This document shows positions 1 to 34,231 of a stretch of DNA of 34,231 nucleotides, piece by piece. How positions within the stretch are numbered: position 1 is the stretch's first letter; each line of letters starts with the position of its first letter. The position numbers and the translations under genes were made by a program. The DNA is from Thermodesulfobacteriales bacterium (GTDB lineage: Bacteria > Desulfobacterota > Thermodesulfobacteria > Thermodesulfobacteriales > Thermodesulfatatoraceae). The notes under the pieces were generated by a model. That model was not told where the DNA came from. It ran no database searches and saw nothing but the letters and a program-made list of their open reading frames with translations. The stretch is from positions 1 through 34,231 of the forward strand of contig JALSKZ010000074.1 of NCBI GenBank assembly GCA_026988575.1, read 5' to 3'.

Positions 1-666
1 GAAGAGGCACACGAAGTCTTTGACGCTATCGGCGAGGAATCTCCTCTTGCGGTTTGTGAAGAAATTGGCGATCTCTTATTTTTGCTCATTTTCCTGGCCT
101 ATCTTTACGAAGAGGCCGGGGATTTTCGCTTAAGAGACGTGCTAAAGCTTTGCGCCGAGAAAATGATAAGGCGCCATCCCCATGTGTTTGGCAAGATTCC
201 CCTTAACGAAGCCGAAGAGGTAGTGGCCCAGTGGCAGAAGATCAAAGAAAAAGAGGCCCGGGAGAAGGGGCAGAAAACTTCTGTCCTGGGAAATCTTCCA
301 CGCTCGCTTCCGGCGCTTCAGCGGGCCTTTCGCCTGGGTGAGAGGGCAAGCCGCGTGGGGTTTGATTGGCAAAAGGCCGAAGACCTCTTTGAGAAACTTG
401 ACGAAGAAATAAGCGAACTAAAAGAGGCCCTGGGGCGTAAAGAAAAAGACGCCCTTCAAGAAGAGATAGGCGACCTTCTTTTTACGGTGGTAAACCTTGC
501 GCGCAAGCTTGGTATAAATCCCGAAGAGGCCCTGCGCCAGACCAACGATAAGTTTGAACACCGCTTCCAGAAGATGGAAGCGCGCGCCCAGGAGCAGGGC
601 AAAAGCCTGAAAGAACTTTCCCTTGAGGAAATGGACGCCCTGTGGGAAGAAGCCAAAAAGGCCTAG
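1..666 (+). CDS. mazG: MazG family nucleoside triphosphate pyrophosphohydrolase (5' end outside the window)
   Basis: The reading frame is open from the first base, so the start codon lies upstream and about 221 codons are visible. MazG hydrolyses (d)NTPs to the monophosphate and pyrophosphate, acting in the cytoplasm as a house-cleaning enzyme or in lowering ppGpp. Two tandem MazG repeats are seen. The first begins at the window edge with EEAHEVFDAI followed by EEIGDLLF; the second has EKLDEEISELKEAL followed by EEIGDLLFTVVNLARKLG. The paired acidic EExxE and ExxD motifs are the Mg-binding helices of the family. Full-length MazG is about 260 residues, so roughly 40 N-terminal residues are missing. 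A structured 105-base gap separates it from the next gene. Confidence 0.93.
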   Translation, partial: EEAHEVFDAIGEESPLAVCEEIGDLLFLLIFLAYLYEEAGDFRLRDVLKLCAEKMIRRHPHVFGKIPLNEAEEVVAQWQKIKEKEAREKGQKTSVLGNLPRSLPALQRAFRLGERASRVGFDWQKAEDLFEKLDEEISELKEALGRKEKDALQEEIGDLLFTVVNLARKLGINPEEALRQTNDKFEHRFQKMEARAQEQGKSLKELSLEEMDALWEEAKKA

Positions 667-688
667 GGCCATGTTTAGGAGTGTTTCT

Positions 689-745
689 TATTTTAGTCTT
701 GCGCTAAAATAGACCACAAAAGACCTTTCTAAGGAATTTTTGTGG
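689..745. repeat. Two tandem stem-loops between mazG and the next gene
   Basis: The first is an 8-bp inverted repeat, TATTTTAG at 689-696 and CTAAAATA at 704-711, with a 7-base loop. Two bases later CCACAAAA (714-721) pairs with TTTTGTGG (738-745), and inside that CCTT (724-727) pairs with AAGG (731-734) around a 3-base loop. Neither is GC-rich with a clear U-tract, so a classical terminator is not certain. They could be a mazG terminator, an mRNA processing site or a leader of the downstream genes. Confidence 0.4.
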
Positions 746-771
746 GAAGTCGCGGGTAAAAAGGGGGGCTT

Positions 772-1260
772 ATGAAAAAGTGGGGCCTTATATTGTTTTT
801 TTTCTTTTGGTACCCTTTAAGTGTTCAGGCTTTAGGGTTAGAACTACCTGTCGTTTCTGGGTGGCAGGCCAGTCCCCCTCAATTTTTGCACTATCAAGGG
901 GGGTTTGGTAAAGCCTTTTATATAGCCCGAACCTATACCAATGGTGAGGCAAGCATCCAGGTATTTTTAGCTGGGGGACCAGAGGGGGAAAAATTTAGTC
1001 ATCTATTGTCTGATCGGCTGGAAATAAGCACCAAAGACTATTACCTAAAATACATCCAAGATGGTCCTTTTCGTTGTCTAGTGAGCTATACTCCACCGGA
1101 AAAAAGGGGCTTTATGGCGGTCTTTTTGAGTAAAAAGCCCGTGGTCATCCTCTTTGCGCGTTATCAGGGGCTTACAGATAAAGAACTCTATCAGTGGTTA
1201 AAGGGATTTGACTGGGAAAAGCTCAGACAAAAATCCATAGCTGTCCTTGGTAATGAGTAA
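772..1260 (+). CDS. Small exported protein of unknown function
   Basis: I do not recognise a family for this 162-residue protein. The N-terminus MKKWGLILFFFFWYPLSVQA is a clear Sec signal peptide (charged start, hydrophobic core, small residue before the likely cleavage site near residue 20), so the mature protein should be periplasmic. The mature part is short, probably mixed alpha/beta, and has only one cysteine (residue 104); no metal or heme motif is seen. A G-rich ribosome binding site (AAAAAGGGGGG) lies just before the ATG. Its stop codon overlaps the start of ftsK, so it is probably cotranscribed and translationally coupled with ftsK and lolA. That hints at an envelope role, but this is inference from position only. 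Confidence 0.8.
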   Translation: MKKWGLILFFFFWYPLSVQALGLELPVVSGWQASPPQFLHYQGGFGKAFYIARTYTNGEASIQVFLAGGPEGEKFSHLLSDRLEISTKDYYLKYIQDGPFRCLVSYTPPEKRGFMAVFLSKKPVVILFARYQGLTDKELYQWLKGFDWEKLRQKSIAVLGNE

Positions 1261-3385
1261 AAACGCTTATAAACGTGAGATTTTAGGGCTTTTTTTCGTA
1301 ATAGTGGGGCTTTTTATCCTTTTGGCCCTGGCAGGCTACAGCCCCACAGATCCAGGTTTTGGTCGTGCAGGGGCAGGTTATGTTCATAATTTTGCCGGGC
1401 TATGGGGGGCCTATGTAGCCGCTTTTCTCTTTGATTTGGCCGGGCTTGCGGCCTGGCTTTTCCCCCTGGCGTTTATAGGGGCAGGGGTAGGGCTTCTCCG
1501 AAATCAATTTTGCCTTTGGCGCTTGCTTGCCACTACCACTTGTTTTTTGTGCTCCCTTTCCTTTTTGACGGTCTTATTGGGGCTTCAGGGGAAGTTGGCC
1601 GGGCGCTATCCTGTAGATGGTGGCGTATTGGCGCAGCTTGGTAGAGATCTTTTGCCTTATACCGGTCAATGGGGGCTCTTTTTAATCATCGTGTTTTTGC
1701 AGGTCTTGGGGCTTAGTCTGCTGTCGGGGTTAACCCCGTCAGCTCTCTTTTCCCGTATAAAAGAGCTATTTTACGTGCTTTACGGTAAGTGGCGCTCTGG
1801 GGTTGGCCCTAAAAAAGGGGTTCCAGAACCTCAAGTATATACCACTACTAAGGTCTCTGAAGATGACTCTCCCCCGTTAGAGCAACCCATAGATCTACCC
1901 CACGATAACGAAGCGGGTTTGTCTACCCCCCAGGTCAAACAGAGGGCAGATAAAGATTTTGAGATTACCAATCTACCTGTTACCCAAGGTCGGGGGTTTG
2001 AATTGCCGCCGTTAAAGCTTTTAAATGACCCCCCGCCCCACAAGACCGGAGAGGACAGAGAAAAGCTTCTGGCCCGTGCCCGGCTATTGGAAGAAAAGCT
2101 GGCTAATTTTGGGATTAAAGGACGTGTCGTGGAGGTATGTCCTGGGCCGGTAATTACGGTTTACGAATACGAACCGGCCCCTGGGGTAAAGATTAGCCGT
2201 ATTACCGCTCTGGCCGATGATTTGGCCTTGGGCCTCAAGGCAGCCAGTGTTCGTATTGTGGGCCCCTTGCCTGGTAAGTCAGCAGTGGGTATTGAGGTGG
2301 CCAATAACCAACGTGAGATCGTCTATTTAAAGGAAATTTTGGCTAGTGAACCCTTTAGAAGGGCTCCGTCCAAACTCACCCTGGCCTTGGGTAAGGATAT
2401 TTCTGGCCGCCCTGTAGTGGCTGATCTTACTAAGATGCCCCATTTGTTAATTGCCGGGGCTACGGGAACAGGCAAAAGCGTATGTTTGCACGCCATGATA
2501 ATGAGCCTTTTATTTAAGGCCACGCCTGAGGAAGTGCGCCTCCTTTTGGTAGACCCAAAACGCATAGAATTGTCGGTATATGAAGGCATCCCCCATTTGT
2601 TGCATCCCGTAGTGCTTGAGCCCAAAATGGCCACCAGGGCCCTGAAATGGGCCGTGGCGGAAATGGAACGCCGTTATCATCTATTGGAGGAAGCCAAGGC
2701 GCGAAATTTAGAAAGTTATAACCAAATCGCCGCAGAGAAGCTACCCTATATCGTTATTGTGGTCGATGAACTGGCAGACTTAATGGTAGTTTCGTCCAAA
2801 GATGTAGAGACTTCTCTTACCCGATTATCCCAAATGGCCCGGGCCTCAGGGATTCATCTCTTGTTAGCTACGCAACGTCCCTCGGTAGACGTACTAACGG
2901 GAATTATAAAGGCCAATTTTCCGGCTAGGATTTCTTTCCAGGTCTCTTCCAAGACCGATTCACGAACTATTTTAGATACTGGTGGGGCGGAAAGATTGCT
3001 AGGGGCAGGGGATATGCTATTTTTACCACCAGGGACATCAAAACTAAAACGCATCCACGGGGCCTTTATCTCCGAGGCAGAGGTGCGCAGGGTCATAGAA
3101 TTTTTAAAGGTTCAAGGGGAGCCTGTATACGAGGAGAGCTTGCTTACTCCTTCTGATACCGAGACTACAGACCCTTTAGATGACGAAGAGGTAGATGAGC
3201 TCTATCAAGAGGCGGTAAATTTAGTAATAAAAACCGGACAGGCCTCTATATCTATGCTACAGAGACGTTTACGGGTAGGCTACAATAGGGCTGCCCGGAT
3301 GATAGAACGTATGGAAAGGGAGGGAATAGTTGGTCCGTCAGACGGTGTACGTCCTCGTCCTGTGTTGGTGCGTCCTGAGCACTAG
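1253..3385 (+). CDS. ftsK: DNA translocase FtsK/SpoIIIE
   Basis: This is a septal ATP-driven DNA pump that clears chromosome ends during division. The first 160 residues hold about four hydrophobic membrane segments, followed by a short Pro/acid-rich linker (about 185-270). The motor domain has Walker A GATGTGKS near residue 403 and Walker B IVIVVDELAD near residue 502. The C-terminus (about 630-710) is the winged-helix gamma domain that reads chromosomal orientation sequences, with QRRLRVGYNRAARMIERME. At about 710 residues it is the short SpoIIIE-like size rather than the long E. coli form. I chose the ATG at 1253, giving an ATGAGTAA overlap with the previous stop; a TTG at 1247 would add two residues. 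Its 3' end overlaps lolA. Confidence 0.95.
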   Translation: MSKNAYKREILGLFFVIVGLFILLALAGYSPTDPGFGRAGAGYVHNFAGLWGAYVAAFLFDLAGLAAWLFPLAFIGAGVGLLRNQFCLWRLLATTTCFLCSLSFLTVLLGLQGKLAGRYPVDGGVLAQLGRDLLPYTGQWGLFLIIVFLQVLGLSLLSGLTPSALFSRIKELFYVLYGKWRSGVGPKKGVPEPQVYTTTKVSEDDSPPLEQPIDLPHDNEAGLSTPQVKQRADKDFEITNLPVTQGRGFELPPLKLLNDPPPHKTGEDREKLLARARLLEEKLANFGIKGRVVEVCPGPVITVYEYEPAPGVKISRITALADDLALGLKAASVRIVGPLPGKSAVGIEVANNQREIVYLKEILASEPFRRAPSKLTLALGKDISGRPVVADLTKMPHLLIAGATGTGKSVCLHAMIMSLLFKATPEEVRLLLVDPKRIELSVYEGIPHLLHPVVLEPKMATRALKWAVAEMERRYHLLEEAKARNLESYNQIAAEKLPYIVIVVDELADLMVVSSKDVETSLTRLSQMARASGIHLLLATQRPSVDVLTGIIKANFPARISFQVSSKTDSRTILDTGGAERLLGAGDMLFLPPGTSKLKRIHGAFISEAEVRRVIEFLKVQGEPVYEESLLTPSDTETTDPLDDEEVDELYQEAVNLVIKTGQASISMLQRRLRVGYNRAARMIERMEREGIVGPSDGVRPRPVLVRPEH

Positions 3386-3986
3386 GGAAGTACAAGCCAT
3401 TACCAATCAGGCCTTGCTTTTGGTCCAAAAGGTGCAACACTTTTACCAGGATACCCATAATTTTGTTGCTGATTTTGAACAGGAGGTCCTTTGGCAACGG
3501 GGCCAAACAGTACGTTTTTCTAAAGGGAAGGTGTGGTTTGAAAAACCAGGCCGCATGCGTTGGCAATATACATGGCCTGAGCCTTACTTGGTGGTCTCTG
3601 ATGGACGTAAAATCTTCTTTTATAGCCCACGGGACAAACAGGTTATGATCTTAACCTGGGGTAAGGCCTTTTCGCCTAAGTTGACCTTGGGTTTTTTAAA
3701 TGGTCGGGGAGATCTCTTGAGAGACTTTCGCGTTGTGGGGTATGAAGAACTTGATCAGGGTCAAGCGGCTCTCGATCTCCTCCCTCAGAGACAAACTCCC
3801 CAGCTCAAACGCCTTAGATTGATAGTAAACCGTAAAGACGGCCTTATTAAGGCCGTGTGGTTTTGGGATTGCTTAGACAATCTTACCAAGATAAATTTCA
3901 AACACGTACACCGTAACATAGTCTTGGCCCAAAGACTTTTTTTGTTTTCTATACCCAAAGGAGTAGAAGTTATTCGGCAAGAATAA
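3330..3986 (+). CDS. lolA: Outer-membrane lipoprotein carrier protein LolA
   Basis: LolA is a periplasmic chaperone that takes lipoproteins from the LolCDE complex to the outer membrane. The 218-residue protein has a hydrophobic N-terminus ending in VQA (a Sec signal). A LolA core follows: NFVADFEQEVLWQRG, then GKVWFEKPGRMRWQYTWPEP, VVSDGRKIFFYSPRDKQVM and the later LTLGFLNGRGDLLRDF segment. The proposed start is a TTG whose AGGGAGGG ribosome site lies about five bases upstream, inside ftsK, so the two genes overlap by 56 bases. A GTG at 3345 is an alternative start but is worse placed for that site. The ftsK-lolA order is also found in proteobacteria such as E. coli. A palindrome, CTTTTAAAAG at 3995-4004, follows the stop. 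Confidence 0.9.
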   Translation: MVRQTVYVLVLCWCVLSTREVQAITNQALLLVQKVQHFYQDTHNFVADFEQEVLWQRGQTVRFSKGKVWFEKPGRMRWQYTWPEPYLVVSDGRKIFFYSPRDKQVMILTWGKAFSPKLTLGFLNGRGDLLRDFRVVGYEELDQGQAALDLLPQRQTPQLKRLRLIVNRKDGLIKAVWFWDCLDNLTKINFKHVHRNIVLAQRLFLFSIPKGVEVIRQE

Positions 3987-4025
3987 ATTTTGGCCTTTTA
4001 AAAGCAAAAAGGGGCAAGGGGGACA

Positions 4026-4943
4026 ATGGAAAAAGATAAACTCCAAAAGGAGATAAGACGCTTGGCTCAGGAGAAGGAGGCTATCATCCTGGCGCACAAT
4101 TACCAGCCCCCAGAGATCCAAGACGTGGCTGATCTCACGGGAGATTCTCTGGAATTGAGTCTCAAGGCCTCTCGGACCCCGGCCAAGGTAGTGGTCTTTT
4201 GCGGAGTACGTTTTATGGCCGAGACAGCAGCTATAGTGTGTCCTGAGAAACGTATTGTTTTCCCTCGTCTGGAAGCCGGTTGCGAGATGGCCGATATGAT
4301 TACCCCTGAAGACGTGCTTGGGCTAAAAGAACGATATCCTCAGGCACCGGTGGTGACTTATGTAAATTCTTACGTGGAGATAAAGGCTGTAAGTGATATA
4401 TGCTGTACCTCTGCCAATTCGGTCAACGTGGTAAAGGCCCTTGAGGCCCAAGAAGTCATTATGGTGCCTGACAAAAATTTGGCCCGTTATACCCAGCGCT
4501 TTTTCCCCGATAAGAAGATCTATTACCACGATGGTTTTTGTCCCTTTCACGAAGTGCTTACCGTAGAAGACTTGCAGCAGGCCCGCAAACAACACCCTGA
4601 GGCCGTGTTGATGGTCCATCCAGAATGTCGTCCAGAAGTGATAGACCAGGCGGAAGTAGTACGTTCTACCAGTGGTATGCTCAAATACGCCCGTGAATCC
4701 TCTGCCCGCGAATTTATCGTGGGTACCGAAATAGGGCTCCTTTATCCGCTCAAAAAACAAAATCCACACAAGGAATTTTATCCGGCTTCTAGTCAAATGT
4801 TGTGCAAGGCTATGAAGATGATATCCCTAGAAGACCTCTATAAGGCCTTAGAGACCCTGGAACCGGTGGTGGAAGTGCCCGAGGATATAAGGCAAAGGGC
4901 CTATCAGGCGGTGGCCCGTATGTTAGAGATCCCCAGGAATTGA
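4026..4943 (+). CDS. nadA: Quinolinate synthase A
   Basis: NadA condenses iminoaspartate with dihydroxyacetone phosphate to quinolinate in de novo NAD synthesis, using an oxygen-sensitive [4Fe-4S] cluster. The 305-residue length is that of the compact NadA type. Family motifs are ILAHNYQPPEIQDVAD, CGVRFMAETAAIV, CCTSANSVNVV and VGTEIGLLYPL. The three cluster ligands are predicted at Cys86 (LEAGCEMADM), Cys172 (DGFCPFHE) and Cys260 (SQMLCKAMK), with spacing that fits other NadA proteins. A strong AAGGGGG ribosome site precedes the ATG. The stop overlaps the proposed TTG start of rsmG. nadB and nadC are not in the window. Confidence 0.96.
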   Translation: MEKDKLQKEIRRLAQEKEAIILAHNYQPPEIQDVADLTGDSLELSLKASRTPAKVVVFCGVRFMAETAAIVCPEKRIVFPRLEAGCEMADMITPEDVLGLKERYPQAPVVTYVNSYVEIKAVSDICCTSANSVNVVKALEAQEVIMVPDKNLARYTQRFFPDKKIYYHDGFCPFHEVLTVEDLQQARKQHPEAVLMVHPECRPEVIDQAEVVRSTSGMLKYARESSAREFIVGTEIGLLYPLKKQNPHKEFYPASSQMLCKAMKMISLEDLYKALETLEPVVEVPEDIRQRAYQAVARMLEIPRN

Positions 4944-5620
4944 CCCGTCCAGAAATGCTTAAGTCCTCCCAAGGACAGAGTTCTAAGATGGCCCTCTATC
5001 TGAGACAAGGTCTAAGATCTCTAGGGCTCAATTTGGACCAGTATAGACAGGATCAATTATTAAAATATGGGCAAGAGCTTCTTACCATGGCTCCCTCTCT
5101 TGGACTTTCTAATCTCAGAGACCCTAAAGCGGTAGTGGCCAAGCATATCCTGGATAGCCTTTTGGTCTTATCTCTTTTGCCAACCCAAGGGCCTATCCTT
5201 GATTTAGGTACAGGGGCTGGTTTGCCAGGTATGGTGATTAAGATTGTGGCTCCCGAAAGGGAGGTCTGGCTGGTAGATGCGCGCAAAAAGGCGGTGTCTT
5301 TCCTACATTATGTAGCCGCTGAGTTAGGTCTAAGGGGGCTCAAAATCATACATACCCGTGTGGGAGAGGGTGATAGTTTACCTAAACAATACTTTTCCGT
5401 GGTGCTTTCCAGGGCTGTAACTAGTCTAGATACGCTTTGGGAATGGGCTCATCCCCTCTTAAAAATAGGGGGGAGACTACTGGCGCTAAAAGGGCCTAAG
5501 GCCTACAAAGAAATAGACAAACTCGGCCACCTCAAACCACAGTTATTCATAAATAGATATGACTTTTCTTTGCCTCTCTTAGGAGATAGACGCGTTATTG
5601 TTGATGTTCGTCAAGACTAG
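4940..5620 (+). CDS. rsmG: 16S rRNA (guanine-N7)-methyltransferase RsmG (GidB)
   Basis: RsmG methylates a guanine of the 530 loop of 16S rRNA (G527 in E. coli) using S-adenosylmethionine. The SAM-binding loop is ILDLGTGAGLPGMVI, followed by the acidic strand end LVDARKKAVSFL and the later SRAVTSLDTLWEWA and GGRLLALKGP motifs, all typical of RsmG. The 226-residue length is normal. The assigned TTG start overlaps the nadA stop (ATTGA) and has AGGA four bases upstream; ATG codons at 4955 and 4988 are alternatives, so the exact N-terminus is uncertain. It converges with the response-regulator gene, with only 13 bases between the two stops and no convincing hairpin. Confidence 0.92.
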   Translation: MTRPEMLKSSQGQSSKMALYLRQGLRSLGLNLDQYRQDQLLKYGQELLTMAPSLGLSNLRDPKAVVAKHILDSLLVLSLLPTQGPILDLGTGAGLPGMVIKIVAPEREVWLVDARKKAVSFLHYVAAELGLRGLKIIHTRVGEGDSLPKQYFSVVLSRAVTSLDTLWEWAHPLLKIGGRLLALKGPKAYKEIDKLGHLKPQLFINRYDFSLPLLGDRRVIVDVRQD

Positions 5621-5633
5621 TAGGGATTTTTCT

Positions 5634-6002
5634 CTAAATTTTTTTTATTAAGGTGTTGATTAATTGTACCAAGTTTTGTGGGTGGTAAGGTTTAGGAAGG
5701 ATCTGTATCTGGTGTGTATTCTTTTGGGTTAAACGGTCAAGCATAGTTTTGTCTGTATAACCGGTAGTTATAATTACGGGCATATCCATAAGACCTTCTT
5801 CAAACAATTCGCAAGCAAAACCATCTGTCAGGCCACAATCGCTAATACAGAGGGAAAAGTCGTGCTCGTTGAGCATGGAGCGTGCTTCGCTAAGGCTTCT
5901 GGCCACTTTTACCTCGTAATTCTGTTGTGTTATTTGAAAAAACTCCAGCAGCATTTCGATGATAAGATCTTCGTCTTCGATAAGAAGAATTTTGGGCCTC
6001 AT
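5634..6002 (-). CDS. Single-domain response regulator (receiver only)
   Basis: This 122-residue protein is a stand-alone CheY-like receiver. Conserved residues are the acidic pocket Glu9/Asp10 (LLIEDED), the phospho-acceptor Asp55 (CISDCGLTDG), Thr79/Thr80 (VIITTGYTD) and Lys104 (LPKPYH). There is no DNA-binding or enzymatic output domain, so it must signal by protein contact or act as a phosphate relay. No histidine kinase is in the window, but a lone Hpt protein lies upstream on the same strand (9272-9625). It lies downstream of leuA, beyond a hairpin, and may be transcribed separately. GGAGGG directly abuts the ATG, which is unusually close for a ribosome site. Confidence 0.9.
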   Translation of the reverse strand: MRPKILLIEDEDLIIEMLLEFFQITQQNYEVKVARSLSEARSMLNEHDFSLCISDCGLTDGFACELFEEGLMDMPVIITTGYTDKTMLDRLTQKNTHQIQILPKPYHPQNLVQLINTLIKKI

Positions 6003-6080
6003 CCCTCCATCCCGCTCAATAGTGAGTTTATCTCTCTAAGAAATTATCGAACTATTATTAAAATTTATTTAATTTATTTA

Positions 6081-6103
6081 GAGAGGGGGCACAACCCCCT
6101 CTC
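6081..6103 (-). terminator. Stem-loop after leuA, probable terminator
   Basis: GAGAGGGGG (6081-6089) and CCCCCTCTC (6095-6103) form a perfect 9-bp stem with a five-base loop. It lies five bases past the leuA stop. Read on the minus strand it is followed by an A/T-rich tract rather than pure Ts, so termination may be partial. Confidence 0.7.
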
Positions 6104-6107
6104 TTGT

Positions 6108-7778
6108 TTAACCCTTGATAATGCCCCTTTCTTCGTAGGAGGCAGCTAGTTTTTGGCGCAATTCTTCCCCTTTAGCCCTAAAGGCCTCCAGACGGTTTAG
6201 GGCATTGATCAAGGCCTTGATGCCCGCCGCCACTATATCGTCGTCTTTGCCCAGACCAGCAGTACGTCTACCCTGGTGGTCTTCAATCACCACCGCACAT
6301 ACTCCCAGGGCCTCGGTACCCTTTCCCACCGAATCGATATGAAAGTCTACTAAACGCAATTCTTTTTCTCCCGAGACAGGTCCTTCAGGGGTAACAAAGC
6401 GATAGTCCAGGGCCCTGGCTACGGCCTTAAAGGCGGCGTCCACAGAACCAATCCCCACGGTGACGGCCTTGTGTGTGCCAGAAAGCCTGTCGAGGATCTC
6501 TATCTGAGCCACAGGTTGCAGAGGGGCGCCGTAAATACTTGAGACATAAGCCGAAGTCACTTGATAGCGATAGTCTTGGGCCAAAAATTCGTCCAAAAGG
6601 ACACCTTCGAGATATTCGTCTTGGATGGCCCGCAGGACATCTTTTACCTCGGCGCGGAAACGTTCGAATATTTTGGATAGCTGTTCGGGGGTAAGACGCC
6701 AGCCGCGGCTTTCCAGCTTAAAGCGGACGGCGTGTCGACCTGAGTGTTTGCCCAGCACGATGGCACTACCTGTCCAGCCTACTTCCTGAGGATCCATAAT
6801 TTCATATGTGCCGCGGTGCATGATGACGCCGTGTTGATGAATGCCTGACTCGTGGGCAAAAGCGTTGGCTCCTACAATGGCCTTATTGGGTTGGACAAAC
6901 ATGCCCGTGAGGTTGGCCACCAGCTGACTTGTAGGCACAATACGGTTGGTCTTGACACGCGTTTCTAAACGATGGCCTATGGTCTTTTCAAAAAAATCTC
7001 CCCGGACCTTTAAGGTCATGACTATTTCTTCCAGGGCCGCGTTACCTGCCCTTTCGCCCAGGCCGTTTATAGTACATTCTACTTGGCGTGCTCCGGCCAA
7101 CAGGGCCGATAGAGAATTAGCCACCGCTAGCCCCAAATCATTGTGGCAATGTACACTAAAGACCACCTTTCCCTCTTCTACCAGGTGATATAAATCGTGT
7201 TCTTTCAAGGAATCCACCAGGAATTTAATTAGGTCATAATATTCCTGAGGTACGGTATAACCGACGGTGTCAGGGATGTTTACGGTAGTGGCACCGGCCT
7301 TTATTACTGCTGTAACTACTTGGGCCAAATAATTCCATTCACTGCGGGTGGCGTCTTCAGCAGAGAATTCCACAAAGGGCGTGTATTTTTTGGCGTACTT
7401 TACGGCTTCCACGGCCATCTCCAGTACTTCCTCACGCGTCTTGCGTAACTTGTGCTGTAGATGGATATCAGAAGTGGCAATAAAGGTATGGATGCGTGGC
7501 GAAGAGGCCTTTTTGATGGCCTCCCAGGCTACATCAATGTCTTTAAAGTTGGCCCGGGCCAGAGCAGCTACCTGGACATCTTTTACGGTTTCGGCCACGG
7601 TTTTGACCCCTTCAAAATCTCCAGGAGAAGATACCGGGAAGCCCGCTTCGATGATATCCACTTGTAAGGCCTCCAAGGCCTTGGCTATTTCTAGCTTTTC
7701 GGCCATGCTCAAAGATACGCCAGGAGATTGTTCCCCGTCTCTTAAAGTAGTATCAAAGATATAAACCCGCGGGATCAT
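6108..7778 (-). CDS. leuA: 2-isopropylmalate synthase
   Basis: LeuA condenses acetyl-CoA with 2-oxoisovalerate, the first committed step of leucine synthesis. The TIM-barrel start FDTTLRDGEQSPG carries the catalytic Arg13-Asp14 pair. The metal-binding HxH is His210/His212 in FSVHCHNDLG, followed by NGLGERAGNAALEE. The subdomain motif GIHQHGVIMH is present, and residues from about 400 to 540 form the C-terminal regulatory dimer domain that binds leucine in the family. At 556 residues it is somewhat longer than the usual 510-520. Citramalate synthase is an alternative within the family, but the GERAGNA motif and overall similarity favour LeuA. AGGAGG lies six bases before the ATG. No other leu or ilv genes are present. 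Confidence 0.93.
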   Translation of the reverse strand: MIPRVYIFDTTLRDGEQSPGVSLSMAEKLEIAKALEALQVDIIEAGFPVSSPGDFEGVKTVAETVKDVQVAALARANFKDIDVAWEAIKKASSPRIHTFIATSDIHLQHKLRKTREEVLEMAVEAVKYAKKYTPFVEFSAEDATRSEWNYLAQVVTAVIKAGATTVNIPDTVGYTVPQEYYDLIKFLVDSLKEHDLYHLVEEGKVVFSVHCHNDLGLAVANSLSALLAGARQVECTINGLGERAGNAALEEIVMTLKVRGDFFEKTIGHRLETRVKTNRIVPTSQLVANLTGMFVQPNKAIVGANAFAHESGIHQHGVIMHRGTYEIMDPQEVGWTGSAIVLGKHSGRHAVRFKLESRGWRLTPEQLSKIFERFRAEVKDVLRAIQDEYLEGVLLDEFLAQDYRYQVTSAYVSSIYGAPLQPVAQIEILDRLSGTHKAVTVGIGSVDAAFKAVARALDYRFVTPEGPVSGEKELRLVDFHIDSVGKGTEALGVCAVVIEDHQGRRTAGLGKDDDIVAAGIKALINALNRLEAFRAKGEELRQKLAASYEERGIIKG

Positions 7779-7792
7779 ACAGCCTCCTTTTC

Positions 7793-7806
7793 ATAACTGT
7801 AGTTAT
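7793..7806. promoter_or_regulatory. Inverted repeat upstream of leuA
   Basis: ATAACT-GT-AGTTAT is a 6-bp inverted repeat that lies just upstream of the leuA ribosome site, in a 61-base A/T-rich gap after pssA. It could be an operator or a small mRNA hairpin. No regulator is identified. Confidence 0.25.
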
Positions 7807-7839
7807 AAATAAAAATTCTAATAAAGAATTAACTAAAAA

Positions 7840-8595
7840 TTAAGATAGCTTTTCTGATACAGGTATACGTACCCTCCGCCACCCGCGGAGGGTAAGGAGG
7901 ACGGGGCCAGATAGGGCATAGAGGAAAAATACAATAAAAAAGGTCACCTGGGGTTCGGTGGCTATGACCGTCAAGATGAGGACAAACGAGACCAAAGTAT
8001 AAAACGGATGCCGTTCAGCCCAGGGCATGCGTTTAAAGCTAAAATAGGGGATATTGCTGACCATCAGGTAAGAGAGGATGTATACCATGGCAAGAATAGC
8101 TATATGTTTGACCGGCGGGTCAAGCCCCAACCAGCGCATAAACAATACGGAAGTCACTACCAGACCCGCAGCCGCCGGGCTCGGTAGCCCCGAAAAATAC
8201 GTCTTGGCCGAACCCGAGGCCTGTATATTGAAACGGGCCAGACGTAGGGCGGCGGTGGCTACATAAAGGAAACATGCCAGCCACCCGTAGCGACCATATA
8301 CCTTGAGGGCAAACATGTAGGCCAGTAGGGCTGGGGCAAGGCCAAAGGATACCAGATCGCACAGGGAGTCATACTCTACCCCGAAACGGCTGGCTGTACC
8401 TGTAATACGGGCCACACGACCATCTAAGATATCAAAGATCATGGCCATTAGTACCGCCGCCGCGGCCCGAAAATAGTGCCCCTCAATAGAGGCTATAATA
8501 GCGTAAAAGCCACAGAAGAGATTGCCCGTCGTGAACAAGCTAGGCAACAAATAAATAGACCTCTTTTTTTCTTGGTTGTTCTGGTAATTAGCCAT
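7840..8595 (-). CDS. pssA: CDP-diacylglycerol-serine O-phosphatidyltransferase (phosphatidylserine synthase)
   Basis: This integral membrane enzyme makes phosphatidylserine from CDP-diacylglycerol and serine. The CDP-alcohol phosphatidyltransferase signature DGxxARx8Gx3Dx3D is present as DGRVARITGTASRFGVEYDS and continues LCD. Several hydrophobic segments follow across the remaining length, as expected for the family; the 251-residue size is normal for the B. subtilis-type membrane enzyme. The ATG overlaps the psd stop by 8 bases, so the two genes are translationally coupled. The product is the substrate of the neighbouring Psd, and together they give phosphatidylethanolamine. Confidence 0.94.
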   Translation of the reverse strand: MANYQNNQEKKRSIYLLPSLFTTGNLFCGFYAIIASIEGHYFRAAAAVLMAMIFDILDGRVARITGTASRFGVEYDSLCDLVSFGLAPALLAYMFALKVYGRYGWLACFLYVATAALRLARFNIQASGSAKTYFSGLPSPAAAGLVVTSVLFMRWLGLDPPVKHIAILAMVYILSYLMVSNIPYFSFKRMPWAERHPFYTLVSFVLILTVIATEPQVTFFIVFFLYALSGPVLLTLRGWRRVRIPVSEKLS

Positions 8596-9247
8596 TTTGT
8601 ACGCGCCAAGGGTGCCACAAAAGAGGGGTTTCTCCCGCTCTTACCCGGTGGCCTATATTTACTAATATCTTGCTGCCCTCTGCAGGTACCAACACTTCTA
8701 GTCTTGATCCAAAACGGATCATGCCTATGCGTTCTCCAGCCAGCACTTCCTCCCCTGGTTGGACAAAGGGGACCGTACGCCGGGCAATAAGGCCAGCCAC
8801 TTGCACAGTAAGTAACCGGAGACCATCCAGCCGCTCCATAAGGTAGAGACACCTTTCGTTTTCCTTTGCCGCTTCGGACCTATTGGCCGGTAAGAAGCAA
8901 CCGGGTTTGTGGATTATTTCTATTATCTTCCCACTAACCGGGGCCCGATTCACGTGCACATCAAAGAGGCTCATAAATATACTTATCTGGTACACGTCGG
9001 TGTTTAACCATTCGTCTTCGGCCAAACGGCGAATACCTATTATTTTTCCGTCTGCCGGGGAGATAACGAGCTCTCGATCATAAGGAGGGTACCGATCCGG
9101 ATCGCGGAAAAAATAGGCACAGGCTCCTGCAAGCCCCAGCGCCCAAAGGGCAGACCTCTTTCGCCTGAAGTGTCCTAAGACCGCCGCCAAGGCAGCTGGC
9201 CCCCCTACAAAGGGTAACCCTTGTCTATTTATCCCTAAAAACGACAT
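8588..9247 (-). CDS. psd: Phosphatidylserine decarboxylase (short form)
   Basis: Psd converts phosphatidylserine to phosphatidylethanolamine using a pyruvoyl group made by self-cleavage. The 219-residue size is the compact Psd form. Motifs are SPADGKIIGI (63-72), FMSLFDVHVNRAPVSG (91-106) and the processing site RFGSRLEVLVP, where cleavage is expected between Gly180 and Ser181, leaving the pyruvoyl on the small C-terminal chain. Residues 13-46 are hydrophobic and likely anchor it to the inner membrane. AAGGAG lies upstream of the ATG. It immediately precedes pssA in the same operon and follows the Hpt gene by 24 bases. Confidence 0.94.
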   Translation of the reverse strand: MSFLGINRQGLPFVGGPAALAAVLGHFRRKRSALWALGLAGACAYFFRDPDRYPPYDRELVISPADGKIIGIRRLAEDEWLNTDVYQISIFMSLFDVHVNRAPVSGKIIEIIHKPGCFLPANRSEAAKENERCLYLMERLDGLRLLTVQVAGLIARRTVPFVQPGEEVLAGERIGMIRFGSRLEVLVPAEGSKILVNIGHRVRAGETPLLWHPWRVQNG

Positions 9248-9271
9248 ATTGTTCTCCTTAACGCAAAGTGC

Positions 9272-9625
9272 TTACGATGACAAGCATTCTTGGACTTCAT
9301 CTGCAAAATAATTACAAAGAACTTTTATTTCTGAAATCAATTTTTGATATTGTTCGGGGGGTAAATCTTCTCTTTCTATACGTAGGGCTCTTTCACGTAC
9401 GTCTTCTAGATATATTGTCCCTGCTGCGCCTTTGAGGCTATGGGCCTTTTCTTTTAAGATAGAGAGGTGGCCTTTTTCTAAGGCCTTTTCCATCTCTTCG
9501 ATCAGACCTTTGGCCGAGACGAGAAAAAGCTCTACGAGCTCTTTACAGAGTTGTAAATCGTTGCCTGTTTCTTCCCAAAAACGGGGCCAGTCCCAATTTA
9601 TTTTTTTTGCTTTATCTAGATTCAC
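9272..9625 (-). CDS. Hpt (histidine phosphotransfer) domain protein
   Basis: The 117-residue protein is all helical with the Hpt signature AHSLKGAAGTI; His62 is the predicted phospho-acceptor and Lys65-Gly66 the conserved pair. Stand-alone Hpt proteins relay phosphate between hybrid kinases and response regulators. The only receiver gene nearby is the single-domain regulator at 5634-6002 on the same strand; a partnership is inference. The GTG at 9623-9625 is the first start after an in-frame stop. No kinase is in the window. Neighbours are mnmA upstream and psd downstream, which have no obvious link to signalling. Confidence 0.88.
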   Translation of the reverse strand: MNLDKAKKINWDWPRFWEETGNDLQLCKELVELFLVSAKGLIEEMEKALEKGHLSILKEKAHSLKGAAGTIYLEDVRERALRIEREDLPPEQYQKLISEIKVLCNYFADEVQECLSS

Positions 9626-9672
9626 CTTTTTGCCCTTTTAAGAAGGCTTATTTTAAAAATAATCGGTTTTTT

Positions 9673-10713
9673 TTAGAAATCTAGTAAGCCTTGAGGGAGG
9701 ATTTCTGCTGCCCCAAGCACCAGATCGTCTCGATAAAATACGGCAAATTGCCCCGGAGTGATCGCCGGTTGGGGGTGATCAAATACTATATGTAGAGTTT
9801 GGTCTTCAGGATAGACCGTAGCTGGGGCTTCTTGATGACGATAGCGTATGCGTACTAGGGCCTTAAAAGGTCGTTGTAAGGGTAAGGGATAGAGTAAATT
9901 CAGTTTATGGGCCCAAAACTCTTTGCGGTAAAGATATTTCTTGGGGCCTACAATGAGTCTATTGTGGGTTATATCAAGGCCTACTACATAATAGGGGCGG
10001 CCTAGACGCAAGCCAAGACCGCGCCGTTGCCCAATAGTATAGGCGTATAGCCCCTTATGTTGGCCCACTACTTGGCCTGAGACAGTGATTATATCCCCTG
10101 GGGGAAAATCTAGGTCGGTAAACAATTTACGGTAATCTCCTCTTATAAAACACACTTCCTGGCTTTCAGGGGCGGTAAGGGTAAAAAGTCCTAGACGGAT
10201 GGCCTCTTTGAGGACCTCTTGTTTCTGCCAGTGACCCAAGGGAAATAGGGCGTGGGAAAGCTGTTTAGGGGAGAGAAGGGCCAAAAAATAAGACTGATCC
10301 TTGCCTTTATCTAACCCCTTGTAAAGGAGATGTTGATCTAGGTGGGGGTTATACTCAACCCGTGCGTAATGACCTGTGGCCATTACCGAGGCCCCCAGTC
10401 GTTGGGCCTCTTCCCAAAGGAGCCCGAATTTTATCTCTCTATTACAGAGCATACAGGGGTTGGGGGTCAGCCCCTGACGATAGGCGTTTATAAAATAGCG
10501 GATTATCTTTTCTCTAAAGGGCTTAGTAAGGTCCACCACGTGGCAAGAAAGGTGCAAACGGCGGCAGATCTCTTCTACGCGTTCTATCTCTCTGGAGGGG
10601 TTAGGTTGAGAAAGCAGGGCAAATAGTCCTAAACAAGGTCGTTGCTGGGCCACAAGGTGGGCCGCCAAGGCGCTATCTGCCCCGCCACTTAACGCTACGG
10701 CCGTTAACTCCAT
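9673..10713 (-). CDS. mnmA: tRNA-specific 2-thiouridylase MnmA
   Basis: MnmA makes the 2-thiouridine of wobble U34 in Lys, Glu and Gln tRNAs, activating the base with ATP. The PP-loop is VALSGGADSALAAHL near residue 6. Later motifs are PNPCMLCNREIKFG (84-97), ATGHYARV (112-119), KDQSYFLALL and ESQEVCFI, then the YTIGQRRGLG barrel motif. The conserved cysteines are Cys90 and Cys188. Cys87 sits where the E. coli protein has Asp99, giving a CxxC plus Cys triad that could hold an iron-sulfur cluster. At 346 residues it is slightly shorter than the E. coli enzyme. Its start overlaps the NIL-ferredoxin stop by ten bases, so the two are coupled. Confidence 0.94.
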   Translation of the reverse strand: MELTAVALSGGADSALAAHLVAQQRPCLGLFALLSQPNPSREIERVEEICRRLHLSCHVVDLTKPFREKIIRYFINAYRQGLTPNPCMLCNREIKFGLLWEEAQRLGASVMATGHYARVEYNPHLDQHLLYKGLDKGKDQSYFLALLSPKQLSHALFPLGHWQKQEVLKEAIRLGLFTLTAPESQEVCFIRGDYRKLFTDLDFPPGDIITVSGQVVGQHKGLYAYTIGQRRGLGLRLGRPYYVVGLDITHNRLIVGPKKYLYRKEFWAHKLNLLYPLPLQRPFKALVRIRYRHQEAPATVYPEDQTLHIVFDHPQPAITPGQFAVFYRDDLVLGAAEILPQGLLDF

Positions 10714-11135
10714 TCTGCTGTACGCCGTTCAAAATGTACTTCCATGGCCCTTACCGGACATACAGGGACACATAGCTCACACCCACTACAGCGATCTGCA
10801 TCAAAGACGATTTCCATGGTTTCGGTATTTACATACAAGGCACCAGTGGGGCAAACGGCAGTACAAAATCCGCAGTGGATGCAGCGTTCAAGATTACGTT
10901 GTATCTCTTGGCCAATGGTCTTAACTTCTACCCCGAGTTCTCTCAAGAAGGCCAGTCCCTTATTAAAATTTTTGGGATGACCAGAAAGTTCCATGATCAT
11001 TAAGCCCTCTTTGCCTGGTAATATGGTGGCTTTCAGGATGTTGAACGAGAGATCAAATTCTTTTACCAAGCGGTATACAATAGGTTGGTCGACGATGTCG
11101 GCTGGGAAACGCAGGACCAAGATTCGTTTGTACAT
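10704..11135 (-). CDS. NIL-domain ferredoxin (2[4Fe-4S])
   Basis: This 143-residue protein has an N-terminal NIL-type domain (about residues 1-77, the fold also found on methionine ABC transporter ATPases) and a C-terminal bacterial ferredoxin. Cys85, 88, 91 and 95 and Cys116, 119, 122 and 126 form two complete CxxCxxCxxxCP motifs. Similar small NIL-ferredoxins in methanogens take part in sulfide incorporation into homocysteine, which is established for that family but not shown here. Cotranscription with mnmA (overlapping) and the YcaO gene (16-base gap) suggests it could feed electrons or sulfur to a thiolation reaction. AGGAGG lies six bases before the ATG. Confidence 0.9.
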   Translation of the reverse strand: MYKRILVLRFPADIVDQPIVYRLVKEFDLSFNILKATILPGKEGLMIMELSGHPKNFNKGLAFLRELGVEVKTIGQEIQRNLERCIHCGFCTAVCPTGALYVNTETMEIVFDADRCSGCELCVPVCPVRAMEVHFERRTAEWS

Positions 11136-11151
11136 ATAAACCTCCTACTAT

Positions 11152-12864
11152 TCAGACCCTTAGCAACCTGCGATAAGGATACAGGTCGAGGTTAGGGTCT
11201 AGCTCTTGGGCCACATTAAAAAATTCTTGGGCCTTGTCCTTTAACCCCAAACGGGCCAAACAGGCCCCGACATTGGCGTGATCTTGGGCACTTTGGGGGT
11301 TTAATTCCAGGGCCTTTAAATAGGCCTCTAGGGCAGAGGAGATGTCGTTTAATTTAAAGCAAGCCGTACCCAAGATATTATAAAGCTCGGGTAGTTCCCC
11401 GTGAGATAAGGCTTTTTCGGCGGTTTGCCGTGCCTTTTTGTAGGAACCCTCCGCTAAGTACAAGTGGGCTAGGTGACACCATATGCCTATCATGTCTTCT
11501 TTAGGGGGGTCTAAAACCAAGGCAGATTCAAAATATGCGCGCGCTTCATGAGGGCGATGGAGCTGGACTAATATTTGTCCTAAATAGCTTTCAAGGTAGT
11601 AGCGCTTGGGGGCCTTGTCCCTTAAGAACAGGAGGATATCCAAGGCCTCTTGCGGTTCCGCGTAGAGGGCTACCGTGCGTACTAGTTGATACAATAAAGA
11701 TATACAAATGCGGCTGCGAAAATGAGCCCCTGGAATAGACGTATAGACTACAGGGATGTTGAGGCAAGGATCGGTAAAGTCCGATACATATACCAGGAAA
11801 TCCTTACTGGCCAAGCGGCTAGCCAACTCGTGGAGCTCTTCTACGTGGTCTGGCCTGGACAAATCGGGTAGATCTCCCAGTTCGCAAGTACCTTTTTGAT
11901 CCAGCACGTGTCTTGCTTCTTCCAGGGTGGTGTACTTAGGCAGGCCGCTTTCCAGGTAATGTCCTTCGGTATCAAAGTCTCCAGCAAGCTGGGCCACTTC
12001 TGTTAGGGCCCGTACCAAGGCCCTTTGGGGACTGGTGGCTGTACCAGCAGTATAGACGATCTCTGATCTATGGGGAAAGGTAGAAGGATCGTAAGCCAGG
12101 GCAGCTACGGTGGGGACAGGCATACCCAAGGTCATGTCCCTCAGATATAACTTTACCCCCAACCTTTTAAAACAGTTTAATAGGGCGTTAACTTCGGCGT
12201 CTTCTCCCTTGACCTCTAGACCTGGTAGAACCAGCTTATTTCTACTCGCTATAGCACAAACATGCCTTTCAATTACCTCACAAAGGCCCTGAACGGCTGC
12301 TTCGGCCCAGGTATTACCCGCAGAAGAACCATTGTATTCGTAAAGCAACCAGAACCAAAAAATTGGTATAAATCTCTCGGCCTCGGTAAATGCCTCGTAA
12401 GCACATTCCCAATGAAGGGGAATTTTAGGCAAAATTTCTTGGATAAAGCCCCTGGTTTGGTCCTGAGCAGGTTCTTCTACACTTTGCAACAAGGTCTCTA
12501 AAGAGAGGGCCTTGGGGCCCAATTCCTCTAACGAGGCCCTGATAAAAGGTCTGGAGCGGATCTTTTTAAACAGACAATAACGCTCCACTAGCTCCATTAG
12601 GGCACTGGCTTGGGCCAGCTCTTCGGTGGTCCCTTTGCCCATCTGTTTAACGTTACCCGTAAGGGCTAGGCCGTCTGAGCCATAAAGGCTCATATATATC
12701 GGTATTCCTAAGCGTCCTTTGTCTACGCGGCGTAACTCTTGGAAAATACGTCCTTTTTGACTAAGAACACCCTCTACCCATTGTATGGTTTGGGCAGGGC
12801 TTAAGTGTTTATCGGCCACTAATTTGGGCGAAGGTCTTTTAAATAAAGAGGCCAAGCCTTCCAT
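11152..12864 (-). CDS. YcaO-domain protein with C-terminal TPR repeats
   Basis: YcaO proteins use ATP to activate amide or peptide backbones, making azolines, thioamides or helping other thiolation steps. The ATP/Mg motifs are present: GKGTTEELAQASALMELVER (76-95), GNTWAEAAVQGLCEVIERHV (183-202) and RALVRALTEVAQ (281-292). After about residue 420 there are four TPR-like repeats ending near residue 560. The PxPxP tail typical of azoline-forming YcaO enzymes is absent. No precursor peptide, TfuA partner or TOMM dehydrogenase is seen nearby. It leads an operon with the NIL-ferredoxin and mnmA. AGGAG lies eight bases before the ATG. The substrate is unknown; a role in sulfur transfer is inferred from the neighbours. 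Confidence 0.88.
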   Translation of the reverse strand: MEGLASLFKRPSPKLVADKHLSPAQTIQWVEGVLSQKGRIFQELRRVDKGRLGIPIYMSLYGSDGLALTGNVKQMGKGTTEELAQASALMELVERYCLFKKIRSRPFIRASLEELGPKALSLETLLQSVEEPAQDQTRGFIQEILPKIPLHWECAYEAFTEAERFIPIFWFWLLYEYNGSSAGNTWAEAAVQGLCEVIERHVCAIASRNKLVLPGLEVKGEDAEVNALLNCFKRLGVKLYLRDMTLGMPVPTVAALAYDPSTFPHRSEIVYTAGTATSPQRALVRALTEVAQLAGDFDTEGHYLESGLPKYTTLEEARHVLDQKGTCELGDLPDLSRPDHVEELHELASRLASKDFLVYVSDFTDPCLNIPVVYTSIPGAHFRSRICISLLYQLVRTVALYAEPQEALDILLFLRDKAPKRYYLESYLGQILVQLHRPHEARAYFESALVLDPPKEDMIGIWCHLAHLYLAEGSYKKARQTAEKALSHGELPELYNILGTACFKLNDISSALEAYLKALELNPQSAQDHANVGACLARLGLKDKAQEFFNVAQELDPNLDLYPYRRLLRV

Positions 12865-12946
12865 GAAGTGCTCCTAAGGCTCAAATTTTGAAATACATAT
12901 TTTGGCAGAAAATGAAGGGTTAGGGAATAGGGGATAAAAATAAAAA

Positions 12947-12968
12947 AGCCCCGCCGGCCAGCGGGGCT
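12947..12968 (-). terminator. Rho-independent terminator of the cold-shock gene
   Basis: AGCCCCGC (12947-12954) pairs with GCGGGGCT (12961-12968) around a six-base loop. On the minus strand the stem is followed by TTTTTATTTTTATCC. It lies 23 bases after the stop of the cold-shock gene and separates it from the ycaO operon. Confidence 0.9.
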
Positions 12969-12991
12969 ATGGTTGCACGATAAAGGACAAA

Positions 12992-13195
12992 TTAATCTAC
13001 AACTTGGACATTGGCGGCCTGTTCACCCTTTGGCCCATTTGTGATCTCGAATTCTACGGTTTGTCCTTCTTGTAAGGTCTTAAAACCATCCATTCTGATG
13101 GCGGAATAATGTACAAAGACATCACCACCATCTTCCCTAGAAATAAACCCATACCCCTTCTTTTCATCGAACCATTTTACTTTACCTCTAACCAT
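12992..13195 (-). CDS. Cold-shock domain protein (CspA family)
   Basis: This 67-residue OB-fold protein binds single-stranded RNA and DNA and melts mRNA secondary structure. RNP1 is KGYGFI at 13-18 and RNP2 is DVFVHY at 25-30, with the usual start [21 protein letters not shown] lies ten bases before the ATG. It appears monocistronic: a strong terminator follows, and about 205 bases of A/T-rich sequence precede it. Csp genes often have long 5' leaders that control translation; here a leader of up to about 85 bases is possible if the -10-like box near 13284 is real. Confidence 0.96.
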
Positions 13196-13283
13196 GTTAC
13201 TAAAAACCTCCTAAAAATTATTCCATGAAGTAGACTAACATTTTTTATCGGTTTGTAAAGAAAAAAAGAAAAATTTAGAATGG

Positions 13284-13300
13284 ATTATAAAAATTTTTAT
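13284..13300 (-). promoter_or_regulatory. Possible promoter/palindrome upstream of the cold-shock gene
   Basis: On the minus strand TATAAT (13284-13289) matches the -10 consensus, but no good -35 box is seen 16-18 bases upstream. It overlaps a perfect 14-bp palindrome, ATAAAAATTTTTAT (13287-13300), which may be an operator or simply A/T-rich promoter DNA. Confidence 0.35.
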
Positions 13301-13400
13301 CAAGCTCTCTTTTTAAATAGAAAGGCTTGAGTTTATTTTTCCTGTCTGGATGGATTATTTTTGATTTTTGCTTTGTTTTGATCATCTTTAGTTTGTATTT

Positions 13401-14480
13401 TTATTGGGCTTCGGGGATCATTTGTCTTAATTCTTCAAACTTTTTCTTGGCCTCTGGAGATAATTTACGGGGAACGGTTATTCGGGCCTCCACGTAAAGG
13501 TCTCCCCTTCCGCCGCCGGGTTTAGGAAGGCCTTTTCCCCGAATTCTAAATTTTTGTCCGCATTGGGTACCAGCCGGCACTTTCATACGTATCTTGCCGT
13601 TCAACGTGGGCACTTCGGTATGACCTCCCAAGACAGCCGTAAACAGACCAATAGGGTGTTTTATATAGAGGTCATACCCTTTTCGTTCAAAACGGGGGTC
13701 GGGTTGGACTATGAGTTCTAAGTAGAGATCTCCTGGAGGGCCACCGTTTTGTCCAGGGCGTCCTTTTCCTGGGATCCTCAATCGCGTCCCCGTATCTGCC
13801 CCCGGGGGGATTTTTACCTTTAGACGTTGGGTCTCTTGGACCACTCCTGTACCCCTACAAGAGGCACACGGTGTGGTGGAAATCTGTCCCTTACCGCCAC
13901 AGTAGGGGCAGATTTCGATCATATGGACATTTCCTTTGGTGTATTCACGCCGACCTTTACCACCACAGTGTGGACAAGCGGTGGCAGAAGAGAGGTCTAT
14001 CCCACGTCCCTGGCACCTGGGACAAGGCCTCTCCAAAGGGACCTGGATCTCGACTTCTCCTCCCAGGGCAGCTTCCCTGAATGGTATTTCTACTTGGTAG
14101 AGTACATCAGCCCCTGGTTCGGGACGGGTACGCCAATCTTTTTCAAAACCGAATAGGTTGCTAAATATGTCCGAAAAGTCTGCAAAAGGGCCGCTTTCGT
14201 CGGTAAATATGCTAAAATCATAGGCCTTTTCCCCTTGAGGGGTAGTAAAACTGTAGGCCCTGGCGGCCTGGCGGAGGCTATCGTATTCGGCCCTTTTCTT
14301 AGGGTCCGAAAGGATTTCATAGGCCTCGCTTATCTCCTTGAATTTTTCTTCTGCCTTTTTGTCTCCTGGATGTAGATCCGGATGATATTTCCGGGCCAGC
14401 CGTCGATAGGCCTTTTTGATCTCCTCTTCACTGGCCTCCGGACTGACTCCCAATATTTCGTAAAGATCTTTTTTGATCAT
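13401..14480 (-). CDS. dnaJ: Chaperone protein DnaJ (Hsp40)
   Basis: DnaJ delivers unfolded proteins to DnaK and stimulates its ATPase. The J domain has YHPDLHPG with HPD at 33-35. A glycine-poor linker with [17 protein letters not shown] replaces the usual long Gly/Phe region. Four CxxCxGxG zinc motifs follow: Cys153/156, 169/172, 191/194 and 205/208. The C-terminal substrate-binding domains include the segments [19 protein letters not shown] and [12 protein letters not shown]. At 359 residues it is close to typical DnaJ. dnaK and grpE are not in the window, and no CIRCE element is seen in the 96-base divergent gap shared with xseA. Confidence 0.94.
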
Positions 14481-14576
14481 GGTAGCACCCCTACAAAACT
14501 ATCTAGTCCAATTTTTATAGAACGAGTAATCTGTTTAGATATGGTCAAACACTCCTAAGCAAAAAGGTTAAGTCCA

Positions 14577-15818
14577 ATGAACAAAAGCGCAAGGCTTTGG
14601 GAGCAAACCCCAGCATACCAGCGGAAGATCTTTAGTATCAAAGAATTGACCACGGTCTTAAAAGATCTTCTGGAGGCCAATTTCCCGCTAGTTTGGGTAG
14701 AGGGAGAGGTGGCTAATCTTAGACTACCCCGTTCCGGGCACATCTATTTTACCCTGCGCGATGAGGAAGCCACTTTAAGGGCGGTGCTTTTTCGTACGCA
14801 GCGTTCCTTTGTCCCCTTTTCCCTAGAGGAAGGGTTACACGTGGTGTGTTTAGGCCGGCTTTCTGTATATGCGCCCCGAGGGGAATATCAATTAATTGTC
14901 CAATTAGTTGAACCACGGGGACTGGGGGCCTTACAGCTTGCCCTGGAACAACTTAAACGCAAACTCCAGGCTGAAGGCCTCTTTGCCTCCGAGAGAAAGC
15001 GCCCCCTGCCTCTGGTGCCGGCCAAAATAGGGGTGGTGACCTCTCTTTCCGGGGCCGCCTTAAGGGACTTCCTAAAAGTGGCCCTTTTGCGGTGGCCCAA
15101 AGCGCATATCCAGATTTGTCCGGTGCGGGTTCAGGGGGAAAAGGCGGCCCAAGAAATTGTTCAGGCCCTGAGGCTCCTTGGTGAAGATCCCTCGATAGAG
15201 GTCATCGTGGTGACCCGTGGAGGTGGGTCTCTGGAAGACCTTTGGGCCTTTAACGAAGAGGTAGTGGCGCGGGCTGTATATGCCTCTCCCGTACCTGTGG
15301 TCTCCGCGGTAGGTCACGAGATAGACTATACTATTTGTGACCTGGTGGCTGATGTGCGGGTACCTACACCCACCGCTGCGGCCCAGATCGTTTTCCCCTG
15401 TGAAGACGAATTAAAAGGCCTTCTTAATACCTTTGAGAAAAGACTCCAGCAGGCCCTGGCCAGGGTGGTGGAAACCAATCTCCATAAGCTCAAGGCCTTG
15501 AGTGCGCGTCTCCGGGATCCTCGTCGGGATCTGAAAGATTTTCGCCAGCAACTCACGGTTTGGCAAGGGCGTCTTGACCGGGCGTGTAATAACCTCATGC
15601 ACCGCAAGACCGATCAATTTCACCAGCTCTTGCGTCAGCTAGAGGCCGTTTCTCCGTTGGCCGTTCTTTCTCGTGGGTACAGCGTGATACGGCGCCTTCC
15701 GGAAGGGGATATAATACGTGAGGCCCAAAGATTAAAAAAGGGAGATAAGGTGGAAATTATCTTTCACAAGGGCTTGGCCCGGGCCACTATTGATGAGGTG
15801 GGTGGTGAAGATTCTTAG
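14577..15818 (+). CDS. xseA: Exodeoxyribonuclease VII large subunit
   Basis: XseA is the catalytic subunit of exonuclease VII, which degrades single-stranded DNA. The N-terminal OB-fold is visible in FPLVWVEGEVANLRLPRSGH and YFTLRDEEATLRAVLF. The catalytic core has IGVVTSLSGAALRDFL, VVTRGGGSLEDLWAFN and SAVGHEIDYTICDLVADVR, followed by PTPTAAA and a long coiled-coil region (about 275-365) used to bind XseB. The 413-residue length is normal. The start ATG lies in the divergent gap opposite dnaJ. The small subunit gene xseB follows after one intervening gene. Confidence 0.95.
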   Translation: MNKSARLWEQTPAYQRKIFSIKELTTVLKDLLEANFPLVWVEGEVANLRLPRSGHIYFTLRDEEATLRAVLFRTQRSFVPFSLEEGLHVVCLGRLSVYAPRGEYQLIVQLVEPRGLGALQLALEQLKRKLQAEGLFASERKRPLPLVPAKIGVVTSLSGAALRDFLKVALLRWPKAHIQICPVRVQGEKAAQEIVQALRLLGEDPSIEVIVVTRGGGSLEDLWAFNEEVVARAVYASPVPVVSAVGHEIDYTICDLVADVRVPTPTAAAQIVFPCEDELKGLLNTFEKRLQQALARVVETNLHKLKALSARLRDPRRDLKDFRQQLTVWQGRLDRACNNLMHRKTDQFHQLLRQLEAVSPLAVLSRGYSVIRRLPEGDIIREAQRLKKGDKVEIIFHKGLARATIDEVGGEDS

Positions 15819-16650
15819 ACCGATACTTTTTCCCTTAGTATTGTGTATCTTCCTGGAGACTTCGGTCTGGGGGTTACAAATAGCCCCGGATCATCCTTAT
15901 CCCGGAGGGGTAATACTCTTAAAAGGGGTGCCTAAACAGGTAGGTTTTGTAAAAATGTGGGGCAAACGTTTTGGGGTCTTTGAATTAAGCCGTAAACGTA
16001 TGTGTTTGTTACCTGTTCCCTTGGGTACGCCACCAGGAATTTATACGCTATTTATAGGTTCTCAAAGACGCAAAATACGCGTATATGCCAAACGATATCC
16101 AGAAGAACACCTCACCGTGGCTTCTAACATGGTCTCCTATACGCCGGAGATCTTGGCGCGGGTCAAAAGGGAAATTTGCCTCATCAAGAAGAAGGTAGCC
16201 CCCTTTAGGCCCTACAATTTTATAGATGGTCCCTTTGTGTGGCCGTTAAATACCCGCATAACCAGCCCCTTTGGGTTGAGGCGTTTTTTCAACGGCAAAC
16301 CCCGTAGTCCGCACGGGGGTATAGACCTTGCCGCGCCCAGGGGTACGCCTGTTCGGGCGGCCAACGCCGGGCACATAGTGCTGGCCCGACATCTTTATCT
16401 GCCAGGAAACACCATTATTATTGATCATGGGCTGGGTATTTATACTATTTATGCTCATCTTTCACGTTTTCTGGTCCACGAAGGAGATATGGTTAAAAGG
16501 GGCCAGATTATAGCCCTTTCTGGGGCCACGGGGCGGGTTACCGGGCCCCATCTGCACTTTGGTTGTTATATAGAGGGCATTAAAATTGATCCACAGAGTT
16601 TACTGGATTTGTTGGGGGTGGCATGGAATTCAAGTTCGAAGAGGCCTTAA
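15793..16650 (+). CDS. M23 family metallopeptidase (LytM-like, exported)
   Basis: This is a periplasmic peptidoglycan hydrolase-like protein. A signal peptide is followed by an N-terminal beta-rich domain (about residues 30-110) and a C-terminal LytM domain. Zinc ligands are predicted at His174 and Asp178 (HGGIDLAAPRGTPV) and at the HLHFG histidine near residue 255, with YAHLS also present, so the active site looks complete. The start is uncertain: ATG at 15793 is used here, but TTG at 15790 and GTG at 15805 are possible; all lie inside the xseA 3' end. Its own 3' end overlaps xseB by 28 bases, so it sits between the two exonuclease VII subunits. It may be active or act as a septal/envelope regulator. 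Confidence 0.9.
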   Translation: MRWVVKILRPILFPLVLCIFLETSVWGLQIAPDHPYPGGVILLKGVPKQVGFVKMWGKRFGVFELSRKRMCLLPVPLGTPPGIYTLFIGSQRRKIRVYAKRYPEEHLTVASNMVSYTPEILARVKREICLIKKKVAPFRPYNFIDGPFVWPLNTRITSPFGLRRFFNGKPRSPHGGIDLAAPRGTPVRAANAGHIVLARHLYLPGNTIIIDHGLGIYTIYAHLSRFLVHEGDMVKRGQIIALSGATGRVTGPHLHFGCYIEGIKIDPQSLLDLLGVAWNSSSKRP

Positions 16651-16865
16651 AGGCCCTGGAGAAAATAGTCTTGGAGCTCGAGGGTCAGGACCTACCCTTA
16701 GAAAGGGCCTTAGAGCGTTTTGAAGAAGGGGTACGGCTTTCTCGTTTGTGTCATCAGATGCTGGAGGAAGCACAGCGACGGATAGAAATTCTCCTCTCTC
16801 AAGGGAGTGACAAGAAGGTAATACCATGGGAAGAAAAATCAGGGGAGGAGCCCGAAGGAGGGTAG
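16623..16865 (+). CDS. xseB: Exodeoxyribonuclease VII small subunit
   Basis: This is an 80-residue helical protein with the family pattern FEEALKALEKIVLELEGQDL followed by PLERALERFEEGVRLSRLC. XseB chains coat the XseA coiled coil and are needed for controlled nuclease activity. The ATG lies inside the M23 gene, and the stop is directly followed by the ispA start, so translation is likely coupled through the operon. Confidence 0.95.
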   Translation: MEFKFEEALKALEKIVLELEGQDLPLERALERFEEGVRLSRLCHQMLEEAQRRIEILLSQGSDKKVIPWEEKSGEEPEGG

Positions 16866-17765
16866 ATGCTTTCGCCTCGTTTTTTTGACTATATCAAGGC
16901 CCGTCAGGAACTGGTCAATAAGGCCCTCAATTATTATGTCCCCTTATTACAGGACTTTTCGGCTCGTGTTACAGAGGCCATGCACTATAGTCTCTTTGCC
17001 GGGGGTAAGCGTCTACGCCCCATTTTACTCTTGGCCGCGGCCGAAGCCGTAGGGGGAAAACCAGAGGATTATTTGCCTGCGGCCTGTGCCTTGGAGTGTA
17101 TCCATACCTATTCTCTTATCCACGATGATCTGCCGGCCATGGACGATGATGATCTCCGGCGCGGGCGTCCTACCTGTCATAAGGCCTTTGACGAAGCCAC
17201 AGCCATTCTGGCGGGAGACGGTCTCCTCACGCTGGCCTTTGAGCTTTTGGCTCATCCCGATCTTAGAGCCAGGGTCTCGGCAGGGCGTCTGCTGGAGGTA
17301 ATTTATCTTGTGGCCAAGGCCGCTGGAATAGAGGGTATGGTGGGGGGGCAGATGGCTGATCTTTTGGCCGAAGGGCGCCCGGTATCTGCCGAAGAGCTTG
17401 ATTTTATTCATCAGCACAAGACCGCCTCCCTAATTACCGCTTCTGTGGTAGCCGGAGGGGTGCTGGCCGGGGCCTCTGAGGCCCAACAACAGGCCCTTAA
17501 AACCTACGGTAAAGCCATAGGTAGGGCCTTTCAGATCGTAGATGACCTTTTAGATATCTTGGGTGATGAAAAGATTATAGGAAAGCCTGTGGGGTCAGAT
17601 CTGGCCAAGGGTAAGGCCACCTATCCCCGCCTGTTTGGTCTGGAGGCTTCTAAACAGAAGGCGCGAGAGCTAGTCACCAGGGCGCTAGAGTCCCTCCAAC
17701 TTTTCGACGAAAAGGCCGACCCCTTACGGGATATTGCCCATTACGTGGTGGAACGTACCCTCTAG
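16866..17765 (+). CDS. ispA: Polyprenyl diphosphate synthase (farnesyl/geranylgeranyl type)
   Basis: It condenses isopentenyl diphosphate with allylic diphosphates to make C15 (or C20) prenyl chains. The first aspartate-rich motif is HDDLPAMDDDDLRRGRPTCH (86-105) and the second is FQIVDDLLDILGDE near 222-235. The residues before the first motif (YSLIHDD) match the E. coli farnesyl synthase pattern, so C15 is favoured, but chain length cannot be settled by eye. 299 residues is typical. The ATG begins at the first base after the xseB stop. dxs follows, so precursor supply and use are grouped. Confidence 0.93.
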   Translation: MLSPRFFDYIKARQELVNKALNYYVPLLQDFSARVTEAMHYSLFAGGKRLRPILLLAAAEAVGGKPEDYLPAACALECIHTYSLIHDDLPAMDDDDLRRGRPTCHKAFDEATAILAGDGLLTLAFELLAHPDLRARVSAGRLLEVIYLVAKAAGIEGMVGGQMADLLAEGRPVSAEELDFIHQHKTASLITASVVAGGVLAGASEAQQQALKTYGKAIGRAFQIVDDLLDILGDEKIIGKPVGSDLAKGKATYPRLFGLEASKQKARELVTRALESLQLFDEKADPLRDIAHYVVERTL

Positions 17766-17780
17766 AACAGGAGCTTTTTT

Positions 17781-17811
17781 TTGGACTAGAGGCCATTATG
17801 GGTGGTATAAT
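17781..17811 (+). promoter_or_regulatory. Possible sigma70-type promoter for dxs
   Basis: TTGGAC (17781-17786) and a perfect TATAAT (17806-17811) are separated by 19 bases, which is slightly long. They lie in the 80-base gap between ispA and dxs, 35 bases before the dxs ATG. Confidence 0.45.
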
Positions 17812-17845
17812 AGTTTTTAAATAAGCTTTTGGTGAGGGAAGTCTT

Positions 17846-19744
17846 ATGTCCCAACTACTTGACCGCATAGATTCTCCTGAAGATCTCAAAAAATTGCGTA
17901 TTAGTCAGCTACCCAAATTGGCCCATGAATTGCGTGAGGTAATTATAAAAACCGTTTCCGAGACCGGGGGCCATTTAGCCCCTAATCTGGGGGTGGTAGA
18001 ACTCACCTTGGCCCTTCACTATGTGTTTGCCTCTCCCAAAGACAAGATTGTCTGGGACGTGGGCCATCAGTGTTATACCCATAAACTTTTGACTGGCAGA
18101 AAGAAAAATTTTCATACTTTGCGTCAGTATAAAGGCCTGGCAGGGTTCCCCAAGCGTTCCGAAAGCCCCCACGATATCGTAGATACAGGTCACAGTAGTA
18201 CCTCAATTTCAGCTGGTTTGGGGCTCATTACCGCCCAAGATCTTTTAAAGACCCCAGGGCGTGTAATTGTGGTTATTGGAGACGGGTCCATGACTGGTGG
18301 TTTGGCCTTGGAAGGCCTAAATAATGCCGGCCACCTCAAAAAGGATCTAATTGTAATTTTAAACGATAACGAGATGTCCATTTCTCCCAACGTGGGGGCC
18401 CTTTCTTCCTATCTGTCGCGTAAATTGACAGGGCGCTTGGCGCGAAGATTTAAACGGGATTTAGAGACACTGATGGCCCATTTGCCCGGGGGAGAGCAGA
18501 TCCTTTCGGTATTAAAAAAGAGTGAAGACGCCATTAAATGCCTTTTGACTCCGGGTATGCTCTTTGAAGCCCTTGGTTTTCGATATGTTGGCCCTATTCC
18601 AGGGCACAATATAGAAGCGTTGGTGGAGACCTTTAAAAATATAAAAAACTTGGAGGGCCCTACTCTGGTCCATGTGTTGACCCAAAAAGGCCATGGCTAT
18701 AAGCCTGCCGAAGAGGAACCAGAGCGTTTTCATGGGTTAGGGCCCTTTGAAATCTCTACCGGTCGCCCCAAAAAAGACAAGACTAAACCCCCTTCATACA
18801 CCAGTGTGTTTTCACGCGTAATGTTGCGCCTGGGTGAAGAGGAGCCGCGTTTGGTGGCTATTACCGCGGCTATGCCTACAGGCACAGGGCTTAAGCCTTT
18901 TGGTGAGGCGTTTCCGGAGCGCTTTTTTGACGTAGGCATTGCGGAACAGCACGCCGTGACTTTTGCTGCTGGTTTGGCTTTAGGGGGAATGATACCTGTT
19001 TGTGCCATTTATTCTACGTTTTTACAGCGTGCCTACGACCAAATCATCCACGACGTAGCCCTTCCCAAACTCCATGTGGTCTTTGCCATTGATCGTGGAG
19101 GCATAGTGGGCGAAGACGGGCCTACTCACCAAGGGCAATTTGACCTGACCTATTTAAGGGCCATACCTAACATGGTAATCATGGCGCCTAAGGACGAAAA
19201 CGAGCTTCAACATATGATATACACCGCCATAAAGGCCCAGGGGCCGGTGGCTGTGCGCTATCCTAGAGGTGGCGGGGTAGGCGTTAGCCTAGATTGGGAA
19301 CTCCAGGAAATACCCCTGGGTAAGGCCGAGGTCTTGAGAGAAGGGAAAGATCTCCTTATTCTGGCCATTGGCAACATGGTCTACCCGGCCCTTAAGGCCG
19401 CAGATCTCTTGGCAGAACAAGGCCTTTTAGCCACGGTGGTTAACGCCCGTTTTGTAAAACCCCTAGATGAAGACCTCATTGTCAACCTTTCGCGGCAGAT
19501 AGGTCGGGTACTTACCGTAGAAGAGAATACCCTCCAGGGTGGGTTTGGTTCCGCTGTCCTCGAAGCCCTTTCCCGGGCAGGGGTAGTTGTTCCGGTAAGG
19601 TGTATAGGTCTTCCGGATATTTTTGTAGAGCATGGAGCCCCAGATATCCTGCGTCAAAAACTTGGCCTTACCCCAGAGGGGATATACCAAAAGGCCTTGG
19701 AGCTCCTAAAAGGTAATCCCAAGATAAGGGCCCTGGCCTCTTAA
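17846..19744 (+). CDS. dxs: 1-deoxy-D-xylulose-5-phosphate synthase
   Basis: Dxs joins pyruvate and glyceraldehyde-3-phosphate using thiamine diphosphate, the first step of the MEP isoprenoid pathway. Motifs are [13 protein letters not shown] and [11 protein letters not shown], and the thiamine-diphosphate site [37 protein letters not shown] contains the catalytic glutamate near residue 369; it is followed by [15 protein letters not shown]. The transketolase C-terminal domain follows. 632 residues is typical. GAGGGAAG lies before the ATG. It converges on the RND exporter gene with only five bases between stops, leaving no room for a separate terminator. Confidence 0.96.
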
Positions 19745-19749
19745 ACACC

Positions 19750-22029
19750 TTAAAATAGGCGGCGGCCTATCCTGATCAGGGCAGGGGTAAGGAGCAGGTC
19801 GGCCAGGAGGGCCCAAAGCATTACAAAGGCGCAGAGAAAGCCAAATTGTACGGTGGGTATAAATTTCGACGCGAGCAGGATACAAAAACTTATAATTAAT
19901 ATTAACGAGGTGGTCATGGCCGCTAGGCCCTTTTTATTTAAGGCCTCTCTGGCTGCTTCTAAGGGGTCTAATCTCTTTCTGGCCTCCTGATATTTAACGA
20001 GCAGGTGGATTGTATCGTCAACGGCTATGCCAATGGCCACGGCAGAAATGGTAGCAGTGGCGGTATTTAAGGGGATATGCATAAGCCCCATCAATCCAAA
20101 GTTGGCCACTATGGGAAAGATATTAGGAGGTATAGAAAGTAGACCGATCTTTATGGATCTTAAGACCACAAACATCAGGCCAAAGACCAGGACAGCGGCC
20201 AGGGCCAAACTTTCGGTCTGCGAGCGGACTATTTCTTCCACTACCCGGTTTGTCAGATAGGTTTTGCCGGTTAGGTGAAACTCTACGTCCCCTTTAGGGA
20301 ACAAGGTGGCCAAGTATTTTTGCAATTCAGCCATTTTTTTGTTTAAAAGTTGGGAGCTATGCACCGGGGTACGGGCTGAGACCCTGATCCACTGTTGACT
20401 GTCGTCCATAAAATGTTCTAGTTCAGTGCCTCCGTAAAGCAACAAATATTGGGCCAAGAGTTCGCGAGTCTCTGGTACACGATAAAAATGTTGGTCTTCG
20501 TTATGAAAGGCCCGGTTCATCAGCTTGAAGAAGTCTGCAGGAGAGACCACTTCGCTAAAGAGGGGGTCTTTGCGTAAGTGTTGGGCTAGGGTGTCTATCT
20601 TTTTTAAAAGGCCTGGGTCGAGAAAGTCTCCTTTGCGGGTCTTTAACGATATTTCAATGGTTTGGATGCCTCCTAGGTTTTTATCAATAAAAATGGCGTC
20701 TTTATAAACCGGTGTGGAATGATGGAAATACTCTACGACATCGCTGTCTACTTTAATCTTCGTAGCCTCGTAGAGGCTTCCTATGGTGAAGGCAAAAAAG
20801 AGTACCAGGGCCAGTCCACACCAACGGGGATAGCTATTGCTTAGAAGAGCAACCAATTTAGACGAAGATCTAAGATGTGAAGAGACGCGTCCGATCCAGG
20901 GTAAGAGAAATATCAGCAGGGTAAAGCTCAAGAAATATTCGATAAACATGGCCAGGGCGGCGGCGGCGCCGAATTGCCTGATGGAGGGGACATCGCTTAC
21001 CAAAAGGGAGGCAAAACCAATGGCCGTGGTCAAGGAGGTCAGGAAACAGGGCCGCCAAGACTCCCTTACGGTTTGGACAACATCGTATATAGGCCGAGGC
21101 CAGGCTCTTGACTTAAGGGCTTCTTTAAGGGGCCTGGGCTGGGTCTTAAGGCGGAAATAGGTGGTAATGAGGTGTATCCCATCAGATAGGGCCAGGGCCA
21201 GGGTCAAAGGAGCTAAGATAGAGGTCATGGGACTTAAGGCTCCTCCTACCCACTTAAGGCCCGCCATAGATCCAAGGAGGGAAAGTAACAAAATAAGGGC
21301 TAAACCCATGGTGGCCCGCAAAGAACGCAGGAAGAAAAGGACCAACAGGCATAAAAAGATAAAAGTGGTAGGGATAAAGAACAGGAGGTCTTTATTCATG
21401 TAGCGGGCCATATTGACGTCCATTACCGGCCAGCCTGACACGTGTACTTCTATCCCCGCAGGGGGAGGATTTTCTTTAAGGATACGGTTTATCCCCTTCA
21501 TCAGGCGGGCTTCAAAATCCATGTCTTCTCCCCGGTAAGCGGTGCGGATGAGGATCAAGGTGCTCTTGAAGTCTCTGGAGACAAGATTGCCGTAGATTAA
21601 AGGATTTCTTTGAGCACGTTTTTTTAAGGTACGCAGTGTTTGGGGATCGTGGGGGATTTCGTCGCCGATAAGGGGTTCTACGGTAAAGTCTTCTTCTCCA
21701 CCAAAGATGTCTTCCACATTGGTGAGGGCCAAGCAGTCGTCTACTCCCTTTAGCTCTTCAAATTTTTGAGTGAGTTTGCGGACGTAATGGAGGAGGGTAG
21801 GGTCAAAGACATCTTGGCCCTTTATGGCCACTGCTACGGCGTCGTCTGCACCAAATTGTTGCCGGAATTCTTCGTAAAAACGCCATTGTTGGTCTCGAGG
21901 AATGATGGCGTCGGTAGAGGTGACCACCGGAAGGTGTAGACAAGACCACAGGGCAAAGCCACTTAAGGCCAAAACCAATAGGGTCCACAAAAAGGGATGG
22001 TCTACTACCAATTTTTTAAACCAGTGCAC
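19750..22029 (-). CDS. RND superfamily exporter (MMPL/HpnN-like)
   Basis: This 759-residue inner-membrane transporter has the duplicated layout of one membrane helix, a large periplasmic loop and five helices, twice. Acidic residues typical of the proton path are in LALSDGIHLITTYF (first half) and GIAVDDTIHLLVKY (second half). It resembles COG1033-type exporters that move lipids or other hydrophobic molecules rather than tripartite drug pumps, because no periplasmic adaptor is adjacent. The GTG start has AGAGGA upstream. It is last in a four-gene minus-strand unit after a predicted barrel and a LolA-fold protein, which fits transport of a lipophilic cargo towards the outer membrane; the cargo is unknown. 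Confidence 0.88.
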   Translation of the reverse strand: MHWFKKLVVDHPFLWTLLVLALSGFALWSCLHLPVVTSTDAIIPRDQQWRFYEEFRQQFGADDAVAVAIKGQDVFDPTLLHYVRKLTQKFEELKGVDDCLALTNVEDIFGGEEDFTVEPLIGDEIPHDPQTLRTLKKRAQRNPLIYGNLVSRDFKSTLILIRTAYRGEDMDFEARLMKGINRILKENPPPAGIEVHVSGWPVMDVNMARYMNKDLLFFIPTTFIFLCLLVLFFLRSLRATMGLALILLLSLLGSMAGLKWVGGALSPMTSILAPLTLALALSDGIHLITTYFRLKTQPRPLKEALKSRAWPRPIYDVVQTVRESWRPCFLTSLTTAIGFASLLVSDVPSIRQFGAAAALAMFIEYFLSFTLLIFLLPWIGRVSSHLRSSSKLVALLSNSYPRWCGLALVLFFAFTIGSLYEATKIKVDSDVVEYFHHSTPVYKDAIFIDKNLGGIQTIEISLKTRKGDFLDPGLLKKIDTLAQHLRKDPLFSEVVSPADFFKLMNRAFHNEDQHFYRVPETRELLAQYLLLYGGTELEHFMDDSQQWIRVSARTPVHSSQLLNKKMAELQKYLATLFPKGDVEFHLTGKTYLTNRVVEEIVRSQTESLALAAVLVFGLMFVVLRSIKIGLLSIPPNIFPIVANFGLMGLMHIPLNTATATISAVAIGIAVDDTIHLLVKYQEARKRLDPLEAAREALNKKGLAAMTTSLILIISFCILLASKFIPTVQFGFLCAFVMLWALLADLLLTPALIRIGRRLF

Positions 22030-22062
22030 GGTGGTCCTCTAAGAGTATTTTAAAACTAAAGG

Positions 22063-23412
22063 CTAAAATACGGCCTTGAGCCCAACATATATTTGGTCGT
22101 TGGCGTCGTAAAGGTCAAAAAAGGTGCCTGCTGGGCCGTCCAGGAGATGTAACCCCATAAAAAGGGTATATTCGTCCTGGATTTTGTAGCGCACCTCGGG
22201 GTTTAGATAATACATGCGTGTGGTAAGGTCATAATAGGCATCTAGGCGACATTCTAGGAAATCTTGTAGATAAGTCTTGGATAAACGCAGAAAAAGCCCC
22301 GAATCCCACCGGGGCTCAAAGAGTATGCTTTTGTCCCAACCCTGAATGTAGCGTTGAGAAAATTGTAGGTTGGCGTACAAACCATTCATAAATTGATAAT
22401 CCAGGCCCAATACGTATTGCCAGCAGGGTTTTCGTACTCCGTATAGGTCTTTGCGCAGGAATACCTGATTGGTGTGGTAAGCAAATTCACCCCGAAGGCC
22501 GGCTTCCCCCCAGGTAGTTTCAAAGGCAAGGCCTAGAATATCGTCTTCGGGGCGGGAGATGCGTATGGTGTTGCCCACAATGATGGCCCTGGAGAGGGCA
22601 CTTGATATGTCAGATATACTGTTTAGCCAAAGGCCCTTTATGGGAAAGGAAGTTATATAATAGTAAAAAGAGCGGTTATGGGCGTGTAAGAAAGAAGCTT
22701 CCCAATCCACAGAAGAAAATGTCCCGGTAAGCCTAAAGCCCCACTCGGCGTCTCTCAAAGAAGGCCCTGGGCGTTGTTTGTCTAGCTTAAGGGAACGGGC
22801 CCAGCTCTTAAGGGCGGGGATATCTTCCAACTGGGCCTTCAGGTGATCGAAGGCAGCCCAATCGGTGCCAAAATCTTCTTTCATGTGCCATACAGGCCAG
22901 ATAGTAAAGACCCCCTCTAGAGTGAGGTTTGAGGCAAAGTATTGGGCCCTAAGCCAGGGCCAGGGATGTTTTCGCTCTTCTAGCCTCAGGGTCATGAGTT
23001 CACGCAAGTCTTGAGGGTTTAGATTGTCCAAGATAGTCATTTCGTCGGTCTTACCCCAGCGAATAATTTGGTTCCCCAGGGTGATTTGGTAACTCCCTCC
23101 CCGGTAGTCCAAATAGGTTTCCCAAAGCTCAAGACGGGTATCTTCTCTGGTGGACCCGTTTCCGTGAAAGGCTAGGCGCTCTAAACGCGTACCAGCCTTA
23201 AATAGAATCTCTTCGCTAAGGTCTCCTTCCCCCTGAAGAAGGAGTGTTTCGTGGTCCAAGCTATTGTCTTGATAAGGCCTTTGCTGTTTTAGGTGTAGGG
23301 CCCCTCTGGCCCATAATTCTCCTTTAAAATCAAAGTTTTCTAAGGCCTTAACCGGTCGGGAAGGGGCAAACACCATAAAAATGAGTACTAAAAGACCCGT
23401 AGCCTTTTTCAT
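22063..23412 (-). CDS. Predicted outer-membrane beta-barrel (DUF1302/alginate-export-like)
   Basis: This 449-residue protein has a Sec signal (MKKATGLLVLIFMVFAPSRPVKA). Alternating amphipathic strands follow through to the end, such as ELWETYLDYRGGSYQITLGN and EFAYHTNQVFLRKDLYG. It ends in a phenylalanine (DQIYVGLKAVF), the usual Bam-recognised C-terminus. The segment LGNQIIRWGKTDEMTILDNL resembles barrels encoded beside RND exporters and LolA-like proteins. Its ATG overlaps the stop of the upstream LolA-fold gene (ATGA). It is probably the outer-membrane component of the same export unit. The family name is assigned by eye and is less sure than the barrel prediction. Confidence 0.8.
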   Translation of the reverse strand: MKKATGLLVLIFMVFAPSRPVKALENFDFKGELWARGALHLKQQRPYQDNSLDHETLLLQGEGDLSEEILFKAGTRLERLAFHGNGSTREDTRLELWETYLDYRGGSYQITLGNQIIRWGKTDEMTILDNLNPQDLRELMTLRLEERKHPWPWLRAQYFASNLTLEGVFTIWPVWHMKEDFGTDWAAFDHLKAQLEDIPALKSWARSLKLDKQRPGPSLRDAEWGFRLTGTFSSVDWEASFLHAHNRSFYYYITSFPIKGLWLNSISDISSALSRAIIVGNTIRISRPEDDILGLAFETTWGEAGLRGEFAYHTNQVFLRKDLYGVRKPCWQYVLGLDYQFMNGLYANLQFSQRYIQGWDKSILFEPRWDSGLFLRLSKTYLQDFLECRLDAYYDLTTRMYYLNPEVRYKIQDEYTLFMGLHLLDGPAGTFFDLYDANDQIYVGLKAVF

Positions 23413-24182
23413 GGTCGGAGATTCCTCCTGGTAAATATTTTGTTTTTAAGACCTACGTTGTATCTAATTTTGTCTACTATGAGCAAGGTATAGTGTTTTC
23501 TCTTTAAATCGGTCATTTTAGAAGATATTATGGTCCAGTATCCCTGTATAGGTTTCCATTCTAAGGCCTCAAACCTCTTACATAAATGTCCTCGGCGATC
23601 GTAATAATCTACTTTAACGACCAGAAAGCCTTTTTTGGTAACCCACTCCACCCAATATTGGTAAGCAGAATATTTCCTTTTTTTAGGCCAGCATTTTAGT
23701 ACATAACAAGGACTTGCTTTGTAATTTTCTTCTTTCATAAGTTGATAGTTATATTTTTTTGGGCACCGACGTTCTAAGTCTTCATAGGTAAAGTCAGAAT
23801 TTACAAAGCGATGAAAGCGAAAAGAACCGGCTATGCGTCGCACACGCCTTAAGGCCGGTAGGTAAAGAAATTGTTCTTCTTTACCGTTGTTATAAGAAAT
23901 AGATAAAAAAGATGTGTTGCGTATATCTAGTGGGCTTAGAAAACGCATAAAGGTCTTGCGGGCCTTGGGGTCGTCTTTTACCGCTACATACATTTTACGC
24001 TCTTTTTTATGGCCTCGACGGTCTATTAGGATCATCTGGGTATAGCTTTCGGAATCTTTGCCCACTGGGCGGTTATATACGGCCCAGGCTATATCCTGGG
24101 CAGAAAGTTTTTGGGCCTGTGCTTTGGGCTCTGTTAAGGGCAGGATCAAAAAAAGAATCCAAAAAAGAGTAAAAACCCTCAT
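23409..24182 (-). CDS. Outer-membrane lipoprotein-sorting protein (LolA-like fold)
   Basis: This exported protein of about 257 residues begins MRVFTLFWILFLILPLTEPKAQA, a clear signal peptide. The core resembles the LolA_like family found with RND exporters: DSESYTQMILIDRRGHKKER, then RKTFMRFLSPLDIRNTSFL, LYLPALRRVRRIAG and DFTYEDLE. I chose the ATG at 24182 because AGGAGG (24189-24194) is six bases upstream; an ATG at 24203 would place a charged MLKRRNK stretch in front and overlap the upstream gene. It is distinct from the LolA at 3330 and probably dedicated to this unit, carrying a hydrophobic cargo between the RND exporter and the barrel. Confidence 0.87.
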   Translation of the reverse strand: MRVFTLFWILFLILPLTEPKAQAQKLSAQDIAWAVYNRPVGKDSESYTQMILIDRRGHKKERKMYVAVKDDPKARKTFMRFLSPLDIRNTSFLSISYNNGKEEQFLYLPALRRVRRIAGSFRFHRFVNSDFTYEDLERRCPKKYNYQLMKEENYKASPCYVLKCWPKKRKYSAYQYWVEWVTKKGFLVVKVDYYDRRGHLCKRFEALEWKPIQGYWTIISSKMTDLKRKHYTLLIVDKIRYNVGLKNKIFTRRNLRP

Positions 24183-24871
24183 TTTATTCCTCCTTTTGAG
24201 CATAAAAATATACCTACGGCCTGGGGAATTTTTTGTTTAAGATAGGGCAGGTGGCGCCAACCCCCCACATGAACTACAGGCCTTCGGTATCGAGCTATAC
24301 GTTGTAAAATACGGCTCATACGCCCTTCTCTTAGTTGGTCTTCCTTGGTATTTTTCGGCCATATTCCCGTACGAAGCAAAAACCTTATTAAAGATTCTTC
24401 GTCTATCCCCGCCACCGGGGGGCTTTTCCCCAATTTTTGGAGGTTTTGGGGGCTAAGGCCCCTTAATAGCTTAGGTAAGAGCCTTCGGGCCAGGTTGTTT
24501 TGGTCTAGGGGGACTACGGGTAAGTTTTTCTCTCTGCCTACCCTTTGGGCCACTTCCATTTCGTAAGGTATTTTCAAGGCTTCTTTATAACAACATAAGA
24601 CGGGATGGTCCTGAGGTAGGTTCAATTTTTTTACCAAGTTTTCAAAGCGTTTAACCCAATAAGGAGAAAATTTTTGCCTTACCTTCCAAGAAAAAGGGCT
24701 GATCTCCACGGTAATAACCGCTGGACTTAATTCTCGAAGTAGCTTTTCTAAAAGCGGGGCCTTTTCTGGGGCTCGATGTATGGTACCAATCAAATAAATA
24801 GAGGCCCGGGGAACGACCTCTGGGGGGTAAAATAGTAGCTCTAAGGAGGGGAAAGATTGCTCAACTAGCAT
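24179..24871 (-). CDS. TraB/TIKI-superfamily-like protein
   Basis: This 230-residue protein has features of the TraB/PrgY/GumN group of putative metalloproteases or pheromone-shutdown factors. An early YLIGTIHRAP resembles the GTxH motif, AVITVEISP supplies the conserved glutamate, REGRMSRILQRIARY resembles the ER...M motif, and VVHVGGWRHLPYL matches the late GxxH motif. No signal peptide is seen. No convincing ribosome site precedes the ATG, so the start is uncertain. Its stop overlaps the start of the LolA-like gene by 4 bases, so it is the first gene of the exporter unit. Its activity is not predictable from sequence. Confidence 0.7.
   Translation of the reverse strand: MLVEQSFPSLELLFYPPEVVPRASIYLIGTIHRAPEKAPLLEKLLRELSPAVITVEISPFSWKVRQKFSPYWVKRFENLVKKLNLPQDHPVLCCYKEALKIPYEMEVAQRVGREKNLPVVPLDQNNLARRLLPKLLRGLSPQNLQKLGKSPPVAGIDEESLIRFLLRTGIWPKNTKEDQLREGRMSRILQRIARYRRPVVHVGGWRHLPYLKQKIPQAVGIFLCSKGGIK
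24189..24194 (-). promoter_or_regulatory. Ribosome binding site deciding the LolA-like start
   Basis: AGGAGG on the minus strand, six bases before the ATG at 24182. It favours that start over the upstream in-frame ATG at 24203. Confidence 0.8.
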
Positions 24872-24883
24872 ATAAGAGGCACA

Positions 24884-24904
24884 ATACCCAAGTATTTTTG
24901 GTAT
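24884..24904. repeat. Inverted repeat between the divergent TraB-like and pyrF genes
   Basis: ATACCCAA (24884-24891) and TTGGTAT (24898-24904) form an inverted repeat with one unpaired C, inside a 46-base divergent gap. It could be an operator for either gene. It precedes the pyrF ribosome site TAGGAG. Confidence 0.3.
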
Positions 24905-24917
24905 AGGAGATTTTAAT

Positions 24918-25661
24918 ATGGAAAATGAGTTAATAAAACAGGCCCGAGCCAGACTTATTTTTCCCCTAGATGTTTCTAGCCTTAGAGAGGCTCAAAAGTG
25001 GGTAAAGGCCTTGGCGCAGGAGGTGGGGGTATTTAAAGTTGGCTTGGAGCTCTTTGTAGCCGAAGGTCCGGATGTGTTTCAAATGATACGTGACGAATCC
25101 GAGGCCGATATTTTTTTAGACCTCAAGTTTCATGATATTCCCCATACCATGAAAAGGGCCGCTTGGAGGGCCAGTGTCCATGGAGTCGACATCCTTACGG
25201 TGCATATGTTGGCCGGCCGAAAGGCCGTAAAGGGCTGTGTAGAAGTAGTAGAAGGGGGGACTCAGGTCTTTGGCGTGACCATTCTTACCTCCCACACCCG
25301 GGCCGAATTGATGGAAATAGGCTATGCCCCTGAGCTTTGTCGGGATTTAAAGAGTGCGGTTATGAGGCTAGCGGGTCTGGCCTATCGGGTAGGGTGTCAC
25401 GGTGTCGTGTGTTCCGCCCGGGAGGTCTCTACCGTAAAGGAGGCCTTTCCCCTCTTGCGTACCATTGTCCCGGGCATCCGTCCGGAGTGGGCGAGCTCTC
25501 CCCAAGACCAAGTAAGAGTTGCTACTCCCCAAGAGGCCCTCCTGGCGGGTGCAGATTACTTAGTCATCGGGCGCCCTATAAGAGAAGCACAAGATCCCCT
25601 AGAGGCCGCCCAAAGGATAATCCAAGAAATGGCCCAAGCCTTGAAAGAGATAGAGACATGA
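24918..25661 (+). CDS. pyrF: Orotidine 5'-phosphate decarboxylase
   Basis: PyrF makes UMP from OMP, the last step of de novo pyrimidine synthesis. The TIM-barrel start is LIFPLDVSSL, with Lys40 in VGVFKVGLELF. The catalytic Asp68-Lys70-Asp73 network is in FLDLKFHDIPHTM. VPGIRP and GADYLVIGRPIREAQDP form the phosphate site. 247 residues is usual. The stop TGA overlaps the ATG of the DUF763 gene (ATGA). Other pyr genes are not nearby. Confidence 0.95.
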   Translation: MENELIKQARARLIFPLDVSSLREAQKWVKALAQEVGVFKVGLELFVAEGPDVFQMIRDESEADIFLDLKFHDIPHTMKRAAWRASVHGVDILTVHMLAGRKAVKGCVEVVEGGTQVFGVTILTSHTRAELMEIGYAPELCRDLKSAVMRLAGLAYRVGCHGVVCSAREVSTVKEAFPLLRTIVPGIRPEWASSPQDQVRVATPQEALLAGADYLVIGRPIREAQDPLEAAQRIIQEMAQALKEIET

Positions 25662-26749
25662 GACGCACGGGTCTTGCCGATTTGCCTCTACACGGGGGAA
25701 AGGCCCCGCGATGGCTCTTTACCCGCATGGTGCGTTTGGCCCGGGCCTTGTCTTTGGTAATCGTAGAAGAATTTGGGGCCGAGGAATTACTCCGCCGGCT
25801 GGCTGATCCTTACTGGTTTCAAGCCTTTGGATGCATATTGGGTTTCGACTGGCACTCTTCAGGCCTTACCACCACGGTGTGTGGGGCCCTAAAGGAGGCC
25901 TTAAGCCCTCTATCTTTAGAGATAGGCCTTTTTGTTTGTGGAGGTAAGGCCCGGGCCTCTCGGCGTACTCCGAAAGAAATACTTTCGTGGGCTGAACGTG
26001 CGGCCCTGCCAAATAGTTTGAGCAAACTGGTAAAGATAAGCCGTATCACAGCAAAGGTAGACAATACAGCCCTTCAGGACGGATTCAACTTGTATCACCA
26101 CGTCTTTGTCTTTACCAAACAGGGGGCCTGGACAGTAATTCAACAGGGGATGAACGAAAAAACGTCTTATGCTCGGCGATATCATTGGTTAGGAGAGAGG
26201 GTTCGTTCTTTTGTGGAAGAACCCCACAGCGGTATCGTAAGCCCTGTTCGCCAACAAGAAATATTCAACTTCGTTGCCCAGGAGAGCAAAAAGGCTCGGG
26301 AATGTATTACCACCTTGGCCCGGCAACATCCGCAGGTGGTGCTGCGCGAATTAAAGAAGGCCCGTTTATATCTGCCCCGACGTCATGGGTTGACAGAGGC
26401 CGATTTGCACCCTCGAGGGCTTGAGAAGGTATTGCTCTCCACTTATAACAGGGCCCCCCGTGATTTTGAAAAGGTCTTGGGTACCCAAGGCCTTGGGCCC
26501 AAGTCTTTGCGGGCCTTGGCGCTCCTTGCTGAACTCCTTTATGACGCACCGGTGTCAAGACGTGATCCGGCCCGCTACGCCTTTGCCCACGGAGGAAAGG
26601 ATGGTCATCCCTATCCGGTGGATCGTCAGGTGTATGACCAGAGTATAGCCTATCTTGAGGAAATACTTACCAAGGCCAAGATGGGCGTCTCCGAGAGAGA
26701 AAAGGCCCTGGGGAGGCTTCGCCAATTACATTTGAGGCTTGGTAGGTAA
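25658..26749 (+). CDS. DUF763 family protein
   Basis: This 363-residue protein belongs to DUF763, common in archaea and thermophilic bacteria, function unknown. The start MRRTGLADLPLHGGKAPRWL is the family signature. FGCILGFDWHSSGLTTTVCG and GAWTVIQQGMNEK are conserved, and ARRYHWLGE and PHSG follow. Residues around 260-290 (LGTQGLGPKSLRALALLAEL) look like a helix-hairpin-helix DNA-binding element, but that is inference. The frame is open upstream through pyrF, but the family signature begins exactly at the ATG overlapping the pyrF stop, so the longer version is rejected. Coupling to pyrF suggests shared expression, not necessarily shared function. Confidence 0.88.
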   Translation: MRRTGLADLPLHGGKAPRWLFTRMVRLARALSLVIVEEFGAEELLRRLADPYWFQAFGCILGFDWHSSGLTTTVCGALKEALSPLSLEIGLFVCGGKARASRRTPKEILSWAERAALPNSLSKLVKISRITAKVDNTALQDGFNLYHHVFVFTKQGAWTVIQQGMNEKTSYARRYHWLGERVRSFVEEPHSGIVSPVRQQEIFNFVAQESKKARECITTLARQHPQVVLRELKKARLYLPRRHGLTEADLHPRGLEKVLLSTYNRAPRDFEKVLGTQGLGPKSLRALALLAELLYDAPVSRRDPARYAFAHGGKDGHPYPVDRQVYDQSIAYLEEILTKAKMGVSEREKALGRLRQLHLRLGR

Positions 26750-26790
26750 AGATGAAGGGCTTTTGCCCGTATAAGACACAGAGTTTTAAT

Positions 26791-26860
26791 TTTTGGCCCT
26801 GTTTTTGGCTGTAGTTGCGGATAATAACCAAAATTTCTGCCTTGACATAACCCCCCAAAA
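26791..26860. promoter_or_regulatory. Cluster of four TTTTGG/CCAAAA motifs upstream of the dsr operon
   Basis: TTTTGG occurs at 26791-26796 and 26803-26808, and its complement CCAAAA at 26828-26833 and 26855-26860. The flanks are also alike (AATTTTTGG, GTTTTTGG, CCAAAATTT). The last copy lies in the spacer of the candidate promoter, and the third just upstream of its -35. They could be binding sites of a regulator, but A/T-rich low-complexity sequence can give the same pattern. Confidence 0.35.
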
Positions 26861-26869
26861 TTTTTTAAA
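26842..26869 (+). promoter_or_regulatory. Candidate sigma70-type promoter of the dsr operon
   Basis: A perfect -35 TTGACA (26842-26847) is followed 16 bases later by TTTAAA (26864-26869), a partial -10. It lies in the 148-base gap between the DUF763 gene and the RsbRD-N gene. A short GGGCTTTTGCCC hairpin at 26757-26768 follows the DUF763 stop. Confidence 0.5.
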
Positions 26870-26906
26870 AGGTCGCACAAGCTAAAACAAACGGCAGGTG
26901 ATATTG

Positions 26907-27434
26907 GTGTCTCTTAGAGAACTTTTGACGGAAAAACGTGATGATATCCTTCAGGAATGGTACAAGGCCATTCTAGATACATATCCCAAAGAGGCGGCGG
27001 CCTTTCTCCGGCGCAATAGAGATCGTTTTGAAAATCCGGTGGGCCAACGTATTTTAGAGGGTATCGAAGGACTTTTAGACGAAATTCTTGGTGACTTTGA
27101 TGAAAAGCGCATAAAGTACTTTACTGATCGTGTACTACGTGTACGGGCGGTCCAAGATTTTAATCCCTCCGTGGCGACTGGTTACATATTAGCCTTAAAG
27201 AAGGCCATTCGGGAGGTTATAGAAGACGATCTCTCCCCTGAACTCTGGTCTGAATTTTTGGATCTTCTAGACAAAATAGACGAGATAGCCCTTTACGGTT
27301 TTGATATTTATATGGCTTGTCGCGAGAGGCTCTATCACTTAAAGGTAGAGGAATGGAAAAAACGGGTCTTCCTTTTGCTTAAAAGGGCTAACTTTATCTT
27401 CGACGAAAGAGAAGGTTCTTTACCACAACAATAG
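26907..27434 (+). CDS. RsbRD N-terminal domain-like protein
   Basis: This protein of about 175 residues is helical (SLRELLTEKRDDILQEWYKA, then VLRVRAVQDFNPSVATGYIL and EIALYGFDIYMACRERLYHL). It resembles the sensor-like N-terminal domain of RsbR-type stressosome proteins but lacks the STAS output domain. Genes of this type precede dsrM in several sulfate reducers, which is known from genome context; the function is not established. I chose the GTG at 26907 because AGGTGAT (26896-26902) is well placed for it; GTG 26898 and TTG 26904 are alternatives. It is probably the first gene of the dsr operon, 22 bases before dsrM, and may sense a signal or help assemble the complex. Confidence 0.78.
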   Translation: MSLRELLTEKRDDILQEWYKAILDTYPKEAAAFLRRNRDRFENPVGQRILEGIEGLLDEILGDFDEKRIKYFTDRVLRVRAVQDFNPSVATGYILALKKAIREVIEDDLSPELWSEFLDLLDKIDEIALYGFDIYMACRERLYHLKVEEWKKRVFLLLKRANFIFDEREGSLPQQ

Positions 27435-27456
27435 ATACCTAAAGTGAGGTAGGTAA

Positions 27457-28488
27457 ATGGGTGCCGTATTCGCATTAATTACGGTGGTGGCTTTTGTATT
27501 AGTGGTTTATTTAGGTGTGGGGGTAGCGGGCCTGCATTTTCTCTTTGGGGTAATCATCCCGTATGTAGCCTTTTTTACTTTTCTCATCGGGATGATTTAC
27601 CGGGTAATTGAATGGGCACGCTCTCCAGTACCTTTCCGGATTGTAACCACGTGTGGGCAACAAAAGTCTTTGAGTTGGGTAAAGCGTAACCCGTTGGAAT
27701 CTCCTTACAACAATTTTGAAGTGGCCCTGCGTATGTTCCTTGAGGTAGTCTTTTTCCGCTCTCTTTTCCGTAACCTCAAGGCCGAGATAAAGGGTCGCAA
27801 TCTCATTTATGGTTCCTACAAGTGGTTGTGGTTGTTTGCTATCCTTTTCCACTATTCCTTTTTTATAATCTTGCTGCGCCATTTTCGTTTCTTTGCCTAT
27901 CCGGTACCTAAAGTTATTGATGGTTTGAATCAACTGGATGCCTTTCTGCATATTGGTTTGCCTCATTTTTATATTACCGATGCCCTCATTTTAGCAGGGC
28001 TTACTTTTCTATTTGTACGTCGGTTAGCTGATCCCAAGCTTCGCTATATCTCTCTTGCCTCTGATTATCTTCCTCTATTTATGATTTACGGGCTAGTTAT
28101 TTCGGGTATCCTTATGAGGCATTTCTTTAAGGTTGACGTGGTGGGAGTAAAGGAGCTTACCATGAGTTTGGTCCACTTCAGTCCCAAGGTGCCTCAAGGG
28201 ATAGGTACAATCTTTTTTATACATCTATTCTTTATTAGCGCCTTGATGGCTTATTTCCCCTTTAGTAAGTTGGTACACATGTTGGGTGTCTTTTTGAGTC
28301 CCACTCGTAATTTGGCCAACAATAGCCGAGCCAAGAGGCATATTAATCCTTGGAATCAGCCTGCTAAGTTTAAGACTTATTGTGAGTGGCAGGAAATCTT
28401 TTACGAGCAGTTAGTTGAGTCTGGTCAACCTATAGATGAAGATTGTCCTCAGGTAAAAGAGCGTAAGAAGGCAGAAGGTGCCGAGTAA
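27457..28488 (+). CDS. dsrM: DsrM, cytochrome b subunit of the DsrMKJOP complex
   Basis: DsrM is a NarI/HdrE-like membrane cytochrome that exchanges electrons with menaquinone and passes them to DsrK. The 343 residues contain about six hydrophobic segments and several histidines inside or next to them (FHYSFFIILLRHFRFF, HIGLPHFYITDA, FIHLFFISALMAYF) suited to bind heme b. The soluble loop includes FRIVTTCGQQKSL. The C-terminal tail NPWNQPAKFKTYCEWQEIFY is cytoplasmic. It lies upstream of dsrK in the order M-K-J-O-P, which with the partner subunits makes the assignment firm. Confidence 0.95.
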   Translation: MGAVFALITVVAFVLVVYLGVGVAGLHFLFGVIIPYVAFFTFLIGMIYRVIEWARSPVPFRIVTTCGQQKSLSWVKRNPLESPYNNFEVALRMFLEVVFFRSLFRNLKAEIKGRNLIYGSYKWLWLFAILFHYSFFIILLRHFRFFAYPVPKVIDGLNQLDAFLHIGLPHFYITDALILAGLTFLFVRRLADPKLRYISLASDYLPLFMIYGLVISGILMRHFFKVDVVGVKELTMSLVHFSPKVPQGIGTIFFIHLFFISALMAYFPFSKLVHMLGVFLSPTRNLANNSRAKRHINPWNQPAKFKTYCEWQEIFYEQLVESGQPIDEDCPQVKERKKAEGAE

Positions 28489-28524
28489 TTAGGAATTAAA
28501 TTCTCCAAATAGAGAGGGTCGGAT

Positions 28525-30156
28525 ATGGCTAAGCTTCCAAAACCCGAAGAGCTGTTTGATTCAATAGATTGGACTCCGCCAGAAACGGATTGGATGGACA
28601 CCCCGGTGGAATTTCAGCCTGGCCGGTGGTGCTATCCTGCCAAGAAAAAGGTGGTGGAGGATCTAGGTTTTCCTAATCCGCGGGAATGGTCCCCGGCAGA
28701 TGAAGATTGGAAGATCCCTTCCAACTGGCGTGAAATTGTATTGGAGGGGATGAAGGAACGGTTAGAAAAATATCGCTCCTTTAAGCTCTTTATGGATATC
28801 TGTGTGCGTTGCGGGGCCTGTGCTGACAAGTGTCACTATTTTTTAGGGTCTGGAGATCCGAAGAATATGCCGGTACTCCGGGCGGAGCTGATGCGTTCCA
28901 TCTACAAAGGGGAGTTTACGCTGCCGGGTAAGATTTTTGGTCGTCTGGCCGGGGCTCGGAAGCTCACCGAAGAGGTCATCAAAGAGTGGTTCTATTACTA
29001 TTACCAGTGTAGTGAGTGTCGTCGTTGTTCTGTGTTTTGTCCCTACGGCATTGATACCTGTGAAGTGACCATGATGGGGCGAGAGTTGCTCCATCTCCTG
29101 GGCATTAATATCAACTGGATCCTTGAGCCGGTACGTAACTGTGTCTACATTGGAAACCACCTGGGTCTTCAGCCCCACACGGTCAAGGAAAACATCGAAT
29201 ATCTCTGCTGGGATATCGAAGAGGTCACTGGTTTAAAGATCCAACCCTCCTTTAACCGGAAGGGCGCGGAGATCCTATTTGTAGCCCCTTCGGGGGACTA
29301 TTTTGCGGACCCTGGTATTTATACTTTTATGGGGTATCTGGTCCTCTTTGAGTATCTTGGATTGGATTACACCTTAAGTACTTATGCTTCAGAGGGTGGT
29401 AACTTTGGTCTCTTTACCTCCCACGAGATGATGCAGAAGATCAACGCCAAGATTTATCATGAAGCCGAGCGTCTGGGCGTGAAGTTCATCATTGGTGGTG
29501 AGTGTGGTCACATGTGGCGTGTGAAACACCAGTACATGGATACGGTAAACGGCCCGGCGCCAAGCAATCTGGAAGTGCCGAAGAGCCCCATTACGGGGAC
29601 CGTTTTCGAGCACGCCAAGTCTACCAAGATGATCCATATTTGTGAGTTTACAGCGGACCTCATCGCCCACGGAAAGCTGGAGCTTGATCCCAGCCGCAAT
29701 GATAAATATGTGGTTACTTTCCACGATTCTTGTAACCCTTCGCGAGGAATGGGCTTTTTTGAGGAACCGCGTTTTATCCTAAAACATGTGTGTAATAACT
29801 TCTATGACATGCCCGAGAATACCATCAGGGAGAAGACCTTCTGTTGTGGTAGTGGTTCGGGTCTGAACACCGACGAATTTATGGATATGCGTATGCGTGG
29901 GGGTCTACCTCGGGCCAACGCCGTGGAGTATGTACACAAAAAACACGGGGTGAATATGTTGGCCTGTATTTGTGCTATTGACCGGGCGGCCCTTTCTACG
30001 CTTATGCAGTACTGGGTACCCGAAGTAGGTGTTTGTGGTGTACACGAATTAGTGGCCAATGCTTTGGTCTTTCCAGACGAAAAAACAGGGAAGAAAAAAC
30101 GGACTTTAGATTTACGTCAGCAACCTTTGAAGCCGGAGGATGAAGAAAATGTATGA
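28525..30156 (+). CDS. dsrK: DsrK, HdrD-like iron-sulfur catalytic subunit
   Basis: DsrK is the cytoplasmic subunit related to heterodisulfide reductase HdrD, thought to act on the DsrC trisulfide or disulfide. Two ferredoxin motifs are seen: Cys93/96/99/103 (CVRCGACADKC) and Cys162/165/168/172 (CSECRRCSVFC). Two later cysteine-rich sites follow: GGECGHMWRVKH, then TFHDSCNPSR with KTFCCGSGSG, which hold the noncubane-type catalytic cluster in HdrD-like proteins. 543 residues is normal. No signal peptide is present, consistent with a cytoplasmic location. GAGAGGGTCGG precedes the ATG. Its 3' end overlaps dsrJ. Confidence 0.96.
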   Translation: MAKLPKPEELFDSIDWTPPETDWMDTPVEFQPGRWCYPAKKKVVEDLGFPNPREWSPADEDWKIPSNWREIVLEGMKERLEKYRSFKLFMDICVRCGACADKCHYFLGSGDPKNMPVLRAELMRSIYKGEFTLPGKIFGRLAGARKLTEEVIKEWFYYYYQCSECRRCSVFCPYGIDTCEVTMMGRELLHLLGININWILEPVRNCVYIGNHLGLQPHTVKENIEYLCWDIEEVTGLKIQPSFNRKGAEILFVAPSGDYFADPGIYTFMGYLVLFEYLGLDYTLSTYASEGGNFGLFTSHEMMQKINAKIYHEAERLGVKFIIGGECGHMWRVKHQYMDTVNGPAPSNLEVPKSPITGTVFEHAKSTKMIHICEFTADLIAHGKLELDPSRNDKYVVTFHDSCNPSRGMGFFEEPRFILKHVCNNFYDMPENTIREKTFCCGSGSGLNTDEFMDMRMRGGLPRANAVEYVHKKHGVNMLACICAIDRAALSTLMQYWVPEVGVCGVHELVANALVFPDEKTGKKKRTLDLRQQPLKPEDEENV

Positions 30157-30601
30157 TACCGGCAAGATTCTAGCATTTATCGGGGCGTTTGTAGTCTTTG
30201 TGTCGACACCGTTTTGGTCGAATTTTGGAAAAGCGGCCTTTGAACCGCATCCCAAATTGCCCACGCAGTATAAGGAATGTGTTGAATCGAAAGAGTTTAT
30301 GCGTGCGGATCACATGAAGCTTTTACGCCTTTGGCGTTACGATGTGGTTCGTAAGGAGCAACGGATTTACGTTAATTCTAAAGGGGAGACTTATCCCATA
30401 AGTTTGCAAAACGAGTGTATGCGCTGTCATACAAGCAAAAAGGAATTTTGTGATCAATGTCATAATTATGTGGCGGCACACCCTTATTGTTGGAATTGTC
30501 ATATTTCGCCAGAGGAGAGGAAAGGATGGGCGTCAAAAGAATCTTTAAAAAAGGTATCAACCGAAGAAGCTTCCTCCGAATTGCCGGCTTCTCATCATTA
30601 G
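30149..30601 (+). CDS. dsrJ: DsrJ, periplasmic triheme cytochrome c
   Basis: This 150-residue protein has an N-terminal hydrophobic anchor (ILAFIGAFVVFVSTPFW) and three CxxCH heme motifs: CMRCH (90-94), CDQCH (101-105) and CWNCH (114-118). Cys44 (QYKECVES) matches the position of the cysteine that is an unusual axial heme ligand in Allochromatium DsrJ; this is inference from family knowledge. I chose the ATG at 30149 (MYDTGKILAF, typical for the family), nine bases after GGAGG, over the ATG at 30140 which abuts the ribosome site. It overlaps dsrK by 8 bases and dsrO by about 76 bases. It transfers electrons on the periplasmic side. Confidence 0.94.
   Translation: MYDTGKILAFIGAFVVFVSTPFWSNFGKAAFEPHPKLPTQYKECVESKEFMRADHMKLLRLWRYDVVRKEQRIYVNSKGETYPISLQNECMRCHTSKKEFCDQCHNYVAAHPYCWNCHISPEERKGWASKESLKKVSTEEASSELPASHH
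30513..30520 (+). promoter_or_regulatory. Ribosome binding site deciding the dsrO start
   Basis: AGGAGAGG lies five bases before the ATG at 30526, inside dsrJ. It favours this start and yields a clean twin-arginine signal. Confidence 0.75.
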
Positions 30602-31335
30602 CAGGGCTTTGGGCCTCGGCCAATATAGGGCTGCTTACTGGTGGCCAGAAGGTAGAGGCCTATGAAGTAAAACCGAGTCCCAATGCCTTGCGGGCTGGAC
30701 GTTGGGGAATGGTTATTGATACACGTATTTGTCGTCAGCACCCTGAGTGCAATAAGTGTATCGAGGCCTGTGATCATGAGCACAACGTGCCTCACATCCC
30801 CGATAAGAAGCACGAGATTAAGTGGATCTGGAAGGAAGAATTCGAAAATGCGTTTCCAGACACGGCACAGGAGTATTCCATCGAGCACCTAAAGGGGACG
30901 GAGTTTTTGGTTCTGTGTAATCATTGTGAGAATCCGCCCTGTGTACGTGTGTGCCCTACGCAGGCCACTTTTAAGCGGCCCGATGGTATCGTCATGATGG
31001 ATATGCACCGTTGTATTGGCTGTCGTTTTTGTATGGCCGCTTGTCCTTTTGGGGCACGTAATTTTAACTGGATAAATCCGCGTGCTTATATTAAGGACCC
31101 GAATCCCGAGTATCCTACGCGGATGCGGGGTGTGGTGGAGAAGTGCATCTTTTGTAATGAGCGTATAGATCAAGGCAAGCTTCCGGTATGCGCCGAGGCT
31201 TGTCCTTATGGGGCTATTGTAGTGGGTGATTTGGCGGATCCTAACTCCAAGATTAATCAAATTTTGCGGGAGAACTTTACTATTCGACGTAAGACGCATC
31301 TTGGTACTGGTCCATCAGTCTTTTACATAGTGTGA
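30526..31335 (+). CDS. dsrO: DsrO, periplasmic ferredoxin-like subunit with Tat signal
   Basis: The 269-residue protein starts with a twin-arginine signal: KKGINRRSFLRIAGF, then a hydrophobic stretch. Four cysteine groups (CRQHPECNKCIEAC, CNHCENPPCVRVCP, CIGCRFCMAACPFGARN and CIFCNERIDQGKLPVCAEAC) fit up to four [4Fe-4S] clusters. It resembles the iron-sulfur subunits of the molybdoenzyme/NrfC family, and pairs with the NrfD-like DsrP to exchange electrons with quinone. An in-frame upstream start at 30487 would add residues in front of the Tat signal and is rejected. The dsrP gene follows after seven bases. Confidence 0.95.
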   Translation: MGVKRIFKKGINRRSFLRIAGFSSLAGLWASANIGLLTGGQKVEAYEVKPSPNALRAGRWGMVIDTRICRQHPECNKCIEACDHEHNVPHIPDKKHEIKWIWKEEFENAFPDTAQEYSIEHLKGTEFLVLCNHCENPPCVRVCPTQATFKRPDGIVMMDMHRCIGCRFCMAACPFGARNFNWINPRAYIKDPNPEYPTRMRGVVEKCIFCNERIDQGKLPVCAEACPYGAIVVGDLADPNSKINQILRENFTIRRKTHLGTGPSVFYIV

Positions 31336-31342
31336 GGTGCCT

Positions 31343-32503
31343 ATGTTAGAGAAGGCTTTAGTTGGCAGTAAAAAGTATTATTTGTGGTTAGGGTTTTTGG
31401 GTGTGCTCATCCTGGTAGGTTTTTGCTGTTATATCAAACAGTTCTTCTTTGGTTTGGGTATAACAGGGATGAGCCGGAGTGTCTCATGGGGTTTTTACGT
31501 GGCCCAATTCACCTATCTGGTTGGTATCGCGGCCTCGGCGGTGATGGTGGTCTTGCCGTACTATCTCCACAATTACAAAGAGTTCGGCAAGATGACCATC
31601 CTGGGAGAATTTTTGGCCATTGCCGCGGTTACCATGTGCATCCTTTTTATTCTGGTGGATCTGGGTCAGGTACACCGGGTGATGAATGTTCTTTTGCATC
31701 CTACGCCCCATTCGGTCATGTTTTACGACATGATCGTTCTTAGTGGGTACCTCATGATCAATATTATTTGTGGTTGGTCGGCCTTACATGCAGAATACAA
31801 GGGTTCTAAGCCACCTGCTTGGGTAAAGCCCTTTGTCTATTTGTCTATTCCGTGGGCGTTCAGTATTCATACAGTCACGGCCTTTTTGTACTCTGGTATG
31901 CCAGGGCGTGACTTCTGGCTCACGGCCATTATGGCTCCTCGCTTTTTGGCTTCGGCCTTTTGCGCTGGTCCGTCTCTCTTGCTCCTATTAACCTTTATAT
32001 TAAAAGGTTTTACCCGGTTTGATCCCGGCGATAAGGCTATCAAGACGCTGGCCAAGATTATAACATATGCCTTTTTGGCCAATATATTCTTCTTCCTGTG
32101 TGAGGTATTTACCGCGCTTTATAGTCATATCCCGGCGCACCGCTACCCTCTAGAGTATCTCTTTGTGGGCCTTCACGGGCACGGCAAGTTAGTCCCGTGG
32201 ATATGGACTTCTTGGATTTGTGCCGCGGTGGCGGTGGTCTTACTTGTCCCGCCTAAGACCCGTAATAATTTTGGGACCTTGGCGGTGGCCTGTATCTTGG
32301 TTATCTTATCTACCTGGATCGACAAAGGCATGGGCTTGATTGTTGGTGGTTTTGTGCCAGATCCTCTTGACCACGTCATGGAATATATGCCTACCCTTCC
32401 TGAGATAGGAATAACCATTGGAGTGTATGCTATCGGTTTCTTGATTCTTTCGCTGCTCTACAAGATAGCTATTACGGTTAAGGAACAAAGGGGTCTCATT
32501 TAA
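31343..32503 (+). CDS. dsrP: DsrP, NrfD-like membrane subunit
   Basis: DsrP is a polytopic NrfD-family protein of 386 residues, with about ten hydrophobic segments (for example LGFLGVLILVGFCCYIK and PYYLHNYKEF loop flanks, then LVIGASALMVVL-like repeats and FLILSLLYKIAITV). It binds quinone and works with DsrO. The ATG at 31343 (MLEKALVGSKKYYLWLG) fits the family start and has GAGGTG a few bases before it; a GTG at 31337 would add two residues. It is the last gene of the core operon and is followed by a strong terminator. Confidence 0.93.
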   Translation: MLEKALVGSKKYYLWLGFLGVLILVGFCCYIKQFFFGLGITGMSRSVSWGFYVAQFTYLVGIAASAVMVVLPYYLHNYKEFGKMTILGEFLAIAAVTMCILFILVDLGQVHRVMNVLLHPTPHSVMFYDMIVLSGYLMINIICGWSALHAEYKGSKPPAWVKPFVYLSIPWAFSIHTVTAFLYSGMPGRDFWLTAIMAPRFLASAFCAGPSLLLLLTFILKGFTRFDPGDKAIKTLAKIITYAFLANIFFFLCEVFTALYSHIPAHRYPLEYLFVGLHGHGKLVPWIWTSWICAAVAVVLLVPPKTRNNFGTLAVACILVILSTWIDKGMGLIVGGFVPDPLDHVMEYMPTLPEIGITIGVYAIGFLILSLLYKIAITVKEQRGLI

Positions 32504-32514
32504 TTCTAGTGGTA

Positions 32515-32546
32515 AAAAGGCCCGGGTTGCTAAGCCCGGGCCTTTT
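32515..32546 (+). terminator. Strong terminator after dsrP
   Basis: AAAAGGCCCGGG (32515-32526) and CCCGGGCCTTTT (32535-32546) form a perfect 12-bp stem with an eight-base loop, ending in TTTT. It lies 12 bases after the dsrP stop and separates dsrMKJOP from the amidase gene. The stem's symmetry suggests it may work in both directions. Confidence 0.92.
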
Positions 32547-32575
32547 ACTTTGAAGTATTTTTTAGTGGAGTCTCA

Positions 32576-34030
32576 ATGAAAAAAAGCAAAATTTCTCGTC
32601 TCGTTATTTCTGCCCAAAGAGGCGGGGCGGGAAAGACGCTGTGTACGCTTGGCCTATTAGCTGCCTTAAAGGCCCAGGGGCAAAGGGTTATTCCCTTTAA
32701 AAAGGGTCCTGACTATATAGACGCAGGGTGGCTTTCTTTTGCCGCCGGCAGTCCCTGCTACAATTTGGATCCCTTTTTCATGTCTGAGCAGACCATTGTT
32801 TCCTCCTTTTTGGCGCACACCCTGGACAAGGAAGGTATTGCTATCGTAGAAGGGAATAGGGGGTTACTTGATGGAGTGGATCTGGAGGGCACTTGTAGCA
32901 CGGCCCAGTTAGCACGTTTACTCAAAGCACCGGTGCTTTTGGTCTTAGATTGTACCAAGGTCACCCGTACTTTGGCGGCCTTTGTGAAGGGTTGCCTGGT
33001 ATTGGAAGAGGGGGTCCATATAGGGGGAGTTATTTTAAACCATGTGGTTCGGGCCCGTCACGAGCATATAATTCGCCACTCCATTGAATATTATACAGGG
33101 GTACCCGTTTTAGGGGCCTTACCCCGGCTCAAAAATTTTGTCTTCCCGATGAGGCATTTAGGGCTTTTGCCTTGGCAGGAACACCACGATGGGGCTCAGA
33201 TCGTTCATCTCTTGCGGGATGTATTGGCGGAGAACGTAGATCTGGAGCGCATTAAGACTCTTTCCCAACAGGTTGCCCCCTTAGAGGGGAAATTGTTCCA
33301 ATATCCTAGAGCGCGCTATCAAGTACGTATTGGGGTGTTTAGGGATGCTGCCTTCCAGTTCTATTATCCCGAAAACATAGAGGCCTTACGCTCTTTAGGA
33401 GCCGAAGTGGTGGAGCTTAATGCCTTAGAAACCAGAACTCTTCCTGAGCTAGATGCCCTTTACATAGGAGGGGGCTTTCCCGAAACCCAGGCCGATATTT
33501 TAGCCGACAATATTTCCCTGCGGCAGGATTTGCGTGAGGCGGTGGAGGCGGGGTTGCCGGTCTATGCCGAGTGTGGTGGGTTGATGTTTTTGGGGCGGAG
33601 CATACTTTGGCGAGGGAAGAGTTATCCCATGGTAGGGGCATTACCTGTAGATTTTGAAGTTTGTGAGCGACCCCAAGGGCACGGTTATGTGGTGGGGCAA
33701 GTGGTGGCCCCTAATCCCTTTTACCCCCAAGGACTGCTGGTGAAGGGGCATGAGTTTCATTACTCTCGCCCGGTTAATGGGGATAATGATCTCTGCTTTG
33801 CCTTTAAGCTGGAGAAGGGATACGGGTTTGGGGCGCGTTACGATGGCCTAATTTATAGAAATGTTTTGGGGGCCTATACCCACGTACATGCCCTGGGGCT
33901 TAAAGAGTGGGCCTTAGGGTTGGTAGAGGCTGCCGAAAGATTTAAAGAGCGAAATTTTACTTTACATCAGGACGGAAAAGCAGTAGAAGAGGAAGACAAT
34001 AAACAGCTATCTGCTAGTGGTGGACACTAG
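32576..34030 (+). CDS. Cobyrinate a,c-diamide synthase family protein (CbiA/DsrN-like amidase)
   Basis: This 484-residue enzyme has the two CbiA domains. The N-terminal dethiobiotin synthetase-like ATPase has the P-loop SAQRGGAGKTLCTLG near residue 12-26 and the signatures GPDYIDAGW and CYNLDPFFM. The C-terminal class I glutaminase has GGGFPE, then YAECGGLMFLG with the predicted nucleophile Cys333, and GHEFHYS. CbiA amidates cobyrinate using glutamine and ATP. DsrN-type relatives in dsr clusters are thought to amidate siroheme for dissimilatory sulfite reductase; the location here supports that, but a role in cobalamin synthesis is possible. GGAG precedes the ATG. Confidence 0.88.
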   Translation: MKKSKISRLVISAQRGGAGKTLCTLGLLAALKAQGQRVIPFKKGPDYIDAGWLSFAAGSPCYNLDPFFMSEQTIVSSFLAHTLDKEGIAIVEGNRGLLDGVDLEGTCSTAQLARLLKAPVLLVLDCTKVTRTLAAFVKGCLVLEEGVHIGGVILNHVVRARHEHIIRHSIEYYTGVPVLGALPRLKNFVFPMRHLGLLPWQEHHDGAQIVHLLRDVLAENVDLERIKTLSQQVAPLEGKLFQYPRARYQVRIGVFRDAAFQFYYPENIEALRSLGAEVVELNALETRTLPELDALYIGGGFPETQADILADNISLRQDLREAVEAGLPVYAECGGLMFLGRSILWRGKSYPMVGALPVDFEVCERPQGHGYVVGQVVAPNPFYPQGLLVKGHEFHYSRPVNGDNDLCFAFKLEKGYGFGARYDGLIYRNVLGAYTHVHALGLKEWALGLVEAAERFKERNFTLHQDGKAVEEEDNKQLSASGGH

Positions 34031-34061
34031 CACCGAAAATTAGTGTATGAAGGAGGAGCCT

Positions 34062-34231
34062 ATGTTTGAGATCACCATTAACTACGATGTTTGCCAGGCC
34101 GATCAGGAGTGCATTGAGGCTTGCCCCGCGCAGGTTTATGATGAAGGTGACGATGGAAAGCCCGTTATCGCTCGTCCGGAAGACTGCCTCGGCTGTGAGA
34201 CTTGTGTAGAAGTGTGCCCCACTGGTGCTAT
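34062..34231 (+). CDS. Small ferredoxin with an Asp at a cluster ligand position (3' end outside the window)
   Basis: The visible 56 codons encode a bacterial-type ferredoxin. The first motif is Cys11-x2-Asp14-x2-Cys17-x3-Cys21-Pro, with Asp at the position of the normal second cysteine. The second is a complete Cys42-x2-Cys45-x2-Cys48-x3-Cys52-Pro. The Asp at 14 matches the arrangement known for Desulfovibrio africanus ferredoxin III and Pyrococcus ferredoxin, where the cluster can switch between [3Fe-4S] and [4Fe-4S]. AGGAGGAG is well placed before the ATG. It follows the CbiA/DsrN-like gene by 31 bases and is probably cotranscribed with it. Confidence 0.9.
   Translation, partial: MFEITINYDVCQADQECIEACPAQVYDEGDDGKPVIARPEDCLGCETCVEVCPTGA

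Follow-up and report, generated by a model that had tools for sequence, protein, structure and literature searches.

YcaO enzymes make thioamides that are easily overlooked, and both methyl-coenzyme M reductase and the Escherichia coli ribosome carry them. The E. coli enzyme resembles the protein described here in its YcaO ATP motifs, in having neither TfuA nor a precursor peptide, and presumably in its C-terminal TPR-like domain. It is a uL16 Met82 thioamidase (PDB 4Q84-4Q86) and thioamidates folded uL16 in vitro in the presence of Na2S, MgCl2 and ATP (PMC13063428). That study also paired YcaO with the entire proteome in a structure-prediction scan. The methanogen YcaO responsible for glycine thioamidation of McrA (MJ1094, PDB 6PE3) shares with our protein an anaerobic, sulfide-rich setting, but its solved chain of 385 residues leaves no room for a TPR domain.

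DVU2210 of Desulfovibrio vulgaris Hildenborough combines a YcaO with a TPR domain, as does the protein studied here. Its loss, or mutation of its ATP motif, renders a sat deletion mutant insensitive to molybdate, and the DVU2210 deletion mutant has a normal rate of sulfate respiration in the medium tested (PMC7774982). In cocultures without sulfate, DVU2210 is mutated, and both this gene and that of DsrC rank among the high-score targets (PMC8319347). The papers found give DVU2210 no function and no link to DsrC.

Genetic studies of D. vulgaris and of a methanogen have assigned DUF39 proteins, together with NIL/ferredoxin proteins (MA1821-MA1822; DvMF_1464 and DvMF_0262), to homocysteine synthesis. 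Both are required for methionine in D. vulgaris, as was demonstrated for the NIL/ferredoxin protein DvMF_0262 (PMC5764234). As for the tRNA-thiolating enzyme MnmA, a critical review distinguishes D and C types, reports a dispute over a [4Fe-4S] cluster in the E. coli enzyme, and mentions variants of Campylobacter and Helicobacter without the N-terminal CC region (PMC11784392). The C type is the [4Fe-4S] MnmA of Shigi 2020, by the definition given in that review. Here we analyze an operon of a Thermodesulfobacteriales bacterium that brings together genes of these three kinds.

Results

Organization of the operon and its conservation in the order

The window, i.e., the whole stretch of DNA that was analyzed (34,231 nucleotides), contains genes for a YcaO-TPR protein, a NIL-ferredoxin (NIL-Fd) and MnmA, in this order on the minus strand (Table 1). 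The ORF coordinates bear out the 16-base gap between the first two genes and the ten-base overlap between the last two that an earlier, sequence-only reading of this DNA had described. Its view that the trio is probably coexpressed is supported. Pfam searches identified a YcaO domain (7.9e-66) plus TPR repeats in the first protein, a NIL domain (1.2e-17) with two 4Fe-4S motifs in the second, and tRNA_Me_trans (7.4e-54) with both C-terminal MnmA domains in the third. Because a strong terminator closes the upstream cold-shock gene, YcaO-TPR probably opens the transcription unit, and that terminator is probably the 5′ border of the operon. Beyond mnmA, the directon continues, with no gap longer than 61 bases, through genes for an Hpt protein, phosphatidylserine decarboxylase, phosphatidylserine synthase and a LeuA-type enzyme, a four-gene tail that has an identical order in the related genome L002. 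The dsrMKJOP genes, which encode a membrane complex of sulfate reduction, lie 14.6 kb away and are part of the context, outside the operon.

Table 1. Positions in the window of the YcaO-TPR operon and of the features around it
Feature	Position	Strand	Description
Phosphatidylserine decarboxylase, phosphatidylserine-synthase-type CDP-alcohol transferase, LeuA/homocitrate-synthase-type gene	6108..9247	-	Housekeeping tail of the directon
Hpt domain protein	9272..9625	-	Directon gene right after mnmA; same place in L002
MnmA tRNA U34 2-thiouridylase	9673..10713	-	346 aa; C-type: NPCMLCN and ESQEVCF
NIL-ferredoxin (NIL-Fd)	10704..11135	-	143 aa; NIL domain and two 4Fe-4S motifs (Pfam)
Ribosome-binding-site-like TAGGAGG	11141..11147	-	Between YcaO-TPR and the NIL-Fd ATG; read from the sequence
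YcaO-TPR	11152..12864	-	570 aa; YcaO ATP-activating domain ~75-380, TPR domain ~404-568
Intrinsic terminator	12947..12968	-	9-bp stem with 7 GC pairs, T-rich tail; 3′ of the cold-shock gene
dsrMKJOP, complete operon	27457..32503	+	Five of five genes above NCBIfam equivalog cut-offs

A NIL-domain gene adjoins the YcaO-TPR gene in 36 of the 39 relatives of the order with a YcaO-TPR match, the exceptions being G021, G010 and G009, where the contig is truncated. We examined 25 loci of the order: mnmA occupies the third place of the operon in 15 of them, adjoins it in divergent orientation in 5, and is missing from the other 5. YcaO-TPR and NIL-Fd are thus the core of the arrangement in this order, with mnmA as a frequent companion. 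Separate families have YcaO next to NIL-Fd, in two distinct gene orders. As the order is kept in many relatives, the arrangement of the trio exceeds what chance would produce. A scan of named genomes with the window YcaO returned three loci only.

Features of the YcaO-TPR protein

The ATP motif of the window YcaO, SAGNTWAEAAVQGLCEVIER, matches the Sx6Ex3Qx3ExxER pattern, and residues E91, E94, R95, E188, Q192, E196, E199 and R200 are conserved at 1.00 among 99 YcaO-TPR members, in keeping with the earlier remark that the ATP motifs are intact. No invariant cysteine was found across the same 99 members, which disfavors the protein as a persulfide carrier. The combination of invariant ATP residues and lack of an invariant cysteine fits amide activation rather than a persulfide relay.

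The protein does not resemble a standard azoline maker, as had also been proposed from the sequence. It ends in the TPR domain (YPYRRLLRV) instead of a PxPxP tail, the scanned proteins of the window included no TfuA, and its score with the profile of TOMM azoline cyclodehydratases (SagD type, TIGR03604) was 111.1 bits, below the cut-off of 219.25. Scores were also below the cut-offs for the McrA-thioamidation YcaO (TIGR03266; 108.6 bits versus 365, close to the SagD score) and for the E. coli YcaO equivalog, the uL16 thioamidase (NF040716; 51.3 bits versus 700). The pI is 5.8 for the window protein, with a family median of 5.3, short of strong acidity (near 4.4). An AlphaFold model obtained with a three-sequence alignment was confident for the TPR domain and poor for the YcaO domain (mean pLDDT of 51.7).

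The printed ATP motif of DVU2210, SAGNTEEESILQGSCELVER, is close to SAGNTPEESLLQGLCELVER of family member L135 and similar to that of the window protein; in this comparison by motif only, near matches were seen in L135 and L144. DVU2210 apparently belongs to the YcaO-TPR family, as judged from its motif, its architecture and its probable taxonomy.

Co-occurrence with dissimilatory sulfite reductase and gene neighborhoods

Of 297 genomes drawn evenly from the phylum, 106 carry YcaO-TPR, with best matches of approximately 1e-65 or better. The dsrA gene of dissimilatory sulfite reductase (Dsr) is present in 104 of those 106 genomes versus 40 of the 191 genomes without YcaO-TPR, and in 37 of 37 YcaO-TPR families versus 13 of 58 other families. 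The phi of co-occurrence with YcaO-TPR is 0.74 for dsrA, 0.69 for DsrD and 0.35 for HcyBio; these co-occurrence figures, counts included, carry no tree correction and are inflated by within-clade inheritance. The two YcaO-TPR genomes without dsrA are incomplete bins (62% and 76% complete). HcyBio was rejected as the main partner of YcaO-TPR because its co-occurrence is weaker than that of dsrA. The 40 dsrA-positive genomes without YcaO-TPR count against a link with Dsr. Among the papers searched, none links YcaO to Dsr: no paper mentions both YcaO and DsrC, or YcaO, Desulfovibrio and sulfite reductase together. The connection of YcaO-TPR with Dsr is the new element of this work.

In a comparison of approximately 100 YcaO-TPR loci, 17 had a DsrC gene no more than 2.7 kb from YcaO-TPR, and in 14 the two genes are direct neighbors, with gaps of 21 to 394 bases. 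The adjacent gene is located downstream of YcaO-TPR in families f31, f50, f57, f67, f80 and f85 and in one f42 genome, and upstream in four f18 genomes. Both C-terminal cysteines are present in the adjacent DsrC proteins that were read. A second YcaO type is also found beside a DsrC (L152). In family f2, which belongs to the window's order, locus L055 consists of YcaO, a radical-SAM gene, DsrC and a porin gene, and contig C85 of the window genome has the radical-SAM, DsrC and porin genes without YcaO, which suggests that the YcaO gene has moved.

The f40 family has an operon of HcyBio, NIL-Fd, YcaO-TPR and Thi4 with ends that overlap or nearly do so (L078, L109 and L123), and LarE is directly upstream of YcaO-TPR in five loci (f35, f38 and f51). 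Across most of the phylum, YcaO-TPR has neighbors other than NIL-Fd and MnmA, and these two were rejected as its general neighbors outside the order and f40. The sequence-only reading had made a shared role of the trio depend on finding the same adjacency in other genomes, and on YcaO not clustering elsewhere with unrelated genes. The outcome is mixed: the adjacency extends beyond the window genome, but in other places YcaO groups with different genes, of which several are sulfur genes. MiaB, MiaA, TsaE and RNase D are neighbors of YcaO in no more than a few families, sometimes a single one, and were given no weight as evidence.

NIL-Fd, MnmA and the sulfur genes of the genome

As established by family searches, the window genome contains one NIL-domain gene, one HcyBio/DUF39 gene (G000:C23, 516.9 bits), one DsrC and one MnmA; a second, weak PF03054 match is not MnmA by its score. 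Since its NIL-Fd is the only one in a genome that also has DUF39, it most likely serves DUF39 homocysteine synthesis. It has the same NIL plus ferredoxin architecture as the proteins of the described pathway, and NIL-Fd forms an operon with DUF39 in f40. In contrast, NIL-Fd in the window's order sits with YcaO, and often mnmA, rather than with DUF39.

The MnmA protein scored 339.7 bits against an NCBIfam equivalog cut-off of 284 and exceeded the cut-offs of both NF001138 and TIGR00420 (339.7 and 303.7 bits, respectively). It has the CxxC motif and the distal Cys of the C type, and those relatives of the order whose sequences were read share the CxxC. The region of the N-terminal CC motif is missing from the window protein, as in the Campylobacter/Helicobacter variant (PMC11784392).

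The genome has two clear cysteine desulfurases, one NifS/IscS-like on contig C53 and one of the EF2568 type on C26. Its three TusA-family proteins include a YedF beside the C26 desulfurase. The presence of both gene types leaves no genomic support for the earlier proposal that the trio provides sulfur without the IscS/Tus relay.

Discussion

With a probability of roughly 0.5, we interpret the operon as encoding three distinct, coexpressed sulfide-using enzymes, including a YcaO-TPR family tied to Dsr, rather than one relay. From gene content, conservation, co-occurrence and motifs, we infer the following chemistry. Most likely, YcaO-TPR would spend ATP on activating a backbone amide in a folded client, which the TPR domain would bind; free sulfide would then attack the activated amide and yield a thioamide. 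NIL-Fd would most likely supply the reducing step of DUF39-dependent homocysteine synthesis. The C-type MnmA would thiolate tRNA U34, probably via a [4Fe-4S] cluster accepting sulfide or persulfide. By analogy with E. coli YcaO, protein thioamidation is the most likely activity of YcaO-TPR, with a different client: it is far under the equivalog cut-off of that enzyme, is not strongly acidic, and differs from it in neighbors and taxonomic range. Gene neighborhood in many families points to DsrC as the leading candidate client.

The sequence-only reading was that of one sulfur-transfer module for tRNA or protein thiolation that replaces IscS/Tus, with NIL-Fd reducing the sulfur that YcaO or MnmA inserts. 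Such a module would account for the tight operon in 15 of the 25 loci of the order, with mnmA divergently adjacent in 5 more, and would agree with an MnmA of the Fe-S type and with the homology of DsrC to TusE, the sulfur donor of MnmA in E. coli. It is nevertheless quite unlikely in view of the cysteine desulfurases and TusA-family proteins of the genome, of a YcaO without an invariant cysteine for persulfide, and of the absence of mnmA both from 5 of the 25 loci and from the first YcaO loci inspected beyond the order. One shared pathway also fits poorly with YcaO-TPR genes that elsewhere accompany DsrC, HcyBio/NIL-Fd/Thi4 or LarE, not mnmA. Thus, neither the single module nor the bypass of IscS/Tus is favored, whereas sulfur insertion as a shared theme is supported, and so is a shared sulfide chemistry. 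We also regard it as unlikely that YcaO-TPR is an extra factor of the sulfide-to-methionine route that modifies DUF39 or NIL-ferredoxin. The f40 operon and the YcaO-NIL-Fd adjacency in the order would be explained, but 13 YcaO-positive genomes have no HcyBio, including seven of one genus that are 100% complete (f42 g74), 102 HcyBio-positive genomes have no YcaO, and the methionine screen of D. vulgaris pointed to DUF39, NIL/Fd and COG2122, with no YcaO among them (PMC5764234).

It is rather unlikely that the three genes merely share a promoter without any functional link, like those for Hpt, Psd, Pss and LeuA. The continuation of the directon into unrelated genes, with the same order in L002, and the inconstant inclusion of mnmA argue for such a housekeeping arrangement; however, YcaO and NIL-Fd are adjacent in two gene orders of separate families, and the neighbors of YcaO elsewhere are repeatedly sulfur enzymes (DsrC, LarE, Thi4 and HcyBio). 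Thioamidation of uL16 by YcaO-TPR, with the Dsr correlation reflecting mere sulfide supply, would be consistent with the similar architecture and with the known sulfide-dependent reaction of E. coli YcaO (PMC13063428). We consider it very improbable, as the score is 51 bits versus the 700-bit equivalog cut-off, the pI (median of 5.3, and 5.8 in the window) differs from the 4.4 of E. coli YcaO, whose acidity has been linked to binding of the basic uL16, and dsrA in 104 of 106 genomes would be left unexplained.

YcaO-TPR, which is nearly confined to genomes with dsrA and often neighbors DsrC, may be an unrecognized modifier of a sulfate-respiration protein. A doubtful but more specific proposal is that it thioamidates the backbone of a protein that takes part in dissimilatory sulfate reduction, with DsrC as the first candidate; this hidden modification of sulfate respiration would parallel the thioglycine of methyl-coenzyme M reductase, and the YcaO gene would have been relocated in the window's order to a place beside those for other enzymes that use sulfide. 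A YcaO family that tracks Dsr over 37 families, often beside DsrC, suggests that an overlooked thioamide may likewise exist in sulfate respiration, which is one of the major steps in the cycling of sulfur. We know of no report of a thioamide in DsrC or DsrAB structures. The genetics of DVU2210 fit a link with sulfate respiration, without proving one, and the normal respiration of the deletion mutant indicates that any modification of Dsr would be non-essential in those media. Deletion and point mutants of DVU2210, including an S195R strain, already exist in D. vulgaris, and the mutants have a molybdate phenotype.

A second YcaO type and genes near YcaO-TPR

A second YcaO type (~480 aa, ~33% identical) with a short TPR-like tail was found in locus L152, where a ComEA-like gene separates it from a two-cysteine DsrC gene. 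Further members occur in L153 and L154, both from genomes of family f40 that have dsrA and lack YcaO-TPR. In L154, TusA-like and YedE/YeeE-like genes, read by eye, lie a few kilobases from it.

A relative of the radical-SAM protein encoded beside DsrC in the window's genome sits between YcaO and DsrC in L055, a locus from the same order. Of the genes flanking the dsrMKJOP operon, that for the diamide synthase could be a DsrN-like candidate.

Features of the window and of fetched loci
Feature	Location	Strand	Remark
Radical-SAM protein, similar to AmmeMemoRadiSam/activase enzymes	L165:396-1340	+	Immediately 5′ of DsrC, window's genome
RsbRD N-terminal domain protein	Window 26898-27434	+	Immediately 5′ of dsrM
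dsrMKJOP operon, complete	Window 27457-32503	+	5/5 genes above NCBIfam cut-offs
CobB/CfbB-type a,c-diamide synthase	Window 32576-34030	+	Next after dsrMKJOP
Second YcaO type	L152:4786-6228	-	Neighbor of two-cysteine DsrC
Two-cysteine DsrC	L152:6738-7058	-	
TusA-like and two YedE/YeeE-like membrane proteins	L154:1160-2395	-	

In nine loci (L058, L059, L061-L064, L071, L074, and L146), the YcaO-DsrC pair is followed by a conserved, probably secreted protein of ~325 to 600 aa; three of these loci then continue with a MiaB-like gene. An upstream methyltransferase gene similar to PF10294 lysine methyltransferases overlaps YcaO-TPR by 4 bases in family f42 (L122, L135, L136, L140, L142, and L145). 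Downstream of YcaO-TPR in family f12 (L067, L069, L075, and L077) are genes for a protein with a CxxCxxCC metal-chelating domain and for a conserved 113- to 116-aa protein, which had no Pfam match.
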